A stretch of 64,000 nt of DNA, from positions 62,001 to 126,000 of the forward strand of contig NZ_OCNH01000003.1 in NCBI RefSeq assembly GCF_900230225.1, read 5' to 3'. The position numbers and the translations under genes are program-made. The notes under the pieces are model-generated. The model was not told the DNA's origin. It was given only the letters and a program-made list of their open reading frames with translations, and ran no database searches. Of the stretch, positions 1 through 64,000 are shown one piece after another. Numbering within the stretch: the first letter of the stretch is position 1; each line of letters begins with the position of its first letter. This DNA is from Spirosoma fluviale (GTDB taxonomy: Bacteria; Bacteroidota; Bacteroidia; Cytophagales; Spirosomataceae).

Positions 1-462
1 GAAATTGCCGAGCAGATTTCGGCCGCTATCGGGAAAGAGAAGACGGGGATTCGCCTGTCGCCTTATGGTGTATTCAACGATATGCCCTACTCACCGGATG
101 ATGACAAGATTTACCATTACGTAGCCCAAAAGCTGTCGGATTACGTCGTGTACGTTCATTTGGTCGATCACGAGTCGATGGGCGCACCGGCGGTCGATCC
201 GGCCATTGTAGAGGCTATCCGGAAAAATTATACGGGTGCGCTGATTCTGAGCGGAGGCTATGATGCCGAGCGGGCAGAAGCGGCTCTGACGAGCGGAAAA
301 GCGGATTTGATCGCTATCGGTCGGCCGTTTATTGCCAATCCCGATCTGGTGGAGCGTCTGAAAACGGGTGCGGAATTAAACCAACCCGACTTCTCGACCT
401 TCTACACCCCCGGCGAAAAAGGCTACACCGATTACCCAGTGCTGGAAGAAGCAAGGGCGTAA
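1..462 (+). CDS. Old Yellow Enzyme family alkene reductase, C-terminal part
   Basis: The reading frame is open from base 1, so the gene starts outside the window and only about 153 C-terminal residues are present. The visible part carries the family's RLSPYG segment with FND close behind, followed by the later TIM-barrel strands, including SGGYD and IAIGRPFIANPDLV, the phosphate-binding end of the FMN site in this family. The protein ends in FYTPGEKGYTDYP, typical of NemA/xenobiotic-reductase-like ene-reductases. Members reduce activated C=C bonds with NAD(P)H and FMN in the cytoplasm; the substrate here cannot be told. Its stop codon lies 5 bp before a long intergenic palindrome (468-567) that separates it from convergent purQ. 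Family assignment is firm; the exact subtype is not. Confidence 0.9.
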   Translation, partial: EIAEQISAAIGKEKTGIRLSPYGVFNDMPYSPDDDKIYHYVAQKLSDYVVYVHLVDHESMGAPAVDPAIVEAIRKNYTGALILSGGYDAERAEAALTSGKADLIAIGRPFIANPDLVERLKTGAELNQPDFSTFYTPGEKGYTDYPVLEEARA

Positions 463-467
463 GTGAT

Positions 468-567
468 ATGAGGAGTTAGGAGTTAGAAGCGAGGAGTTAG
501 GAGGGCTTACGCATGTTGTCCTGCCGGATGGCTCCTCACTCCTCGCTACTAACTCCTCGCTCCTCAT
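468..567. repeat. Intergenic palindromic element, family A copy 1
   Basis: About 100 bp with complementary ends (ATGAGGAG at 468, CTCCTCAT at 567). Both arms are built from variations of the word GAGGAGTTAG. The centre (GAGGGCTTACGCATGTTG, then GCCGGATGGCTCC) matches two more copies at 36782-36872 and 37055-37167. It fills the gap between two convergent genes; the TGA stop of purQ (564-566) is inside the right arm. Confidence 0.85.
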
Positions 568-1250
568 ACCAAAACTGCCTTCAATATCTGCTCTAAAATA
601 ATCCGTCCGTCGGTATTGCCGAGAACGGGGTCGGCGGCTCGTTCGGGGTGGGGCATCATGCCGAAAACGTTCTTGTTCTTGTTGGCTACGCCCGCAATAT
701 TTTCAAGGCTTCCATTGGCATTAGACGCTTCGGTAACGATACCGTTTTCGTCGCAATACCGGAATAGCACCTGGTTGTTATCGTTCAACGACTTCAAGGT
801 ATCGGCGTCGGCAAAATACCGGCCATCACCGTGCGCAATGGGTATTTTATACGCAGGCTTTTCCAGACCCGCCGTCAGCAGAGCGTCGATCGACTCGGGT
901 TTCAGATAAATGTTCTTGCAAACGTATTTCTGACTGCTGTTCTGCAGCAGAACGCCCGGTACCAGTCGGGCTTCGGCCAGAATCTGGAAACCGTTGCAGA
1001 TACCCATCAGGTAGCCGCCCCGGTTGGCGTGGGCAATCACCTCGTTCATGATCGGCGAAAAACGCGCTATGGCACCCGTCCGGAGATAGTCGCCATAGGA
1101 GAAACCGCCCGGCAGAATAATGAAATCGCAGCCTTGCAGATCATGATCTTTATGCCAGAGTTTTACGACTTCCTGGTCCATCAGTTCCAGTGCATCGACT
1201 GCGTCCTGATCGCAGTTGGAACCGGGAAAAACAACAACGCCAAATTTCAT
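564..1250 (-). CDS. purQ: Phosphoribosylformylglycinamidine synthase subunit PurQ
   Basis: Glutamine amidotransferase subunit of FGAM synthase, which supplies ammonia for the fourth step of de novo purine synthesis together with PurL and PurS (not in this window). The 228-residue length is normal for stand-alone PurQ. Visible motifs are the N-terminal VVFPGSNCD, the oxyanion region PGGFSYGDYLR, the nucleophile elbow GICNGFQIL with the catalytic cysteine, and MMPHPER with the catalytic histidine near the C-terminus. The start is the ATG at 1250; a good -7 promoter motif lies 32-39 bp upstream. It runs toward the Old Yellow Enzyme gene, and its stop codon falls in the palindrome between them. 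Confidence 0.97.
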   Translation of the reverse strand: MKFGVVVFPGSNCDQDAVDALELMDQEVVKLWHKDHDLQGCDFIILPGGFSYGDYLRTGAIARFSPIMNEVIAHANRGGYLMGICNGFQILAEARLVPGVLLQNSSQKYVCKNIYLKPESIDALLTAGLEKPAYKIPIAHGDGRYFADADTLKSLNDNNQVLFRYCDENGIVTEASNANGSLENIAGVANKNKNVFGMMPHPERAADPVLGNTDGRIILEQILKAVLV

Positions 1251-1281
1251 AGCGGGAGAATTGCTAAATCGAAGTAATACA

Positions 1282-1289
1282 CAAAGATA
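1282..1289 (-). promoter_or_regulatory. Probable purQ promoter, -7 element
   Basis: On the minus strand this reads TATCTTTG, an exact match to the Bacteroidota -7 consensus TAnnTTTG. A TTG lies about 22 bp upstream, a plausible -33 element. The start codon of purQ is 32 bp downstream, giving a short leader. Confidence 0.55.
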
Positions 1290-1414
1290 GCAGTTCAGCC
1301 GCTACTTCGGGCAATCAATTTTTGGGAAATGGAGCATAGGGAGAGCACTTACTACACCTATTTCACTCACTTTACTTACTACACCCACCCCTCCTCCCTT
1401 TACGCCCTTTCCCC

Positions 1415-1422
1415 TATCTTTA
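1415..1422 (+). promoter_or_regulatory. Possible promoter directly abutting the epimerase start
   Basis: TATCTTTA matches the Bacteroidota -7 motif at seven of eight positions and ends only 4 bp before the ATG at 1427. If it is a promoter, transcription would begin at or next to the start codon, giving a leaderless or near-leaderless message. Confidence 0.35.
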
Positions 1423-1426
1423 CAGG

Positions 1427-2449
1427 ATGCAATTGCTCTTTCATCGGGTCGATCTTCGCCTGAACCATACCTTTACCATTGCGCACGACAGCCGCGACGT
1501 ACAGCCAACCCTTCTAGTCGAGTTACGGGACGGTGTGTACAGCGGCTTTGGCGAAGCTACCGCAACCCGTTATTACGGCATCACGATTGATGGTATGGTG
1601 GCCGCTCTCGAATCCCTTCGGCACACCATCGAAAGCTACACGCTGACTAATCCCGAAACGTTCTGGGCCGATATGCAGCCGCATCTGGCGCAAAATCCGT
1701 TTGCCCTTTGTGCGCTCGATCAGGCCGCGTGGGACTTGTGGGGCAAGCAGCAGCAACAACCGCTCTATAAGCTCTGGAACCTGGACCCGGCCAACGCACC
1801 CCTGACCGATTATACCATTGGCCTCGACACACCCGAGCGGATGGTCGAAAAAATGCAGGAACGCCCGTGGCCATTGTATAAAATCAAGTTAGGTCGGCCA
1901 GACAAAGATATAACCCTCGTTACGACCCTCCGTGAGCATACCGATGCTGTGTTTCGGGTAGATGCCAATTGCGGATGGACGGCGGCTGATGCGATAAAAA
2001 AATCGCGGGTATTGAAGGAACTGGGCGTCGAATTTATCGAACAGCCGCTACCCGCCGATGACTGGGCCGGTGCAAAGCTTGTTTATGAGCAAAGTGCCTT
2101 ACCCATCATTGCCGATGAAAGCTGCATAGTCGAAAGTGATGTTGACCATTGCGCGGGGTATTTCCACGGCGTCAATATCAAGCTGACCAAGTGCGGTGGC
2201 CTAACCCCCGCCCGGCGCATGATCAGCCGCGCCCGCGAACTGGGCCTGCGCGTCATGGTTGGCTGCATGACCGAATCGAGCGTGGGGATTTCGGCCATTG
2301 CGCAACTGCTTCCGTTACTCGATTATGCCGATCTGGATGGGGCCATGCTCATCGGAAATGACCCTGCTACGGGTGTTACGTTCGACAATGGTCACGTTGT
2401 CTATGCCACCGAAAATGGAACCGGGGTGAACCTGCTGGTGAGCGAATGA
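1427..2449 (+). CDS. Dipeptide epimerase (enolase superfamily)
   Basis: A 340-residue member of the mandelate racemase/muconate-lactonizing branch of the enolase superfamily, closest in pattern to L-Ala-D/L-Glu epimerases, which recycle murein peptides in the cytoplasm. The capping domain occupies roughly residues 1-120. The barrel then shows YKIKLG with the paired catalytic lysine, RVDANCGW and FIEQPLP carrying the first metal-binding acids, IIADESC with the next acid, and NIKLTKCGG with the second catalytic lysine. VGCMTESSVG near residue 285 is characteristic of dipeptide epimerases. The stop overlaps the next start by 4 bases (ATGA), so the two products are probably made together. Precise dipeptide specificity is not readable. 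Confidence 0.9.
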   Translation: MQLLFHRVDLRLNHTFTIAHDSRDVQPTLLVELRDGVYSGFGEATATRYYGITIDGMVAALESLRHTIESYTLTNPETFWADMQPHLAQNPFALCALDQAAWDLWGKQQQQPLYKLWNLDPANAPLTDYTIGLDTPERMVEKMQERPWPLYKIKLGRPDKDITLVTTLREHTDAVFRVDANCGWTAADAIKKSRVLKELGVEFIEQPLPADDWAGAKLVYEQSALPIIADESCIVESDVDHCAGYFHGVNIKLTKCGGLTPARRMISRARELGLRVMVGCMTESSVGISAIAQLLPLLDYADLDGAMLIGNDPATGVTFDNGHVVYATENGTGVNLLVSE

Positions 2450-3510
2450 ACGAGCGAATCCACATCGACCACCTGCCGAACCGGACCATCGCCCATAACG
2501 GTACGGATTACCTTTTCTTTAGCGGCACCGCCTACCTGGGGATGCCCCAGCACCCCGGCTTTCAACAACTGGTGGCCCAAAGCATGAGCCGCTACGGGAC
2601 GGTTTTCGGTAGTTCCCGAAATGGGAATCTGCGGCTCGGCGTTTACGAAGAGGCCGAAGCCAAACTGGCGACGCGAACTGGTGCCGGGGCAGCGTTGACG
2701 CTCTCGTCGGGTATGATGGCCGGGCAGGTTATTGTTAACTGGCTTCGCAAAGAGCAGACTACGTTCATATATGCGCCCGGTGCGCACCCGGCCCTTTGGG
2801 ACTCGCCGGTGGTTTCATTGCCGCAGCTCTCGTTTGCCAACTGGACGGCCCAACTTACCACCCAGCTACAGGCGCTCGACGCCGGACCGGTGGCTATTCT
2901 GATGAACTCGCTCGACGCGGTCTGCTCGGATTATTACGATTTTGCCTGGCTAAACGACCTCCCCGATGATAGACACATTACCTTGGTCGTCGACGATTCG
3001 CACGGGATCGGGGTGCTCAACAACGGGCGGGGTATCTGGCCGCAACTCTCTTTGTCGGAGAACCGCCGAAACGGACCGATTCGGGTACTGGTTACGGCAT
3101 CGCTGGCGAAAGCAATGGGCTTACCCGGCGGGGCTGTTTTCTCGGATTCGGACACGATAGCCAGTTTGCGCGAAACGGCCTTTTTCGGTGCCTGTTCGCC
3201 CATGGCTCCGGCTTGTCTGGATGCTTATCTGCGTGCCGATGCGCTGTACGCCGAACGGCAGGAGCAACTTCAACGGAACATTCGTCTGGCCGAAGAGCAC
3301 TTACTCCCTTCCGGCCTGTTCCGCCACGCTACGGGCTACCCGGTGTTCTATACCGAACACGACGAACTATACGCCCGGTTACTCGCCCATAACATACTTA
3401 TTTACTCCTTTGCGTACCCGACCGCTGCCGACCGGGCCAACACGCGCATCGTGATCAGTGCGTTTCATGAACCGGCAGATATTGAGCAGGTTGCCCGGCG
3501 GTTGATATAG
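2446..3510 (+). CDS. PLP-dependent aminotransferase class I/II, BioF-like
   Basis: A 354-residue fold-type I PLP enzyme resembling the alpha-oxoamine synthase family (8-amino-7-oxononanoate synthase, 2-amino-3-ketobutyrate ligase). It has the early FSGTAYLG segment, SRNGNLRLG, VVDDSHGIG with the PLP-ring aspartate and histidine around residue 180, and VTASLAKAMGLPGG with the presumed Schiff-base lysine near residue 220. It starts inside the stop codon of the dipeptide epimerase (ATGA overlap), which suggests translational coupling and a shared pathway, perhaps amino-acid or peptide recycling; that is inference. It is shorter and more divergent than true BioF and there is no other biotin gene nearby. 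The stop directly abuts the stop of the convergent neighbour. Confidence 0.8.
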   Translation: MNERIHIDHLPNRTIAHNGTDYLFFSGTAYLGMPQHPGFQQLVAQSMSRYGTVFGSSRNGNLRLGVYEEAEAKLATRTGAGAALTLSSGMMAGQVIVNWLRKEQTTFIYAPGAHPALWDSPVVSLPQLSFANWTAQLTTQLQALDAGPVAILMNSLDAVCSDYYDFAWLNDLPDDRHITLVVDDSHGIGVLNNGRGIWPQLSLSENRRNGPIRVLVTASLAKAMGLPGGAVFSDSDTIASLRETAFFGACSPMAPACLDAYLRADALYAERQEQLQRNIRLAEEHLLPSGLFRHATGYPVFYTEHDELYARLLAHNILIYSFAYPTAADRANTRIVISAFHEPADIEQVARRLI

Positions 3511-4350
3511 CTATTTCAGGCTGGACAGGAAGTTCAGACTGGGCACCATCTGCTCCATCGAACGCGATGACTCGTCTTCGATGAAAAAGTGCTTCACGCC
3601 CGATTTTTTGGCCTGTTTCATGATCGCGGCAATACCGACGTCGCCTTGCCCGAGGGTCACGTTCGATTCCACATCCGAGTGGCCGGTGTTGCTGTCCGGG
3701 GTGCCGGGTTTGCGGTCTTTCAGGTGCATGAGCACAAACCGCTTCGGGTATTTTTGCAGGAGCGCTACAGGATCATAGCCGGGGGCTTTTACCCAGAATA
3801 CATCCATTTCAAAAGAAACAGATTTTGGATCAAGGTTTTCGGCCAGGTAGTCGAAGAACGTACCGTCCTTGTAGGTTTGAAATTCGTAGCCGTGGTTGTG
3901 GTAACAGAACGTAATCCCGTTTTCGGCCAGCAGCTTTCCCGCGGTGTTGAACACGTCGATGGCCCGGTCGGCTTCGTAAAGCGTCAGAACATCGGTAGCA
4001 TGGGGAATCCAGGTGCAGACTACGTATTTAGCCCCCAGTGCTTTGGCTTCGGCCAGCACCTTCGGTACGTTATTATCCAGGTCCTCGAAGCTCGCTCCGG
4101 TACTAATGGCTTTTATACCGTTCTGATCCAGCAATTTGCGGAAATCCGGTAAACTCAGCCCATAGGTCCCGGCAATTTCGGCTTCCCGAAAGCCCATTTC
4201 TTTCACTTTAGCCATCGTTCCCGGCACATCTTTCGCAAACTGAGTCCGGAAACTGTACAACTGTAGACCTACTGGAGCTGGTTTCTGCGCCAGTGAAAGC
4301 AGATTGCAAAGCAGCAGACCGGCAAGTAGCAATGTAGATTTTGTGTTCAT
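3511..4350 (-). CDS. Secreted sugar phosphate isomerase/epimerase-like TIM-barrel protein
   Basis: Xylose-isomerase-like TIM barrel (AP endonuclease family 2 fold) with a Sec signal peptide of about 20 residues (MNTKSTLLLAGLLLCNLL ending SLAQ). I chose ATG 4350 because it puts this signal at the N-terminus; an upstream in-frame start at 4380 would add ten unlikely residues. Barrel motifs include GLQLYSFR at the mature N-terminus, CYHNHGYEF, SFEMDVFWVKAPG and VLMHLKDRK, which carry the acidic and histidine metal ligands of this family. Such exported proteins are abundant in Cytophagales and may act on sugars in the periplasm, but no substrate is known. It lies 41 bp downstream of the DUF1338 gene on the same strand. 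Confidence 0.85.
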   Translation of the reverse strand: MNTKSTLLLAGLLLCNLLSLAQKPAPVGLQLYSFRTQFAKDVPGTMAKVKEMGFREAEIAGTYGLSLPDFRKLLDQNGIKAISTGASFEDLDNNVPKVLAEAKALGAKYVVCTWIPHATDVLTLYEADRAIDVFNTAGKLLAENGITFCYHNHGYEFQTYKDGTFFDYLAENLDPKSVSFEMDVFWVKAPGYDPVALLQKYPKRFVLMHLKDRKPGTPDSNTGHSDVESNVTLGQGDVGIAAIMKQAKKSGVKHFFIEDESSRSMEQMVPSLNFLSSLK

Positions 4351-4391
4351 GGAGTGAAGGTTTGTTAAGGGCGTAAACATCGAACAATAAA

Positions 4392-5315
4392 CTATTTACC
4401 CGTTTGGGTGGTAAACGTACTTTCAAAAATCTTGTCGGCGTTGCCCGTTTCGAAGCCTTCGCGCCTGTGCTGTCGGGTAATCTGATCGGCGGGGAGGTGC
4501 TGAAACTCGGGCAAAATACGCCGTTCGGCAAATTCAACGTACGAACCCGCAATGCGGAACGTATCGGCAGGCGAACCAGCGACCCCGGCAAACTCAGCGT
4601 CGATCATCTGCGCCACGGTAGACGCCTGCCGTAAGCCGCCATCCGGACTTACTTTTATGGTGCCGCCCGCCGAGTTGAGCCGTAAGCCGTTGCTCTCCAG
4701 AAAGGCTACAAACTCGTCGATGGTGTTGTAGCCCGGCTTCAGGTTATGGACGCTGATGGTAAAATGATTCAGGTAATAGCGGTTGTAGATCACCCAGGCG
4801 GCATATTCGCTTTCGGCCAGCAGGGTCTGGTAGTCGGCCAGGGTGGGCGTTTGCCAGAGGGGCTGGTGCAGAAAGCGGTCAACGGCTTCGGCATCGTCCA
4901 GATCCAGCGAATCGACGGGGTCGCTCGTGACCGTATCTGTGTAGTTGTGAATGATGCGCTGCGCTTTGTCCGATAGCTCGTGCACGCGCAGTTCACTCAC
5001 GAAAATGCGGGGGTAATGAGGGGCCGGAGGGCTATACCAGTAAGCCGTTAGTTTCTTACCGATAAAATTGAACTCGTCCCGGCGTTCGTAGCCGTAATGC
5101 GCGAAAATCTTCCCGAACGAAGCCAGCCCCATATTCGGCACGCCCATCGTCCGAAAGGCAATATGGTCGTTCTCGATCTCTTCTGCCGACTGGATAATGC
5201 CCGTAGCGATCATGGCGTCAATAACTTTATGCACATCGGGAACGCGCTCGCTGTATCGGCTCATGAGGCCGTCCAGCACGGCGTCGAGGGTTTGGGTAGT
5301 TGGTGAAGTAGTCAT
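4392..5315 (-). CDS. DUF1338 protein, 2-oxoadipate dioxygenase/decarboxylase-like
   Basis: A 307-residue protein of the DUF1338 (HglS/YdcJ) family, a vicinal-oxygen-chelate fold whose studied members are Fe(II) enzymes converting 2-oxoadipate to 2-hydroxyglutarate in lysine breakdown. The metal-site histidine sits in NDHIAFRTMG near residue 50, and NHFTISVHNLKPG near residue 185 carries further histidines. The C-terminal SYVEFAERR supplies the expected late glutamate. ATG 5315 was chosen because residues upstream of it are atypical and run into the palindrome at 5327-5398. Whether it truly acts on 2-oxoadipate here is inference; no other lysine-catabolism gene is adjacent. Confidence 0.85.
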   Translation of the reverse strand: MTTSPTTQTLDAVLDGLMSRYSERVPDVHKVIDAMIATGIIQSAEEIENDHIAFRTMGVPNMGLASFGKIFAHYGYERRDEFNFIGKKLTAYWYSPPAPHYPRIFVSELRVHELSDKAQRIIHNYTDTVTSDPVDSLDLDDAEAVDRFLHQPLWQTPTLADYQTLLAESEYAAWVIYNRYYLNHFTISVHNLKPGYNTIDEFVAFLESNGLRLNSAGGTIKVSPDGGLRQASTVAQMIDAEFAGVAGSPADTFRIAGSYVEFAERRILPEFQHLPADQITRQHRREGFETGNADKIFESTFTTQTGK

Positions 5316-5326
5316 GGTTGTTGGCG

Positions 5327-5398
5327 CAAACAGGCTCCGGCTGTTTGATTGATAGACAAATTTAACTTCTGTCATAACAAACAGCCGGAGCCTGTTTG
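5327..5398. repeat. Perfect 21-bp inverted repeat
   Basis: Arms 5327-5347 and 5378-5398 are perfect reverse complements (core AACAGGCTCCGGCTGTTT) with a 30-nt loop. It lies in the gap between the thioesterase stop (5410) and the DUF1338 start (5315), both on the minus strand. There is no T-run on either side, so it is not a standard intrinsic terminator. Confidence 0.85.
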
Positions 5399-5409
5399 GG
5401 CCTTAATTG

Positions 5410-6159
5410 TCAATTTTCACGCCACTGGCTTCGTGCCAGAATCACCTCTTTACCCGATTCGGTTTGAACGATTCGGTGTAATAGCATGTCGGCCGTTTCG
5501 GTAGCGGTTTGAACGTCCAGCCAATCGTGCCAATGGCTTTCGGTCCTGTAAACTAAATCAATTTCGGCAATTTCCCGCGTTTGCAGGGTATCGGTGTTTA
5601 TGGATTCGATCAGCCACTGCACATACGCCACATTGTTGACATGTTGATTCTGGTCGATGCTCAGCCACCCCACCTCAACCGGCCTGGTTTCTGACGGAAT
5701 AAACGGTACTATCTGGAAGTCAGGCTTGAGCGGGAGCGTGGGTAATGGGTCAACATTGGTGGGCGGACTCAGTTGGCGTATGAAGTCGGGGAGGGGCACC
5801 ATACTTCGTTTTTCTATGCTGAACACCAGCCAGATGCTGCCTGCATCGGCCAGCAACGTACCGTCTTCGGCCAGCACCCGAAAGTCGCGGTGAATGAAGT
5901 ATTTCTCTACCGTAGTGGGGTAGGTCATCAACTGAATCGTATCGCCGTAGCGCGGGTATTGGTGCATACGCAGGCAAAAGCGCATTAGCATCCAGCCAAA
6001 GCCCTTTTGGCCCAAATCGGCAATGCCAATGCCGTAGTCAATCGCGTTGCGGTTGGCCGATTCCTGCATCAGGTTCATCAGAGCCGGTAGGCTCATCCGC
6101 CCGGAGGCATCGCACTCGTAGCCCCGTAGTGTAAAGGTATCTGTTTGAATAAACGCCAT
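5410..6159 (-). CDS. Acyl-ACP thioesterase family protein
   Basis: A 249-residue double-hotdog protein of the FatA/FatB acyl-ACP thioesterase family, which releases fatty acids from acyl carrier protein in the cytoplasm. The first hotdog includes MNLMQESANRNA followed by GFGWMLMRF and a region resembling plant thioesterases (TYPTTVEKYFIHRDFRV). The second hotdog contains the signature QNQHVNNVAYVQW with the asparagine and histidine of the catalytic site. The start at 6159 precedes MAFIQTDTF, the normal N-terminal strand; a start 16 codons upstream is unlikely. It is probably transcribed alone or with the DUF1338 gene, from which the perfect hairpin at 5327-5398 separates it. Confidence 0.88.
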   Translation of the reverse strand: MAFIQTDTFTLRGYECDASGRMSLPALMNLMQESANRNAIDYGIGIADLGQKGFGWMLMRFCLRMHQYPRYGDTIQLMTYPTTVEKYFIHRDFRVLAEDGTLLADAGSIWLVFSIEKRSMVPLPDFIRQLSPPTNVDPLPTLPLKPDFQIVPFIPSETRPVEVGWLSIDQNQHVNNVAYVQWLIESINTDTLQTREIAEIDLVYRTESHWHDWLDVQTATETADMLLHRIVQTESGKEVILARSQWREN

Positions 6160-6507
6160 GCTGCAAAGAACGACAGAACGCGGATTGGTAGGATTAAACG
6201 GAGGCAAATATTAGCATGTAATTGGCTCGGCTGTAGGAACAATACCGGGCCTTTCGTTTAGACTTAGTTTTTTTTGTATTGTACCGGACCGCATCCTGCT
6301 GTCCAGCCGTCAGGCTAATTCTTTCAACAATATTGCATGCCATTTTAGCCTGACGGCTGGACAGCAGGATGCGGTCCGGTACATTAATCAATAAACCTAG
6401 TTTACAGGGTCTTCAGGAAAAATAAAAATACCGGCTTTTCTGCTTTCTTTTGCCGGTAGTCGGCCAACTTAATCAATCAAATTGCTGATAACGAACACAT
6501 TTCTTCT
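6160..6507. other. Divergent intergenic region holding a long perfect hairpin
   Basis: 348 bp between the thioesterase (minus) and TRIC-like (plus) start codons. The main content is the 39-bp perfect inverted repeat described separately. The rest is AT-rich and must contain two divergent promoters, but no clear TAnnTTTG motif stands out. Confidence 0.6.
6280..6383. repeat. Perfect 39-bp inverted repeat
   Basis: Arms 6280-6318 and 6345-6383 are perfect reverse complements over 39 bases, with a 26-nt AT-rich loop. The arm starts TGTACCGGACCGCATCC and ends CCGTCAGGCTAA. It lies between two divergent genes, so it is not placed as a terminator for either. Confidence 0.95.
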
Positions 6508-7119
6508 ATGACGATCTGGTATATCATGGATTTGGTTGGCACGGGTGTCTTTGCGATTTCGGGGGCTTTATCGGCACTCAGCAAAAAGATGTACCACGAC
6601 CTGTTTGGCCTCTTTTTTATCGGGTTCGTTACGGCCGTGGGCGGTGGTACCCTGCGCGATATCATCATCGGAGCCCATCCGCTGGCCTGGATACGCGATC
6701 CCAATTACCTGATCGTCATCCTGAGCAGCGTTCTGTTGGCTATCCTCTGCCGGAAGTGGTGGCTGGGGGCTTTGCAGCGGCCCCTGCTTGTTTTTGATAC
6801 CCTGGGCATAGGGATTTACACCATACTGGGTATGCAGAAAGCGCTGGCCCTGGGCGTTAACGATTGGGCTTCTATTTTGCTGGGTATTATTTCGGCCTTG
6901 TTTGGGGGCGTCATTCGGGATACGCTGGTCAACGATCTCCCCCTTATTTTCAGTAAGCAACTGTACGCTACACCCTGTCTGGCGGGTGCCCTTCTCTATC
7001 TGTTTGGCCGGTCGCTCCCAATCGACCCAAACGTAACCTTTATTGCATCAGTCACCCTGATCACGCTGTTTCGGCTCGTGGCCATCCGTAAAAACTGGGC
7101 GTTGCCACAGATTCGATAG
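6508..7119 (+). CDS. TRIC-like (UPF0126/YicG) cation channel family membrane protein
   Basis: A 203-residue integral membrane protein made of two homologous halves of three helices each, the architecture of prokaryotic TRIC channels. Each half carries the conserved glycine-rich kink and arginine: GGGTLRD near residue 46 and GGVIRD near residue 133. The N-terminal VGTGVFAISGALSA helix is typical. Structurally studied homologues are trimeric potassium-permeable channels; physiological role in bacteria is uncertain. It is monocistronic, reading away from the thioesterase across the long hairpin at 6280-6383. Length and topology are normal. Confidence 0.9.
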   Translation: MTIWYIMDLVGTGVFAISGALSALSKKMYHDLFGLFFIGFVTAVGGGTLRDIIIGAHPLAWIRDPNYLIVILSSVLLAILCRKWWLGALQRPLLVFDTLGIGIYTILGMQKALALGVNDWASILLGIISALFGGVIRDTLVNDLPLIFSKQLYATPCLAGALLYLFGRSLPIDPNVTFIASVTLITLFRLVAIRKNWALPQIR

Positions 7120-7375
7120 CGATAAAGCAACGTATTGTTGTCTTTTCTTTTCCCTTTTACAGGCTGATAAATAGCCCAAATGCTTGTTTTTGACTACTAG
7201 ATGATCAACTTTTTGGTTGATTTCGTCCGGCGAAATGGTGATTTCAGACAGGAAAAGCTTGAAAAGATTGTTTTTGTGTGGACTTGAATTTTAATTCGTA
7301 TTTATGGTAGATATGGTTACATATTGCTTTGCCAAAAATAGTGCCTATCCCTATAGCTAACATCCACACTCGCTT

Positions 7376-7648
7376 ATGACACTGTCAGTTGAAAGTTTCA
7401 GTCAAGGTCTGGTTGATCTAACTCCCGGCGAATGGAAAGTACTCTTTTGGGTAGCCGATGACTTAACGACGACTGAGATTGCCGAAAAACTAACCCTAAC
7501 GCCAAAAAGTGTTGAGAACTACCGCACACGTATTGGGCGTAAACTGAATATACAAGGGCATCACAAACTGGCCCAGTTTGCGCGGAAGTACGCTGGCGAC
7601 CTGCGTGAATGGCATGATGAGTTGTTACGGGCGTTACCCCCCCCCTAA
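7376..7648 (+). CDS. Small LuxR-type helix-turn-helix protein
   Basis: A 90-residue protein consisting almost only of a LuxR/GerE DNA-binding domain (residues about 15-70: LTPGEWKVLFWVADDLTTTE, IAEKLTLTPKSVENYR, LNIQGHHKLAQFA). There is no receiver or sensor domain, so it is a stand-alone DNA-binding module, perhaps regulated through a partner or by abundance. The C-terminus is encoded by a run of nine C residues just before the stop. It begins an AT-rich patch of small unrecognised genes extending to about 9.6 kb. Its targets are unknown. Confidence 0.8.
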   Translation: MTLSVESFSQGLVDLTPGEWKVLFWVADDLTTTEIAEKLTLTPKSVENYRTRIGRKLNIQGHHKLAQFARKYAGDLREWHDELLRALPPP

Positions 7649-7771
7649 AAACAAAATAAAGTTACATAGAGGTAACGATTGATTTGACGTGAAACTATTA
7701 ATCAACTGATTGTGAGAAATTTTCTCCAAAATTGAGGGGTTTTCCCTCTTTCGCCGTGTATACCAGCCGAA

Positions 7772-7779
7772 TACCTTTG
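7772..7779 (+). promoter_or_regulatory. Probable promoter for the gene at 7867
   Basis: TACCTTTG is an exact TAnnTTTG match. The predicted transcript would begin about 7786, immediately before a strong hairpin, and the next plausible start codon is at 7867. Confidence 0.45.
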
Positions 7780-7787
7780 ACACAGAA

Positions 7788-7826
7788 AAAGCCCCACGAC
7801 AGTTTGGCGACCGGACGCGGGGCTTT
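7788..7826. terminator. Terminator-like hairpin in the leader of the 7867 gene
   Basis: AAAGCCCC (7788-7795) pairs with GGGGCTTT (7819-7826). Read on the minus strand it is followed by TTTTTC and looks like an intrinsic terminator, but there is no minus-strand gene to end. On the plus strand it sits at the predicted 5' end of the message. Confidence 0.5.
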
Positions 7827-7866
7827 GAAGAAGTTCAATGTTTCACCACTAAACGCAGTAAAGTTA

Positions 7867-8847
7867 ATGAAAAATCTACGCTTGTACTTTTTATCGAAAA
7901 GAAAGCCTTTTAGTATTGTCGAAAGAGTAAGCGCCTTCCTCTTTGTATTGATAGCTTTATCCTGTGGAAGAACTAATACTGGCGATATAGCTCCAGATTC
8001 TCTTCTTACTGCAAAGCAGTATTCTTTAGTAATGTCTAAGGCACTATATAGTTCAATGCAATTGAGCAACTATAACCTTAAATCTACAAAAGCAGATTTC
8101 ATATCTACTGTTAGTAAAGATGAAAACGATGTTATCCGTAATACGGCAAGTTCTCTTTCAAATAATGAACGATTTAACAACCTTTTTAATAGCCAGCCAT
8201 TAGCAAACGCTAGAAGTTCAGCTAGCGATATTGGTAGTCTTAACCTAGATAATATTAAAACGGAACTCAACTCTCCTATTATTTCTGATAATGTTCGTAA
8301 AAAGATTATTCAGTTTGGGGGAAACTTAACAAGTCTTAAGACCAAACTAAACCAGAATAGCAGTACAGATCCAAACACGGTCAAATTCGAAGTTGGTCAA
8401 CTAGTGTCTAATTTTGAAGACGATATAACAAAGGACGCTTCTTTATCATTAGATGAAAAAACAAAGATTTTCTCATTTACTATTCCACTTCATGATAATT
8501 TGGAAAATGTTAAACAGCTACTCACAGGCGTAAATAGTGGTGGACGTTTGGCGGCAAGCGCCCGTAGATGCTGGCTTTGTAATATAGTAAATGTCTTTGT
8601 TACAGTGGTTGTAGCCGTTGTAGTAGTCGCCGTAGCAGTTATAGTCATCGTTGCTGCTGCTGAGATACTAATTTCAGGTGATATAACGACATCTACATCT
8701 ATTGCAGCAGGTGCTTTCGGTGCTGCAGTTGGTGCAATCCTAGGTGTTGTTTATGTGTTTACTCAAGATACTTGCTTACATATAGTCGATTACGGACAGA
8801 CTGTTTATCCTGGTACATTGGTTGGATTCTCCGTTGCCCAGTGCTGA
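7867..8847 (+). CDS. Hypothetical lipoprotein with hydrophobic C-terminal region
   Basis: A 326-residue protein that I do not recognise. ATG 7867 is preferred over the upstream in-frame ATG at 7732, because the upstream stretch encodes a hairpin and promoter-like DNA, and because 7867 gives a long n-region followed by a hydrophobic segment ending in a lipobox-like LIALSC. The middle (residues about 40-235) is polar, rich in Asn, Ser and Leu and predicted helical. Around residue 240-275 follows a valine-rich hydrophobic stretch (VNVFVTVVVAVVVVAVAVIV) and then a glycine-zipper-like segment (AAGAFGAAVGAILGVV). A few cysteines occur near these. Codon use is AT-rich compared with the flanks, suggesting recent acquisition. 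Membrane association is likely; function unknown. Confidence 0.65.
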   Translation: MKNLRLYFLSKRKPFSIVERVSAFLFVLIALSCGRTNTGDIAPDSLLTAKQYSLVMSKALYSSMQLSNYNLKSTKADFISTVSKDENDVIRNTASSLSNNERFNNLFNSQPLANARSSASDIGSLNLDNIKTELNSPIISDNVRKKIIQFGGNLTSLKTKLNQNSSTDPNTVKFEVGQLVSNFEDDITKDASLSLDEKTKIFSFTIPLHDNLENVKQLLTGVNSGGRLAASARRCWLCNIVNVFVTVVVAVVVVAVAVIVIVAAAEILISGDITTSTSIAAGAFGAAVGAILGVVYVFTQDTCLHIVDYGQTVYPGTLVGFSVAQC

Positions 8848-8928
8848 CTAGCAGATTTTGAAGAGTGGCGTAATCGGGTTTATCACGCTACTCTTCACAT
8901 CTGATATTATTAATCAAATCTATCTTTT

Positions 8929-9375
8929 ATGAAAACTGGGCTTCTATTAACCTTAATAATTCTCTTTTTGTCTGATTTAGTGTATAGTCAGGAAAAAGAT
9001 ATCCCGAAAGACATGATCAAATCAAAAGTGGTTGTCAAAATGACGTTCGTACCATTTTTATTTGAAACTGTAGTCAGCGGATATTTTGACATAAACCAGC
9101 AAAAATTATCATTTACCCCATCGCCCTGTAGCGAAATCGATAAGAAATATTCATCCGTTTTCCCTTGTAATAATCACTTAATAAACAAAATAGATTTGAA
9201 TTTTAGTGACATTGCTAAAATTAGCCGCCGTAGCTATTTATTTATTGTACCCAATAGAATTTTTATTAAAAAAGTAACAGGGGAGACATACTTATTCATA
9301 ACTTCTAAAAGGAGGCATATTATTAATGCATATAAAAAATATAGACTGGAAAATTCGTCTATTGATCCGAAATAG
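8929..9375 (+). CDS. Hypothetical secreted protein
   Basis: A 148-residue protein with a clear Sec signal peptide (MKTGLLLTLIILFLSDLVYS, cleaved near SQE). The mature part is small, basic and strand-rich (for example KVVVKMTFVPFLFETVVSGY), and resembles no family I can name. It lies 81 bp after the lipoprotein gene on the same strand and shares its AT-rich composition, so the two may be co-inherited. Function unknown. Confidence 0.6.
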   Translation: MKTGLLLTLIILFLSDLVYSQEKDIPKDMIKSKVVVKMTFVPFLFETVVSGYFDINQQKLSFTPSPCSEIDKKYSSVFPCNNHLINKIDLNFSDIAKISRRSYLFIVPNRIFIKKVTGETYLFITSKRRHIINAYKKYRLENSSIDPK

Positions 9376-9416
9376 CTAAGGTTTCTGAATATTGTGCCGA
9401 CGTTATTCTCAAAATT

Positions 9417-9599
9417 ATGCGAACGGCAGCTTTGTTTTTGCTCTTGGGGGCCTGTTTAATTGGATGTTGTGATCCTCAGAAAATGTCTGCTCCTTTTGCC
9501 TTTACTATACTGCATAAGAGCCAGACGGGAGTGAGTTGCCAAAAAGATAAAATGAGTGTTGTGTTTGCTGGTGATGTAAATCACAAACAGCTTTCCTGA
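9417..9599 (+). CDS. Small putative lipoprotein
   Basis: A 60-residue reading frame beginning with a signal sequence and lipobox (LLLGACLIGC, cysteine about residue 17). Only some 43 residues would remain after processing. It lies 41 bp downstream of the secreted protein gene. Being so short it may be a truncated remnant or a true small lipoprotein; nothing else can be told. Confidence 0.4.
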   Translation: MRTAALFLLLGACLIGCCDPQKMSAPFAFTILHKSQTGVSCQKDKMSVVFAGDVNHKQLS

Positions 9600-9639
9600 A
9601 AATACAGCTTGAACAGGGAGGGCGTATCCAAAAAAATAT

Positions 9640-9876
9640 TCATAAAGACTCTCTACGTTTCTTTATAACTTCATCGCTAAGTGAGCCTTTGTGGTCTTTT
9701 AACACATCACGCGGTTTTCGGAATGAGAAATTATTCATCGTTAGCCGTTTGGATTCTGGCTTTTTGGTCGGGTCTTCCAGGAAGGTGACAATGACCTTCG
9801 TCTCATTCTCAAACGGAACTTTGTCGTGCAGGTAAACTTGGCCATTTTGATAGATACCCTCAACCGCGACTAGCAT
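9640..9876 (-). CDS. Antitoxin-like small protein
   Basis: A 78-residue protein whose first half (VEGIYQNGQVYLHDKVPFEN followed by KVIVTFLED) has the beta-rich pattern of the AF2212/DUF2281-like antitoxin N-termini that dimerise and bind DNA. The second half is charged and probably flexible, as in antitoxins that wrap a toxin. No toxin gene follows it in the expected downstream position (toward lower coordinates), so it is either an orphan or a regulator. Family call is tentative. Confidence 0.5.
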   Translation of the reverse strand: MLVAVEGIYQNGQVYLHDKVPFENETKVIVTFLEDPTKKPESKRLTMNNFSFRKPRDVLKDHKGSLSDEVIKKRRESL

Positions 9877-9900
9877 AGGCTTTAGTTTTTATCAACTATA

Positions 9901-9949
9901 CAACAAAACTCCCCCGTCGCGTTTGACCGCAGCGGGGGAGCTTTTGTTG
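9901..9949 (-). terminator. Intrinsic terminator for rpmE
   Basis: CTCCCCCG (9909-9916) pairs with CGGGGGAG (9933-9940), extended outward by CAACAAAA/TTTTGTTG. On the minus strand the stem is followed by TTTTGTTG. It lies 15 bp past the L31 stop codon. Confidence 0.75.
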
Positions 9950-9963
9950 GTGATGATTAACGA

Positions 9964-10236
9964 CTACTGGGCCGTCGAGGTCGGCGTTGCGTTGTCTTTG
10001 GTACCGTAGCGCTTGCGGAACTTGTCCACACGACCGGCGGTATCGAGCAGTACGTTCTTGCCCGTGTAGAACGGGTGCGACTGCGAGCTAACTTCAATTT
10101 TAACGAGCGGATAGGTCTGTCCTTCGTACTCGATTGTATCTCTTGTTTGAACCGTAGAGCGGGTCAGAAATTTGTAGTCGCTCGACAGGTCGTGGAATAC
10201 CACTTCGCGGTAGTCCGGGTGAATGCCCTTTTTCAT
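9964..10236 (-). CDS. rpmE2: 50S ribosomal protein L31 type B
   Basis: A 90-residue L31 of the type B, zinc-independent class: it starts [16 protein letters not shown] and lacks the CxxC pairs of zinc-binding L31. [20 protein letters not shown] is the family's conserved core. The ATG at 10236 is chosen because all L31 proteins begin at this MKxGIHP; the frame is open 18 codons further upstream but that is not protein-like. L31 joins the two ribosomal subunits at the central protuberance. It has its own promoter motif at 10288-10295 and a strong terminator. Confidence 0.97.
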
Positions 10237-10287
10237 GATTAATCTCAGTTTCTTGTCATCTTCTCGGTTTCCGACCGAAAAGGATTG

Positions 10288-10295
10288 CAAAGGTA
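10288..10295 (-). promoter_or_regulatory. Probable rpmE promoter
   Basis: Minus-strand TACCTTTG, an exact TAnnTTTG match, with a TTG-containing -33 candidate about 19-20 bp upstream (GACTTGGC). The start codon of L31 is about 50 bp downstream. Confidence 0.6.
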
Positions 10296-10733
10296 CGGGG
10301 TTTGCGCCGAATAGCCAAGTCTTTTTTGGCTTCTTTTACGCGTTGATTATGAACGTTCTAAATCAGTACCGTTGCATAATATTGACTTGATGAAGGCTTG
10401 CCGGGACAGGATTTTTATTTTTAACTTTAGAAAATTGATTTGCCTTTCTCTACGGTTCGTCTGGTCTCTTGAGCCCGGTTGCACCGATCAATAAATTCGA
10501 TCTTTTTTATTTTTAGACTAGCGCTTCGGTGGGTTATTGGTAAGTCCTTAACACTGACGACTTAACAAATCCTTAATGTATTGGGTGGAATTGCACCTTT
10601 CAACGATTCGTAAAAATCGCCGAACCTTACCGGTTGCTTTTCCGTCTATTTCGAAAGAACTTTAATGCTTCGTCCTGGGAACAGATTTAGGTTAAGCAAT
10701 ATTTCTGCCAATTAAGTTACCTGGCAAATTCAG

Positions 10734-10741
10734 TACCTTTG
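10734..10741 (+). promoter_or_regulatory. Candidate nrdA promoter
   Basis: TACCTTTG, exact match to the Bacteroidota -7 motif, 74 bp before the nrdA start. A matching -33 TTTG is not obvious at the right distance. Confidence 0.4.
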
Positions 10742-10815
10742 GAGAGCTTGAAAACAGGCCGTCTGAGACTTTAATTTTATCATTTTTTCATACATTAACA
10801 CTAACCCAAACGCTC

Positions 10816-13299
10816 ATGTTTGTAGTCAAACGCGATGGACGCCGGGAGTCGGTTAAATTCGACAAAATCACGGCCCGGATCGAAAAACTGTGCTATGGTC
10901 TCGATCCCGCTTATGTACAACCGGTAGAGGTGGCTGTGAAAGTCGTTAGTGGTCTTTACGATGGCGTTAAAACCACCGAACTCGACAATCTGGCTGCCGA
11001 AACAGCCGCGTCGATGACCACCAAACACCCGGACTATGCTATTCTGGCGGCTCGGATCGCCATTTCGAACCTGCATAAGGAAACGAACAAGTCGTTCTCC
11101 GGCACCATCAAGAAACTGTATCAGTACGAAGACCCGAAAACCGGCGAAAATGCATCCCTGATCTCTAAAGAGGTGTATGACGTGGTTCGCCAGCATGCCG
11201 CCCTGCTGGATTCGACCATCATTTACGATCGGGATTATGGCTACGATTACTTTGGCTACAAAACACTTGAAAAATCGTACCTGCTGAAACTCGACGGCCG
11301 CATTGCCGAACGGCCACAGCACATGCTGATGCGGGTAGCGGTTGGGATTCACCAGGAAGATATCGACTCGGCCATCGAGACGTACAACCTGCTTTCTGAG
11401 AAGTGGTTTACTCACGCCACACCCACGCTGTTCAACGCCGGTACGCCGAAACCACAAATGTCGAGCTGCTTCCTGCTGACGATGAAGGATGACTCCATCG
11501 ATGGTATTTATGACACGCTGAAACAAACCGCCAAAATCTCCCAATCGGCGGGTGGTATTGGCTTGAGCATTCATAATGTTCGGGCTACGGGTACCTACAT
11601 TAAAGGCACCAACGGAACCTCCAACGGGATTGTACCCATGCTGCGCGTGTTTAATGACACTGCCCGCTACGTCGATCAGGGCGGTGGCAAGCGCAAAGGC
11701 TCGTTCGCGATTTATCTGGAGCCCTGGCACGCCGATATTTTCGACTTCCTGGACTTGAAAAAGAACTCGGGTAAAGAAGAAGGCCGCGCCCGCGACCTGT
11801 TCTACGCCCTCTGGACGCCCGATCTGTTCATGAAACGCGTAGAAGATGACGACGTCTGGTCGTTGTTCTGCCCGCACGAGTGCCCTGGCATGGCTGATTG
11901 CTACGGCGATGAGTTCGAAGAACTGTACACGCGTTACGAGCGCGAAGGTCGTGCGCGGAAAACGATCAAGGCGCAGGAATTGTGGTTCAAAATTCTGGAA
12001 TCGCAAACCGAAACCGGCACGCCGTACATGCTGTACAAAGATGCCGCCAACAAAAAATCGAACCAGAAAAACCTGGGCACCATCAAGTCGAGTAACCTCT
12101 GTACCGAAATCATTGAGTACACGGCCCCCGACGAAATTGCCGTTTGTAATCTGGCGTCCATTGCCCTGCCGAAGTTCATCACACGCGGTACGGATGGCAT
12201 TATGCGCTTCGATCACCAGAAGTTGTATGAAGTGACCAAAACGGCCACCCGCAACCTCAACAAAATCATCGACATTAATTATTACCCGGTTGAAGAAGCC
12301 CGTCGGAGCAACATGCGCCACCGGCCAATTGGTATCGGGGTGCAGGGGCTAGCCGATGCGTTCATTATGCTGCGGATGCCGTTTGAGTCGGATGAAGCGC
12401 GTCGCCTGAACGAAGATATCTTCGAAACGATCTATTTTGGTGCCATGACTTCGTCGATGGAGCAGGCCAAAGAATCCGGTCCGTATGAAACCTGGAAAGG
12501 TTCGCCCATCTCGCAGGGTATCTTCCAGTTCGATATGTGGGGGGTGAAGCCGAAGTCGAATCGCTGGGATTGGGAAAGCCTGCGCAAAGACGTCGTTGAA
12601 CACGGTGTTCGTAACTCGCTGCTACTGGCACCGATGCCAACGGCCTCGACCTCGCAGATTCTGGGCAACAACGAATGTTTTGAGCCGTACACGAGCAACA
12701 TCTACACCCGCCGGGTACTGTCGGGCGAGTTTGTGGTGGTGAACAAGCATCTGCTCAAAGACCTCGTGAAACTGGGCCTTTGGAACGATGCCATGAAGAA
12801 CAACTTGATTTTGGCCAACGGCTCGATCCAGGCGATTCCGAACATTCCGCAGAACATCAAAGACCTCTACAAAACGGTTTGGGAGATCAAGCAGAAGCAC
12901 ATCATCGACATGGCTGCCGACCGCGGTGCCTACATTTGCCAGTCGCAGTCGCTGAACATTCACATTCAGGACTCGAACTTCGGGAAGCTGACATCCATGC
13001 ACTTCTACGCCTGGAAAGCGGGTCTGAAAACGGGTATGTACTACCTGCGTACGAAAGCCGCTTCCGACGCCGTGAAGTTCACCGTCGTTCAGCCACAGGC
13101 CGAGCCCCAACTGGAGCCCGTCATGGCCGAATCTGTAACGACCGTCGAGCGTCCGTTAGATTACGTACAATACGCCAAAGACCACGCGCAGAACGCGACG
13201 CCACAACCCGTACCAATGGTAACGGACCTCGAACAGCAGTATGCCGCCATGACCTGCTCGCTGGATGATCCGGAAGGTTGTGAAATGTGCGGAAGCTAG
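10816..13299 (+). CDS. nrdA: Ribonucleoside-diphosphate reductase, class I large (alpha) subunit
   Basis: An 827-residue catalytic subunit of class I ribonucleotide reductase, which makes deoxyribonucleotides for DNA synthesis. The N-terminal ATP-cone (residues about 1-95, [16 protein letters not shown]) gives overall activity control by ATP/dATP. The barrel contains the first redox cysteine in [11 protein letters not shown], the finger-loop NLCTEIIEY with CNLASI (thiyl-radical cysteine and partner residues), and [16 protein letters not shown]. Two adjacent tyrosines for radical transfer appear in [17 protein letters not shown]. The C-terminal tail ends in CEMCGS, the CxxC shuttle that is re-reduced by thioredoxin-type partners. 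The small subunit NrdB is not adjacent and not in the window. A terminator follows at 13331-13364. Confidence 0.97.
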
Positions 13300-13330
13300 T
13301 GGTTTCCAGATTTAAGATTCAAATTTTACG

Positions 13331-13364
13331 CTCCCGGCTGTGGTAACAGGGCCGGGAGTTGTGT
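13331..13364 (+). terminator. Intrinsic terminator after nrdA
   Basis: CTCCCGGC (13331-13338) pairs with GCCGGGAG (13351-13358) across a 12-nt loop, followed by TTGTGTTTT. It lies 31 bp beyond the nrdA stop. Confidence 0.75.
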
Positions 13365-13449
13365 TTTACTGGCGTTTACGGAAGTATGTCAGTGTGGGCC
13401 TTATCCTGCTTTTCGCGGATATAAGTAAAACCAAGCTACGGCCACTCAG

Positions 13450-13466
13450 CCGACCGGGACGGTCGG
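13450..13466. repeat. Short hairpin unit, family B copy 1
   Basis: CCGACC-GGGAC-GGTCGG, a 6-bp stem with 5-nt loop. The same 17-mer occurs at 27651-27667 and in reverse complement at 27572-27588. Like those, it lies between convergent genes. Confidence 0.75.
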
Positions 13467-13502
13467 TGTACAGTTAAGACCAGAATAAAATACGGGCTAT
13501 CA

Positions 13503-14546
13503 TTACTTCGCAATTGTTGTCACCATGCCATCCGCCGATAATTTGCGGATGCAGTCATTTCCTCCGTCGATGATATAGATGTTCTGCTTACTGTCCATGG
13601 CGATGTCGCAGCCCAGCGGGAAATTGAATAAGGCCGTCAGCGCTTTTCCATCTTTGTAGCCTTCTTGTGCCCGGCCACCCATGTTTACGTTATTCGGCTG
13701 AATGATGCTGTTCCCCGCTATAGTCGCCACCTTGTTCTCAGCAATTTTAATGATCCGGTGCAAGCGTCCGTCGGCGAAAATCACATCGCCCTTACTGTTG
13801 ATGAGAATATCCTGCGGGGCCATCAATTCAGCCTTGCTGACATCGCCCTGTACATAAACGGGGTGAAATTCACGCTTTCCGCACAGTCCGGCGAGTGTCG
13901 TTACCGTTCCGTTAACAGCCAGCTTTTTGATGCACCGCCCCGCGCCATCACTCAAATAGAGATTTCCCGCAGGATCTATACCCATACCGGCAATCCATTT
14001 GGTTTTCAGGGTTGTACTTTCCCGCGTGTTTACCAGGGTGGTCACCATGCCATTAGCGTCTATTTTTCGAATCAGGTAAAAGTCGCCGAGGTTGTCTTTG
14101 TTGGTGTTATCACGCTCGGCTACGTAGATGTTGCCTGCCTGATCAATCTCAATGAATTCGATGCTCCTGAACTGAGCCGTTTGTAACGGACCGTCTTTGA
14201 CCCGGCTAACAAACGGCACACCGGCAAAGAGCGTCACCTTACCATCGAGGGTTAGTTTCCAGATCAGGCCTTCATCGGCCATATAAATGTTATCCTGGGC
14301 GTCAATCGCCATGGCGTTACAACGGGGGTAAGGTGCCCGCTTAATATCCTTCCGAATATCTTCGGTGATGTAAGACAATTTTCCATCGGGGGTCAGCTTC
14401 ATCACACGCCCCTGATAGACATGCATAATCACGTTGTCTTTGCTGTCGATTACGATAGCGTTCGGCGACGAGGGAAGTTTAGGAATAGGCGATTGCGCCC
14501 GTGCCATCAATGATAGACCGGCGAAGAAAAACAAAATATAGCGCAT
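13503..14546 (-). CDS. Secreted NHL-repeat beta-propeller protein
   Basis: A 347-residue protein with an N-terminal signal peptide (MRYILFFFAGLSLMARAQ) followed by about six NHL-type blades. Each blade shows the pattern of a hydrophobic run, Asp, a short turn with Gly/Asn and Ile-Tyr (for example AMAIDAQDNIYMAD, GMGIDPAGNLYLSD, DIAMDSKQNIYIIDGG). NHL propellers serve as binding platforms or lyases; no catalytic residues can be singled out. It lies 17 bp behind the LacI-type regulator gene on the same strand, so the two are probably one transcript controlled by that regulator. Mature protein is expected in the periplasm or at the surface. Confidence 0.88.
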   Translation of the reverse strand: MRYILFFFAGLSLMARAQSPIPKLPSSPNAIVIDSKDNVIMHVYQGRVMKLTPDGKLSYITEDIRKDIKRAPYPRCNAMAIDAQDNIYMADEGLIWKLTLDGKVTLFAGVPFVSRVKDGPLQTAQFRSIEFIEIDQAGNIYVAERDNTNKDNLGDFYLIRKIDANGMVTTLVNTRESTTLKTKWIAGMGIDPAGNLYLSDGAGRCIKKLAVNGTVTTLAGLCGKREFHPVYVQGDVSKAELMAPQDILINSKGDVIFADGRLHRIIKIAENKVATIAGNSIIQPNNVNMGGRAQEGYKDGKALTALFNFPLGCDIAMDSKQNIYIIDGGNDCIRKLSADGMVTTIAK

Positions 14547-14563
14547 TGTTTAGGTGGGGTTTA

Positions 14564-15586
14564 TTAGTCGTCTATTGGCCGGGTTGACTCCTTTATAATC
14601 AGTTCGCCTTCCAGGTTGGCCTGTGTAGTGGTGTTGTTCTTTTTAATGCTCTCCAATAGAATTTTAGTTGCCAGTTGACCCATTTCCAGCAGGGGTTGCT
14701 TTATGTAAGTGATCGGTGTGTGGAACAGGTTGTAAGATTCGGCCTGGTCTATGCTCACGACGGCTACCTGTTCGGGAACACGCAGGTGTAGCCTATTTAT
14801 TTGCTGTAAGCCGTAGAGGGCTAGTCTGTTGGAGGCAAACAGGATGGCGTCAACAGGTTTCGTTCCTGTCAGCAGTTCGTCAACCGCTTTGGTTATTTCG
14901 TTGCTGGATACATCGAGTTTTAACTCCTTCAGCCAGGTTTTTCGAAAAGGTATCTTGTTCCCTTTCAGGGCTTCCAGATAGCCGCGTTTACGCTCGTTAA
15001 GGTTGAATAACGATGTATCGAAGGTAACCATGCCGATACGCTGGTAGCCGGAGTCGATCAGGTGCTGCATGGCTTTATGAATCGCTCCGAAATTGTCCAG
15101 GGCCACATAATTAGTCTTCAGTTCCGGGAAGTACCGGTCAATCAGGACAAAGGGGATGCCCTGTTTCTGTAGTTCGGCGAGTTGGACTTCGGACCCTTCG
15201 GATGGAAAAATCAGCAGTCCATCGACCTGGCGGTTGAGCAACGTGGAGATTAGCTTTTGGGCCTTTCCCGGCTTTTCGTCTGAGCTGCCAAAAAGAACCG
15301 TGTAGTTGTGTTTATCTGCTTCGTCTTCGATAATTCGGGCCAGCGAGGAGGAGAAGGGGTTCGATATATCGGCTACGACCAGCCCAATGGTGTAGGTCTT
15401 GTTTGTCTTGAGACTTCTGGCAATCTGGTTGGGCCGATAGTTCAGTTCGTTGGCCACCTCCCTGATCTTTTTAGCCACCAGCTTATTGATTCGGTTTTCC
15501 TTTTGGTTATTAAGCACATACGAAACGAGGGCTGTTGAAACACCTACTGTTTGGGCAATGTCCTTCAATGATGTCTTTTTGGTCAT
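14564..15586 (-). CDS. LacI family transcriptional regulator
   Basis: A 340-residue regulator. The N-terminal HTH (TSLKDIAQTVGVSTALVSYV) and hinge (NYRPNQIARSLKTNKTYTIG) are canonical; the rest is a periplasmic-binding-protein-like effector domain with VVADISNPF, GLLIFPSEG, GIPFVLIDR and the late IDQAES...HTPITYIKQP motif. ATG 15586 is used; an in-frame TTG three codons upstream is less likely. The effector is presumably a sugar. Two palindromes of the type bound by LacI proteins (GTTTAAAC doubled) lie 33 and 182 bp upstream of the start, arguing for autoregulation of this gene and the following NHL gene. Confidence 0.93.
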   Translation of the reverse strand: MTKKTSLKDIAQTVGVSTALVSYVLNNQKENRINKLVAKKIREVANELNYRPNQIARSLKTNKTYTIGLVVADISNPFSSSLARIIEDEADKHNYTVLFGSSDEKPGKAQKLISTLLNRQVDGLLIFPSEGSEVQLAELQKQGIPFVLIDRYFPELKTNYVALDNFGAIHKAMQHLIDSGYQRIGMVTFDTSLFNLNERKRGYLEALKGNKIPFRKTWLKELKLDVSSNEITKAVDELLTGTKPVDAILFASNRLALYGLQQINRLHLRVPEQVAVVSIDQAESYNLFHTPITYIKQPLLEMGQLATKILLESIKKNNTTTQANLEGELIIKESTRPIDD

Positions 15587-15618
15587 AGGTGACAAACATA
15601 AGAAAAAGCCAATTAATA

Positions 15619-15634
15619 ATTTAATCGTTTAAAC
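15619..15634. promoter_or_regulatory. LacI-type operator candidate, proximal
   Basis: ATTTAATCGTTTAAAC matches the perfect palindrome at 15768 in 14 of 16 positions and has the central CG typical of LacI-family operators. It lies 33 bp upstream of the regulator's start codon, in the expected promoter region. Confidence 0.55.
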
Positions 15635-15767
15635 AACAGGTTCGTTTAGTTGATCAATGTGAGGACCGGATAATCACGAAAAATCAATATAAATACGAGT
15701 TTATTTGTATTATTCTTATGTATTTAAGGGGAGATATAAAGAACTTTGGCCATTTTGGGCTCTCCAC

Positions 15768-15783
15768 GTTTAAACGTTTAAAC
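15768..15783. promoter_or_regulatory. LacI-type operator candidate, distal
   Basis: GTTTAAACGTTTAAAC is a perfect 16-bp palindrome with central CG. About 150 bp (near 14 helical turns) separates it from the proximal site, compatible with looping by a tetramer; that is inference. Confidence 0.6.
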
Positions 15784-15999
15784 CAATCTAACAGCCCAGG
15801 GGTTTTATAGCTGATATACCTGTTGGATGAACAGGCTTAGTACGAGTAAGTTATATCATTGACCAATGAAAAAAGCAATGAAAACGACTCGGAAAAGTGA
15901 ACAACTGAATCAGTCAACATAAGGTGAAATTGGTCTACCGATGAGAGAAGATAGCGTATAACGGCTTCTCAGGCGTAGAACCTAAACAAGCGAACGTAA

Positions 16000-16164
16000 A
16001 TGGAACCCATATATAACAATACCGAAAAAACAAACGCAATGAGCTTTCGCGCGTCGTTGCAAAAATCCGTATTGACATTCATTACCCAACATGCGGATGT
16101 GTTTGAAGCGCTGACCCGTAACCAGACACCATTTGGTGGTTCATTCCTGGCTAATAACCGGTAA
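16000..16164 (+). CDS. Small hypothetical protein, 54 residues
   Basis: An ATG-started reading frame encoding a 54-residue basic protein (MEPIYNNTEKTNAMSF..., then SVLTFITQHADVFEALTRNQ). Amino-acid makeup and codon choice look protein-like, with a helical middle. It lies 85 bp upstream of another small hypothetical gene on the same strand. An antisense ORF over the same DNA looks much less protein-like. Function unknown. Confidence 0.4.
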   Translation: MEPIYNNTEKTNAMSFRASLQKSVLTFITQHADVFEALTRNQTPFGGSFLANNR

Positions 16165-16249
16165 TTCAGCAAAAAGAGTAAAGGCAAAAGGCGGCTTTTA
16201 ATCCCGGCCAGTGTGGATCGTGGAAAGAAAACCTGCCCAACAAACATTA

Positions 16250-16573
16250 ATGACTACAACCATGAATCGTTTTTCAGTTTTATATATGCTTAAAGGACAG
16301 TATCATCACATTGGGGTCTCTACCCATGCAGAAGCGATGTCCCTATTGCAAAACTTATCAACAAACACAAAGCGGGTACCTGTCGGTATCTACGATGACA
16401 AAACAGAACTCTTCGAATGGGAGCCCGGCCGCCAGCAGATTTACACGACAGGAAGCTTTGAAGAACAGGGTAAACTGGCCGATCAGATCATTACGATTGC
16501 TCAGTCACTACGCCGTCGGGATGCCAGCTGGCAACCAGCGGGTGTGTTCAGACGCCCTAGTTTCTTCGCCTAA
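16250..16573 (+). CDS. Hypothetical protein
   Basis: A protein of about 107 residues, start either ATG 16250 or ATG 16262. It contains a short beta/alpha pattern (FSVLYMLKGQYHHIGVSTHA, then VPVGIYDDKTELFEWEPG) that looks like a small mixed fold, and an Arg-rich C-terminus. No signal peptide or membrane segment. I recognise no family. It precedes the mannitol-dehydrogenase-like fragment by 274 bp containing two small hairpins. Confidence 0.6.
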   Translation: MTTTMNRFSVLYMLKGQYHHIGVSTHAEAMSLLQNLSTNTKRVPVGIYDDKTELFEWEPGRQQIYTTGSFEEQGKLADQIITIAQSLRRRDASWQPAGVFRRPSFFA

Positions 16574-16628
16574 TAAGCAAAGGCTACACGGCCCATTACT
16601 GGCCATAATCACTGCTTTTCATGTTTGA

Positions 16629-16657
16629 CTGGTTGGCCGGTCTTACCTGCCAACCAG
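16629..16657. repeat. 9-bp hairpin in the 16.6-kb gap
   Basis: CTGGTTGGC (16629-16637) pairs with GCCAACCAG (16649-16657). There is no T-run after it, so terminator activity is doubtful. A second smaller hairpin (TACCGG...CCGGTA) follows about 10 bp downstream. Confidence 0.45.
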
Positions 16658-16847
16658 GCATTAGTTACCGGCTTTGGTCCGGTACTGATCGGTCAATTGC
16701 CGTCTTTGGATAGAGATAGGATAGGGCTCTCATGCCTGCTCCACACGCGTGGAAAGTCTAGGTTAGCTTTCTGCCCATTCTTTCCGGCGGTGTTTCCGTG
16801 TCGCAATCTCCTGATTTGACTCAATAAACTTTAATCATCTAATCCGT

Positions 16848-17504
16848 ATGTTCACAACCACTCAGGAAGTATCGACGGAGTCGCTCAGCTTCCCCAATCT
16901 CAAAGCTGCCCACAGCGTATTGGCTTATCCGGCATTTCTGGCCGGGTACCGAACCGTACACGAGGCCATAGAAGACAACTTTGTTAGTGCCTATGTGCGC
17001 GCTTTTCTAACAATAGTAGCTAAATCCAAAGTCCCTGTTTCTCCTAATCCGGAAGATGATATCAACTCGTCTATGGTCCATTTGGCCAATTCGGGCGAAA
17101 GTATTCCGCTGGATCAGTTGTGCCAGGATGGCGCGTCTAAACTATCGTCGTTGGTTATTCCTATTTTACTCGACCGGCTCGAACAGGGCAAGGACGTGTC
17201 GTCGTTGACGTTTCTGCTGGCGGCCTACGGGCATTACCTGCAAGCGGGTGTCGACGACAAAGGACAGGAATATACCGTCGTGGAACCCCAACTCAACCAG
17301 CGCGACTGGTCAATTTTGACCCAGGGCGATGCGTTGTCACTGCTGGATGTTTCGGCATTTGCTTCGGCTCAGTTGCGGTCTTTTCCACAGGTGGTGGCGC
17401 ACTATAAGTCATACCGGCATCAACTGGCGTGCTACGGTCTGCTTTTTTCGCTGAAGCAAACGCTCTGTGCCTTTTGGGAAGAAGAACCCGAATCGCATAG
17501 ATAG
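16848..17504 (+). CDS. Stand-alone mannitol dehydrogenase C-terminal-like domain
   Basis: A 218-residue helical protein whose sequence follows the C-terminal domain of the polyol-specific long-chain dehydrogenases (mannitol, fructuronate and tagaturonate reductases): AAHSVLAYPAFLAGYRTVHE near residue 20, QDGASKLSSLVIPILLDRLE near residue 95, and LAAYGHYLQAGVDDKGQEY. The N-terminal Rossmann NAD-binding domain is absent, and the upstream DNA does not encode it. In the family's KxxxxNxxH active-site motif only the histidine is retained (NLKAAHS here), so oxidoreductase activity is not expected. It may be a decayed gene or a repurposed domain; an intact frame with normal codon use favours the latter slightly. 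Confidence 0.7.
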   Translation: MFTTTQEVSTESLSFPNLKAAHSVLAYPAFLAGYRTVHEAIEDNFVSAYVRAFLTIVAKSKVPVSPNPEDDINSSMVHLANSGESIPLDQLCQDGASKLSSLVIPILLDRLEQGKDVSSLTFLLAAYGHYLQAGVDDKGQEYTVVEPQLNQRDWSILTQGDALSLLDVSAFASAQLRSFPQVVAHYKSYRHQLACYGLLFSLKQTLCAFWEEEPESHR

Positions 17505-17633
17505 CCAATGAGCCTGGATCGTATCCACTGGTAAGATTATGATATTATTTTATTATATATAATACAACTATAGTAGTCAGGTGTTAATTTTGGGCTGTTG
17601 ACAGATGCTGAACAGAACAACCTCCTTATTGCT

Positions 17634-17831
17634 ATGGCTACCAGAAAGAAACAGTTGATCCGGGTCGTTTTCGATGTACTGGATGAGATGAAGCAAAATA
17701 TTCGTTTGGATGAAGATCTGTCCGTTGCCGCTAATGATCCCGACGAAGCTATTGACTGGGTATTTACCGAGATGCAGCGTCAGTTAAATCGGTCCGATAT
17801 TCGTCTGTCGCGGGTACGTATTTGTGCGTAA
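17634..17831 (+). CDS. Small hypothetical protein
   Basis: About 65 residues from ATG 17634; a TTG start 12 codons upstream (17598) is possible. The sequence is helical and charged (QLIRVVFDVLDEMKQNI, then DEAIDWVFTEMQRQL), without signal peptide or known motif. Unknown function. Confidence 0.45.
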   Translation: MATRKKQLIRVVFDVLDEMKQNIRLDEDLSVAANDPDEAIDWVFTEMQRQLNRSDIRLSRVRICA

Positions 17832-18011
17832 CCTGCTCCCGTATGAATCGGCTCGAAAGAATTGCCAATTAGTAAGGTATAGAAGCGGTACGTAGCCGAC
17901 CAACTCGGGAGCAGGGCCGGCAGTTTTCGCTGAGTTCAGTACGTTTTCAACTGTATCTTTGATGCGTATCACCCGTCATCGGTCGGGCCGCACATTGTTA
18001 ACGGATTGTCT

Positions 18012-18617
18012 ATGCGTTTCCTGTTCATTCTTCTGAGTTCATTGCTGACTACAGTTTCTATAGCTCAGACGCCTTTTGCCGGGCAACTGGCCAAACACCG
18101 CGAAACGTACAAAAAAGACTTGCTGGCGTCGGCAGGTGGCCCGATAAAGGCTGAGGAAGATCTGGCCTACGTGCAGTTTTATGCGCCCGACTCCTCCTAT
18201 CGGGTGACGGCTGCGGCTGAGCGCATACCCAATGCCGAACCCTTCGAAATGCCGACGTATAACGGGAAAACAAGGCCGCACGTGGCCTATGCGTTGCTTT
18301 CTTTCGTACTGAATGGTAAAAAGCAGCAGTTGACACTCTACCGGAATCTGAACGTAATTCGGATGCCCGAATATCGCGATTATCTGTTCCTGCCGTTTAA
18401 AGATGCCACCTCGGGCAAAGAAACCTACGGGGGCGGTCGTTACATCGACCTGCGTACGGGCGACATTAAAGATGGCCGCGTAACCATAGATTTTAACAAA
18501 GCCTATAATCCGTACTGCGCTTTTCAGGAAGGGTATCCCTGCCCGATCCCACCCAAAAACAATACGTTATCCGTCTCCATCGAAGCAGGTGAAAAAGCGT
18601 ACGGGAAAGCGCATTGA
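18012..18617 (+). CDS. Secreted DUF1684 domain protein
   Basis: A 201-residue protein with a Sec signal peptide (MRFLFILLSSLLTTVSIAQ). The mature part is a DUF1684 domain, recognisable by GGGRYIDLRTGDIKDGRV, then IDFNKAYNPYCAF and GYPCPIPPKNNTL, ending in AGEKAY. The two conserved cysteines (YCAF and YPCP) are present. DUF1684 proteins are widespread in Bacteroidota and Actinobacteria; biochemical function is unknown. ATG 18012 was chosen over an in-frame TTG two codons upstream. Confidence 0.88.
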   Translation: MRFLFILLSSLLTTVSIAQTPFAGQLAKHRETYKKDLLASAGGPIKAEEDLAYVQFYAPDSSYRVTAAAERIPNAEPFEMPTYNGKTRPHVAYALLSFVLNGKKQQLTLYRNLNVIRMPEYRDYLFLPFKDATSGKETYGGGRYIDLRTGDIKDGRVTIDFNKAYNPYCAFQEGYPCPIPPKNNTLSVSIEAGEKAYGKAH

Positions 18618-18633
18618 CGCGTTGGTTCTCTAG

Positions 18634-18954
18634 AATCTATTCAGTGCTTCAAGTGATTTCTCCGTTAAGTTGCCGGTTGTCAAAGATTACACACTACGCC
18701 TGAAAGATGCCGCCAAACACGAATACGTCACCGACGAAGGGGACGGGGTGGTACTGGCTGATTACCTGTTCGGGAACAAGTTGTACAGCGTCTTCGAAAC
18801 ACAGGGTATTGTTCTGACGTCAACCTACGAACTGATCGGCGACAAGCTGATTTTTGAAGTTACATCGGGCAGGAAACAAGCCGAGCCAAGTCAGGGCGTT
18901 ATAAATTATTCGGTGGATAATCTGCAGCGGGTCGTGTTCAAAAAGGGTAAGTAG
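18634..18954 (+). pseudogene. Fragment of a secreted-type protein without start codon
   Basis: The frame is open from 18634 to the stop at 18954 and is clearly protein-like (DYTLRLKDAAKHEYVTDEG, VLADYLFGNKLYSVFETQG, STYELIGDKLIFEV), with alternating beta-strand pattern, but has no ATG; only a TTG at 18670 could start it, giving 94 residues. It looks like the C-terminal end of a longer beta-rich protein. I treat it as a probable remnant; a real TTG-started small protein cannot be excluded. Confidence 0.4.
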
Positions 18955-19209
18955 ATGCTCTTGGCTTACAGCTTCACATGCACGTCTTTTGCGTACCATT
19001 CGTGGGTTTTGGTTTTAAGCCTGAGATGTTCAGAGCCAAGACCGCACGCTCATCCTTTACGGCTCTCCCATTAAGATTTATTAATATCTCCTCCTCTACC
19101 AAACACCAGTCGTATGCCGGTGGTTGAAAACGTACAGGCTTCGCGGTTCGGCTGGTCGTCGGTTGTGGTTGAAAGCCTGGATTTACTCGTTTTCTTTTCA
19201 TCAAGCATC

Positions 19210-21009
19210 ATGGCAAAAACAGGAGCCGACCTGCTGGTCGAACGACTTTTGGAATGGGGTGTCGATACCATTTTTAGCCTCCCCGGCGATGGCATTAACG
19301 GCATCTATGAATCGCTGCGCAACCGGCAGGATAAGATCAAGCTCATTCAGGTGCGGCACGAGGAAGCAGCCGCTTTTATGGCTTGCGGCTATGCGAAATT
19401 TACGGGCAAGCTTGGCGTTTGTCTGGCTACATCGGGCTGTGGAGGTATTCACCTGCTCAACGGACTTTACGATGCCAAGTACGATTCGCAGCCCGTATTG
19501 GCCATTACGGGGCATACCGCCCACGACGTAAGCGGTACATTTTATCAGCAGGATGTCGATTTGGTGAAGGTGTTCGCCGATGTGGCCGCATACAACGAGC
19601 GGGTAATGGGGCCGGATCACGTCGTGAATGTGCTCGATCAGGCCATTCGTACGTCGCTGGGGCAGAATACGGTAACGCATATTTCGTTTCCAAAAGATTA
19701 CCAGGAATGGACTGCCAATGACGATATCCGGTCGCAACCTAACATACCTAATCATAGTAGCGCGACTCGGGTGAGCCACAACGTTGTGCCTGATATTCAC
19801 CAGCTGCACCGTGCCGCCGAGTTGATCAATGCCGGGGAGAAAGTGGTCATTTTTGCGGGTCGGGGTTGTCTGGATGCCCGCGACGAAGTGCTGGCCCTGT
19901 CCGATGCCGTTGGCGGACCAATTATCAAAGCCCTGCTGGGCAAAGGCGTTGTGCCCGATACGGACCCGCACACAACGGGTGGCCTGGGTTTGCTGGGGAC
20001 CGCCCCATCGCAGGATGCCATGCAGGAGTGCGATACGCTCATTATGATTGGTACCCGTTTTCCGTATCTCGAATATTTTCCGAAACCGGGTCAGGCGCGC
20101 ACCGTCCAAATTGACATCGATCCGTCCAATATCGGGCTGCGAACGCCGGTAGAGATCGGGTTAATGGGGAATAGTAAGGCTGTTTTGCAGGCTCTGCTGC
20201 CACTTATCAAGCGCAAGGACGACCAGAGCTTTCTGGAGAAATCACAGCAACGCATGACACACTGGAACGAGCTGCTCACCGAGCGGGCAACTCAGGACGT
20301 GATACCCATGAAGCCGCAGGTGGTTCCGCACCTCGTGAGTCCGCTACTCAACGACGACGCCATCATTACCTGCGACTGTGGCAACAATACAACCTGGGCT
20401 GCGCGGCATATTCAAATGCGGGGAACCATGCAGTTCTCGACCTCGGGTTTGTTGGCTACCATGGCTTCCGGACTGCCCTACGCCATTGCGGCTTCTGTCG
20501 CACATCCGGGAAAGCAGGTGGTGGCGCTGGTGGGCGATGGCGGCTTCACCATGCTGATGGGCGAGCTGGCAACGGCGGTCAAATACAAGCTGCCCATCAA
20601 GGTGTTTATCTTCCATAACAACTCCTACGGGCAGATAAAATGGGAGCAGATTGTCATGGAGGGTAACCCCGAATTTGCCGTCGATCTGCACTCCATCGAC
20701 TTCGCGGCCTACGCCCGCGCCTGTGGTGCAACCGGCTTTACCATCGACGATCCGAAAAACGCCGAAGCAATTATTCGTCAGGCCATGGCGCACGAGGGGC
20801 CGGTTATTGTCGATGCCATTGTCGACGCAAATGAGCCGCCCATGCCCGGCAAAATCACGACCGATCAGGCTATCGAGTTCGCCAAAGCTCTCGTGCGCGG
20901 GGAGAAGGACCGCAGTGAGATCATAAAAAATGTGATTACCGATCAGTTCAACGAAGCCGTAGCTACCAAAGGCCGTAGCCTGCTAAATGTGATTCCCGGA
21001 TTGGGTTAA
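19210..21009 (+). CDS. Thiamine pyrophosphate-dependent enzyme, pyruvate oxidase-like
   Basis: A 599-residue member of the acetolactate synthase/pyruvate oxidase superfamily. The N-terminal pyrimidine-binding domain has GADLLVERLLEWGV, SLPGDGINGIYESL and the catalytic glutamate in QVRHEEAAAFMACGYAK; the middle domain (about 195-330) is of the FAD/NAD-like fold; the C-terminal domain has the TPP/Mg motif GDGGFTML through HNNSYG. Overall pattern follows bacterial YdaP/pyruvate-oxidase proteins, which decarboxylate pyruvate, rather than biosynthetic IlvB (no IlvN nearby). ATG 19210 begins at the conserved MAKTGADLL; an in-frame ATG at 19114 would add 32 unconserved residues. A usual SGPGG segment reads SGCGG here. 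Stop abuts the convergent methyltransferase stop. Confidence 0.85.
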   Translation: MAKTGADLLVERLLEWGVDTIFSLPGDGINGIYESLRNRQDKIKLIQVRHEEAAAFMACGYAKFTGKLGVCLATSGCGGIHLLNGLYDAKYDSQPVLAITGHTAHDVSGTFYQQDVDLVKVFADVAAYNERVMGPDHVVNVLDQAIRTSLGQNTVTHISFPKDYQEWTANDDIRSQPNIPNHSSATRVSHNVVPDIHQLHRAAELINAGEKVVIFAGRGCLDARDEVLALSDAVGGPIIKALLGKGVVPDTDPHTTGGLGLLGTAPSQDAMQECDTLIMIGTRFPYLEYFPKPGQARTVQIDIDPSNIGLRTPVEIGLMGNSKAVLQALLPLIKRKDDQSFLEKSQQRMTHWNELLTERATQDVIPMKPQVVPHLVSPLLNDDAIITCDCGNNTTWAARHIQMRGTMQFSTSGLLATMASGLPYAIAASVAHPGKQVVALVGDGGFTMLMGELATAVKYKLPIKVFIFHNNSYGQIKWEQIVMEGNPEFAVDLHSIDFAAYARACGATGFTIDDPKNAEAIIRQAMAHEGPVIVDAIVDANEPPMPGKITTDQAIEFAKALVRGEKDRSEIIKNVITDQFNEAVATKGRSLLNVIPGLG

Positions 21010-22071
21010 TTAACGGATACCGGGTTTACGCGCCCAGATCATGCTGTAATCCAGTTGGGTCGGAATGGTTGTCGGGGTTGGTTCCAGACCAGCCCCGGTA
21101 AACCAGGCCCGGTACTCGGCCCGGCTGTAGCACCGGCCTTTGGTTACCCAGAACAACTGCGCCGAATAGTCCGTGACCGCCAGCGGTCCATCCAGGGTAT
21201 CGTTCAGAAACGCGTCATGGACCCAGAGTTCGCCACCGGGGCGCAGGGCGGTCGCAAAGCGGTTGGCCAGTAGCTGGCAGGTGGATGTTGGCCAGTCGTG
21301 AAAAAGGCTGGCCGCCAGTAGAATATCCGTTTGCGGCAGCTCATCCGTGAGCATATCGCCCGGCAGGAACGTAACCCGCTCCTTCACCTGTGCCGCCCCC
21401 GGCCGCCCGCTCTGGGCGAATTCGTCCAGCAGTTCGGCCGCTACCGCCAGTACGGCTGGCCGGTCGAAGAGGGTAGCGGTGGAGGTGGGGTTTGCCAACA
21501 ACCATTCGTAGGTATAAAAGCCGGTGCCCCCGGCCACGTCGAGCAAGTGGCCTTCACGCTTCGATACATGTGCCGCAACAATAGGTGACAGATGCCGGGC
21601 GCGACCAGCCAGACCCAGCGTAAATTTTCGGGATAGCTCCGGGTCGTCCATGGGCGATGGCCCTTCTCCTTCTTTCACGAACGAAATACCTTCATCGATC
21701 TGGAGCGGACCGTCATTTTTGAGTCGGACTGCCATTTCGAGTGCTCCCGGATCATCTTTTTCCAGACCCGTGTAGCCCGTCAGGTTCGGTACGTGATCAA
21801 CTGTCAGAAAACGGCCCAGTTCCGTGAGGGCAAGCCGTCCGGTTTCGTCCCATTGAAGCAGTCCCATGGCACAGAGGGCCGGAAACAGCGTTAAGGCTGG
21901 CCGTTCGTTTAACCCAAGCTGACGGCTCAGATCGGCGAGGGCGAGTGGACCTGCGCTGAGTGTTTCGAAGACGTTCAGGTAATGGACGGCGGCCAGTAAT
22001 AAACGTGAGCCGAACATGGCTCGTAAATGGCGGGTAATGGGTGCGGGGTCGGGTTGAGGGGCGTTGAACAT
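21010..22071 (-). CDS. SAM-dependent O-methyltransferase, acetylserotonin-type
   Basis: A 353-residue class I methyltransferase of the plant-type O-methyltransferase 2 family. An N-terminal winged-helix dimerisation domain (about 15-95: LNVFETLSAGPLALADLSRQ, LGLNERPALTLFPALCAMGL) precedes a Rossmann domain with the SAM motif LLDVAGGTGFYTYEWL, then FLPGDMLTDELP and a late AASLFHDWP in which histidine and aspartate match the catalytic pair of the family. Such enzymes in bacteria methylate small hydroxylated aromatics or polyketides; the substrate is unknown and there is no biosynthetic cluster around it. Transcribed alone. Confidence 0.85.
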   Translation of the reverse strand: MFNAPQPDPAPITRHLRAMFGSRLLLAAVHYLNVFETLSAGPLALADLSRQLGLNERPALTLFPALCAMGLLQWDETGRLALTELGRFLTVDHVPNLTGYTGLEKDDPGALEMAVRLKNDGPLQIDEGISFVKEGEGPSPMDDPELSRKFTLGLAGRARHLSPIVAAHVSKREGHLLDVAGGTGFYTYEWLLANPTSTATLFDRPAVLAVAAELLDEFAQSGRPGAAQVKERVTFLPGDMLTDELPQTDILLAASLFHDWPTSTCQLLANRFATALRPGGELWVHDAFLNDTLDGPLAVTDYSAQLFWVTKGRCYSRAEYRAWFTGAGLEPTPTTIPTQLDYSMIWARKPGIR

Positions 22072-22135
22072 AGTTGGAACCGGCCTGGCTGAAAACGGCC
22101 AGGTGCCAAAGATACACGCTGGCCTCTGTTAATGT

Positions 22136-22816
22136 TTAGTCATTAGCCCCGGAAAAACCTTTGTTGGAGGCTGTTTTTGGGTCGTACTGAACCATTGAAT
22201 TATAACGGCCTATCAATAACAGACGGCCAGCCAGCACCCGATCATTGATGTTGTGGGTTAGAATATACTGGCGTAGTTCCTGGTGGTAAGTCGTCATCAG
22301 GGGTTCGTAAATTTCAGCGTGGAACTTGTTCAGCGTTAATAATCGCCCCGCATCGAAAACGAAATACTCGAACTGGTCTGTATCTTGTGCGAGGGTAGGC
22401 TGGTCGGATGAGTTAGCCGGATGACTAAATAAACGTTTAAACGGCCCGTGGGGCTTTCTGAACCGCCGAACAACCGTTAATGGGCCATCCATGCAGACCT
22501 CAAAAAAGCACTGGCTGGTGCGCTCATTATCCAGCGGCTTTGTGAGTGAAACAAAATTTCGGCGTTTATGCTGCTCATGGTCGAACCAGCCAAATTCAGC
22601 AACCTGGTTGGCCGAAAACGTCCGCACTCGGCCATCCAACTCCCGAAGGGAAACCATCTCCGCCGACCAATTATAAGCTATATCACCTTCCAGAACCACC
22701 TTGTTCCAAAAGTGAATCTGTCCCGAGCGCCACAACGGATTTATTTGTTTGGCGTTGCCGATAACATAAAAAAGTACAAATAATAAGGCGAATGTAAATG
22801 TAGATGCCGGTTTCAT
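22136..22816 (-). CDS. Hypothetical secreted protein
   Basis: About 226 residues with a signal peptide (MKPASTFTFALLFVLFYVIGNA). The mature protein starts QINPLWRSGQIHFWNKVVLEG and resembles a class of Cytophagales exported proteins that describe a value and its change (beta-rich, with ELDGRVRTFSANQV and FFEVCMDGPLTVVRRF), but I cannot name a domain. ATG 22816 gives the best signal peptide; an in-frame ATG three codons upstream also exists. It lies 64 bp downstream of the methyltransferase start on the same strand. Confidence 0.7.
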   Translation of the reverse strand: MKPASTFTFALLFVLFYVIGNAKQINPLWRSGQIHFWNKVVLEGDIAYNWSAEMVSLRELDGRVRTFSANQVAEFGWFDHEQHKRRNFVSLTKPLDNERTSQCFFEVCMDGPLTVVRRFRKPHGPFKRLFSHPANSSDQPTLAQDTDQFEYFVFDAGRLLTLNKFHAEIYEPLMTTYHQELRQYILTHNINDRVLAGRLLLIGRYNSMVQYDPKTASNKGFSGAND

Positions 22817-23177
22817 GCTTGTCAATTTTCAGGTTGTATATTCGTAGTCGAAGTAGCGTGTCAGGTCCTGATAGAGCCAGTTGAGCCGTTGCTTCTACAA
22901 CAACATACCACATAGTTAAATAACTTGTTTTCAGTGCCTAACTAGTCCTATTTCTAAAATTTTAACTATTGCCAGATAGAGTAGAACCGTCTGTAGAAAT
23001 AAAATGAAGAGTTGTATTTTTCTTTTTTAAGATTAAACTCAGGACTAATTCAATATTTATTAAGTGGACTTATGTTTTCTTTGGCCTGTCTTGCTATCTC
23101 AATATAATGCAATAAAAAAGCACCCTGATGTCAGGGTGCTTGGTTACAATTTGGCTGCGTTATCGACTCGTAACTAC
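22817..23177. other. Intergenic region with one terminator
   Basis: 361 bp, strongly AT-rich. It contains the terminator of the oxidase gene at 23118-23141. No gene-like reading frame or clear promoter motif is seen in the remainder. Confidence 0.5.
23111..23145 (-). terminator. Intrinsic terminator of the lactone oxidase gene
   Basis: AAGCACCCTGA (23118-23128) pairs perfectly with TCAGGGTGCTT (23131-23141). On the minus strand the stem is followed by TTTTTTATT. It lies 37 bp past the stop codon. Confidence 0.9.
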
Positions 23178-24524
23178 TTAAACTCCATAAATAGTCGTGT
23201 TCAGGAAGTCGTTGCGAAACTTGCCTTTTGGGTCGTACTGAGTAACCAGTTGCTTGAAGGCCGGTAGCTTTTCGTAGCGCGACTGGAGTTGCACGGGCGT
23301 CATGGTAAAGAGCTTGCCCCAGTGCGGCCGGGCATGAAAAGGAGCCAATTCTTTCTCGATCATGGGCAATACTTTCTTGACCGATGCCCAGTCCTGTTTC
23401 CACGTAAAGTGAATAGCCAGACTCGGTTGTTTGTAACAGGGGCTCATCCATAAAGTATCGGCGTCGATGGTGCGTAACTCCGAAATCATCAGGTGAGGAC
23501 TTACATGCGCTTTAAGCCGTTCCACTGCCAGAATCGCTTCGACGGCGTTTTTGCGGGGAACAAAATATTCGGATTGCAGTTCTTTGCCGCTGCTGGGGGT
23601 AAAGCCCATCCGGAAGTGAGGCATTCGTTCGTACCAGGGACCCGGCACCCCCATTTGCTCGGTGCAGTTCACGGCCGAGAGTTCGGCAATGGGGTGCAGG
23701 TTCTTTTTGGCAAGCGTTGCACCGTAATACTCCGGCTTTGCGTCCAGCGTCACCCCCTTGTCGATTCGGCGTTTGATCCAGACTTCGTTGACGCGGCTCT
23801 TTTGCCAGTCGGTGAACAGGCTCACGCTGTATCCACCCGAAACGATGGCCTCGAAATGCTCTTTGAGCTGGGACATTGGCAGATTTTCGTACACATCCTG
23901 CCGCATTTGAAAGGTGGGCTGTATATCGAGCGTAACTTTCGTTACCACACCGAGCGCGCCTAAGTGCACAACGGCAGCGTTGAAGGTATCGCCATCCTTT
24001 GCACGGGAAAGCGTACGCACATCGCCAGCGGCTGTGACGATTTCCATGCCCGATACGGCCGTCGACAGGTTACCATTCTTCACGCCCGAACCATGCGTTG
24101 CGGTGGCGCAGGCTCCCGCAATAGAAATATGGGGTAATGATGCCAGATTGTGCAAAGCAAAGCCTTTTTTATCGAGATAAGGGGCTAGTTGACCATATTT
24201 CATACTGGCGTCGACGGTAACGGTGTGCGCTTTGGTATCCAGCGAAATAACGTCGTCCATTGCTTTTAATGAAAGCAGATTGTCTTTGCTGTCGGCAATG
24301 CTGTTGAAACAATGGCGCGTACCCAGCACCTTCAGTTTGTCGTATTTTTTGACCAGTTCCTGCACCTGCCCAATGGATTTGCCTTCGTAAAGTCGGTCGG
24401 TGCTGTATTGTAAATTTCCGGCCCAGTTTTTCAGTTTCTCGGGGGCTGTCAGATCAATAAGTGGGGAGAGTACAGGGGCGGCCATGAGGGTCGAGGATAA
24501 TTTAAGGAAGGTTCTTTTTTTCAT
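23178..24524 (-). CDS. FAD-binding oxidase, D-arabinono-1,4-lactone/L-gulonolactone oxidase type
   Basis: A 448-residue vanillyl-alcohol-oxidase-fold flavoprotein. The N-terminus (KKRTFLKLSSTLMAAPVLSP) resembles a Tat signal in which the first arginine is lysine, so export after folding is possible. The FAD domain shows VLGTRHCFNSIADS, SLPHISIAGACATATHGSG and later LGALGVVTKVTLD. The C-terminal substrate domain ends with the family-defining HWGK (ARPHWGKLF), typical of aldonolactone oxidases, which oxidise sugar lactones or polyols with oxygen. FAD attachment is probably noncovalent, because the histidine usually linked to FAD is not in the standard position. A perfect terminator follows. Exact substrate unknown. 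Confidence 0.87.
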   Translation of the reverse strand: MKKRTFLKLSSTLMAAPVLSPLIDLTAPEKLKNWAGNLQYSTDRLYEGKSIGQVQELVKKYDKLKVLGTRHCFNSIADSKDNLLSLKAMDDVISLDTKAHTVTVDASMKYGQLAPYLDKKGFALHNLASLPHISIAGACATATHGSGVKNGNLSTAVSGMEIVTAAGDVRTLSRAKDGDTFNAAVVHLGALGVVTKVTLDIQPTFQMRQDVYENLPMSQLKEHFEAIVSGGYSVSLFTDWQKSRVNEVWIKRRIDKGVTLDAKPEYYGATLAKKNLHPIAELSAVNCTEQMGVPGPWYERMPHFRMGFTPSSGKELQSEYFVPRKNAVEAILAVERLKAHVSPHLMISELRTIDADTLWMSPCYKQPSLAIHFTWKQDWASVKKVLPMIEKELAPFHARPHWGKLFTMTPVQLQSRYEKLPAFKQLVTQYDPKGKFRNDFLNTTIYGV

Positions 24525-24665
24525 GGTTAACGGGTTTTATACGAAACTAACTGGATAAATTGACAAATGAGATGAAACTACTGCGTAGGCGAACAAATGA
24601 GGGAAGTGAGTAGCCCGCGCCTTGAAACCAGCTTTATAGTTGCAAGCTTAACTTCGAGTCTGTTC

Positions 24666-25679
24666 ATGACCTCTTCCGAAATCAGTGCGCTCTTCCAGCG
24701 ATTCTCAACCATCCGAGTCGGTGTGATTGGCGATTTTGCCCTCGATTTATACTTTACCCTACAAACTCAAACCGGCGAACGATCGCTCGAAACCGGCCGG
24801 GATGTATTCTGGGGCAGCCAGCCACGGGCATCTCTCGGCGCTGCGGGCAACGTGGTTCAGAACCTGGTGGCACTGGGCGTATCGACCTGCCATGTAGCAG
24901 GCTGCGTGGGCAACGACCTGTTTGGGCGGGAGATGCAAAATATTTTCGGCACATTGGGCGTAAATACCCGGCAGTTGCACGTGCCCGATTCCGACTGGGA
25001 TACCTGCCTCTACACCAAACCGAACCTGAACGGACAGGAAGCCAACCGGATTGATTTCGGGATTGCTAATACGCTCTCCGATGCCTTGTTTATGGATCTT
25101 ATGGCCGGCCTGGAGCAGTTACTTGCCGAACTCGACGTGCTGATCATCAATCAGCAGTTTGCCAACCCTTTGCTCAATAAAGACCGGATTGCGGCTCTTA
25201 ATGACTTGATCGTCCGTTTCCCGGCGGTTCGATTCCTGGCCGACATGCGCGATGTGGGGACGCTGGTTCGGGGGGCAACGCTCAAGGTAAACACCAAAGA
25301 ACTTGCTAACTTTTTAGGGATTGAAGCGCCTGAATCTGATGACCTCGATTGGTGCATCCAACATGGAAACGCCTTTCGGGCGCAGAGCAAAGGTCCCCTG
25401 CTGATCACACGCGGGCCAGCGGGTATCCTTTATCTGGATGATGACCAACAGCAGCTTGTTGATGGCCTGGCTCTTCAGGGCGAACTCGATACCGTTGGCG
25501 CGGGCGATACCGTGGTGGCCGCCTGGGCCGCCTGTCTGGGAGCTGGCGCTGCACCCGCCCAGGCGCTGCACATTGCCAATATGGCGGCTGCTGTAACCGT
25601 TCAGAAACTGAATCAGACCGGTACGGCCAGCCTATCCGAAATTCTTGCCTTGCATCATACCTACCATTCCAATGACTAA
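24666..25679 (+). CDS. PfkB family carbohydrate kinase
   Basis: A 337-residue ribokinase-fold kinase. GVIGDFALDLYF opens the fold, SLGAAGNVVQNLVALG is the substrate-side glycine motif, LLITRGPAGILYL precedes the anion hole, and LDTVGAGDTVVAAWA near residue 280 holds the catalytic aspartate. The pattern resembles the HldE/RfaE kinase branch more than fructokinase, but there is no nucleotidyltransferase half. ATG 24666 gives a normal N-terminus; the longer frame from 24597 overlaps presumed promoter DNA. The last 8 bases overlap the start of the AGE-family epimerase gene, so both are made from one message and probably act on the same sugar. Confidence 0.87.
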   Translation: MTSSEISALFQRFSTIRVGVIGDFALDLYFTLQTQTGERSLETGRDVFWGSQPRASLGAAGNVVQNLVALGVSTCHVAGCVGNDLFGREMQNIFGTLGVNTRQLHVPDSDWDTCLYTKPNLNGQEANRIDFGIANTLSDALFMDLMAGLEQLLAELDVLIINQQFANPLLNKDRIAALNDLIVRFPAVRFLADMRDVGTLVRGATLKVNTKELANFLGIEAPESDDLDWCIQHGNAFRAQSKGPLLITRGPAGILYLDDDQQQLVDGLALQGELDTVGAGDTVVAAWAACLGAGAAPAQALHIANMAAAVTVQKLNQTGTASLSEILALHHTYHSND

Positions 25680-26991
25680 CGAAACCTTACGTCAATGCCG
25701 TCAGGAATTATACCATCACCTGACTACCGAGCTGCTGCCCTTCTGGACGGCCCGCACCGCCGATCATGTGCACGGTGGTTTCATTACCCACTTCGACGAG
25801 CATGGCCACGATTCGGGCGAGGATGAGAAATCACTCATTGCCCAGACGAGGTCTATTTATACTTACGCATCCGCCCACCGGGCGGGCTACGGGTCCGGTG
25901 AACTGGCCGATCTGGCCCGGCATGGCGTCGATTATTTGCTGAACCGGATGTGGGACCACGAACACGGCGGATTTTACTGGATGACCAACCGTAAAGGCGA
26001 AGTAACGAACGATCAGAAAATAGTGTACGGCCAAAGCTTTGCGATCTACTGCCTGAGCGAGTACACCCTCGCCACCGGTGATGAGCGCGGTATCGAGTAT
26101 GCCCAGAAGGTTTTCGATCTGTTACAAAAATACGGAGCTGATACCTGCTATGGCGGGTACTTTGAAATGTTTGACCGCAACTGGACGCTAAAAGGGCCGG
26201 GCGCTGCCGGTGGAAATCGTAAAACGCTCGATGCCCACATGCACCTTATGGAAGCCTTTACCACCCTGTATGAGTGTACGCGTCAGCCTATTCACCGCCG
26301 GAAACTCCTGGAAGTCATCAGCCTGCTGGTTGGGAAAGTGATGCACCCCGTATACGGTACGGGCGTGCCGCAGTTCTGGGCCGACTGGCGGGTAGCTCCC
26401 CAAATCAAGTTCGACGTGATTTGGGGCTGGGATCGCTTTACGGAAGATGGTGCCAAAGAAGCCGCCGAAGATAACACCAGCTACGGCCACAATGCCGAGT
26501 TTGCCTGGCTGCTACTCCATGCACTTGCCGTACTGGAAATTCCGCACGAAACCTATTTCAGTCAGTTGCAAAAGTCGTTTTCACACGCCGTCGATCATGG
26601 TGTCGACTGGGAATTCGGGGGTGTTTTTGTGGAAGGCTCGCACAGTGGTAAGGTTTATGACCGGGAGAAGGAATTCTGGCAGCAGGCCGAGGTACTGATT
26701 GGCTTTCTGGACGCTTACCGCATCTTCGGGGAGGAAAAATACTGGCGGGCGTATGAGAACGTTCACCGGTTTGTGATGGACAAGATGGTGAACCATCCGG
26801 TAGGAGAGTGGTGGCCGCTCATGACCCGGAAAGGGGTGCCCATCTGGACACATATGAGCCATTCCTGGAAGATAAATTACCATACTGTCCGGTCAATGGT
26901 GCAGTCGATCCGGCGGTTGGATATGTTATTAAGTTCCGAAACATCCGGTAACGGAACTGCTGTTACCAGTTCTTTACAGACACCAACATAA
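25672..26991 (+). CDS. AGE family sugar 2-epimerase
   Basis: A 439-residue (alpha/alpha)6-barrel protein of the N-acylglucosamine/cellobiose 2-epimerase family. Motifs in order: HVHGGFITHFDEHG, QTRSIYTYA with the conserved arginine, HGGFYWMTNR, YGQSFAIYCLSEY, LDAHMHLMEAFTTLYE, GHNAEFAWLL with the histidine and acid used for proton transfer, and EFWQQAEVLIGFLDA. The late HSWKINYHTVR completes the active site. Members interconvert glucose/mannose-type configurations on free sugars or disaccharides. The 8-base overlap with the upstream PfkB kinase suggests an epimerise-then-phosphorylate pathway, which is inference. ATG 25672 begins at MTNETLRQC; earlier in-frame ATG 25645 lies deep in the kinase gene. 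Confidence 0.88.
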   Translation: MTNETLRQCRQELYHHLTTELLPFWTARTADHVHGGFITHFDEHGHDSGEDEKSLIAQTRSIYTYASAHRAGYGSGELADLARHGVDYLLNRMWDHEHGGFYWMTNRKGEVTNDQKIVYGQSFAIYCLSEYTLATGDERGIEYAQKVFDLLQKYGADTCYGGYFEMFDRNWTLKGPGAAGGNRKTLDAHMHLMEAFTTLYECTRQPIHRRKLLEVISLLVGKVMHPVYGTGVPQFWADWRVAPQIKFDVIWGWDRFTEDGAKEAAEDNTSYGHNAEFAWLLLHALAVLEIPHETYFSQLQKSFSHAVDHGVDWEFGGVFVEGSHSGKVYDREKEFWQQAEVLIGFLDAYRIFGEEKYWRAYENVHRFVMDKMVNHPVGEWWPLMTRKGVPIWTHMSHSWKINYHTVRSMVQSIRRLDMLLSSETSGNGTAVTSSLQTPT

Positions 26992-27082
26992 GGTGTTTGT
27001 TTGAATGATAAAAGTGTAAAATAATACTTGTTTATTGCTATTTAGTTCGCTACCTTGATCAGTCACTAAACACTTTCTGGTC

Positions 27083-27559
27083 ATGAAAACGCCACTTTTG
27101 GTAGCCGCTTTATTGCTGAGTACCGTTACGTGTGGGTTGGCCCAGGCCGACAACGATGCCATTAAACGTGTGTTGCGCAGTGAAACAGAAGGCTTTTTTA
27201 AGCGAGACAAAGCAGAGTGGTCGAATGCATGGGCCCATACACCCTACATTCATTTTGCGGCCAACTTGTACGGGGGCGATTTTATGCTGATAAAAGGCTG
27301 GAACAACCTGGAAAAACAGTTTGCCAGTCAGTTTAAAAGCTCAAAAGTATCGGATAAGGTTACGGTGCAGAATTCGAACTATACCATTCACCAGAATGGG
27401 AACATGGCGTTCGTGGCATACGATCAGACGCTCCTGGACAGCCACGGCAAAACGACCTCCAAAGAGTCAAGAACGCTCGAAAAGATCAACGGGCAGTGGA
27501 AGATCATTAACGTCACGGCGCTAACGAACCTGAAAGGCTTCGGGCTGGCGCAGAAATAA
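27083..27559 (+). CDS. Secreted NTF2-like (DUF4440/SnoaL-type) protein
   Basis: A 158-residue protein with a Sec signal peptide (MKTPLLVAALLLSTVTCGLA). The mature part follows the cone-shaped NTF2-like pattern: an initial helix (AIKRVLRSETEGFFKRDKAE), W-rich turn (WSNAWAHTPYIHFAANL), strands with NGNMAFVAYDQTLLD and a final LEKINGQWKIINVTAL, the usual C-terminal strand of DUF4440 domains. Catalytic residues cannot be assigned. It is convergent with trxA, and the gap between them is filled by the palindrome at 27566-27673. Confidence 0.82.
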   Translation: MKTPLLVAALLLSTVTCGLAQADNDAIKRVLRSETEGFFKRDKAEWSNAWAHTPYIHFAANLYGGDFMLIKGWNNLEKQFASQFKSSKVSDKVTVQNSNYTIHQNGNMAFVAYDQTLLDSHGKTTSKESRTLEKINGQWKIINVTALTNLKGFGLAQK

Positions 27560-27565
27560 ACGACT

Positions 27566-27673
27566 GTAATGCCGACCGTCCCGGTCGGGCGAGTCACGCT
27601 TTATTGTTGGATATAGTTTGGGATTATACTCAACGAACTAAGTGAATCGCCCGACCGGGACGGTCGGCATTAC
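27566..27673. repeat. Nested palindrome between convergent genes, family B copies 2 and 3
   Basis: Arms 27566-27592 and 27647-27673 are perfect reverse complements for 27 bp (GTAATGCCGACCGTCCCGG onward), followed by four more paired bases after a mismatch; loop about 54 nt. Each arm also contains its own small hairpin CCGACC-N5-GGTCGG (27572-27588 and 27651-27667). The trxA stop codon (27673-27675) touches the outer end. Confidence 0.9.
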
Positions 27674-27975
27674 TAACTAAACTGCTTCACCAATCCTTCC
27701 AGCGTACTTAAGTTTTGAACGCCCGATTGCCGCCAGACGATCTTGCCGTCTTTAAACATGATCATGGTCGGGATGCTCCGTATCTGGTATTGCTGAGCAG
27801 CTGCCTGGGCTTTGTCGACATCGATCTTAACGACGCGTACTTTGTCGCCGTTGCGCTCGGTCAATTGCTTCAAAATAGGAGCCTGCTGTTTACAGGGTCC
27901 ACACCAGTCGGCGTAAAAGTCGACCAGGACAGGCTTATCGCCGTTTATGAGGTCTTTAAACGATTGCTTGTTCAT
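27673..27975 (-). CDS. trxA: Thioredoxin
   Basis: A 100-residue thioredoxin with the active site WCGPC at residues 24-28, preceded by VLVDFYAD and followed by the cis-proline loop SIPTMIMFKDG near residue 70. Cytoplasmic disulfide reductase serving, among others, ribonucleotide reductase (nrdA is in this window but unlinked) and methionine sulfoxide reductase. It follows ribBA by 38 bp on the same strand and may share its transcript. Length and motifs are complete. Confidence 0.96.
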   Translation of the reverse strand: MNKQSFKDLINGDKPVLVDFYADWCGPCKQQAPILKQLTERNGDKVRVVKIDVDKAQAAAQQYQIRSIPTMIMFKDGKIVWRQSGVQNLSTLEGLVKQFS

Positions 27976-28013
27976 GTTCTTTGTGGTTGAGTGGTAAGAA
28001 GTAAGTTGCCGCC

Positions 28014-29309
28014 TTATTCCTGTTCTTCATTCACCGGCTCATTCATAATGGTATGACCCATTTTGTCCCGTTTTGTTCGCAGGTAGCGCTCATTATGTGG
28101 GTTGGATTTAATTTCGAGGGGGACGGTATCGACAATCTCCAGCCCGTAGCCCATTAAACCGGCCCGTTTTTTCGGATTATTGGAAATAAGCCGAAGCTTG
28201 CGAATGCCAAGGTCCCGCAGAATCTGAGCCCCTACGCCATAATCGCGGGCGTCCATGGGTAAGCCTAAATCCAGATTGGCTTCAACCGTATCGCGGCCCA
28301 TTTCCTGAAGTTTGTAGGCCTTGAGCTTGTTGATCAGGCCAATGCCGCGCCCTTCCTGAAACATGTAGACTACCACGCCTTTGCCTTCTTTTTCGACAAG
28401 CTCCATGGCAGCATGAAGCTGCGGTCCACAATCGCAGCGGCAGGAGCCAAAAATGTCGCCCGTTACGCAGGAGGAGTGAACACGCACCATTACCGGCTCG
28501 TTGGGCTCCCAGGTGCCTTTTATAAGGGCAAGGTGGGTATCGCCGGTGTTGCTCTGCTTGTAAGCGATCAGATCGAAGTGCCCCCACTGGGTGGGCATAT
28601 CGACACCAATCTCACGACGGATCAGCGTTTCGGTCCGAAGCCGGTATTCAATCAAATCCTGAATACTCACCAATCTCATCCCGAAGCGGTCGGCCAGCAC
28701 GCGCAACTCGGGCAAACGGGCCATGGTGCCATCTTCGTTCAACACTTCGATCAGTACACCCACCGGCGACAAACCCGCCATTTTAGCTAAATCGACAGCC
28801 GCTTCGGTATGGCCTGCCCGGCGGATAACGCCACCCTCAACCGCCCGCAGGGGGAAAATATGGCCGGGTCGGCCTAGATCGTCGGGTGTGGTATTGGGAT
28901 CGACCAGCGCCTGAATGGTTTTGGAGCGGTCGGATGCCGAGATGCCCGTTGTGCAGCCATTCCCCAGCAAATCGACCGATACTGTAAAGGGGGTTGTATG
29001 CACCGAGGTATTGCTGGTTACCATCATATCCAGTCCCAACTCGTCGCAACGTTCCTGCGTGAGGGGCGCGCACATAAGCCCACGAGCCTCGCGCACCATG
29101 AAATTGACCATTTCGGGCGTAATCATTTCGGCCGCGCAGATCATATCCCCTTCGTTTTCCCGATCTTCGTCGTCAACGACCAGCACAATCTTGCCTGCCT
29201 TTATATCAGCAATGGCGTCTTCAATCCGATCCAGCCGGATAGGATTCGGCTCGACAGGATTTCCCTCGTTCGCAGTATTTATCTCGGAGTTGGTACTATT
29301 ATTGCTCAT
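28014..29309 (-). CDS. ribBA: Bifunctional 3,4-dihydroxy-2-butanone-4-phosphate synthase / GTP cyclohydrolase II
   Basis: A 431-residue fusion catalysing both entry steps of riboflavin synthesis. The N-terminal RibB half has [16 protein letters not shown] with the acidic cluster and [14 protein letters not shown]. The C-terminal RibA half has [18 protein letters not shown], where the three cysteines bind zinc, then [16 protein letters not shown] and [11 protein letters not shown]. Start choice: two adjacent ATGs (29312, 29309) precede SNNSTNSE; the longer frame to 29336 runs into the divergent promoter. The C-terminal tail (EPVNEEQE) is a little longer than usual. thioredoxin follows by 38 bp. 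Confidence 0.96.
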
Positions 29310-29337
29310 CATTTTCGTTGATGCGTGTTTGCGCAAA

Positions 29338-29345
29338 TATCTTTG
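29338..29345 (+). promoter_or_regulatory. Candidate promoter for the CHU_C surface protein
   Basis: TATCTTTG, exact TAnnTTTG match on the plus strand in the gap after the ribBA start. It would give a leader of roughly 170 nt to the ATG at 29523. Confidence 0.4.
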
Positions 29346-29522
29346 GCAGGCAGTTTCCTGGTTTTGTTTAAACTCAAAACTGATTTTAAGAAAGATACGT
29401 TTCGACAGACGCGAAAATGTCCGCTAAAGCCGTTTCAGAGAGTAGAAACGACTAAATTTATACAAACGATAAAAAAGATACTCTTCGTGCGAAGTTTACG
29501 ACTGTGGCCAGCTGAAGTTAGA

Positions 29523-31493
29523 ATGAGTATTGGTTGGCTGACCAGCTTACTACTATTGACTAGTGCGTTAGTCAATCCAGCAATTGGTCAGAAAGATCTC
29601 TGTGATCCTGCCAATAGAACGTCAAATACTGTTGAAGGTGGATTCACTGTAGTAAAACGGACCTGTGTAGGGCAAACGATAGTTGTTACAAACACAAAAA
29701 CTGCAGCTACAGGAGTTAAGTATATTTATGGTTATACAAAAGACTCAAGTTTAGCAACGGCAGGGACTGCAAGAACCACGTACACTTTTCTTAAAAGTGG
29801 CCGGTATAAAATTTTGCAGACAGGAAGTTTAAGTTCAGGGATGATCCATTGCGAGGAGATTGAGGTCCTCCCTTTAGAGCCTGTTAAATTCACCGCTCAG
29901 GCCTGTCTGGGTCGCCGGGCTACGATAACCGTCGAGCCTTCTACGCTGGGTCAGTACGATTCCTATCTCATTCGCTGGGGCGATGGTATGCCTCCTGAGG
30001 AGAAAAGCCGTGCGGAGATACAGGCGAATCCAGCCCATACCTACAATGCTGGCTCGCCCAATTCGCCCACGATCACGGTGGAGGGTGTTTATGGTACAGT
30101 CGCTTCTCCACTATGCAGTAGTCCGCCAACCACCCAGTCAATTACCTTGCTGGCCACCGCCACCCAACCGACAATCAATACATTAACTACCCTTAACGAC
30201 AACTCTATTGAGATTAAGTACCAGACCAGTACGGGTGTGTCGGTAGAGCTTTATCAAAAAATAGGCGGGACATACACGGCAACGGGCCAGAAGGGCGCGG
30301 GGGGCGGTACATTTACGGTTCAGACAGATGCCAAACAGGTACAATGTTTTCAACTGGTGCCGCAGGATGCCTGCAATAGCCAAACAGTAAAATCGGACGA
30401 GGTTTGTAGTCTGGTGTTAACGGCTCAGGCGGGCAACAAGCAAAACAGCCTGAGCTGGCAGGCTTATGCCGGTACTGCGCCGAGATTCAAATATTACCGA
30501 ATCTATCGAAACGGCGCGCCGACTGGCCCTTTGATAACGAGAGCAAATCAGAATACGTACAGTGACGCCAACAACATTGTTTGTGGTTCGCAGTACTGCT
30601 ATAGTCTGGAGGCTACGGTTGAGGGAACAGCCCAAACTGTGATAAAGTCGGCGAATGCCTGTGTTATCGGCGTTAACGGGGATCCGCCGGGGGAGGTTGG
30701 TAATATGATTGTGTCCATTGAAGATGGACGTCCCCGCCTGAATGTTACGCCACCTGTGGGTATTGGCGCAACGGACAGTTACACCATGGTCGTCAGCCGG
30801 GCGTCGGGGCCTTCGGGGAGTTTTCAGCCCATTGCCACCCTCGAACGAAAAAGTACATATACCGACGACAGCGCGAACCCATCGGCTGGTTCCTACTGCT
30901 ATCAGGTCGTTTACCAGACCAGCTGCGGATTGCAAACGCCCCCATCCAAGACCGTTTGCACCGTCTATCTGGAGGCAAAATCGGCCAACGGAATCGACTG
31001 GAACGCCGATTCGCCCTTTGCACCAGAACCCGTCGATAGTTATATTGTAGAAGTAATCGACTCCCTGAACGGGACAAGGCAGGAGATCCAGATGGGGGCC
31101 AATACGCATTACGAACCAGACCCGAATGATCCGAACCTGCAGTCGCAGAAGTACCGGATTATTGCCCTAACGGCCGGGGGAACCGTTAGCGTTTCCAACT
31201 TTTACACATTCCGTCGGGAAGCCAAAATCCTGATGCCGGATGCGTTTACGCCCAATGGGGATGGAATGAATGATGTGTTAAAGGCATTTGGTACTTACAT
31301 AGATAAGTTCATGATGACCGTCTATAACCGCTGGGGAGAAGTTGTATACAGCACAACGAGCAGGAGCGAGGGATGGGATGGGAATAATAATGGGCAGCAG
31401 GCACCCCCCGGACAATATATGTATCGCATTGAAGTCATTGACCTGACCGGCCTGAAAACTGTTCGTACTGGAGCGGTGTTGTTGATACGGTAA
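29523..31493 (+). CDS. Gliding-motility-type CHU_C domain surface protein with PKD/FN3-like repeats
   Basis: A secreted protein of about 656 residues. ATG 29523 starts a clean signal peptide (MSIGWLTSLLLLTSALVNPA, cleaved before QKDLC); upstream in-frame residues are not signal-like. The body contains several beta-sandwich modules: one PKD-like (YLIRWGDGMPPEEKSRAE near residue 150) and fibronectin-like units (NSLSWQAYAG, then FKYYRIYRNG; SYTMVVSRASGPSGSFQPI). The last 90 residues form a CHU_C (gliding-motility-associated) domain: MPDAFTPNGDGMNDVLKAFG, then VYNRWGEVVY and PPGQYMYRIEV. In Bacteroidota this domain is the sorting signal for type IX secretion. The ligand of the body is unknown. 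Confidence 0.85.
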   Translation: MSIGWLTSLLLLTSALVNPAIGQKDLCDPANRTSNTVEGGFTVVKRTCVGQTIVVTNTKTAATGVKYIYGYTKDSSLATAGTARTTYTFLKSGRYKILQTGSLSSGMIHCEEIEVLPLEPVKFTAQACLGRRATITVEPSTLGQYDSYLIRWGDGMPPEEKSRAEIQANPAHTYNAGSPNSPTITVEGVYGTVASPLCSSPPTTQSITLLATATQPTINTLTTLNDNSIEIKYQTSTGVSVELYQKIGGTYTATGQKGAGGGTFTVQTDAKQVQCFQLVPQDACNSQTVKSDEVCSLVLTAQAGNKQNSLSWQAYAGTAPRFKYYRIYRNGAPTGPLITRANQNTYSDANNIVCGSQYCYSLEATVEGTAQTVIKSANACVIGVNGDPPGEVGNMIVSIEDGRPRLNVTPPVGIGATDSYTMVVSRASGPSGSFQPIATLERKSTYTDDSANPSAGSYCYQVVYQTSCGLQTPPSKTVCTVYLEAKSANGIDWNADSPFAPEPVDSYIVEVIDSLNGTRQEIQMGANTHYEPDPNDPNLQSQKYRIIALTAGGTVSVSNFYTFRREAKILMPDAFTPNGDGMNDVLKAFGTYIDKFMMTVYNRWGEVVYSTTSRSEGWDGNNNGQQAPPGQYMYRIEVIDLTGLKTVRTGAVLLIR

Positions 31494-31546
31494 TAAGCTG
31501 GTAAGCCACTTATCAACTTACCCCAACTCACTAACTAATTACAGCT

Positions 31547-31876
31547 ATGAATATGATGGATATGTTCGGGAAGATGAAGGAGGTTCAATCCCGAATGAAA
31601 GATGCGCAGGAAAACCTTAGTGCCGTAACCGAAACGGGCGAGTCGGGCGCGGGGCTGGTTAAAGTAACGGTGAACGGCCTCAAGAACGTCCTCAAAATTG
31701 AAATCGACCCCGATCTGATCAAGCCAGACGACCGCGAAATGCTGCAGGACCTCATTGTGGCCGCCACCAACAAAGCGATGAGTAACGTGGAAACCAAAGC
31801 CCGCGAACAGCTCCGTCAGGCAACGGAAGGCCTGCTGCCAAACATACCCGGTCTGAATCTGGATGGGCTAATGTAG
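31547..31876 (+). CDS. ybaB: YbaB/EbfC family nucleoid-associated protein
   Basis: A 109-residue DNA-binding protein: a helical N-terminus (KMKEVQSRMKDAQENL), a strand-rich middle (GLVKVTVNGLKNVLKIEIDP) with VTVNG typical of YbaB, and a long helix ending NIPGLNLDGLM. YbaB dimers coat or bind DNA with little sequence preference. It usually accompanies dnaX and recR; here it follows a CHU_C protein by 53 bp instead. A palindromic element fills the gap to the next gene. Confidence 0.93.
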   Translation: MNMMDMFGKMKEVQSRMKDAQENLSAVTETGESGAGLVKVTVNGLKNVLKIEIDPDLIKPDDREMLQDLIVAATNKAMSNVETKAREQLRQATEGLLPNIPGLNLDGLM

Positions 31877-31890
31877 GAAAGTGTTCGTAA

Positions 31891-31987
31891 GTTTACGGCT
31901 TATAGTTTACGGTTTTTAGTTTGCTCAGGAACAATTAGGTCTGATAGTAAACCAGAAACCGTAAGCTGTAAATCATAAACCGTAAAC
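31891..31987. repeat. Palindromic element of word GTTTACGG (class C)
   Basis: The left arm (31891-31924) repeats GTTTACGG twice; the right arm (about 31949-31987) is its imperfect reverse complement with AAACCGTAA words. The loop is about 20-25 nt. It lies between ybaB (stop 31876) and the next gene, whose GTG start is 8 bp past it. Confidence 0.75.
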
Positions 31988-31994
31988 GCGTACT

Positions 31995-33017
31995 GTGGAT
32001 ACCCTTGCCATTGTTATTCTTAATTACAACGGTCAGCCGTTTTTAGCTAAATTTCTTCCCACGGTTCTGGCCAATGCCGATGGCCATCCGGTTTATGTAG
32101 CGGATAGTGCCTCATCGGATTCCTCGGTGTCGTTTCTGAAGGCCAATTTTCCAGCCGTCCGCATTATTGAGCTTCCCCGCAACGATGGCTATGCCGGTGG
32201 GTACAACCTGGCTCTTGAACACATCCGAACGCATTTTGGCGGAGCTACCTACTACGTCCTGCCCAATTCCGACATTGAAGTAACGCCCGGCTGGCTGTCG
32301 CCGGTGCTTGATTTACTGAAAGCGAATCCCAACATTGCAGCCTGCCAACCTAAAATCCGGTCGTATAACCAGCGCGATTTATTTGAACATGCGGGTGCCG
32401 CCGGTGGCTATGTCGACTGGCTCGGGTACGTATTTTGCCGGGGACGCATCTTTGCCACCTTCGAAACCGATCTTGGGCAGTACGACGACAATCGGCAGGT
32501 GTTCTGGGCAACGGGTGCCTGTCTGTTCATGCGGGCCGACGTGTTTCACCAGACGGGGGGCTTCGACGGTTCATTTTTCGCGCATATGGAGGAGATCGAC
32601 TGGTGCTGGCGTATTCAGCGACTGGGGTATGAAGTCTGGGCGTGCGGGCAATCGACGGTTTATCACGTGGGTGGGGGGACCCTGCATAAATCCAATCCGC
32701 ACAAAACGTTTTTGAACTACCGGAACAGCCTGTTTATGCTGTATAAAAACTGGCCCGCCGATGGCCGGTTATGGCCGAAGATTATGCTTCGGCTGGTCCT
32801 CGACGGAGCCTCGTCGATACTCTTTCTGAAGGTAGGGCAATGGCGCGACGTTTGGGCTATTATACGGGCGCATTTTGCCTTCTACGGCAGTTTACCGCGA
32901 CTGCACAGCCAGCGCAACACGCTGAAAGCACAACAAACGAAGGAGGTGAGCTTATTCCCACACAGCATTGTCTGGAAATACTTTGCAGAAGGCAAAAAGA
33001 CGTTTAAAGAGATGTGA
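31995..33017 (+). CDS. Glycosyltransferase family 2, rhamnosyltransferase-like
   Basis: A 340-residue inverting GT-A glycosyltransferase: AIVILNYNGQPFL at the N-terminus, VYVADSASSDSSV with the nucleotide-binding acid, PRNDGYAGGYNLAL, PNSDIEVTPGW as the DXD-equivalent, and ATGACLFMRADVF followed by HMEEIDWCWR, the last pair typical of rhamnosyl/galactofuranosyl transferases of GT2. No membrane helices, so it works on the cytoplasmic side, probably on lipopolysaccharide or glycolipid acceptors. Start is GTG 31995, immediately behind a palindromic element. The stop is convergent with the PspC gene across another palindrome. Confidence 0.87.
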   Translation: MDTLAIVILNYNGQPFLAKFLPTVLANADGHPVYVADSASSDSSVSFLKANFPAVRIIELPRNDGYAGGYNLALEHIRTHFGGATYYVLPNSDIEVTPGWLSPVLDLLKANPNIAACQPKIRSYNQRDLFEHAGAAGGYVDWLGYVFCRGRIFATFETDLGQYDDNRQVFWATGACLFMRADVFHQTGGFDGSFFAHMEEIDWCWRIQRLGYEVWACGQSTVYHVGGGTLHKSNPHKTFLNYRNSLFMLYKNWPADGRLWPKIMLRLVLDGASSILFLKVGQWRDVWAIIRAHFAFYGSLPRLHSQRNTLKAQQTKEVSLFPHSIVWKYFAEGKKTFKEM

Positions 33018-33021
33018 AAAG

Positions 33022-33096
33022 ATGTATGAAGTAGGATATATGATGTAGCTAGTCATATGCATAGCAACTATACATCCTATATCCTATATCCTACAT
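33022..33096. repeat. Palindromic element of word GTAGGATAT (class C)
   Basis: Left arm from ATGTATGAAGTAGGATATATG at 33022 pairs with the right arm ending ATATCCTATATCCTACAT at 33096 over about 27 bp with a few mismatches; loop near 20 nt. It fills the 83-bp space between two convergent stop codons (33017 and 33101). Confidence 0.8.
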
Positions 33097-33100
33097 AAAA

Positions 33101-33322
33101 TTACAGTTCCCAGATGGTTGGGTGGGCATGACGGCGCAGGTGCTTGTTCATTTCCATCCAGAAAGCCATAATCAGATACAGAATAACGGGCGATCCGAGC
33201 GTCAGGAAGGACGTGTATATAAAATAGAGCCGAATACTACTAGCTGAGATATTCATTTTCTCACCTAGCCGGGAACAGACGCCAAACGCCTGACTTTCAA
33301 CGAAGTATCTTATCTTGTTCAT
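33101..33322 (-). CDS. PspC domain protein
   Basis: A 73-residue membrane protein with the PspC pattern: FGVCSRLGEKMNISASSIRL followed by a hydrophobic helix (FLTLGSPVILYLIMAFWM). In proteobacteria PspC regulates or effects the phage shock response to envelope stress; in Bacteroidota its partners are not clear. ATG 33322 gives the normal N-terminus MNKIRYFVE; upstream in-frame residues are not conserved. Inner membrane location. Confidence 0.88.
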   Translation of the reverse strand: MNKIRYFVESQAFGVCSRLGEKMNISASSIRLYFIYTSFLTLGSPVILYLIMAFWMEMNKHLRRHAHPTIWEL

Positions 33323-33660
33323 GTCTTTAGTTTGCGAAGTGTTTCGACTAAATAGGTATCTCAACGGAAAAAAGCTAACGTTCGAATCAGATAGATTGTT
33401 TGCCGTTTACACATAAATCCCATATAAACTTAGTGAAAGTAGGTAAAAAAAGTAGGTAATCTAGTTGAAGTCGCAACATTTTTCTTTTCTTTGTATTGTA
33501 ACGACGTTAGCAGCCTTCAGCTACCAGGCTCGTCGTTACACTCAACAAATTTCGCTGATTCTCAACTAGGTATCAACTCTGTTGCTTACGCTGCTGTCTG
33601 ATTTGCGTTTTTGTTATTAACTGACCCTTTAGTGTTTAATTGTTAAATTGTTTAAGTTTT
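33323..33660. other. Long leader region of the cold shock gene
   Basis: 338 bp between divergent start codons, AT-rich. It contains the structured hairpin at 33497-33540 and presumably the promoters of both genes. A long 5' untranslated leader is usual for cold shock genes. Confidence 0.5.
33497..33540 (+). promoter_or_regulatory. Structured leader hairpin upstream of the cold shock gene
   Basis: TGTAACGACG (33497-33506) pairs with CGTCGTTACA (33531-33540). Inside it AGCCT (33512-33516) pairs with AGGCT (33526-33530) after a 5-nt bulge, leaving a 9-nt loop. There is no T-run, so it is not a terminator. Position in the leader, about 120 nt before the start codon, suggests a cis-acting RNA element. 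Confidence 0.45.
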
Positions 33661-33867
33661 ATGCAAACAGGTGTAGTAAAATTCTTTAACGAAAGTAAGG
33701 GTTACGGATTCATTGTTGAAGACGATACCAACCGGGACATCTTCGTCCACATCACCGGCCTGAACGGAATTACCATTCGGGAAAAAGACCGGGTTCAGTT
33801 TGAAGTGGTTGACGGCAAGAAAGGACTCAATGCTGTAAAGGTGAAAAAGATCGACTCCGATTACTAA
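33661..33867 (+). CDS. Cold shock protein, CspA family
   Basis: A 68-residue OB-fold protein. It has both RNA-binding motifs of the family: KGYGFIVED (RNP1-like) and DIFVHITGL (RNP2-like). GVVKFFNESKGYGFI is nearly invariant among CspA proteins. Such proteins bind single-stranded RNA or DNA and melt secondary structure. ATG 33661 begins at the conserved MQTGVVKFF; the frame upstream is not conserved. Followed by a strong terminator shared with convergent lysS. Confidence 0.95.
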   Translation: MQTGVVKFFNESKGYGFIVEDDTNRDIFVHITGLNGITIREKDRVQFEVVDGKKGLNAVKVKKIDSDY

Positions 33868-33896
33868 GCCTTCAGTTCGTCTACATATGAATGTGT

Positions 33897-33930
33897 AACC
33901 CCCGCCCGATGAATTCTGGCGGGGGTTTTT
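33897..33930. terminator. Terminator between cold shock gene and lysS
   Basis: AACCCCCGCC (33897-33906) pairs with GGCGGGGGTT (33918-33927), then TTTT on the plus strand. It lies 30 bp past the cold shock stop and 6 bp before the lysS stop; on the minus strand the stem is followed by a poor T-run. Confidence 0.85.
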
Positions 33931-33935
33931 GATTT

Positions 33936-35705
33936 CTATCCAATCCATGCCTTCACTTCATCCAGAGTGGGCATTTTGGCTTCCAGTTTTAACTTTTTGC
34001 GAACGCCCCCTAAATCGTTGAATAATTTGTTGGGATTGGCTCCCTGAAGTTGCTCAACGCTCATGAAGCCCAGCTTCTGAACGGCGGGTACCCATTCTGC
34101 CGGAACACCGGCGGTAATAAAATCACTTTCGTCTGATTGCTCCTGTTTCTTTTCGGGACGCATCTGTGGGAAAAACAGCACATCCTGAATAGACGATTGA
34201 TTGGTCATGATCATCGAGAGCCGGTCAATACCCAGGCCCACACCCGCCGTTGGCGGCATGCCATATTCGAGTGCCCGCAGGAAGTCTTCGTCCAGCGCCA
34301 TCGCTTCTTCATCACCCCGCTCGGCCAGGCGCAACTGCTCTTCGAACCGCTCGCGCTGGTCGATGGGGTCGTTTAGCTCGGAGTAGGCGTTGGCAATTTC
34401 TTTTCCGTTGCAGATGGCTTCGAATCGTTCTACCAGGCCCGGTTTGCTCCGGTGCTTCTTGGTCAGGGGCGACATTTCAACCGGATAGTCGGTAATGAAT
34501 GTTGGCTGAATCAGGTTCGGTTCGCAGGCATCACCGAATAGTTCGTCGATCAGTTTCGACTTACCCATGGTGCTGTCTACCTTGATACCCCGTTGTTCGG
34601 CTACCTGCCGAAGTTCGTCTTCTTCCATGGCCGATACATCGACGCCGGTGTACTCCTGAATGGCCTCGAACATGGTCAGGCGTTTCCAGGGGCGTTTGAA
34701 GTCGATAATGTTTTCGCCAACGGTAACTTTCGTCGTGCCCGCTACATCCAGCGCTACTTTTTCTACCATCTCCTCAATGGTATCCATCATCCAGAGATAA
34801 TCTTTGTAGGCAACGTAGAACTCAACCTGCGTAAACTCGGGGTTGTGTGTACGGTCCATCCCTTCGTTCCGGAAATCTTTGGCAAACTCGAATACGCCAT
34901 CGTATCCGCCAACGATCAGGCGTTTGAGGTACAACTCATTGGCAATCCGCATATATAGCTTCATGTCGAGTGAGTTGTGGTGTGTGCTGAAAGGCCGAGC
35001 CGCAGCACCCCCGTGAATGGGCTGTAAAATGGGTGTTTCTACTTCCAGGTACCCTTTTTCGCTCAGGAACTGCCGGATCGAATTGACCAGTTTGGTACGT
35101 TTTATGAAAACATCGCGCACCTGGGGGTTTACAATCAGGTCCACATACCGCTGGCGGTAGCGTTGTTCGGGATCGGTAAAGGCATCGTAGGTTTCTTTTT
35201 CTCCTTTCTCGTTCACCACTTCTTTTACTACCGGCAAAGGGCGCAGGGCTTTATTGAGGATCTTGAATTCCTTAACATAGACCGACAGCTCACCGGTTTT
35301 TGTGGTAAATACATGGCCTTTCACGCCGATGATATCGCCAATATCGAGCAGCTTTTTAAAGACAGTGTTGTAAAGCGTTTTGTCTTCGCCGGGGCAGAGG
35401 TCGTCCCGCCGGAAGTAAAACTGCATCCGACCGGTAGAATCCTGTATTTCGGCGAACGACGCGCTGCCGCTAATCCGGAAGACCATTAACCGGCCCGCTA
35501 ACTGAACATTGCCCCAACGTTCGTCGCCGGAATAATCCTGTTCGGGAGTAACCTCTGTACCGGGGCCATCCGTCTGGAAAGCCGCCCGAATGTCGGCAAT
35601 AGTCGTATTTACGTCAAACAACTCGGCGGGGTAGGGGTCAATGCCCATCCGCATTAATTCTTCGCGCTTTTGTCGGCGATTTATTTCCTGTTCACTCAGC
35701 AGCAT
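33936..35705 (-). CDS. lysS: Lysyl-tRNA synthetase, class II
   Basis: A 589-residue class II aminoacyl-tRNA synthetase. The N-terminal OB-fold anticodon-binding domain (about 55-170) is followed by motif 1 ([20 protein letters not shown]), motif 2 ([20 protein letters not shown]) and motif 3 ([11 protein letters not shown]). After motif 3, where most LysRS stop, there is an extension of about 75 residues: an acidic linker, then a helical HhH-like module ([20 protein letters not shown], ending DEVKAWIG). Extensions of this kind occur in other Bacteroidota LysRS; role not established. ATG 35705 was chosen; the frame extends to a TTG at 35714. A promoter motif is at 35754-35761. Confidence 0.97.
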
Positions 35706-35753
35706 GGTCGTCAATGTGTCGGTCGACCAGAAAGGCGACCCGTTTTAAGGGTG

Positions 35754-35761
35754 CAAAAATA
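35754..35761 (-). promoter_or_regulatory. Candidate lysS promoter
   Basis: Minus-strand TATTTTTG, exact TAnnTTTG match, 49 bp upstream of the lysS ATG. No convincing -33 element. Confidence 0.4.
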
Positions 35762-35860
35762 GTGAAAAGGATTGGCGTTTACAGTGATATGCCGAAAGAA
35801 GCCGTTGATGGAGTTGGAAAGCCGTTCCCATAAATCGTACCATTCATATTAATTTCTTAT

Positions 35861-35886
35861 ATATCATTGTGCTATCAAAATGATAT
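35861..35886. promoter_or_regulatory. Palindrome upstream of the SPFH gene
   Basis: ATATCATT (35861-35868) and AATGATAT (35879-35886) form an 8-bp inverted repeat with 10-nt spacer, 27 bp before the SPFH start codon. It could be an operator; no cognate regulator is known. Confidence 0.3.
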
Positions 35887-35913
35887 TACTTTATTGAACT
35901 AGCCTTTACGAAA

Positions 35914-36768
35914 ATGCAGGAAAAACCGCTTACATCAATCTCTGGTTATGTGTTGTTGCTTGTTGCCGTAGGCTGCCTGGTAGCGGCTGCCGGTTTAGGT
36001 ATTGCCCTGAAGACTGTGGTGATTCCGGTCTTGTTAGTGATACTGGCTATTATTCTGTTCATGGGAATAACCGTGATTAATCCAAACGAGGCAGCGGTGT
36101 GTACCTTCTTCGGCGATTATGTCGGGACGATGAGACAGGGCGGACTGCGGTGGGTTAACCCCCTGTATAGCAAGACTAAAATAAGTTTGCGTGCCCGTAA
36201 CCTGAACGGACAAACGCTGAAGGTCAACGATAAAATGGGCAACCCCGTCGAGATTGCCGCTGTTGTTGTCTGGCAGGTAAAAGACACCGCCAGAGCCCTC
36301 TTCGACGTAGATAATTACGTAAATTTCGTACAGATACAGTCCGAAGCCGCCGTTCGGAAGTTAGCGAACTCGTATGCATATGACCACATGGAGGATGAAA
36401 CGTCATCGGTAACGCTACGGGATAGTACCGGCCAGATCAACCTGTTTCTGGAACAGGAACTGAACGAACGGCTCGAACGAGCGGGTGTCGACATTATCGA
36501 AGCTCGCGTTAGCCACCTGGCCTATTCGTCTGAAATTGCCGGTGCTATGTTACAGCGGCAGCAGGCATCGGCCATGATTGCCGCTCGTCGCCTTATTGTG
36601 GAAGGGGCCGTGGGTATGGTGGAGATGGCATTGGAGCGACTGGAAAAAAATGGCGTGATCTCTCTTGATGAAGAACGCAAAGCGGCTATGGTAAGCAACC
36701 TGCTGGTTGTACTCTGTGGCGAAAAGTCAGTTAGCCCGGTCGTTAACGCGGGGACTCTTTATAATTAA
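35914..36768 (+). CDS. SPFH/Band 7 domain membrane protein
   Basis: A 284-residue prohibitin/stomatin-like protein. Two N-terminal hydrophobic segments ([20 protein letters not shown] and [16 protein letters not shown]) anchor it; the SPFH domain follows with [29 protein letters not shown] and [20 protein letters not shown]; the C-terminal part is a coiled-coil-like helix ([20 protein letters not shown]). SPFH proteins form membrane scaffolds or protease regulators. In many Bacteroidota this gene is followed, as here, by a very small Arc-type protein. Between them lies palindromic element copy 2. Confidence 0.9.
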
Positions 36769-36781
36769 AGTAGTCTTCTTT

Positions 36782-36872
36782 GAGGAGTTAGGAGCGAGAA
36801 GTGAGGAGGGCTGACGCAGGTTATGCCGCCGGATGGCTCCTAACTCCTCGCTCCTAACTCCTAACTTCTAAA
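36782..36872. repeat. Intergenic palindromic element, family A copy 2
   Basis: Left arm GAGGAGTTAGGAGCGAGAAG (36782 on) pairs with the right arm ending CTCCTAACTTCT near 36870. The core GGGCTGACGCAGG then TTATGCCGCCGGATGGCTCC is almost identical to copy 3 on the opposite strand and similar to copy 1. It lies between the SPFH stop and the Arc-type start. Confidence 0.9.
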
Positions 36873-36877
36873 AAAAC

Positions 36878-37072
36878 ATGGCTACTGAAAAGAAAGCATT
36901 TATCTTACGCATTCAACCCGAAACGTTGAAGGAGATGGAGCGGTGGGCACAGGAGGAGTTTCGGAGTGTGAATGGGCAAATTGAATTTTTGCTCAACGAT
37001 GCCCTGCGCAAGCGAAAAAAACGAACCCCCAAACCGGAGGAAGGGGAAGAGGGTAGTATTAGGAGCGAGTAG
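36878..37072 (+). CDS. Small Arc-family DNA-binding protein
   Basis: A 64-residue ribbon-helix-helix protein: KKAFILRIQPETLKEMERWA then FRSVNGQIEFLLNDAL, the pattern of Arc/MetJ-like proteins that follow SPFH genes in Bacteroidota. The C-terminal tail is basic then acidic (RKRKKRTPKPEEGEE). The last residues GSIRSE are encoded by the edge of palindromic element copy 3, which also supplies the TAG stop, so the original gene probably ended a few codons differently. It may control its own operon. Confidence 0.82.
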   Translation: MATEKKAFILRIQPETLKEMERWAQEEFRSVNGQIEFLLNDALRKRKKRTPKPEEGEEGSIRSE

Positions 37073-37167
37073 CGAGGAGTTAGGAGCCATCCGGCGGCAT
37101 AACCTGCCGGTCCGGTCAGACCCCTCGAGTCAGCCCTCCTCACTTCTCGCTCCTAACTCCTAATACT
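37055..37167. repeat. Intergenic palindromic element, family A copy 3
   Basis: Same element as copy 2 but inverted: its minus strand reads GCGAGAAGTGAGGAGGGCTG and ends CCGCCGGATGGCTCC, with a 22-nt insertion in the middle. Outer ends AGTATTAGGAG and CTCCTAATACT are inverted repeats. It covers the stop codons of both flanking convergent genes (37070-37072 and 37153-37155). Confidence 0.92.
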
Positions 37168-37941
37168 GCCTCCCCTACTTAATACTGCCTCACCAATCAG
37201 CCGGATGCCGTTTAGGGTTAGGGAGGGGACTATATCGCTGAATACATCGTTCAGGGATGTGATTTGCCCGGATAATCCGCCGGTGGCTACGGCAATGCAA
37301 TCTCCGTTCAGTTCGCTCTGGATACGGCTGACCAATGAGCGAACCAGTCCTTCGTAGCCCAACACTACGCCCGCCTGAATGGCGTGAGTTGTACTGGTGC
37401 CAAGTGCCGAAGCAGGCACCTCAATGGGCACTTCGGGCAGTTGTGCCGTGTTGGCGAACAACGACCGAATGGCGGTTTTTAAACCTGGGGCAATTGCCAC
37501 TCCCAGCAGTTTGCCGGTTCCGGATACCGTAGTGAATGTTAAGGCCGTTCCGAAATCGACCACAACACAGGTGCGCTGGTAGCGGGTATACGCAGCCAGC
37601 GCATTGGCAACTAAATCGGAGCCGATCTCGTGGGGGCGTAGCACCTCAATGGGCAAATGTGGGTAAATATCGGGCCCTACAACTACGGGAGCAAACCCAA
37701 ATAACTCTGTCAGCATAGCCCGCATGGTAGGCGTGAGGGCCGGTACAACACTGCTCAAAACAGTCGTTTCAACACTACTCAAGGGTAGTCCCGCTTCCAG
37801 TAACCAGAGCCGCAACCGACGTTCGTAGGATTCAGCCGACTCATCATGCCGGGCGGGTGTCCGCCAGATGTGCTGCCAGCTGGTTGCATTATAAAATCCG
37901 AAAACGGCGTCGGTATTGCCAATATCAACGATAATCTGCAC
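37153..37941 (-). CDS. coaX: Type III pantothenate kinase
   Basis: A 262-residue ASKHA-fold kinase making 4'-phosphopantothenate, first step of coenzyme A synthesis. Motifs are IIVDIGNTDAVFGFYN (phosphate 1), the substrate loop around GPDIYPHLPIEV, and VVDFGTALTFTTVSGTG (phosphate 2 with the aspartate). Late GVVLGYEGLVRSLVSRI and ATGGLSGQI complete it. The start is GTG 37941. The last residues (GGSIRS) and the stop lie in palindromic element copy 3; the preceding 20 bases also repeat at 37181-37193. Function should be unaffected because the catalytic core ends well before. Confidence 0.93.
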   Translation of the reverse strand: MQIIVDIGNTDAVFGFYNATSWQHIWRTPARHDESAESYERRLRLWLLEAGLPLSSVETTVLSSVVPALTPTMRAMLTELFGFAPVVVGPDIYPHLPIEVLRPHEIGSDLVANALAAYTRYQRTCVVVDFGTALTFTTVSGTGKLLGVAIAPGLKTAIRSLFANTAQLPEVPIEVPASALGTSTTHAIQAGVVLGYEGLVRSLVSRIQSELNGDCIAVATGGLSGQITSLNDVFSDIVPSLTLNGIRLIGEAVLSRGGSIRS

Positions 37942-38038
37942 GAGCGAAGGGAATAAATACCGGGGCGAAATAAGGAGAAAAACGGCACATTCTTATCGTA
38001 TTAGCAGCTCACTACGGGAATAAGGTATAGCGAGTAGG

Positions 38039-38746
38039 CTAAAACAGCGCCTTTCTGGGCTTTATGGCCATAAAATCTTTCAGGTAGAAGGGCTCAAACG
38101 TAGCTACGTCTTCAAATTCACTGCGGGCATAAGAAACTACGGCCAGGTGCCCGACTGTTCGGGCCGAAGGCGCTATGGTTGCGTTAGGAAAGTGCGCATT
38201 GGCATGACTACCCAGCATGGTTTCGCATTTTGCGGCTCCATCGCCAAAAAAAACAACGGAATTCTCCGTCAGCCATTCGCTAAACGATTGTTCATCAATG
38301 ATCTGGGCTGTGGTTTGTTGTAGTTCATGGCCATCCGTACTGTATAAAGCGCAGTAAACTTCCATCCGCCGGGCATCGATCATCGGACAAAGAATATAGC
38401 CGCCGGGATAATAGCCACGAACCTGCTCGGCCATGGCCCTTAGTGTATTTACCGCGATCAAAGGTTTGTCGAGCGCAAAACAAAGCCCTTTTGCTGTCGA
38501 AACCCCAATGCGTAACCCCGTATAAGAGCCTGGCCCCTTTGCCACAGCGATCGCATCCAATTGGGCTAACTCATAACCTGCCTGGTGTACAATATCGCTG
38601 ATTAGTGTTGTCAGCATAGCCGAAGAAGTACGCTCTGTGAAGAGTTCATACGATCCCAGCAACGAACTGCTGAGCAAGCCGTCTGTATTGTGCAACGCTA
38701 CGGAGCAGATGGCAGTCGATGTATCGAGAGAAAGAATAAGTGGCAT
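38039..38746 (-). CDS. tsaB: tRNA threonylcarbamoyladenosine biosynthesis protein TsaB
   Basis: A 235-residue ASKHA-fold protein: LILSLDTSTAICSVALHN at the N-terminus, then TLISDIVHQAGYELAQLDAI and the signature AVAKGPGSYTGLRIGVSTAK. TsaB forms the complex with TsaD and TsaE that makes t6A37 in tRNAs reading ANN codons. The C-terminal half is more variable, as usual. It is 97 bp upstream of coaX on the same strand. Length normal. Confidence 0.95.
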   Translation of the reverse strand: MPLILSLDTSTAICSVALHNTDGLLSSSLLGSYELFTERTSSAMLTTLISDIVHQAGYELAQLDAIAVAKGPGSYTGLRIGVSTAKGLCFALDKPLIAVNTLRAMAEQVRGYYPGGYILCPMIDARRMEVYCALYSTDGHELQQTTAQIIDEQSFSEWLTENSVVFFGDGAAKCETMLGSHANAHFPNATIAPSARTVGHLAVVSYARSEFEDVATFEPFYLKDFMAIKPRKALF

Positions 38747-39257
38747 AGGCTAAATAGGAAACAGAGGCAAAGTAAAGCGTACCTTACCGATTTTCAAGCA
38801 CCCATTTTTGTTGTGTTCAAATTGACCGTTTCGTTGACAAGATAGCTGATTTATGTTACTCAATAGGTTAGGTTGGACTTGGTTGTAGTTCACTCTCTAC
38901 CAGATGCCGTAATTCATACATTGGAACAGGATGAATATATATTAAAAGGAGTAAGTACTTGTATATAAATGATTTAAAATTAAAGAGATACAGTAAATTT
39001 GATGTTTTTACATCATATAAACTTAAATAGTATAGTAAATTACAAGAGCATACGATAAAAAAAGAAGGCAATATGCTAATTATTAGTATAAAAAGATGCT
39101 ATTTGCTCCATCGAATTACCGGATAGTTAATATATACTTTTAGGGTATACCGTTAATTTCAAAGAAGTTCGAAAAATAAAAAGTTGTTTTTTAGTGACTT
39201 TTTGTAAACTGTAAATTCTACATTAGCAGTATATATCTAAGCTGGCTCAGATTATAG
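38747..39257. other. AT-rich region between tsaB and the TetR gene
   Basis: 511 bp, very AT-rich, marking the left edge of the AT-rich exopolysaccharide region. It must hold promoters for the two divergent genes. One 67-codon frame (38868-39071, minus) is low-complexity and unlikely to be real. Confidence 0.5.
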
Positions 39258-39926
39258 ATGGAAAAAATTAGAAGAAATCGCGCGGACACCACACAGCGTA
39301 TTGTTAACGCCCTCGAAGATGTACTGGCCGAGCAAGGTCTTGAAGGTGCCAGAATTAACCAAATCGCTGAAAAGGCTGGAATTAGCAAAGTGCTTATCTA
39401 TCGCTATTTTGGCGGCCTTGATGGGTTGATGGAATACTACGTCCGAATGGGCCGAATGTTTCCACACTTTACACCAGCCATGCTGGACCAGATCCGTCCA
39501 ATACATCAGGATGATTTGGCCAAGGTTTGGTATCGGCAGGCAATTCAGATGTTTCGTTACATGCGGACATCGAAAGCAGCTCGCGAAGTACTGAAGGCGA
39601 ACGTTGTTGAAAATGACCCAACAGCTGATGTCATTAGCAAAGCACAGGATGATGAATTGATGCGCTTAGTTAACCAGCTTTCATTCATCGAAGGACCCGA
39701 CAATCAGGCAATTTCGGCAGTAATGCTAGGTGCTTTATCTTATCTGACTATTCAGGCCCAAAATAACCATACTATGGTTGGCATTGATCTGCGTAGTGAG
39801 CAGGGCTGGCAACGTATTGAGGGAGCAGTTAAACTGATTTATTTGGCACTTAACAAAATGGCGATTGACACTCAATCTGTTAAGTTAAGCGCTCAAACTA
39901 AAGCCCAGCCTGCTAGCCAATGGTAG
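39258..39926 (+). CDS. TetR family transcriptional regulator
   Basis: A 222-residue regulator. The N-terminal HTH is typical: TQRIVNALEDVLAEQGLEGA then INQIAEKAGISKVLIYRYFG (residues about 12-55). The C-terminal ligand domain is all-helical without recognisable signature. It ends with a strong terminator at 39947-39982 and sits between tsaB and a HicB-like gene at the entrance of the exopolysaccharide locus, so control of that locus is possible but unproven. Confidence 0.92.
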   Translation: MEKIRRNRADTTQRIVNALEDVLAEQGLEGARINQIAEKAGISKVLIYRYFGGLDGLMEYYVRMGRMFPHFTPAMLDQIRPIHQDDLAKVWYRQAIQMFRYMRTSKAAREVLKANVVENDPTADVISKAQDDELMRLVNQLSFIEGPDNQAISAVMLGALSYLTIQAQNNHTMVGIDLRSEQGWQRIEGAVKLIYLALNKMAIDTQSVKLSAQTKAQPASQW

Positions 39927-39946
39927 ATTATCATGTATTGTGTAAT

Positions 39947-39983
39947 AAAAAAGCTTCCATTCAACAGAATAGAAGCTTTTTTT
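39947..39983. terminator. Bidirectional intrinsic terminator
   Basis: AAAAAAGCTTC (39947-39957) pairs with GAAGCTTTTTT (39972-39982) across a 14-nt loop. The T-run on the plus strand and A-run on the left let it end transcription from the TetR gene and from the convergent gene at 40000. Confidence 0.9.
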
Positions 39984-39999
39984 ATGTCCAGTACCTAAG

Positions 40000-40623
40000 C
40001 TAAAGTAGTGAAAAGTTGATCATCTCACGCCCAAGCTGCTGAATTAGCATTTCTATCTTTTGAGCCTCCTTCGTTGAGGGGTGTTGCTTATTGGTCAGGA
40101 ACTGACTGAGTAACTCCTGCGGGATATTGGTCTGATCAGCCAGGTGATTTATTTTGAACCGTTGAAAGAGTTCCCGAACACAGGTTAAGTCATGGTGAAA
40201 GTTGAACACAAAATCGTTGGGTAGTATTTCCCTGTCGATATCATGAGCGCTCAGATAATTAGTTAACTCATTGAGTTGAGTCTGTAGCTTACTGATGGTT
40301 GTTTCATGAGTAGCTCCGGAGGTAATTATCAATATACCTTGTAATTCGACACGTCCCCAAAGCTGGCCTCCTTTTTTCTCAAGCACCACCGGAACGACAG
40401 GTACCGCTATTTTCTTCGTATGCTGGCCTTTAAACGAAGTCTTGTGGGGAGTATAGGCTGCTCGAAAGAGGGTATCCAATGTTCCGTTCGGTATGCTGCC
40501 TAAGCTTTTCAGGGGGGTGACGAGGTATTGAGCAACGGAGTTATATATACAGCAAGTACTGCTTTGATAGACCAGCTGCCAGTCTCTATTTTGTAAAATA
40601 TTCACTGATGTCTGTAAATTCAT
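40000..40623 (-). CDS. HicB-like protein with HTH and N-terminal extension
   Basis: A 207-residue protein. Residues about 85-150 (LWGRVELQGILIITSGATHE, TISKLQTQLNELTNYLSAHD) have the pattern of the HicB RNase-H-like antitoxin fold seen in Bacteroidota. The C-terminus (FKINHLADQTNIPQELLSQF, LTNKQHPSTKEAQKIEMLIQ) is a lambda-repressor-type HTH. The first 80 residues are an extra basic region I cannot assign. No HicA toxin gene is adjacent, so it is more likely a transcription factor than an antitoxin. It is divergent from the exopolysaccharide operon, an attractive position for its regulator; that role is inference. Confidence 0.6.
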   Translation of the reverse strand: MNLQTSVNILQNRDWQLVYQSSTCCIYNSVAQYLVTPLKSLGSIPNGTLDTLFRAAYTPHKTSFKGQHTKKIAVPVVPVVLEKKGGQLWGRVELQGILIITSGATHETTISKLQTQLNELTNYLSAHDIDREILPNDFVFNFHHDLTCVRELFQRFKINHLADQTNIPQELLSQFLTNKQHPSTKEAQKIEMLIQQLGREMINFSLL

Positions 40624-41157
40624 AGTATATACTTACTGGATTTTACAAATATGCAACTTTTTGAAACGAGTGGTAAAGTAACTTTACCTTATATCTAATA
40701 TTTACTATTATAACTATTATAAATACAAACTAACAATTAAGGCAATTATTTTACGACTTAGGATACATTATAGGGTATAATTATTCTTACCCTACAGAAG
40801 TTAATGGGCAACAGAGACCAATGAGTAAGATTGAATCCTATAAGGGACTGATTATGAGGTCAATATGTGTATTTTAAAAAGCAGGTTTATATTTTTATTC
40901 GTCTCTATGTTTACAATTATTTTAGATAGTAAATAAAATATATACGGTAATTACTTGTTACTATAGAGAACATACAATATATTTGAAATGTGATAACAAA
41001 ATTAATAGGTAACAACTTGTTATTTTGTTACTACCTGTTAATCATATAATGTAGTGCATTATCCTGATGAATTACACTATATGGTTAATCGATATAGTAG
41101 TTTAGACTAGTAAGCATTTATATCTCTTTCTTTTTAACATAGTTAATTTACTAATTT
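40624..41157. other. Regulatory region ahead of the exopolysaccharide operon
   Basis: 534 bp, extremely AT-rich, between divergent start codons. It contains a cluster of TTGTTAC words and the palindrome TAACAACTTGTTA at 41010-41022. No gene is seen. Confidence 0.5.
41007..41036. promoter_or_regulatory. Palindromic operator-like cluster
   Basis: TAACAACTTGTTA (41010-41022) is a perfect palindrome; around it AGGTAACAA (41007) and TTGTTACTACCT (ending 41036) form a wider imperfect inverted repeat. The same word occurs as TTACTTGTTACTA at 40951. It lies about 120-150 bp before the first exopolysaccharide gene. Confidence 0.4.
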
Positions 41158-41958
41158 ATGACATTGACATATCATGCCAAGACGCTACCATTACTTATTG
41201 CGTTAGCCTTAATTAGCTTCGTATCAGGCTGTACTTCATCGAAGAAGCTGGTTTACTTTCAGAGCCTGCCTACGGCTTCTGACTCAATAAAATTAACAAG
41301 CCGATTTGTTCCGACTATTCAACCGGGAGATATCTTGTCCGTCCGAGTGAGCAGCCTAAGTCCGGAAGCTACTACATTTTTTAACCCACCTTCTGCTACA
41401 CTACCCGTTGACCGTCTGACGACCCCAGCGACGGCTTCAGCCCTTCCAGAACTAACAGGCTATCTGGTTGACACAGATGGTACACTCGAACTACCGCTGA
41501 TAGGCAAAATACCCGTAAGTGGGCTCAGTACTAGTAAGGCCTCTGACAAAATCCGTGAGCAACTCAAAACGTATTTGAAAGAGCCAACAGTAAACATTCG
41601 TAATCAGAACTTCCGGGTGTCAGTTATGGGCGAAGTAGCCCGGCCCTCTCTCTTTACAATTCCTAACGAACGGATAACAATGCTCGAAGCATTGAGCCTG
41701 GCTGGCGACATTACCATTTTTGGTCGGCGGGACAACGTATTACTCATCCGTGAGGTAAATGGTGTGCGAAAATTTACCCGTATTGATCTTACTAATCGCG
41801 ATCTATTTAGCTCCCCTTATTACTACCTGCAGCCAAACGATATAGTGTATGTTGAACCTGGCAAAGCACGGCAAGCTAATGCAGATCAGACGTATCGACT
41901 GCTGCCCATTGCGCTCAGTGCACTTTCTTTTCTGGCAATCATATTCCGTTATTTTTAA
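41158..41958 (+). CDS. Polysaccharide export lipoprotein (OPX/Wza-like)
   Basis: A 266-residue outer-membrane polysaccharide export protein. Signal peptide ends in a lipobox (LISFVSGC, lipidated Cys25). The polysaccharide export domain follows (TIQPGDILSVRVSSLSPEAT), then an SLBB-type segment (GYLVDTDGTLELPLIGKIPV, FRVSVMGEVARPSLFTIP). The C-terminus ends in a hydrophobic segment (PIALSALSFLAIIFRYF), as in Bacteroidota OPX proteins that lack the Wza barrel helix. First gene of the locus, 11 bp before the BY-kinase gene with which it should form the trans-envelope export channel. Confidence 0.94.
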   Translation: MTLTYHAKTLPLLIALALISFVSGCTSSKKLVYFQSLPTASDSIKLTSRFVPTIQPGDILSVRVSSLSPEATTFFNPPSATLPVDRLTTPATASALPELTGYLVDTDGTLELPLIGKIPVSGLSTSKASDKIREQLKTYLKEPTVNIRNQNFRVSVMGEVARPSLFTIPNERITMLEALSLAGDITIFGRRDNVLLIREVNGVRKFTRIDLTNRDLFSSPYYYLQPNDIVYVEPGKARQANADQTYRLLPIALSALSFLAIIFRYF

Positions 41959-41969
41959 TTAATAATATC

Positions 41970-44291
41970 ATGTCTGAAAATATTTATTCGTATACGCCCT
42001 ATCAACAATATGGAGTTGAACAGCCTACTATCAGGGTCATATTGTTTCGATATCTGAAACACTGGAAATGGTTTGCTTTATCACTGGTACTAGCTGGTGC
42101 AGCTGCTTATGTATTTTTGATTTATCAAACGCCTATCTATAAAATACAGGCAAGTCTTTTGATAAAAGACGAAAAGAAGGGGCTGGATGGGGAGAATATT
42201 CTAAAAGAAATGGATATTCTGATGCCTAAAAAAACGGTTGAGAATGAAATAGAAATTATTCGATCGTACACGCTTATGGACAAGGTCGTCAAACACCTTG
42301 GGCTTGATGTACAGTACTTTAGAGCCACCCCAACCATTGATGAAGAAATCTACAACGAATCTCCTGTTCGTCTGGTTGTAGAGCGTCCCACATCGGCTCT
42401 ATACGAGGGTAAACTGACCATTAGTTTTGTCGATAAAAATCATGTCAAAATTAATGATCAGACATACTTAGTAAACCAATCTGTTGCAACACCGTATGGT
42501 CGGTTACGGATTTTTGCCCGTCGGCCGCTTAATGATACCTTAGAGTCAATATCGGTTTTAGTTACGCCACAATCGCAGATCGTAAATGATTACCTCAAAC
42601 GGTTAACGGTTGAACCCACGAGTAAAGCATCGACTGTATTGGAGATGGCACTCGAAGAGGCTGTACCGGCTAAAGGCGAGGCTATGTTGAGCCAGCTTAT
42701 CGATGAATACAACCGGGCAGCTGTTGTTGACAAGAATCTGGTTGCCGCCAGCACACTTGATTTCATTGAAGAGCGTCTTCGATTAATTTCGGGTGAACTA
42801 ACTTCTGTTGAGAAAGATGTAGAGCAGTTTAAAACAAGCCAGGGAATTACGGATCTAGGCCTACAGGCGCAAACATTCCTGCAAACAGTACAGGATAATG
42901 ACGCTAAATTGAACCAGGTTACTATTCAATTGAGCTCGTTAAACGATATTGAAAATTACATCAATAGTAAGTCAGGTAGTCGGGGAGTGACTCCCGCAAC
43001 ACTTAGCTTAAGCGACCCGATTTTGTTGGGTCTGGTAACGAAGGTATCAGAGCTAGAGCTTCAACGCGATGTTTTGGCTCGTACAACTTCAGACCGAAAC
43101 CCGTTGCTGCAGTCATTGGATAGCCAAATAAAAGCTACTAAGGAGAGTATTACAGAGAACGTACAAACGATTAAAGCTCAGTTGACAGGTACACGCGCCC
43201 AACTGGCCATAACGAATCAACGGCTCGAAGGTATGGTGCGTACGGTGCCACATAAAGAAAGAGCTCTATTAAACATTACGCGTCAACAGGCCATAAAAAA
43301 CAACCTGTATACGTACCTTCTGCAAAAACGCGAAGAAACCGCCTTGTCGTATGCCTCGACGTTGCCAGACAGTCGTGTTGTAGATATGCCACGGCATGAA
43401 ATGGATCCAATAAAGCCTGTTCGAAAAGTTATTTTCGGTTTGTTTGGTTTTCTTGGCCTACTTGTGCCAGTGGGGCTAATAGCAGCACGTGATGCCCTTA
43501 ACAATCGTGTTCGGCGCCGGTCTGATGTAGAAGAAGCTTCGCAGGTACCAATTTTAGGAGAGGTAGTCGAATCAGATAGTTCAAAGGCACTGGTTGTGGT
43601 ATCCCGCAGTCGCTCGGTTATTGCCGAACAGATACGCGCCCTGCGAACAAACCTTCAATTTTTGCGTAGCAACCCATCGGGTAGTCAGGTAATTCTGTTT
43701 ACGTCAAGTATTAGTGGCGAGGGCAAATCGTTTATGTCGCTTAATTTAGGAGCAAGTTTAGCGCTGGTTGATCGCCCCACGGTCATTCTGGAAATGGACC
43801 TTCGCAAGCCTAAGCTGCACGTATCGCTGGGTATGCGCAATCCAGTTGGCATCAGTAACTACCTGATTGGTGAAGCAACGCTGGATGATGTATTACAGCC
43901 TATTGAAGGCTTCCCCAACTATTTCCTGATTAGCAGCGGTCCACTGCCTCCAAATCCGTCCGAACTACTAAACGGTCCTAATCTGTCTCGCTTATTTGAT
44001 GAGTTACGTCAGCGTTTTGAGTATGTAATCGTTGATTCACCACCAATCGGCCTGGTGACGGATGCGCAGGTGATTGCTCCCTTTGCTGATGCAACTCTTT
44101 ACATGGTTCGCCATGACATTACGCCGAAAACGTACCTTAAGATGGTTGATACGTTGTACAGAGAACATCGTTTTCAAAACCTGAACGTGATCCTGAATGC
44201 TGTTGATGATGGTGAGTCCTACTACTACAGTTACAGCTATGGTGGGTATTATGAAGAAGATAAGCCCAAACGCGCCCTTCAAAAAAACTAA
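41970..44291 (+). CDS. Polysaccharide co-polymerase with tyrosine autokinase (Wzc-like)
   Basis: A 773-residue inner membrane protein. TM1 (about 30-52) and TM2 (about 488-508, PVRKVIFGLFGFLGLLVPVG) flank a long periplasmic Wzz-type coiled-coil domain. The cytoplasmic BY-kinase domain has Walker A (SSISGEGKSFMSLNLG near 579), Walker A' (ILEMDLRKPKLH) and Walker B (YVIVDSPPIGLVTDA). The C-terminal tail has the tyrosine cluster SYYYSYSYGGYYEED, site of autophosphorylation. These proteins control chain length and export. The likely counteracting phosphatase is encoded at the far end of the locus (63029-63802). Confidence 0.96.
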   Translation: MSENIYSYTPYQQYGVEQPTIRVILFRYLKHWKWFALSLVLAGAAAYVFLIYQTPIYKIQASLLIKDEKKGLDGENILKEMDILMPKKTVENEIEIIRSYTLMDKVVKHLGLDVQYFRATPTIDEEIYNESPVRLVVERPTSALYEGKLTISFVDKNHVKINDQTYLVNQSVATPYGRLRIFARRPLNDTLESISVLVTPQSQIVNDYLKRLTVEPTSKASTVLEMALEEAVPAKGEAMLSQLIDEYNRAAVVDKNLVAASTLDFIEERLRLISGELTSVEKDVEQFKTSQGITDLGLQAQTFLQTVQDNDAKLNQVTIQLSSLNDIENYINSKSGSRGVTPATLSLSDPILLGLVTKVSELELQRDVLARTTSDRNPLLQSLDSQIKATKESITENVQTIKAQLTGTRAQLAITNQRLEGMVRTVPHKERALLNITRQQAIKNNLYTYLLQKREETALSYASTLPDSRVVDMPRHEMDPIKPVRKVIFGLFGFLGLLVPVGLIAARDALNNRVRRRSDVEEASQVPILGEVVESDSSKALVVVSRSRSVIAEQIRALRTNLQFLRSNPSGSQVILFTSSISGEGKSFMSLNLGASLALVDRPTVILEMDLRKPKLHVSLGMRNPVGISNYLIGEATLDDVLQPIEGFPNYFLISSGPLPPNPSELLNGPNLSRLFDELRQRFEYVIVDSPPIGLVTDAQVIAPFADATLYMVRHDITPKTYLKMVDTLYREHRFQNLNVILNAVDDGESYYYSYSYGGYYEEDKPKRALQKN

Positions 44292-44347
44292 TAGAAATTA
44301 TTGTTGTCCATCAATACTAATCATGAAAAGCAAATCAAAATAAATAT

Positions 44348-45022
44348 ATGCTTAGTAATGCCTCACTTTCCAACACCAGACCTTATACAGAGACACAGCA
44401 CGAAGTTTATACTTCGTCTGTGTCCGAAAAAGGTTTGCTCAGCAAACGTATATTCGATATCGTTTTCTCATTATCCATCAGTTTGTTTGTGCTATTCTGG
44501 CTAATACCGTTGCTTGGTCTGGCCATACGAATTAACTCGCCTGGTCCCATGCTATTCGTTCAGTTAAGAACAGGGCGAAATGGTCGGCAATTTCGGTGCT
44601 TCAAATTGCGTACGATGATAACCCGGCAGGATAATACATTCCAGCAGGCAACAAAAAATGATCCTCGTGTAACAAGACTGGGACAGATACTACGAAAAAC
44701 AAACTTGGATGAGCTTCCTCAATTCCTGAACGTTCTGCAGGGTGATATGAGTATCGTAGGGCCACGTCCGCATCCCATTCCATTAGATGCCCAACACTGG
44801 TACTCGATGCCAAATTATCCTGAACGGTATAATGTAAAGCCAGGGATAACAGGCCTGGCACAAGTAAGGGGATGTAGAGGTGAAACAGATACGCTGATTA
44901 AGATGGAACATCGAGTGCGTTTGGACCGATGGTACATAAACAACCGATCGTTTATCCTTGACGTAAAAATCTGCTGGTGGACAGTTTATAATATGATAAA
45001 AGGAGATAAAAAAGCCTGGTAG
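44348..45022 (+). CDS. Initiating sugar transferase (WcaJ/EpsL-type phosphoglycosyl transferase)
   Basis: A 224-residue monotopic phosphoglycosyl transferase. It has one membrane helix (IFDIVFSLSISLFVLFWLIP), then the family signatures NSPGPMLFVQLRTGRNGR, CFKLRTM, LRKTNLDELPQFLNVLQGDM with the catalytic Asp-Glu pair, VGPRPHP and KPGITGLAQVRG. It transfers the first sugar-1-phosphate to undecaprenyl phosphate, starting the repeat unit. Start ATG 44348; the preceding frame at 44301 is a different reading frame. It follows the kinase gene by 56 bp. Confidence 0.95.
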   Translation: MLSNASLSNTRPYTETQHEVYTSSVSEKGLLSKRIFDIVFSLSISLFVLFWLIPLLGLAIRINSPGPMLFVQLRTGRNGRQFRCFKLRTMITRQDNTFQQATKNDPRVTRLGQILRKTNLDELPQFLNVLQGDMSIVGPRPHPIPLDAQHWYSMPNYPERYNVKPGITGLAQVRGCRGETDTLIKMEHRVRLDRWYINNRSFILDVKICWWTVYNMIKGDKKAW

Positions 45023-45088
45023 ATGATACATACAAGTACTTTATACTGGTAGCTGGATCATAATTAATCCAATTAAAAGATCAACTAA

Positions 45089-46384
45089 ATGGAAGCAGTT
45101 AGTACAAAGCCCTCTAACCATTATGGCTGGCAACCGTATCTATTTGAAAATAATCTGTTAAGTAAAATAGGTACGTTCGAATACGTAGCAAACATAATTA
45201 TTCTATTCTTCTTAAGTGGTGCGTTGCTATACCTTCTGGGAGGTGATGGTGAAAGTGGCGAATCGACTTCCAATATCGCTAATTATATATGGGTAACCTT
45301 TTATCTGGTTATGATCTATTATATCCAGAAGGAGTACAACGCAATAAAGTTGTGTATTAAGAATAATAAATATCTCTTATTACTTTCATTAATGGTTCCG
45401 CTGTCCGTTTTCTGGTCACAGGCACCTGATATCTCACTTCGCCGAAGTGTATCTTATTTTATATGTTTACTTTATGCATTTTATGTCAGTGAGCGATTCA
45501 AAGGTGAACACATTTTAAATCTATTTTTCTATACATCCTGCTTTATTGCTATTGCAAGTATGGTATTTATTTTGCTTCTGCCGAAATATGGATTAGCAAG
45601 TGGTATACATACAGGTGCATGGCAAGGTGTATATTTTCATAAAAATGGTTTAGGCAGAATTGCAGGACTATGTCTTATTACAACTGTATTATTTTATCTC
45701 GAAAATAAGCGATTAAAGCTACTGTCTTTTTCTGTGTCTGTGATTTGTTTTGGCCTATTAATAATGTCGAAGTCAAGTACAGCACTGCTGTCTTTTGTTT
45801 TCATGATTCCCATATACGTTATTTTAAAGTGGAATTATAAACATTATAATCTATACAAGTCCATCTTCAATACTCTGCTATTACTATTTCTGATATATGT
45901 TTTTATAATTTTATTTAATACTTATAGTGATCAACTGTTTGGAGGTATAGGGAAGGACGATTCGTTTAGCGGAAGGTTGCCTTTGTGGGTCATGTTAATG
46001 GGTTATATAGATAAGTCAATGCTGTTAGGATATGGATACAGTGCTTTTTGGGTCCCAAAAATACTAGCGAATGATATATGGATAGATGCTACCTGGGCTC
46101 CCCAACAAGGACATAACGGGTTTATCGATATCACTTTACAATTAGGGGTAACTGGTCTGGCTGGTCTTATTATTGTTCTTTTCAAAGGATTTAGTCGCTC
46201 TGTAAGCCTGATTAAAAATAACCCTGACAATAGAAATTACTGGTATATTCTGATCTTAATAAATTTGACTATTGTAAGCTTTACAGAAACTTTCATTTTA
46301 AAATATAATAATATTTATTGGCTAATGTTTTTGGTTTGCTGTATGGGCATTCGAAAGGATTTAATGGTTCGCTCTCAAAAGTGA
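45089..46384 (+). CDS. O-antigen ligase/Wzy-type polymerase
   Basis: A 431-residue protein with about 11 membrane helices and a large periplasmic loop near residues 285-350 (DDSFSGRLPLWVMLMGYIDK, then APQQGHNGFIDITLQLGVTG), the pattern of the Wzy_C/O-antigen ligase family. Motif GRLPLW and the HNGF segment are family hallmarks. It should polymerise lipid-linked repeat units in the periplasm. It has no close positional competitor, so it is the likely polymerase of this locus. AT-rich coding sequence. Confidence 0.87.
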   Translation: MEAVSTKPSNHYGWQPYLFENNLLSKIGTFEYVANIIILFFLSGALLYLLGGDGESGESTSNIANYIWVTFYLVMIYYIQKEYNAIKLCIKNNKYLLLLSLMVPLSVFWSQAPDISLRRSVSYFICLLYAFYVSERFKGEHILNLFFYTSCFIAIASMVFILLLPKYGLASGIHTGAWQGVYFHKNGLGRIAGLCLITTVLFYLENKRLKLLSFSVSVICFGLLIMSKSSTALLSFVFMIPIYVILKWNYKHYNLYKSIFNTLLLLFLIYVFIILFNTYSDQLFGGIGKDDSFSGRLPLWVMLMGYIDKSMLLGYGYSAFWVPKILANDIWIDATWAPQQGHNGFIDITLQLGVTGLAGLIIVLFKGFSRSVSLIKNNPDNRNYWYILILINLTIVSFTETFILKYNNIYWLMFLVCCMGIRKDLMVRSQK

Positions 46385-46418
46385 TCGTTGAAGTGCGGAA
46401 ATTTTACAAATTGAATTG

Positions 46419-47852
46419 ATGTCAATAGCTATTATGAATATACTAAACAAAAATACTTTATTTTATGCGGCATCGAAATTTATACCATCAGGTTTGAATT
46501 TTCTGTCTTTATCATTCTTGAGCTATTTGTTAGTGCCGGAGTACCTGGGTAAATACAGCGTTACCTTAGCGGAGGTCATGATGGCAAATGCATTACTGTT
46601 CCAGTGGATACGGGTATCGTTACTGCGCTATTTCAACCGCTATAAGGAAACGGATAAAGCAGCCTTTATTAATGCAGTGCTTGTTTTAACTATCAGTGTT
46701 CTTTTGGTGTCATTTGTTGGATCCACTATTCTATTTTTTAGTAAAGGAGCTAAAGAAAGCCAGTTTGTTATATATGGCTGTCTCTGGCTAATGACCTACT
46801 CTGTATATGACATAAACCTGGAACTTCATAGATCTTCATTAAAGGCAAAGCAGTACGCTAAGATAGAAATGTACCGCGCTTGTTTTTTCTTTCTGTTTGC
46901 AACAGTAAGTGGGTATTTATTCAAAAGTTCAGAAGCTGTAATCATATCTTATATTATTTCACTACTTATCCCGTTGATTCTATTTAAAAGCGAATACATA
47001 CATTTTAAAATTAACCATCCGGACAAGGAAATAGTAAAAAGTATTTTAAAGTTCGGTTTGCCATTAGCGCTGATGTTAGCATCAAGCTACATAAATAACG
47101 TAGTTGACCGATTGCTTATTGAGAAGTATCTGGGATCAAATAAAGTTGCTTTATACGCGATAGGATACGATATTTTCAAACAAATAATCTGGCTTCCATT
47201 TTTGATTATTAACCTGTCGAATTATCCACTGCTTATTAAGCTGCATGAAAATAAAGAAGAAGAAAAGCTACGCCAAAGCCTAAAAGAAAACGTTGATATA
47301 TTGTGTTTTACATCTTTATTGATAGCACTTATTTTATTTATTAATGCAAAAGAGTTTATTTCTGTTTTTCTAGGTGTTCCATACCGAGAAACAGCTTTGT
47401 TAATAATGCCTTATGTTATTTTAGGTACAATAATGTACGGGCTTACAGTATATCATTTTAATAATGCGTTTCAGTTTAAAGAGAAGACGAAACAAATAGC
47501 GGTAATTTACATTATTGGCGCATGTATTAATATTTGCTCAAATATATTTTTTCTTCCTGCTTTCGGTTTGCTGGGTGCCGCATACGCAACTGTACTATCT
47601 TATGCAAGCATTTTTCTGATGAGTATAGTATGGGGGAGGGTGTATTATAAAATGCCTTTTCCTGATTTAACGAAGCTGGCACCTGTACTACTTATTCTGC
47701 TTGTATTTACTGAAGGAATTTCGTTTCTTAAAATGGAAAATATTTTTGCTTCCATGCTCGTTAAAACGGCCTGTTTACTAATTATTTTCACAGGTATAGT
47801 TGTGAAATTTAATTTAATTGATTACAGAGCTATTTTGAAAGTTGGGAGATAG
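46419..47852 (+). CDS. Oligosaccharide flippase (Wzx-like)
   Basis: A 477-residue membrane protein with 12-14 hydrophobic segments, matching the polysaccharide biosynthesis/MATE-like flippase fold: FYAASKFIPSGLNFLSLSFL at the N-terminus, LKFGLPLALMLASSYINNVV DR-type helix near residue 215, and repeated paired helices to the end. It should move undecaprenyl-linked repeat units across the inner membrane. Start candidates are TTG 46416, ATG 46419 and ATG 46434; ATG 46419 chosen. It follows the polymerase by 34 bp, the usual Wzy-Wzx pairing. Confidence 0.9.
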   Translation: MSIAIMNILNKNTLFYAASKFIPSGLNFLSLSFLSYLLVPEYLGKYSVTLAEVMMANALLFQWIRVSLLRYFNRYKETDKAAFINAVLVLTISVLLVSFVGSTILFFSKGAKESQFVIYGCLWLMTYSVYDINLELHRSSLKAKQYAKIEMYRACFFFLFATVSGYLFKSSEAVIISYIISLLIPLILFKSEYIHFKINHPDKEIVKSILKFGLPLALMLASSYINNVVDRLLIEKYLGSNKVALYAIGYDIFKQIIWLPFLIINLSNYPLLIKLHENKEEEKLRQSLKENVDILCFTSLLIALILFINAKEFISVFLGVPYRETALLIMPYVILGTIMYGLTVYHFNNAFQFKEKTKQIAVIYIIGACINICSNIFFLPAFGLLGAAYATVLSYASIFLMSIVWGRVYYKMPFPDLTKLAPVLLILLVFTEGISFLKMENIFASMLVKTACLLIIFTGIVVKFNLIDYRAILKVGR

Positions 47853-47921
47853 TTCTTTTCTAATTAAACCAGATTACTGTAAAAGATATAGTCTATAAAC
47901 AATTAAATAAATTTAATAAAC

Positions 47922-49070
47922 ATGAAAATTGTCCTACTCTATTTAAACCTTAATCAAGGAGGTGTTCAACGGATGATGGTGAATGTTGCTAACTATCTGT
48001 CCGGCAAAGGGTTTGATGTAACAATTATATTGTGCAGAAAAGAAGGCCATTACTTAGCTTTCGTAAATGAAGCAATAAAAATAATAAGTTTAGAGTCGGA
48101 TAATAGATTCGATTTGATAAAATACTTGTCACACTATTTGAAAAATAACAAGGTTGATGTTTTGTTCACGGCGGTACCCCATTTAAATCTTATTGCCATT
48201 ATTTCCAAACTTATCTCTCGTGTAAATACCAGAATAGTAATATCAGAAAGGAGCAATACAATAGAAGAGTTCAGGAAGTCTCCTTTAGGCATCTATAAAA
48301 TGAGCTTTTCACTGATACCATTTTTATATCGATTTGCCGATGAAATAATTGCTGTTTCGAAGGGGGTTGCCACAGATTTAGCTAAAGTAGCGTGCATTCC
48401 AGCTGAAAAAATAACAGTTGTGTACAATCCTGCATATAATGAGAAGATGATTCAGGAGGCTGTACTACCCGTTCATAATGAATGGTTAAGTGACCCTACT
48501 ATACCAGTTATCATTGGTGTTGGTCGCTTAACAGAGCAAAAGGATTTTCCATTACTTATTGATGCTACGCGTGAAGTGTTAAAAAAGCGCCCGGTTCGCT
48601 TAATAATAATTGGAGAAGGAACGCTTCACAAAGTTCTTCAGCAGAAGATTGATGCCTACGGCTTACACAATAATATTATGCTTGCTGGTTTTCAGGCTAC
48701 TCCAATTTCATGGATAAGTAAAGCATCACTGTTCGTTTTGTCTTCTAAATGGGAGGGTTTCGGGAATATTCTTGTAGAAGCACTGGCTGCCGGTACAACG
48801 ATCGTATCGACCGATTGTAAAAGCGGTCCATCCGAAATTTTACAAGATGGTAAGTTTGGCTATTTAGCCAAAGTAGGTGATGTAAAAGATCTGGCTGATA
48901 AGATTGACTATGCCCTTGATAACGCCATGTCTGCCACTGTTCTTAAAAGAAGAGCTGAAGATTTTGATGTGAATAAAGTGATGAAAAATTACGAGCGAAT
49001 TCTTCTAAATAAGAAGGAGCCATCAATGATTATTAAGTCGTCTCTCAATACTGAACCTATTAACTATTAG
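47922..49070 (+). CDS. Glycosyltransferase family 4
   Basis: A 382-residue GT-B retaining glycosyltransferase. N-terminal acceptor domain starts KIVLLYLNLNQGGVQRMMVN; the donor domain has IIGVGRLTEQKDFPLLIDA, RLIIIGEGTLHKVLQQKI, and the nucleotide-sugar motif SLFVLSSKWEGFGNILVEAL with the E-x7-E pair, followed by TDCKSGPSEIL. It should add a sugar to the growing lipid-linked repeat unit. No membrane segments; peripheral, cytoplasmic. The next gene starts only 5 bp after its stop. Confidence 0.93.
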   Translation: MKIVLLYLNLNQGGVQRMMVNVANYLSGKGFDVTIILCRKEGHYLAFVNEAIKIISLESDNRFDLIKYLSHYLKNNKVDVLFTAVPHLNLIAIISKLISRVNTRIVISERSNTIEEFRKSPLGIYKMSFSLIPFLYRFADEIIAVSKGVATDLAKVACIPAEKITVVYNPAYNEKMIQEAVLPVHNEWLSDPTIPVIIGVGRLTEQKDFPLLIDATREVLKKRPVRLIIIGEGTLHKVLQQKIDAYGLHNNIMLAGFQATPISWISKASLFVLSSKWEGFGNILVEALAAGTTIVSTDCKSGPSEILQDGKFGYLAKVGDVKDLADKIDYALDNAMSATVLKRRAEDFDVNKVMKNYERILLNKKEPSMIIKSSLNTEPINY

Positions 49071-49075
49071 TAGAT

Positions 49076-49843
49076 ATGAATCACGTAGTATCTAATCCGG
49101 ATAATGTTGATGTACTGGGTATAAAGTTAAACCCGATACGGTACCAGGCTCTCTTTAGTAAAATTGATGATTCGATCCAAAACGGAGCACCGAAGTCTAT
49201 TATAGCATATACAAATCTTCATGGGCTTTACATGTACTTGAAGAGTAAAGTAGTCAAGGATTTTTACAAAGCGTCTACCGTTAATTATTTCGACGGTATG
49301 ACTGTCGTATTATTTGCTAAGGCATTGGGCTATCCTATACCCACTAATTATAGAATGACGCTGCTTGACTTTATTGATGAATTTTTTATTCACTGCAAAG
49401 ACAACAAGTACAAAGTACTATGGATTGGGGGAGAGGAGGATTACCTGAAGATTGGCATTGATCGATTAAAGACAAAAATTCCTGGTCTGGAACTTGATAG
49501 CATCAATGGTTTTCAGAAAACAGAGGTATACCTTGATAAGATAAATAATGTTAAACCGGATATTATTTTATTGGGACTTGGCCAGCCCAGGCAGGAAGAG
49601 TGGGTTTTAGCCAACAAGGATAAATTTGACTGTAAAGTAATATGGTGTATCGGGGCAACAATTGACTATATATCAGGCAAAGTATATATGCCCCCTCGCT
49701 GGGCGGGAAGAATAGGTATGGAATGGTTCTTTCGACTCGTTAGTGAGCCCAAACGAATGTGGTTCCGATATTTTATTGAGCCACTAGTCGTATTAACGTA
49801 TTTTTTACGTGTCAAGTTGTCATTAATAAATCCGAATACATAA
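49076..49843 (+). CDS. WecG/TagA/CpsF family glycosyltransferase
   Basis: A 255-residue GT26 enzyme. Signatures are NYFDGMTVVLFAKALG with the catalytic aspartate, ILLGLGQPRQEEWV, CIGATIDYISGKVYMPPRWA and GMEWFFRLVSEPKRMWFRY, the last being the membrane-proximal tail of the family. It transfers an aminouronic or N-acetylaminosugar residue to a lipid-linked acceptor. Tightly spaced after the GT4 gene and before the acyltransferase. Confidence 0.93.
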   Translation: MNHVVSNPDNVDVLGIKLNPIRYQALFSKIDDSIQNGAPKSIIAYTNLHGLYMYLKSKVVKDFYKASTVNYFDGMTVVLFAKALGYPIPTNYRMTLLDFIDEFFIHCKDNKYKVLWIGGEEDYLKIGIDRLKTKIPGLELDSINGFQKTEVYLDKINNVKPDIILLGLGQPRQEEWVLANKDKFDCKVIWCIGATIDYISGKVYMPPRWAGRIGMEWFFRLVSEPKRMWFRYFIEPLVVLTYFLRVKLSLINPNT

Positions 49844-49870
49844 TTACGCTGTATTTATTAATTATTAGTC

Positions 49871-51016
49871 ATGAATAAACGATTTCATGTTTTAGACGGA
49901 TTTAGGGGTATTTTTGCTCTAATCGTAGCCATTTACCATTTTAAGCCTGGACCAGGGTATTTAGGCCATCTTAGACTTATTGAGAACGGTTGGTTCTTTG
50001 TCGATTTCTTTTTTGTATTAAGTGGCTTTGTGATTCTGTATAATTATCCGGCTATAAAGACTTACGCTCAACAAAAGGATTTTGTTATTAAACGTTTGCT
50101 AAGGCTATATCCACTGCATATAGCCATGCTCTTCGTTTTCCTTTTCTTTGAAGGGTTAAAGTATTTATTATATAGCTCAGGGCATTTTAATAACCCACCC
50201 TTTAAGGATGAGAATTTAGCCTCTTTTATTGCCAATGTATTTATGGTTCAGTCGTATGGATTACCCATCGAAAGCCTTAAACACCTCTCCTGGAATACAC
50301 CCAGTTGGTCTATTAGTGCTGAATTTTTTAGCTATATCATTTTTTGTGCGGTTATCCCTCTCATTATTAATTCTAATAAAGTTCAGCGTATTTTAGTCTT
50401 TGTAAGTTTAACTTTAGTTTCACTTGCACTACTGTATATAGTAAATAATGGAAGTTTGAGTTTAAAAATTGGTGCTCATTTCGGAATATTCAGATGTAGC
50501 TATAGCTTCTTTCTGGGATGTGTTGTTTGTGAGCTATATACGCATATTTACCAGAGATACGAAAGAGTTTTATCACAGCGTGTAGTTGGTGTATATTTTA
50601 GCGTTCTTGAAATTTTAATTGTTTCCATAACGTTATTCGCAGTTTCCTATTTACCTCACGAACAAAGCTATATTGCTCCCCTTCTATTCTTTGTCTGTAT
50701 TTTTGTCTTTTCCTTTGAATTGGGCTATCTCTCCAAATTATTGACAAATAATTTAATTCAGCAGCTCGGAAAGTTGTCCTATTCTATTTATATGGTCAAT
50801 GCCTTTGTTACGATATTATTTGAAATAGTATTGCTTAGGATAGTAAAGATTAATAATCCTATAGTGTATGATCTGATGATCTTTCCCTATCTGATTTCAA
50901 TTATTTTTTGTGCTTCATTGTCCTATAAATATTTTGAGATTAAGGGAAAAGCTGTGATGCAACGCCTATTGGCTAAAAGCGTAAAAGTATTTACTTTGGT
51001 ATCTGTATATCGCTAA
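49871..51016 (+). CDS. Acyltransferase family 3 membrane protein
   Basis: A 381-residue protein with about ten membrane helices and the AT3/OafA signature: VLDGFRGIFALIVAIYHF with the conserved histidine, then FFVDFFFVLSGFVILYNY, and WSISAEFFSYIIF. It O-acylates (usually O-acetylates) sugars of surface polysaccharides across the inner membrane. Last gene of the AT-rich plus-strand run; the next gene, a glycanase, is on the opposite strand 88 bp away. Confidence 0.93.
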   Translation: MNKRFHVLDGFRGIFALIVAIYHFKPGPGYLGHLRLIENGWFFVDFFFVLSGFVILYNYPAIKTYAQQKDFVIKRLLRLYPLHIAMLFVFLFFEGLKYLLYSSGHFNNPPFKDENLASFIANVFMVQSYGLPIESLKHLSWNTPSWSISAEFFSYIIFCAVIPLIINSNKVQRILVFVSLTLVSLALLYIVNNGSLSLKIGAHFGIFRCSYSFFLGCVVCELYTHIYQRYERVLSQRVVGVYFSVLEILIVSITLFAVSYLPHEQSYIAPLLFFVCIFVFSFELGYLSKLLTNNLIQQLGKLSYSIYMVNAFVTILFEIVLLRIVKINNPIVYDLMIFPYLISIIFCASLSYKYFEIKGKAVMQRLLAKSVKVFTLVSVYR

Positions 51017-51104
51017 GCAGTTGACTAGACTTTGTATCATTCTCAGGCTACTGTTTTGGCTGGTTAACTTGTCAACCGATTCGATTGGTCCCTGTTTCAG
51101 TTAA

Positions 51105-52304
51105 TTAGTTTGTTAATCCTTGTATAAATCCGTAGTAAGCGGGTTTCCGGGAGTAGTTGTCACTAAATAAAAGTGGATAATCCTCGCAGGGACTTGTTTT
51201 ACGAAGCCAGCTATCGGCGTCACCTACATTCCAGTTTGTTATCCCAAATTGCTGAGATTTTGGGACAACACTTCGGTATAGTTTAGCAACATTTTTATAT
51301 TTCAGAGCGTGTCTGGTCTGGAGGGCGTTTGTTAACGTGAAATTCGTTGAATAGGTAGGGTTCATCCGGATATCCAACTCCGAAATATGAACGAGAAGGC
51401 CTGTGTTGACAAATTGACGTACATCCGTAGTAAGAGCTTCTTCGGAGGTATTGATGTTAATGTGCATTTGAACTCCAATGCCATGTATAGCTATGCCACG
51501 CTTCTTTAGATTGTTCACCAGTGCAAGGACAGCCGTCAATTTCTTAGGTTTGCCAACCACGTTTTCATTATAGAAAAGGAGAGCCCGCGGGTCGGCCTGG
51601 TGGGCATATTGAAAGCAGCGGGCAATGTAATCAGCACCTAATTTCTCATACCAGACCGATCGGCGCAACGTACCGTCGTCTTCAAACGCTTCATTCACCA
51701 CATCCCAGGAAGTAACTACGCCTTTGTAACGTCCAACTACCGTTTGAATGTGGGTCTTCATTAAGTTTTCCCAGGCTAATGAGTCGCCTTGAAAGCTGGT
51801 GACCCACTCAGGTAATGATTTGTAATAAATCAGCGTGTGGCCGTGAACTCTCATATTCGACTCTTTGGCAAAATTTACAAGAGCATCTGTGTCCTTCCAG
51901 TAAAATCCCCCAGCTTTAGGCTGGATTTGATTCATTTTAAAACAGTTTTCGGAGCTTACACTGTTGTACTCCCTTTGAAGTGTCTCTTTGTAGAGCGGGA
52001 TCGATGACAATAGTCTAGGGTTAATAGCTGCTCCAATTGGAAAAGGAGCGACTGACTTTAGTGTACTGTTGCTATCAATACCAGCGGTTATCCGTGTACC
52101 TGAGATCGTATAAACTTCTATTGTATCTTCTGGCTGAACGCTGTCAGCACGCGGACTGCAACTGATTAAATTAAGCGCAATTGAAAAGAAGGTGGTGATC
52201 ATAACAGCAACGCGACTAGAGCGGACGGTTAATGAAAAATACGAATTTCCGTTGCTCTTATTGTTTACACGTGCTGATGTAGAAGTTGTCATAGCTTTGA
52301 TCAT
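51105..52304 (-). CDS. GH10 family endo-1,4-beta-xylanase-like glycanase, probable lipoprotein
   Basis: A 399-residue protein. After a long polar N-terminus comes a hydrophobic stretch ending in a lipobox-like NLISC, so it is probably a lipoprotein. The GH10 barrel follows: FPIGAAINPRLL, SENCFKMNQIQPKAG, VHGHTLIYYKSLPEWV, and the two catalytic glutamates in VTSWDVVNEAFEDDG and VHISELDIR. Known GH10 enzymes cut xylan and related beta-1,4 glycans. Placement in the middle of an exopolysaccharide locus, opposite in strand, suggests trimming or release of the polymer (inference). Start ATG 52304; a later ATG (52292) and an upstream TTG are alternatives. Confidence 0.88.
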   Translation of the reverse strand: MIKAMTTSTSARVNNKSNGNSYFSLTVRSSRVAVMITTFFSIALNLISCSPRADSVQPEDTIEVYTISGTRITAGIDSNSTLKSVAPFPIGAAINPRLLSSIPLYKETLQREYNSVSSENCFKMNQIQPKAGGFYWKDTDALVNFAKESNMRVHGHTLIYYKSLPEWVTSFQGDSLAWENLMKTHIQTVVGRYKGVVTSWDVVNEAFEDDGTLRRSVWYEKLGADYIARCFQYAHQADPRALLFYNENVVGKPKKLTAVLALVNNLKKRGIAIHGIGVQMHININTSEEALTTDVRQFVNTGLLVHISELDIRMNPTYSTNFTLTNALQTRHALKYKNVAKLYRSVVPKSQQFGITNWNVGDADSWLRKTSPCEDYPLLFSDNYSRKPAYYGFIQGLTN

Positions 52305-52866
52305 TGGGCGATGTGCCTTAATCAAAGTTGTCTTCCGGTGAAGGGGCTAGTAGAGACTATTCGATGAGTTGTTCATTCTACTGGTTATTCAGCAATTTAT
52401 GCCGGATAATGCGTCTTTAAAGGGTGAAGAAGTTGTACTTTACCAAGTTTGAAAAATTTTAACAAGAAATTTTTTCGGTTGAGTATTCTAAAATTATATA
52501 TATGTAATCTATTGTCTTTTAGTCTGTTGTGGTTGTATGTATTCAAATTTTGTCAAATTATTATTACGAGCAATTATATTTTGAAACAAGAAAGTTTACA
52601 ATATAAATTGATTTATATTAAGATTTGCCTTATTGTCACTTTGTATTAATAAAAGGTATATGAAGTAGTTATTTTGGCAATAATCAGTATATTTTGATGG
52701 CCATGTAACATAGCGCAAATGCATACGTAATGGATCGGGCCAGACCCCAATTTATGGCGAAAATCGGATACCTAACTGCTGTGCGCAGGTTGACATAAAG
52801 AGAAAAAATAATCGAACTTTAACAACAGCCGGTAGCTGTCGGGCAGATTAGTAAACTGGAAAAAGT
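52305..52866. other. AT-rich region between glycanase and GT9 gene
   Basis: About 560 bp, very AT-rich, upstream of the glycanase start and downstream of the GT9 stop. One 66-codon frame (52449-52649, plus, hydrophobic, non-ATG) is unconvincing. The sharp rise in GC on the right side starts here. Confidence 0.45.
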
Positions 52867-53856
52867 CTACACCTGTGCTTGCTTCAGACTGTTTTGAAGA
52901 AGAATGGGATTGATTGAAAGGTTAAGGTCATTCATGCAGCGATAATGGCCGAGGGGGCATTGGTCATGACCTATTTTAGAACAGGGGCGGCAGTTGAGAG
53001 TAGTATTTTCTATGATGAGGTGCCGGGTCTTATACGGGTACATTCCTAACTGAGGTGTAGTACTTCCCCAAATGGACACAATGGGCTTTTTGAAGGCAGC
53101 GGCTATGTGCATGAGCCCCGTGTCGTGGCTGTACACCATCTCGGCTTTTTGTAGTAACAAGGCCGACTGATTAAGGGTGAGCAATCCGCAGGTGTTATAA
53201 ATTAGCGAATCGCCAAGCTCCTGACGAATTAGTTCGGCGGCTTCCCGGTCATGTTCATCGCCGAGTAAGACAATGGGCTTGTCTATTTTTCGACAGAGTT
53301 CAATCATGCGGTTGATGGGCAGACGCTTGGTGGCATGTTGGCCACCAAGTGCATACGCTATGTACGATGATTGGTGCGTATAGGGTAATTGAGTTGTTGG
53401 CTGCTGGTCTTCGGCGGGGATGAAATAATCCAGCCCTCGCCCGTCGTTGACTACGCCAAGCGGCAAAACCGTATTCAGATAGCGGTCCACAACGTGAACG
53501 GATGGCATTACCTGTAGCTTAAACCGCACATAAAGCCATTTCAGGATATTGATCTTGTTAAACGTAAGGGACCGCACACCCAGCAGGTCTTTGATAAGCC
53601 TGGTTCTAAGGTTTGTGTGCAAATCAACGATCAGGTCGTAACGCTCCTGACGAAGCTGACGGATTAGCGTAGGCAGACTATCGTCCAGATAATGGCATTT
53701 GTCAATGTAGGGATTATGGGCAACAAGTGATTGATACCGGCGCTTGGTGCAGTAGTGAATATCAACTCCATCAAGTTGCTGCTTTAAACACCGGATCACC
53801 GGTGTTGTAAGGACGATGTCGCCAATGGATGAAAAACGTAGAATCAGTATCTTCAT
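52867..53856 (-). CDS. Glycosyltransferase family 9 (heptosyltransferase-like)
   Basis: A 329-residue GT-B enzyme: KILILRFSSIGDIVLTTPVI at the N-terminus, DLIVDLHTNLRT, YIAYALGGQHATKRLPINRM, and the donor motif SHDTGLMHIAAAFKKPIVSIWG. Three cysteines near the C-terminus (CRPCSKIG, DQCPLGHYRCM) match the family's late cysteine cluster. Members add heptose or related sugars to lipopolysaccharide core. It starts by an ATGA overlap with the stop of the upstream lipoprotein gene, indicating translational coupling. Confidence 0.92.
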   Translation of the reverse strand: MKILILRFSSIGDIVLTTPVIRCLKQQLDGVDIHYCTKRRYQSLVAHNPYIDKCHYLDDSLPTLIRQLRQERYDLIVDLHTNLRTRLIKDLLGVRSLTFNKINILKWLYVRFKLQVMPSVHVVDRYLNTVLPLGVVNDGRGLDYFIPAEDQQPTTQLPYTHQSSYIAYALGGQHATKRLPINRMIELCRKIDKPIVLLGDEHDREAAELIRQELGDSLIYNTCGLLTLNQSALLLQKAEMVYSHDTGLMHIAAAFKKPIVSIWGSTTPQLGMYPYKTRHLIIENTTLNCRPCSKIGHDQCPLGHYRCMNDLNLSINPILLQNSLKQAQV

Positions 53857-55472
53857 TTGCAATACACGTCTGCCTTGATTTTAAGTGTCCACTCCGATTT
53901 GTCGATCAGATAATTACTCTGGCGTAATGGCCAGCTTGCTCCGCCATCGGTGCTTGCTCGGAAGTCGTAGTAACGGCCCACCTTTAATTTATAGGAAACA
54001 ACTTTCCGATTGGTTCGGGTGACCGAGATCAGATCATTCCAGTCATTCTGCCCTACTTCACTATACTGGGTTTTCATAATAGCTGGCAGCAAGGATTCAT
54101 CCAGCTTTGTGCCTGAAGGGCAGGAGAATTTAATCTCCAGCGTTACGGGCGGTGGCTCCGGTAAGGCACCCAGGTTAATGGTAATGGGGGTTTGGTCGCA
54201 GGTGAGCCCTGGCGCCGACTCGCCAATCAGTCCACCTTTTGTCCCTTTACCCCAGGCATCTGTTTCATCAAAAACCTGAAGTTTAAGCCGCCGGTTTTTC
54301 GATTGGTTGGATGCTCGTATAATGGCTCCATTATTTGCGTTGGCGTAGAAGGAAGATACTTCGTTGCCGGTAGCGACATCGATCAGTTTACAGAGGTAGT
54401 TTACATCGACATTGGACAGCCTGCTGCTTACTTTAAAGACAGGCCCCGACGCGCAGATGACCTCGGCCCAGCCCACTACATAAGCTGCTGCTTTGGCTGC
54501 ATCTACGGTATACTCCAGTCGTCCTGTCTGCTGGTTTTTTCTGACAATCCCCGGCTTTTCTTCCTGCCATTGGTTGGTGAATTCGTCGTAACTGAACAGT
54601 GGGATGGAATCGCCTGTCTGGATTACTCGGTTTTTTGACGAGTTGTAGGCCTGTTGATAGAGTTCCATCGTTAAAGGGACTGCCGGTAGTGCTGTAGTGG
54701 CCAACTGGAACTGGGCATCATAGATCTGTAGGGTTATTGACCCAACAAGTGATAAGAACCGCATCGTGCCCTGCGAAGCCCCGCCATTCCGAGCGGCCAC
54801 AGAAGACATAATGCCACCGCCAGGCACGTAGCGGGTAGCCTGCCCATTTCGGGCATTTGTGTGGATAAGAACCATTGTCAGGTTGCCGTCGAGGGCGTGG
54901 CCGTCCCGATCGCCGAGTTTTGTACCCGCCAGAAGGGTTGCTGTTGCCCGGTCGGCGTCCGTACCCTGGGGCGTTGTGCCAAGGCTTACCGTTGCCGTGA
55001 CCACGCCATTAACCGTAGTGTTAGCGGTTGTACGAGCGGCATTAAGTGTTGTAGGTGGTTTATTTATATTGATCCGGCGAACCGAGCGGGACTGTTGCTT
55101 CACGTCGGAAATTATAACCGGCTGAATAACCGTAAGGTAGTCTTTGGCCTCCACAACGATGGAGAAGCGAAGTGGCTTTTGTGCAGAATATACGGTTGCA
55201 GGTGAAGGGGCCACCATTAGTACCCCATCACTATTAAGTTTATAGCGCGTAGAGTTTAGGGTGGTTACGATCTGTCTGGCATCGGGTCCGGCTATGGTTA
55301 CCTGATTGACAGACGGCATCGGATTACCGGCCGGGTCATTAAAACGATACGTTACGACTCCGTCCTGAAGGGGGTCTTTCAACCCTAGTTTTACCCCGTC
55401 GAGTGGGTTTTTGCAGGCGTTAAGTCCGGCAATAAATACCAGGAATACGTAAATAAAATAACGGAGTTGCAT
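53853..55472 (-). CDS. Large hypothetical lipoprotein
   Basis: A 539-residue exported protein. The signal peptide ends in a lipobox (FIAGLNAC, lipid on Cys20 or so). Beta-rich modules follow: an early domain beginning GVVTYRFNDPAGNPMPSVNQ resembling a carboxypeptidase-regulatory or invasin-like sandwich, a middle region (GTDADRATATLLAGTKLGDR) and a C-terminal part with several cysteines (VNYLCKLIDVA, GLTCDQTPITINLG, FSCPSGTKLDESL). I do not recognise its family. It is 75 bp downstream of an outer membrane protein gene and overlaps the GT9 gene, so it may be part of the envelope arm of the same system. Surface or periplasmic location. Confidence 0.7.
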   Translation of the reverse strand: MQLRYFIYVFLVFIAGLNACKNPLDGVKLGLKDPLQDGVVTYRFNDPAGNPMPSVNQVTIAGPDARQIVTTLNSTRYKLNSDGVLMVAPSPATVYSAQKPLRFSIVVEAKDYLTVIQPVIISDVKQQSRSVRRININKPPTTLNAARTTANTTVNGVVTATVSLGTTPQGTDADRATATLLAGTKLGDRDGHALDGNLTMVLIHTNARNGQATRYVPGGGIMSSVAARNGGASQGTMRFLSLVGSITLQIYDAQFQLATTALPAVPLTMELYQQAYNSSKNRVIQTGDSIPLFSYDEFTNQWQEEKPGIVRKNQQTGRLEYTVDAAKAAAYVVGWAEVICASGPVFKVSSRLSNVDVNYLCKLIDVATGNEVSSFYANANNGAIIRASNQSKNRRLKLQVFDETDAWGKGTKGGLIGESAPGLTCDQTPITINLGALPEPPPVTLEIKFSCPSGTKLDESLLPAIMKTQYSEVGQNDWNDLISVTRTNRKVVSYKLKVGRYYDFRASTDGGASWPLRQSNYLIDKSEWTLKIKADVYCK

Positions 55473-55547
55473 AGCGAAAGCGTTAATGAACGATAAGGCG
55501 CGTGGCAGAGTGATAGACCTGTTGAGGTCGCCATGCGGTTTCCTATA

Positions 55548-56249
55548 TTATTTACTCCCTGTTAATCTGTATGATACGGTCAGGTTTATGGAGGGCAGGT
55601 AGCGGTAATTCGATAAGTTACGCTCAACAGCCGGTACCTGTTCGTCAATTGTTGTGGTTTCCAGAAACCCTTCATAATCTAGACTGACGCTCGGTTTACC
55701 CAGATAAAACAGGCCCATCTCAACCCCGGCACCAAACCGGCTTTTGGGTATAGTGCGGCCAAAACCCCAGCCCAGGTAGCCCACTAGCGGATGCCAGTGG
55801 AAAGCCAGATTCACTGTTCCAACATCCTGCGGCAATAGTTCCAGCCCGTCAAGCGTCAATTTATCTTCGGTTGTCAGCGTTAGGCGCAGGTCTGGATGCC
55901 AGGTATAGGCTATACCTCCCGTCACATAAAATGAGCTGCGCCGAAAGGGATGCCAGATTAAATTAGCCTCCGCAACCCCAATGGTAAAATCTGGCTTGAT
56001 CTGTACGTAAGAATCTGTTGCTGCCTCGACCCGTATTTGTTTCTGATAAGAGATATAATGTCCCCCTAAGCGCACTGTGAGCCGCCTGGCACTACTCAAC
56101 TGCCGACTATAAAACACACCCGGTCCCGTTGTGCCAAGATGAATGCTGACAGCCTGCCTGTGTAACGAATCGACCTGTAGAACTGAGGCCCGACATACGG
56201 CCCCAAGGCTTAACCAACTCAATAAGAAATAGGTATAAATACGAGTCAT
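55548..56249 (-). CDS. Hypothetical outer membrane beta-barrel protein
   Basis: A 233-residue protein with signal peptide (MTRIYTYFLLSWLSLGAVCR). The mature sequence alternates hydrophobic and polar residues in about eight strands (LTVRLGGHYISYQKQIRV, FYVTGGIAYTWHPDLRL, VNLAFHWHPLVGYLGWGF) and ends in a strand (INLTVSYRLTGSK), as outer-membrane barrels do, although the final residue is not the usual phenylalanine. First gene of the minus-strand trio with the lipoprotein and GT9 genes. Its pore or enzyme role is unknown. Confidence 0.75.
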   Translation of the reverse strand: MTRIYTYFLLSWLSLGAVCRASVLQVDSLHRQAVSIHLGTTGPGVFYSRQLSSARRLTVRLGGHYISYQKQIRVEAATDSYVQIKPDFTIGVAEANLIWHPFRRSSFYVTGGIAYTWHPDLRLTLTTEDKLTLDGLELLPQDVGTVNLAFHWHPLVGYLGWGFGRTIPKSRFGAGVEMGLFYLGKPSVSLDYEGFLETTTIDEQVPAVERNLSNYRYLPSINLTVSYRLTGSK

Positions 56250-56429
56250 AGCAAGAACTAGTTATCACATTATATTATACTACTTATACTATATAGATTT
56301 ATTATATGGTAAATTTATATATTTATTTTGTTGTTTTATTCAATATGGTTAACTAATATGATAGATAATTTACAAAAGTAGAAACAACTTATTAGTAATT
56401 GCTAGCGTAATAACTGTGGCTAAAGGAAT

Positions 56430-57557
56430 ATGTATAGTAGTAAACGTCTGTCAATCAATAATATAGGTTTCATTAAATGTTGCTTAGCTGTATGGTTAGC
56501 CGGCTGCTGCTGTGTGGCGGCAGTGGGCCAGGCACGTGAACCGGAAGAGCGGGAAATAGGCGTAGTTGCGCTGGCCGGTTTAGCGAAAGCGAGTCACATA
56601 ACACCTGTTTCGACACAAACCCCTGTTGGTGTCGAATTGCGCTATAGCGTGTTGCATACGCGTCGCCAGTCGTGGGAGCAGTGTCAGTGTTTTTTCCGGT
56701 CCGGTGTTTTTATCAATGCCTACTCATTCCGTAATCCAGTAGTACTTGGACAGTCGATAGGTGGAGGACTATTTTATGAGCCTGTTCTTGTACACCATCC
56801 TCGCTGGGGTCTTTCAATTCGCGCTCTGGCAGGTATTACATATGTTTCGCGGAGCTACGGAGCCCTCACCAATCCGGGTAATGTGGCGTTTGGAACACCC
56901 GTTAACGGGTTGATTGGCGCTGGTTTATACGGCCGCCTTACCCTGGTACCTGGCTGGCGTATACTCGCTGGATTGGATTATAAACATATTTCCAACGCGG
57001 GTGTCCGACTACCCAACCAAGGGCTCAATATTCCTGCTATTTCCATTGGTATTCAGCGATATACGAGTGGTGGCCGTTTACCCGATACGCACACCTGGCA
57101 ACCAACTCCAATGAATAAACGCTGGATGTTCCGTGCGCTGGTTATAGGGTCGGCTAAAGTACTGGAAGCTACCGATCAAAGTCCGGAGCGGGCTTACCCC
57201 ATTTTCGGCCTGAACCTGATAACGGGTTACCACCTTACCCGGTCTCATGTGGTATCGGGGGGCATTGAAGTTCTCGACGACCACTACTTCAAGGAGCAGA
57301 TCATGCATTGGACAGGTCGTTATCAGGCGTACCGGCAGGGGACACTACTGGCGGGTTATGAGTTCTGGCAAGGGCATTTTTCATTCACGGCTCACATGGG
57401 TTGGAATGCCGTGCGCCCACGCTGGTATAGGCCCGCTACGTATCAGAAATACGGACTGCTCTATCGGTTTGGGAGTGGGTTTACGACGGGCGTTGTTGTG
57501 AAGGCGTATGGCGATAACACCAAGAATTTTCAGGCGGTGATTGGAAGGACTTTTTGA
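56430..57557 (+). CDS. PagL-like acyloxyacyl hydrolase (lipid A 3-O-deacylase family)
   Basis: A 375-residue exported protein. After a cysteine-rich signal region (KCCLAVWLAGCCCVAAVG) the outer-membrane barrel contains DYKHISNAGVRLPNQGLNIP near residue 190, the PagL motif with the catalytic histidine and serine (HxSN). Other strands (VGVELRYSVLHTRRQSWEQC, GGGLFYEPVLVHHPRWGLSI) fit the deacylase barrel. The C-terminal half (from about residue 225) is a second barrel-like region typical of Bacteroidota members. Such enzymes remove an acyl chain from lipid A at the cell surface. Its place next to Wzi suggests a role in attaching or adapting the surface polysaccharide (inference). Confidence 0.72.
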   Translation: MYSSKRLSINNIGFIKCCLAVWLAGCCCVAAVGQAREPEEREIGVVALAGLAKASHITPVSTQTPVGVELRYSVLHTRRQSWEQCQCFFRSGVFINAYSFRNPVVLGQSIGGGLFYEPVLVHHPRWGLSIRALAGITYVSRSYGALTNPGNVAFGTPVNGLIGAGLYGRLTLVPGWRILAGLDYKHISNAGVRLPNQGLNIPAISIGIQRYTSGGRLPDTHTWQPTPMNKRWMFRALVIGSAKVLEATDQSPERAYPIFGLNLITGYHLTRSHVVSGGIEVLDDHYFKEQIMHWTGRYQAYRQGTLLAGYEFWQGHFSFTAHMGWNAVRPRWYRPATYQKYGLLYRFGSGFTTGVVVKAYGDNTKNFQAVIGRTF

Positions 57558-57792
57558 CTGAATAGATCTGAAACTACTTTAGAAGATAGTTAAGTAATTC
57601 AGCAATTTATATCTAATCAATAAAATTATTTGTTATATTGTATACTATTTGTTGCTTTTATGTATTTATTGTCAATAATATGGGTATTTTTTACTAAGAT
57701 TGTAGGACGTTAGCCTATAGATAATACATATATATAATAAGTCTTGTATTTACCCCTTACGCGTTCGCCAGACGCTAAATGATATCTACTTT

Positions 57793-59295
57793 ATGACCAA
57801 TTCATTACGGTTCGTTCTTTTTCTTGCCGGTATTGTTGCTGTACCTCGCTTATTCGCTCAGGCCATTCCCGATACGGTAACCGCTCGCCAGAGCTTTATG
57901 GTCGAAGCTGGCGGACTTGGGTCTTCGTCCCGGCAAACTCCGTTTTGGTTCCGGTCACGGCAGTATGGAACGGTCCCCTTAACCGGACCGGCCGGGATTG
58001 TACGGCTAGGTCTGACAAGGCAGTTCGGCGATCTTCAGCGAATCCATTCAAAAGTAGCGGTCGAAGGGGTAGCCAATGTAGGTAGTAGTTCGCAGCTAAT
58101 CCTGCCGGTAGCCTATGCCAGCCTGTTGTCCAGGAATTTTGAGCTGTATCTGGGGCGTAAGCGCGAAGTATTTGGCCTGGTCGATACGCTGTTATCAATG
58201 GGCTCGTATGCGTGGTCGGGGAATGCTCTGCCTGTCTACAAACTTCAATTGGGCACCCGAGGATACGTGCCTTTAGGCTTTACTAAAGGGGTAGTGGCTC
58301 TTAACGGAATGTATGCCCACGGCTGGTTTAGCAACACCGATTCTATTCAGAACTCGTTTCTGCACCAAAAGGCGTTATTTTTTCGGTTTAACCTTTTTCA
58401 TAATCGGGTCCGGTTGTATGGCGGTGTAACGCACTTTGCTCAATGGGGCGGGCGCTCCAATATATACAAAGACGGTATTACAGTAAAAGGTAGAATTCCC
58501 AGTTCACTGGCAACCTATAAGGATATTATTCTGGTTAGGCAACCGCCCAGCGATACCACCCAGTACAGCCGTTTTGACCTGGAAAACCAGGCGGGCAATC
58601 ACCTGGGTTCTATTGATGTGGCAATGGAAATCGATAATCCGCAGGCCAACTGGTACCTGTACTACCAGCATCCGTTTGAGGATAAATCCGGCGTCGCTTT
58701 TCAAAATATGCCCGATGGTCTGTATGGTATCCGCTGGAAAAATAAGTGGATTGATGGACACCGCGGCTTCATAATTCGGCAGCTGACCGTCGAATTTCTA
58801 ACCACCTTGAACCAGACGGGCTTCAACTTTAATATTGGCAATCGCCTGTATAACGGAGCCGATGATTACTTCAATAATTACCAGTACGTTGACGGCTGGA
58901 CACACCAGCAACGAGTTATTGGGACACCGTTTTTTACCCGATTAATGGATTCCCGTGACGATCTGCACAACCTTAAGGGCGGGCATAAAAACAAAGGTCC
59001 CCTGATGATCAGCAATAACCGCGTGCAGGTGGGGCATTTGGGTATACTGGGCGAGTGGCCATCCGGAGTGCAGCTTCGGGCACTCCTGTCCTATAGTCGT
59101 AACCTGGGCCGGCCCATCAGCAGTGACCCGCGTACGCCACTGACCCAGTTTTCTGGTATGGCCCAGCTCATGCTGCCTGTATCATGGCTGGGTGGAGCGC
59201 AGCTAAATCTGGCAGTGGCACTTGATCAGGGCCAGTGGCTGACGAATAGCCTCGGAGGGTGGCTAAGCTTACGTAAAATTATTCAGAAACGATAA
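57793..59295 (+). CDS. Capsule assembly Wzi family outer membrane protein
   Basis: A 500-residue outer-membrane barrel. Signal peptide MTNSLRFVLFLAGIVAVPRL ending FAQA. The body follows the Wzi pattern: TPFWFRSRQYGTVPLTGPAG near residue 45, YLGRKREVFGLVDTLLSMGS near residue 120, FENKW-type strands and LHNLKGGHKNKGPLM near residue 395, then a C-terminal strand. In E. coli Wzi anchors capsule at the cell surface. It lies 21 bp before the GT39 gene. Absence of a final aromatic residue is common in Bacteroidota barrels. Confidence 0.85.
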   Translation: MTNSLRFVLFLAGIVAVPRLFAQAIPDTVTARQSFMVEAGGLGSSSRQTPFWFRSRQYGTVPLTGPAGIVRLGLTRQFGDLQRIHSKVAVEGVANVGSSSQLILPVAYASLLSRNFELYLGRKREVFGLVDTLLSMGSYAWSGNALPVYKLQLGTRGYVPLGFTKGVVALNGMYAHGWFSNTDSIQNSFLHQKALFFRFNLFHNRVRLYGGVTHFAQWGGRSNIYKDGITVKGRIPSSLATYKDIILVRQPPSDTTQYSRFDLENQAGNHLGSIDVAMEIDNPQANWYLYYQHPFEDKSGVAFQNMPDGLYGIRWKNKWIDGHRGFIIRQLTVEFLTTLNQTGFNFNIGNRLYNGADDYFNNYQYVDGWTHQQRVIGTPFFTRLMDSRDDLHNLKGGHKNKGPLMISNNRVQVGHLGILGEWPSGVQLRALLSYSRNLGRPISSDPRTPLTQFSGMAQLMLPVSWLGGAQLNLAVALDQGQWLTNSLGGWLSLRKIIQKR

Positions 59296-59315
59296 AACGA
59301 ACTGGCTGGTATCCT

Positions 59316-60929
59316 ATGGAAAGTCTGACAACTGCCAATCGGCTCGCTATCCGGTCAAAAACCGATTGGTGGCCATTGATCCTGTGTTCAGGACTGGTGT
59401 TCACGCTGGTCTCTCACCTGGGGTTTATGCCGCTCGATACGGGTGATGAGGCTCGTCGGGCATTGGTGTCGCTGGAGATGATGCTATCCGGCGATTACAT
59501 AACGCCTACGCTGCATGGCGAACGTTACTTCAACAAACCCCCTCTGTTCAACTGGCTCATTATTGCTTCTTACCAACTGTTTGGCAACTATTCGTCTTTC
59601 GCTTTGCGGTTTCCTATGCTGGTTTCGCTGCTGTTGCTGGGGCTGGTGTTGTTCCGGTTTGTACGGAAAGCAATAAACCCGGTGGTAGGTGGGGCAACCG
59701 CCCTGATGATGCTGACGAACGGGCGGGTATTACTGTACGATTCAATGCTGGGGCTGATCGAAATCACGTTCGCGCTGGTCACGTATACGGCCATTATGCT
59801 GGTTTATCGCTACGATCAAAAACGGTCGTACTGGTGGCTTTACCTCACAACCTACGCCCTCACCGCCGTTGCCTTTTTGCTGAAAGGCCTACCTCCGCTG
59901 GCCTTTCAGGGGTTAACCCTACTGGGCTGGTTCCTGTACACCCGTCGCATCCGTTTGCTTTTCCATCCGGCCCATTTCGCTGGTATTGGGGTATTTGTTC
60001 TCATCACGGGTGCGTACTACTGGACATATTTCAGCCGGAACGCCATCCCGCTTCAGGACGTAGCAGGGGTTTTGTTCACCGAAAGTGCCAAACGCACCGG
60101 GCTTTACTTTGGCTGGGGCGCAACCCTGCTGCACCTGATTACCTTTCCCTTTGAGCTTATTTACCATTTTGCCCCGTTCACACTGTTGGTGGTGTTGCTG
60201 CTACGTCGCGGAATCGGAAAGATCCTGGCCGGTAATTCTTTTGTTGCCTTTAATGCGGTGTCGTTCAGTTCCACGGTGATTATTTACTGGCTTTCGCCCC
60301 AGGTATATGGTCGTTACCTGATCGGGTTAATGCCTATGCTGTTTACTGTACTGGCCTACCTCTATTATGAACACAGCAGTCCGGCCAGCCGCGGGCGGTG
60401 GTGGGTTGAGCGCATCTGGCTGGTAACTACGGTTATATTGGCTGTAGGTTGCTGGGCCGTCATGGTTTACCCAACGACTCGTGTGCTGCCCGGTGCATTG
60501 GCCAAAACGGCGGTTCTCTCTGTCGCGTTAGCAGGCCTTACCTGGCTTATGATTCGGGATACCCACAATCGGCTCCGTCTGATGATTGCGGTGCTGATCG
60601 TTGTTCGGATGGGGTTCAACTGGTTTGCCCTGCCGGGTAGGGCTACCAAACGTGAGTTCTATAAAGATACAGCCGTTAAAGCGGCCCGTCTGACGCTGGG
60701 ACATCCCTTGTATGGCTATAAAACGACTGTAGGTGATGGTCCGGCTACGGATGTCAGCTCATTTCATATCACCCTCGTACGGGGCGATATCTTACGAAGA
60801 ACCAGCAAAAAGATACCCGGTGCCTTTTACATCGCCGACTCCGTCAGCCTGGCGCACGAACCAGTCAGGACCATTGGGCAGCTTGTCCTGTTTGATCGAC
60901 ACCCGGCGTCTATTGTAGAGTTTAAGTAG
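59316..60929 (+). CDS. Glycosyltransferase family 39/83 (ArnT-like) membrane protein
   Basis: A 537-residue GT-C enzyme with about 12 membrane helices. The first periplasmic loop has the catalytic acid pattern MPLDTGDEARRALVSLEMML and HGERYFNKPPLFNWLIIASY, typical of ArnT/dolichyl-phosphate-mannose-type transferases. The soluble C-terminal part is small (about 100 residues). It uses polyprenyl-phosphate sugars made by a GT2 enzyme such as the one at 62027 to modify lipid A or proteins. Followed by a palindromic element. Confidence 0.9.
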   Translation: MESLTTANRLAIRSKTDWWPLILCSGLVFTLVSHLGFMPLDTGDEARRALVSLEMMLSGDYITPTLHGERYFNKPPLFNWLIIASYQLFGNYSSFALRFPMLVSLLLLGLVLFRFVRKAINPVVGGATALMMLTNGRVLLYDSMLGLIEITFALVTYTAIMLVYRYDQKRSYWWLYLTTYALTAVAFLLKGLPPLAFQGLTLLGWFLYTRRIRLLFHPAHFAGIGVFVLITGAYYWTYFSRNAIPLQDVAGVLFTESAKRTGLYFGWGATLLHLITFPFELIYHFAPFTLLVVLLLRRGIGKILAGNSFVAFNAVSFSSTVIIYWLSPQVYGRYLIGLMPMLFTVLAYLYYEHSSPASRGRWWVERIWLVTTVILAVGCWAVMVYPTTRVLPGALAKTAVLSVALAGLTWLMIRDTHNRLRLMIAVLIVVRMGFNWFALPGRATKREFYKDTAVKAARLTLGHPLYGYKTTVGDGPATDVSSFHITLVRGDILRRTSKKIPGAFYIADSVSLAHEPVRTIGQLVLFDRHPASIVEFK

Positions 60930-60930
60930 C

Positions 60931-61006
60931 GGTTAATGGTAGTGTTAGTAGTTAATGGTTATTGATTATTGTGGTATGTATAACGAGTAACTAATGACCA
61001 TTAACC
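60931..61006. repeat. Palindromic element of word GGTTAATGG (class C)
   Basis: GGTTAATGGT (60931-60940) and ACCATTAACC (60997-61006) are perfect complements, with further degenerate TTAATGG / CCATTAA words inside. It begins 1 bp after the GT39 stop and ends 41 bp before the next start. Confidence 0.65.
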
Positions 61007-61047
61007 AATACGAGATAGAGATAAATTAGGTAAAACGTTTACATAAG

Positions 61048-62016
61048 ATGACGATTCTGATAACGGGTGGAGCAGGCTTTATCGGTCATACATTAACCCG
61101 TCATTTATTGACGATGGGGCATAAGGTGTTGCTGCTTGATAATTTCAACTCCAGCTACGACCCTGCCATCAAATGGCAGCATATTCAGTCTATTCGGCAT
61201 TTGCCAGACTGGTCGTTGTATCAGGGCGACATTCGCGATGCGGGGCTACTGCACCAGATTTTTAATACTCATCGAGTCGATGGTGTTATTCATCTGGCGG
61301 GTTTGGCGGGTGTTCGGCCATCGTTACAGAATCCGTCGGCTTATATGGAGCATAACGTGAATGGAACGGCTATTTTGCTGGAGGCCATGCGTTTGTTCAA
61401 TATTAAGCGGTTTGTGTTTGCGTCATCATCGTCCGTATATGGCAGCCGGTCGGGGGGCGTATTTCTGGAAACGGATTCGGCCGAAAACTCGGTGTCGCCT
61501 TACGCATTATCGAAACGGGCGGCCGAACGACTGTGCCTACACCACCACCAATTACATGGTCTCCAGGTATTTTGCCTACGTCTGTTTACCGTATATGGTC
61601 CGCAGCAACGACCCGATATGGGTATCTCCCGATTCATTCATCAATTAATTAACCACCAGCCGATTACGCTTTTTGGCGATGGACTAAGCCGCCGTGATTA
61701 TACCTACGTCGATGACATCGTTGCGGGAATAAGCCGGTCCATTGAACGGGTGAAGGGCTGCGAGATCATCAATCTGGGCAGTGCGCATCCTGTTACGCTG
61801 CTGGAATTGATTGCCCTGCTCGAACAGCTTACCAAAAGACGCGTGCCAATCAACTGGCTGACCGACCAGCCCGGCGATGTGCCGTATACCCACGCATCCA
61901 TCGAAAAAGCCCGTCGGTTATTAGATTATCAACCAGCTACCGACCTGAAGGACGGCTTACGCAATATGGTGAGTAGGTATCAGCGAACACAGGTTTACGC
62001 CCAGCCAATCAACTAA
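61048..62016 (+). CDS. NAD-dependent nucleotide-sugar epimerase
   Basis: A 322-residue extended short-chain dehydrogenase of the UDP-glucuronate/UDP-glucose 4-epimerase group. NAD site TILITGGAGFIGHTLTRHLL, then DGVIHLAGLAGVRPSLQNPS, FASSSSVYGS and SPYALSKRAAERL with the catalytic Tyr and Lys, LRLFTVYGPQQRPDM and RRDYTYVDDI. The loop GVRPSLQNP and GPQQRPDM fits UDP-glucuronic acid epimerases better than GalE. It should make a C4-epimer sugar for the polymer. The following GT2 gene starts 10 bp downstream. Confidence 0.9.
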   Translation: MTILITGGAGFIGHTLTRHLLTMGHKVLLLDNFNSSYDPAIKWQHIQSIRHLPDWSLYQGDIRDAGLLHQIFNTHRVDGVIHLAGLAGVRPSLQNPSAYMEHNVNGTAILLEAMRLFNIKRFVFASSSSVYGSRSGGVFLETDSAENSVSPYALSKRAAERLCLHHHQLHGLQVFCLRLFTVYGPQQRPDMGISRFIHQLINHQPITLFGDGLSRRDYTYVDDIVAGISRSIERVKGCEIINLGSAHPVTLLELIALLEQLTKRRVPINWLTDQPGDVPYTHASIEKARRLLDYQPATDLKDGLRNMVSRYQRTQVYAQPIN

Positions 62017-62026
62017 TTTCAGGCTC

Positions 62027-63022
62027 ATGAAAAATCGACCGTATGTATCTGTTGTGGTTTGTGTGTACAACGAATCCGGCAACAATCAGCCCTTACTCCA
62101 GCAACTTGATCGGGCATTGCAATCGCTGGATTATGAGCTGATTTACGTTAACGATGGCTCAACAGACGCGACGCTCGCCGAGTTATTGGCCGTTCGGAAT
62201 GAGCGGCTTACGATCCTGGATTTACAAAAGAATTATGGGCAGAGTGCGGCTCTGTCGGCGGGTATCGATGCGGCAAAGGGTACGTTTATTGTTACGATGG
62301 ACGGCGATCAGCAAAACGATCCGCTGGATATTATTCCCATGCTTCGGATAGCCGAAGAACAGGACGTGGATCTGGTAATGGGGCGTCGGCATAATCGCCA
62401 GGACAATAGTTGGTTGCGGGTGTGGCCCAGCCGACTGGCCAATGGCCTTATCCGGCGTGTGCTCGATCTTCCCATTGATGATAATGGTTGTGCCCTTAAA
62501 GTATTCCGGGCCGATTTTGTGAAGCGAATTGGCTTATATGGTGAATTGCACCGGTTCATTGCGGCACTTGCTCATCTGGATGGTGCCCGAATCGTACAGG
62601 TACCCGTTCGTCATCATCCTCGCCGAATAGGTCAGTCAAAATATGGGCTGGGACGAACGGGGCGGGTTTTAAGCGATTTGTTTTTGCTGCTCTTTTTTAA
62701 ACGATACCTGAACAAGCCGATGCACCTGTTTGGTGGGTTGGGGATGCTGCTACTGGTGGGCGGCCTTTTTCTGTCCATACGATTTTTGTGGACTGCGGAT
62801 ACCGACATAACCAGTCTCGACCGCCTGGCCATAGGGGGCATCTGGTTGCTGGCCGGACTCCAGTTTCTGACATTTGGGATTAGCCTGGATTTGCAAATGC
62901 GCACCTATTACGAGTCTCAGGGCAAAAAAAACTACATTGTCCGGCGTACTTATACCTACCATACGGTGCTACCCGAACCGGTAAGGCGGTTGGCGTATGA
63001 CCAAACGCAATTTGTTGGGTGA
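62027..63022 (+). CDS. Polyprenyl-phosphate glycosyltransferase (GT2, ArnC/DPM1-like)
   Basis: A 331-residue protein: GT2 domain with VSVVVCVYNESGNN, YELIYVNDGSTDATL, LQKNYGQSAALSAGIDAAKG, TMDGDQQNDPLDI (DXD) and DNGCALKVFRADFV, followed by two C-terminal membrane helices (GGLGMLLLVGGLFLSIRFLW, IGGIWLLAGLQFLTFG). It makes undecaprenyl-phosphate sugars, the donors for GT39/ArnT-type enzymes such as the one at 59316. The stop is 6 bp from the convergent phosphatase stop. Confidence 0.93.
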   Translation: MKNRPYVSVVVCVYNESGNNQPLLQQLDRALQSLDYELIYVNDGSTDATLAELLAVRNERLTILDLQKNYGQSAALSAGIDAAKGTFIVTMDGDQQNDPLDIIPMLRIAEEQDVDLVMGRRHNRQDNSWLRVWPSRLANGLIRRVLDLPIDDNGCALKVFRADFVKRIGLYGELHRFIAALAHLDGARIVQVPVRHHPRRIGQSKYGLGRTGRVLSDLFLLLFFKRYLNKPMHLFGGLGMLLLVGGLFLSIRFLWTADTDITSLDRLAIGGIWLLAGLQFLTFGISLDLQMRTYYESQGKKNYIVRRTYTYHTVLPEPVRRLAYDQTQFVG

Positions 63023-63028
63023 GTGTAC

Positions 63029-63802
63029 TCACATCAAAAGTAATGATTCGTTTCGCAGAGGCTGGGCGCGGAGTAGTTCATACTCTGGCAGGGAAAATAA
63101 CGAGCCAAGAGCCTGCAGGTCTTCCGGCCGATGGAGGTCACTGCCAATAAAATCGACCCAGTTGTTCTTCAGTATGCGCTGGGCCTGCGTACGGACCTTT
63201 CGGCCATACCGGCCGGTCAGGGAAAGCCAGTTAAGTTGAAACAGGCAACCTGTTTCATGGAGCCGGGCCAGGCTGGCCTCGTCGGTGTGGTAATAGGTAT
63301 ACCGTTCGGGATGAGCAAGTATAGGCGTGTAGCCTCGCGTTTGAAGGCGAAACAAAATGTCATCCAGTTGTTGGGGAGCGGATACCCAGCCCGTTTCGAT
63401 TAGCAGATAACGTTCCTTTCCAAATGTCAGGAGGTCATTTTTATCGAGTAGGTCTGGAAAAAACTCGTCGAGCATGTATTCTGCAGCAACCTCAATTTTC
63501 ATTGTAAGGCCGTTTTCGTCGGCTAATCGCTGCAATTCCAGTTGGCCCGCCCGTAGCGTATCGGATGAGTTGGGGTACCAGTCCCGGCTGACGTGCGGTG
63601 TGGTTATAACCCGTTGAATTCCCCAGGCGGCCATTTGCTGTAGGCAAGCCAGGGTTTCTTCGGAGTTATTCACGCCATCGTCAACATCGGGGAGTAAATG
63701 CGAATGCATATCAACCCGCCAGAAACAAGCGTCCTCCACGACTTTAGAGTCGCCTGCCGGATTCTGTATGAATCGCGTTTTTAATTGTTTCCAAAGATTC
63801 AT
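63029..63802 (-). CDS. CpsB/CapC/YwqE-type tyrosine-protein phosphatase (PHP domain)
   Basis: A 257-residue PHP-domain phosphatase. The metal-binding motif DMHSHLLPDVDDGVNN is followed by VITTPHVSRDWY, EVAAEYMLDEFF, LLIETGW and PILAHPERYTYYH, which together hold the histidines and acids of the three-metal site. Such enzymes dephosphorylate the C-terminal tyrosines of BY-kinases and thereby govern chain length and export of capsule. Its likely substrate is the Wzc-like protein 19 kb away at 41970. Last recognised gene in the window, opposite in strand. Confidence 0.94.
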   Translation of the reverse strand: MNLWKQLKTRFIQNPAGDSKVVEDACFWRVDMHSHLLPDVDDGVNNSEETLACLQQMAAWGIQRVITTPHVSRDWYPNSSDTLRAGQLELQRLADENGLTMKIEVAAEYMLDEFFPDLLDKNDLLTFGKERYLLIETGWVSAPQQLDDILFRLQTRGYTPILAHPERYTYYHTDEASLARLHETGCLFQLNWLSLTGRYGRKVRTQAQRILKNNWVDFIGSDLHRPEDLQALGSLFSLPEYELLRAQPLRNESLLLM

Positions 63803-64000
63803 AATGTTCTAATCTTGTCAAATCTACAACATCAGTTGGCTAACAAAAAATGGGGTTATGGCAACTAGCTGTAAGTGAGTTGATTAAGAAAATAGCTAAT
63901 GCGGCTGATCGATATGCTAAGCCCTATTCTCTCATCAAAAGAAACCGACCTCACAGGCTGGCTCACTTACCGGGTAGATCTGAATAAGAAGTAAAGCAAT

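Follow-up and report, generated by a model that had tools for sequence, protein, structure and literature searches.

The three long palindromes of the window (the whole 64,000-nt stretch of Spirosoma fluviale DNA analysed, contig NZ_OCNH01000003.1, positions 62,001 to 126,000) are gene-less members of a hairpin family whose copies are scattered over the intergenic gaps of the home genome. Its ancestor appears to be a larger hairpin with a small gene of the S23 family, known chiefly from inserts in rRNA genes, and the arrangement resembles that of REP sequences and RAYT genes, with a four-helix S23 protein in the place of the transposase. The palindromes and the genes beside them are the following (the names purQ, coaX, and Arc-type were given by eye or taken from the preliminary description of this DNA):

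467 to 568, no strand assigned: copy 1, a heptad-arm palindrome with 37-nt arms and a 28-nt middle.
564 to 1250, minus strand: purQ-like ORF, named by eye; the hairpin site at its 3′ end was followed across 30 Spirosoma genomes.
36783 to 36862, plus strand: copy 2, a heptad-arm palindrome with 26-nt ungapped arms and the consensus core.
36878 to 37072, plus strand: 64-aa ORF, the preliminary description's Arc-type gene, with its final residues SIRSE and stop codon read from copy 3.
37052 to 37170, minus strand: copy 3, a heptad-arm palindrome in the opposite orientation to copy 2, its core halves separated by an insert.
37153 to 37941, minus strand: coaX-like ORF, named by eye, with its final residues SIRS and stop codon read from copy 3.

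The preliminary description had reported three palindromes with a shared core, lying next to stop codons, and they were located where it had put them. As RNA of either strand, they fold far better than shuffled sequences (−49.9 to −61.4 kcal/mol, z −5.96 to −9.33, equalled by 0 of 200 shuffles). The range first given for copy 2 (36782–36872) adds one more heptad at the right. The core, GGGCTGACGCAGG...TTATGCCGCCGGATGGCTCC, is exact in copy 2 and occurs as the variant GGGCTTACGCATG...CCTGCCGGATGGCTCC in copy 1, and its halves are split in copy 3 by an insert, in agreement with the claim that this copy is inverted and interrupted. All three elements had been said to adjoin stop codons, with the purQ, Arc-type, and coaX stops inside the edges, and two of the elements do contain stops: the purQ stop lies in copy 1, whose other flank is a plus-strand gene ending at 462, and copy 3 contains the stops of both convergent neighbours, the 64-aa ORF (37072) and the coaX-like ORF (37153). 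The codons next to copy 2, by contrast, are both outside it: a stop (ending at 36768) 14 nt off on one side and a start codon (36878) 15 nt off at the opposite side. The window has 17 instances of the heptad pair pattern where 0.87 would be expected, a count reached by no shuffle, and an Rfam scan of the window gave zero matches at the gathering score.

A search of the home genome, as had been recommended, revealed a family far larger than three. BLAST with a 91-nt query found 110 matches at E ≤ 1 in the 7.8-Mb genome, which were merged by eye into about 40 places, 40 of the 75 first-look candidates having been scored; among the matches listed, the heptad pattern search gives more places than BLAST. 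After other-strand repeats of one place had been skipped by hand, 50 palindromic copies were resolved from 53 fetched loci, five of which yielded none. Their arms are strings of 7-nt words, in which GGAG precedes TTA, CGA, or TGA, small variants aside (TT 123, CG 94, TG 80, and TC 2 in the arms of the 50 copies). Several cores recur, as judged by reading (GGGCTGACGC...GCGTCAGCCC; TTGCTGACGC...GCGTCAGCAA; ...GCCGCCGGATGGCTCC; and a CTGACCGCACCGGCGGACCGGC module), and the octamer GCTGACGC or its complement is present exactly in 33 of the 50. Mirroring between the arms is partial at the level of words (74 of 139 words in the 50 home copies, a fraction of 0.53 where chance gives 0.34), and an arm is matched best by its own partner in only 17 copies. 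Palindromes can also be nested, with heptad arms outside and a GGGCATTTGCCCGTGCC-type palindrome inside (the L192/L193 region, G000:C10:192998-193192, and block 110057-110192 of G042).

The gene neighbourhoods, called with a simple codon-based gene caller written for this analysis, place 45 of the 50 copies outside called ORFs. Five copies (L041, L052, L057, L064, and L065) lie within called ORFs, so that in-frame translation of some of them is possible, or the caller may have read through the copies. Tabulation of the distance to the nearest stop codon bears out the earlier view of REP/MITE-like sequences dispersed at gene 3′ ends: the neighbouring stop lies at a median distance of 2 nt (n = 55), is within 24 nt in 53 of 55 cases, and reaches into the copy in 21, and start codons lie at a median of 19 nt (n = 35). 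Once the copy is subtracted, the intergenic gap has a median of 19 nt, vs. 104 nt for all gene pairs (p = 7e-11). The genes flanking 45 copies are same-direction in 31 cases, convergent in 12, and divergent in 2, against 622, 126, and 127 among 875 background pairs. Stop codons are built into the words, as TAG or TGA in one direction and as TAA in the opposite one; since the word length of 7 is no multiple of 3, a run of TTA words puts a stop into every frame.

At one locus of the home genome (L049), two heptad arms lie about 500 nt apart with an ORF between them. This gene-bearing copy, outside the window at about 117.7–118.3 kb of contig C13, holds in its loop a gene of PF05635/TIGR02436 (S23, the 23S-rRNA intervening-sequence protein), the only ORF listed between the arms. 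It has the family arms and the core half-site GGAGCCATCCGGCGG, and the orthologous elements of two other genomes (G048 and G021) and the fragment in G004 have the other half-site, GCTGACGC, within the 5′ arm. The element is located between an ABC-ATPase-like and a permease-like gene (names by eye), not in an rRNA gene, and the closest solved structure to its 119-aa product by sequence is 2gsc (XCC0516). From this locus, and before the genus-wide counts, it was predicted that PF05635 and PF13366 (GxxExxY) genes sit in hairpins. In the home genome, PF05635 is represented by three genes, whose flanking inverted repeats score 21, 16, and 21 and use different words each time. Across the genus, 71 of 108 PF05635 matches were examined, the 37 weaker ones being left out, and 54 of the 71 have flanking inverted repeats of at least 14, the corresponding counts being 7 of 520 for control genes, 2 of 85 for small genes, and 16 of 568 for cross-paired left and right flanks of different loci; 17 loci are without a strong repeat. 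Counted per chromosomal place, S23 lies in a hairpin loop at 18 of 22, again with differing words. At the level of the order, the proportion is 16 of the 28 best-scoring loci vs. 12 of 224 cross pairs, 2 of 30 loci having been dropped for cut flanks. Similarly, 27 of 30 PF13366 loci, and 3 of 5 more, lie in inverted repeats (35 of 80 matches). Short words (CACAGAGAT, GACAGGATT, ACGGATT) make up the inverted repeats of the PF13366 loci, which comprise L282, L405, and L406 of the home genome and the 30 genus loci L275–L304; in the home genome, palindromes that use words of this kind but hold no gene lie near by.

The arm words of S23 loci vary by place (GGAGTTA, AATGATG, GTTTGTAG, AGTTGTAA, GGGAGGA, ATGTATGATAT, AATGTATAATG, AGTCGTA, and others, grouped by eye). 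S23 loci mostly cluster by chromosomal place and seem to be inherited in place. Protein distance correlates with arm words in a Mantel test (r = 0.54, reached by 0 of 2000 permutations) that comprises only 16 loci, one per flank cluster, after omission of 8 of 72 S23 rows (7 with a stop, 1 duplicate). The protein is conserved, with dN/dS of 0.02, 0.05, and 0.10 in three pairs with unsaturated dS, although two of the dS values exceed 1. A role of the core octamer as a general signal is not supported: it is found at 5 of 71 S23 loci, where the rate of 3.0% in random windows would give about 2, and in 3 of 101 long palindromes from 1.2 Mb of three genomes.

The words also follow S23 across the genus. 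Among 21 genomes compared at the site, seven have the GGAG-type S23 element between the same two genes as an insert of 475–544 nt; G004 has a fragment, G001 and G019 have 3′ remnants, and G023 has perhaps an arm remnant. The site is empty in G039 and G016, with only 14 nt, is occupied by other hairpins in G014, G041, G010, and G002, and has neither S23 nor a hairpin, or is ambiguous, in G011, G043, G018, and G007. Exact heptad triples, counted in 36 Spirosoma genomes, number 150, 89, 60, 41, 31, 18, and 4 in the seven genomes with an intact GGAG-type S23, whereas the 29 others have 20 (G004), 7, 3, 2, 2, 1, 1, and 1, with 0 in 21 (Mann-Whitney p = 6e-6, with no correction for kinship). Separate branches of a purQ tree show the association repeatedly, for example with 41 hits in G048 and 0 in its sister G043. 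Copy number tracks S23 only loosely, as G024 has an intact S23 and 4 hits, G004 a fragment and 20, and G014 no visible S23 and 7. A second vocabulary, AGTCGTA (AGTCRTARAAGTCRTA), has 75 hits in G013 and one each in three of the 35 other genomes; an intact S23 gene with AGTCGTA words (L328) is present in G013, and one of the three single-hit genomes has an S23 fragment beside the hit. Thirteen places in G013, chosen for the closeness of their hits on both strands, all gave a palindrome. The apex GCTGACGCGAAAGCAACA...GCGTCAGC is common to some G013 copies and some home copies; cores thus pass between word families, for which the S23 model does not account.

The preliminary description had set presence or absence at orthologous sites against point-by-point divergence, and the outcome is divided. 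The copies are not confined to the window, yet the closest genomes share the family sites, with arms rewritten and the palindrome retained, and no clean empty family site was found among 23 syntenic comparisons in the three closest genomes. Heptads are present in 21 of these, and the two without them represent one site with a decayed copy; nine further family comparisons lacked synteny. As these genomes offer no clean empty site, the comparison gives no sign of a recent jump, and the family is an old one within this clade. Empty or differently filled family sites occur in more distant species. In the window, two palindromes of other families, at 5323–5402 (25-nt arms) and 6280–6383 (perfect 39-nt arms), are clean cases of presence and absence, as both close relatives have empty sites there (8–12 nt and 50–68 nt, respectively); the sequence of the latter recurs in G042 (B block 358354). 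Other families vary likewise between G042 and G046, which are about 90% identical: 39 syntenic palindromes of G042 correspond in G046 to the same palindrome in 14 cases, another palindrome in 12, an empty site in 9, and none of these in 4. Ten orthologous palindromes of various families in this pair, counted at 75% identity or more with lower pairs left out, show nine mirrored pair changes against 0.21 expected, and five one-sided changes. Five of the nine are transversions and are therefore bridged by no G-U intermediate; template switching in replication is a route described for such changes (PMC8794818, in the part cited here). In G042, the two arms of the copy behind purQ mirror each other in a block of 14 nt.

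The 3′ site of purQ has a palindrome (score at least 13) in 25 of 30 Spirosoma genomes, vs. 77 of 250 convergent 3′ ends, and these palindromes form 18 groups, no two of which have a 9-mer in common. Unrelated families thus replace one another behind purQ, by targeting or by selection for a hairpin. Insertion of elements into the loops of older hairpins was also considered: the nested families and, among the matches listed, a G042 palindrome with only its outer arms in G046 are suggestive, but central deletion explains these cases equally well.

Two other readings of the hairpins can be weighed against these observations. A RAYT or TnpA REP encoded elsewhere had been proposed as the partner. 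A family of the classical REP/REPIN kind, moved by a home-genome RAYT (Y1 transposase), would fit the REP-like architecture and placement, the eight Y1_Tnp (RAYT-like) matches above the cut-off, and the presence of the family's core octamer beside one of them (L035). However, none of the eight loci, each of about 3.3 kb, contains the heptads, and several bear palindromes of their own, such as GACCGTCCCGGTC beside L037 and CACCGACAGCAAGATGCTGTCGG beside L038, with flanking inverted repeats of at least 14 at five of the eight by the method used for S23 loci. A RAYT is therefore a very improbable partner, and the partner found instead is PF05635/S23. Because these loci have their own palindromes and inverted repeats, classic REP-like families coexist in the home genome and act as a positive control for the method. 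The GACCGTCCCGGTCGG-family palindrome at 27566–27673 of the window is probably the REP of the L037 gene, as the same sequence flanks that gene. The flanks of the RAYT-like gene at L035 (1340–1420, 1960–2200) hold a near-perfect inverted repeat of 57 nt and tandem units of the AGTGCGGGGCTGACGC type, and these units include the core octamer, by chance or kinship. The other reading holds that the hairpins are maintained where genes meet, as 3′-end structures of the RNA or as terminators, with their spread a secondary matter. This agrees with the enrichment of copies in convergent gaps (12 of 45 vs. 126 of 875 pairs), their depletion in divergent ones (2 of 45 vs. 127 of 875), and the succession of unrelated palindromes behind purQ. 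On the contrary, 31 of the 45 copies lie between same-direction genes, and the cores common to unrelated sites require copying. G-U pairs are not preferred to A-C mismatches on the transcribed strand (23 vs. 40 in 56 de novo palindromes, 23 vs. 28 in 31 family copies, in partly overlapping sets, the de novo finder counting G-U as a mismatch), and a U-run, with at least six T in the next 10 nt, follows the hairpin at only 1 of 55 gene 3′ sides, which rules against canonical intrinsic termination. Selection on the RNA or canonical termination is consequently not the better reading, and we regard it as improbable; the earlier suggestion that the elements are RNA-structured is borne out as regards the strong stems.

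The explanation that we consider somewhat favoured is that the gene-less palindromes belong with a full, S23-bearing hairpin element, and that this element or its product lets short copies made of the same words fill intergenic gaps. The full element would carry the PF05635 gene, encoding a four-helix-bundle protein, in its loop and would mostly stay at one inherited place, while gene-less copies would derive from it and populate the gaps, as is held for RAYT and REPs. The S23 protein may recognise its own words and act in trans. Copying would take place at the DNA level, template switching between the arms would restore their complementarity, and landing behind a gene or in its last codons would be tolerated because the arms close every reading frame. 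Alternatively, S23 may be a passenger: the hairpins would be spread by another function of the host or of a transposon, one copy having trapped or made room for S23, and words and S23 would co-occur only through descent of both from one ancestral element. To our knowledge, S23 has no known catalytic residues, and its loci look inherited in place, both of which would suit a passenger, as would the 20 heptad hits retained by G004 beside an S23 fragment. However, many kinds of cargo would then be expected, yet PF05635 recurs in the loop at 18 of 22 chromosomal locations with different words, and S23 stays conserved; moreover, the genomes with S23 remnants (G001, G019, and perhaps G023) have 1, 0, and 0 hits. 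A passenger role for S23 thus seems unlikely.

The proposed S23 arrangement has both similarities to and differences from known systems. REPs and REPINs are dispersed extragenic palindromes, with a single-copy RAYT gene flanked by inverted repeats and an abundance that follows this gene (PMC2817692, PMC3116915, in the passages cited). The present family similarly has dispersed extragenic palindromes (50 copies, 45 outside called ORFs), a gene present once and bracketed by inverted copies of the repeat, and a repeat abundance that follows the partner gene, here S23. It differs in that this gene is PF05635 and not a Y1 transposase, in that RAYT-like loci have no heptads, and in its copies of about 80–130 nt with heptad-string arms. 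REP palindromes are described, in the part of PMC3733652 cited here, as having a GTAG or CGTC tag at their foot, and CGTC is present inside the family's core octamer GCGTCAGC. Intervening sequences (IVSs) of 23S rRNA have an S23 ORF in a hairpin loop with terminal inverted repeats, and gene-less forms exist, according to the relevant passages of PMC4990558 and PMC11270868, which also cite a proposal of IVS mobility by Ralph and McClelland (1993). The founder element and 54 of the 71 genus loci have this organisation; unlike IVSs, the present family lies between protein genes, its arms are strings of words, and there are dozens of gene-less dispersed copies. As in MITEs, the arms and core half-sites are common to a gene-bearing relative, here the S23 element, but this relative has no transposase, its sole listed ORF between the arms being PF05635. 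The BrickBuilt MITE of Porphyromonas gingivalis (23-nt direct repeats, small inverted ends, 19 copies) is likewise an intergenic, MITE-like element of Bacteroidota built of tandem units with inverted ends; the passages cited from its description (PMC4596501) state no S23 link such as that found here. The TAACTGA heptamers, some of them in Bacteroidetes, are intergenic direct repeats that, like the present words, close all three frames and often abut starts or overlap stops; as portrayed in the cited portion of PMC4679880, they are almost never inverted and have neither a palindrome nor a partner gene, unlike the present family. The home S23 protein also matches the model of Avd of diversity-generating retroelements, weakly, at 32.1 bits, under the curated cut-off of 80. 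In the open-access literature, which has preprints and most subscription journals outside its scope, we found no paper stating a link between S23 and hairpin repeats.

A wider generalisation, put forward tentatively and with more doubt than confidence, is that S23 (PF05635) and GxxExxY (PF13366) are the partners of a wide and so far undescribed class of Bacteroidota hairpin elements that lack a transposase. Each lineage would lie in the loop of its own words, mostly of 7–9 nt, read these words, and spread gene-less copies behind stop codons, and rRNA IVSs would be those elements whose landing place was an rRNA helix. Both S23/IVP and GxxExxY are protein families of wide occurrence for which we know of no test of function. 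Whether IVSs move at all is a long-standing question, as the cited part of PMC4990558 puts it. If S23 and GxxExxY genes are partners of word-specific hairpins, the binding of each protein to its own words, and its need for them, becomes directly testable. The arrangement would be a second one like that of REP and RAYT, built on a protein unlike a transposase, and it would account for part of the palindromes between Spirosoma genes.
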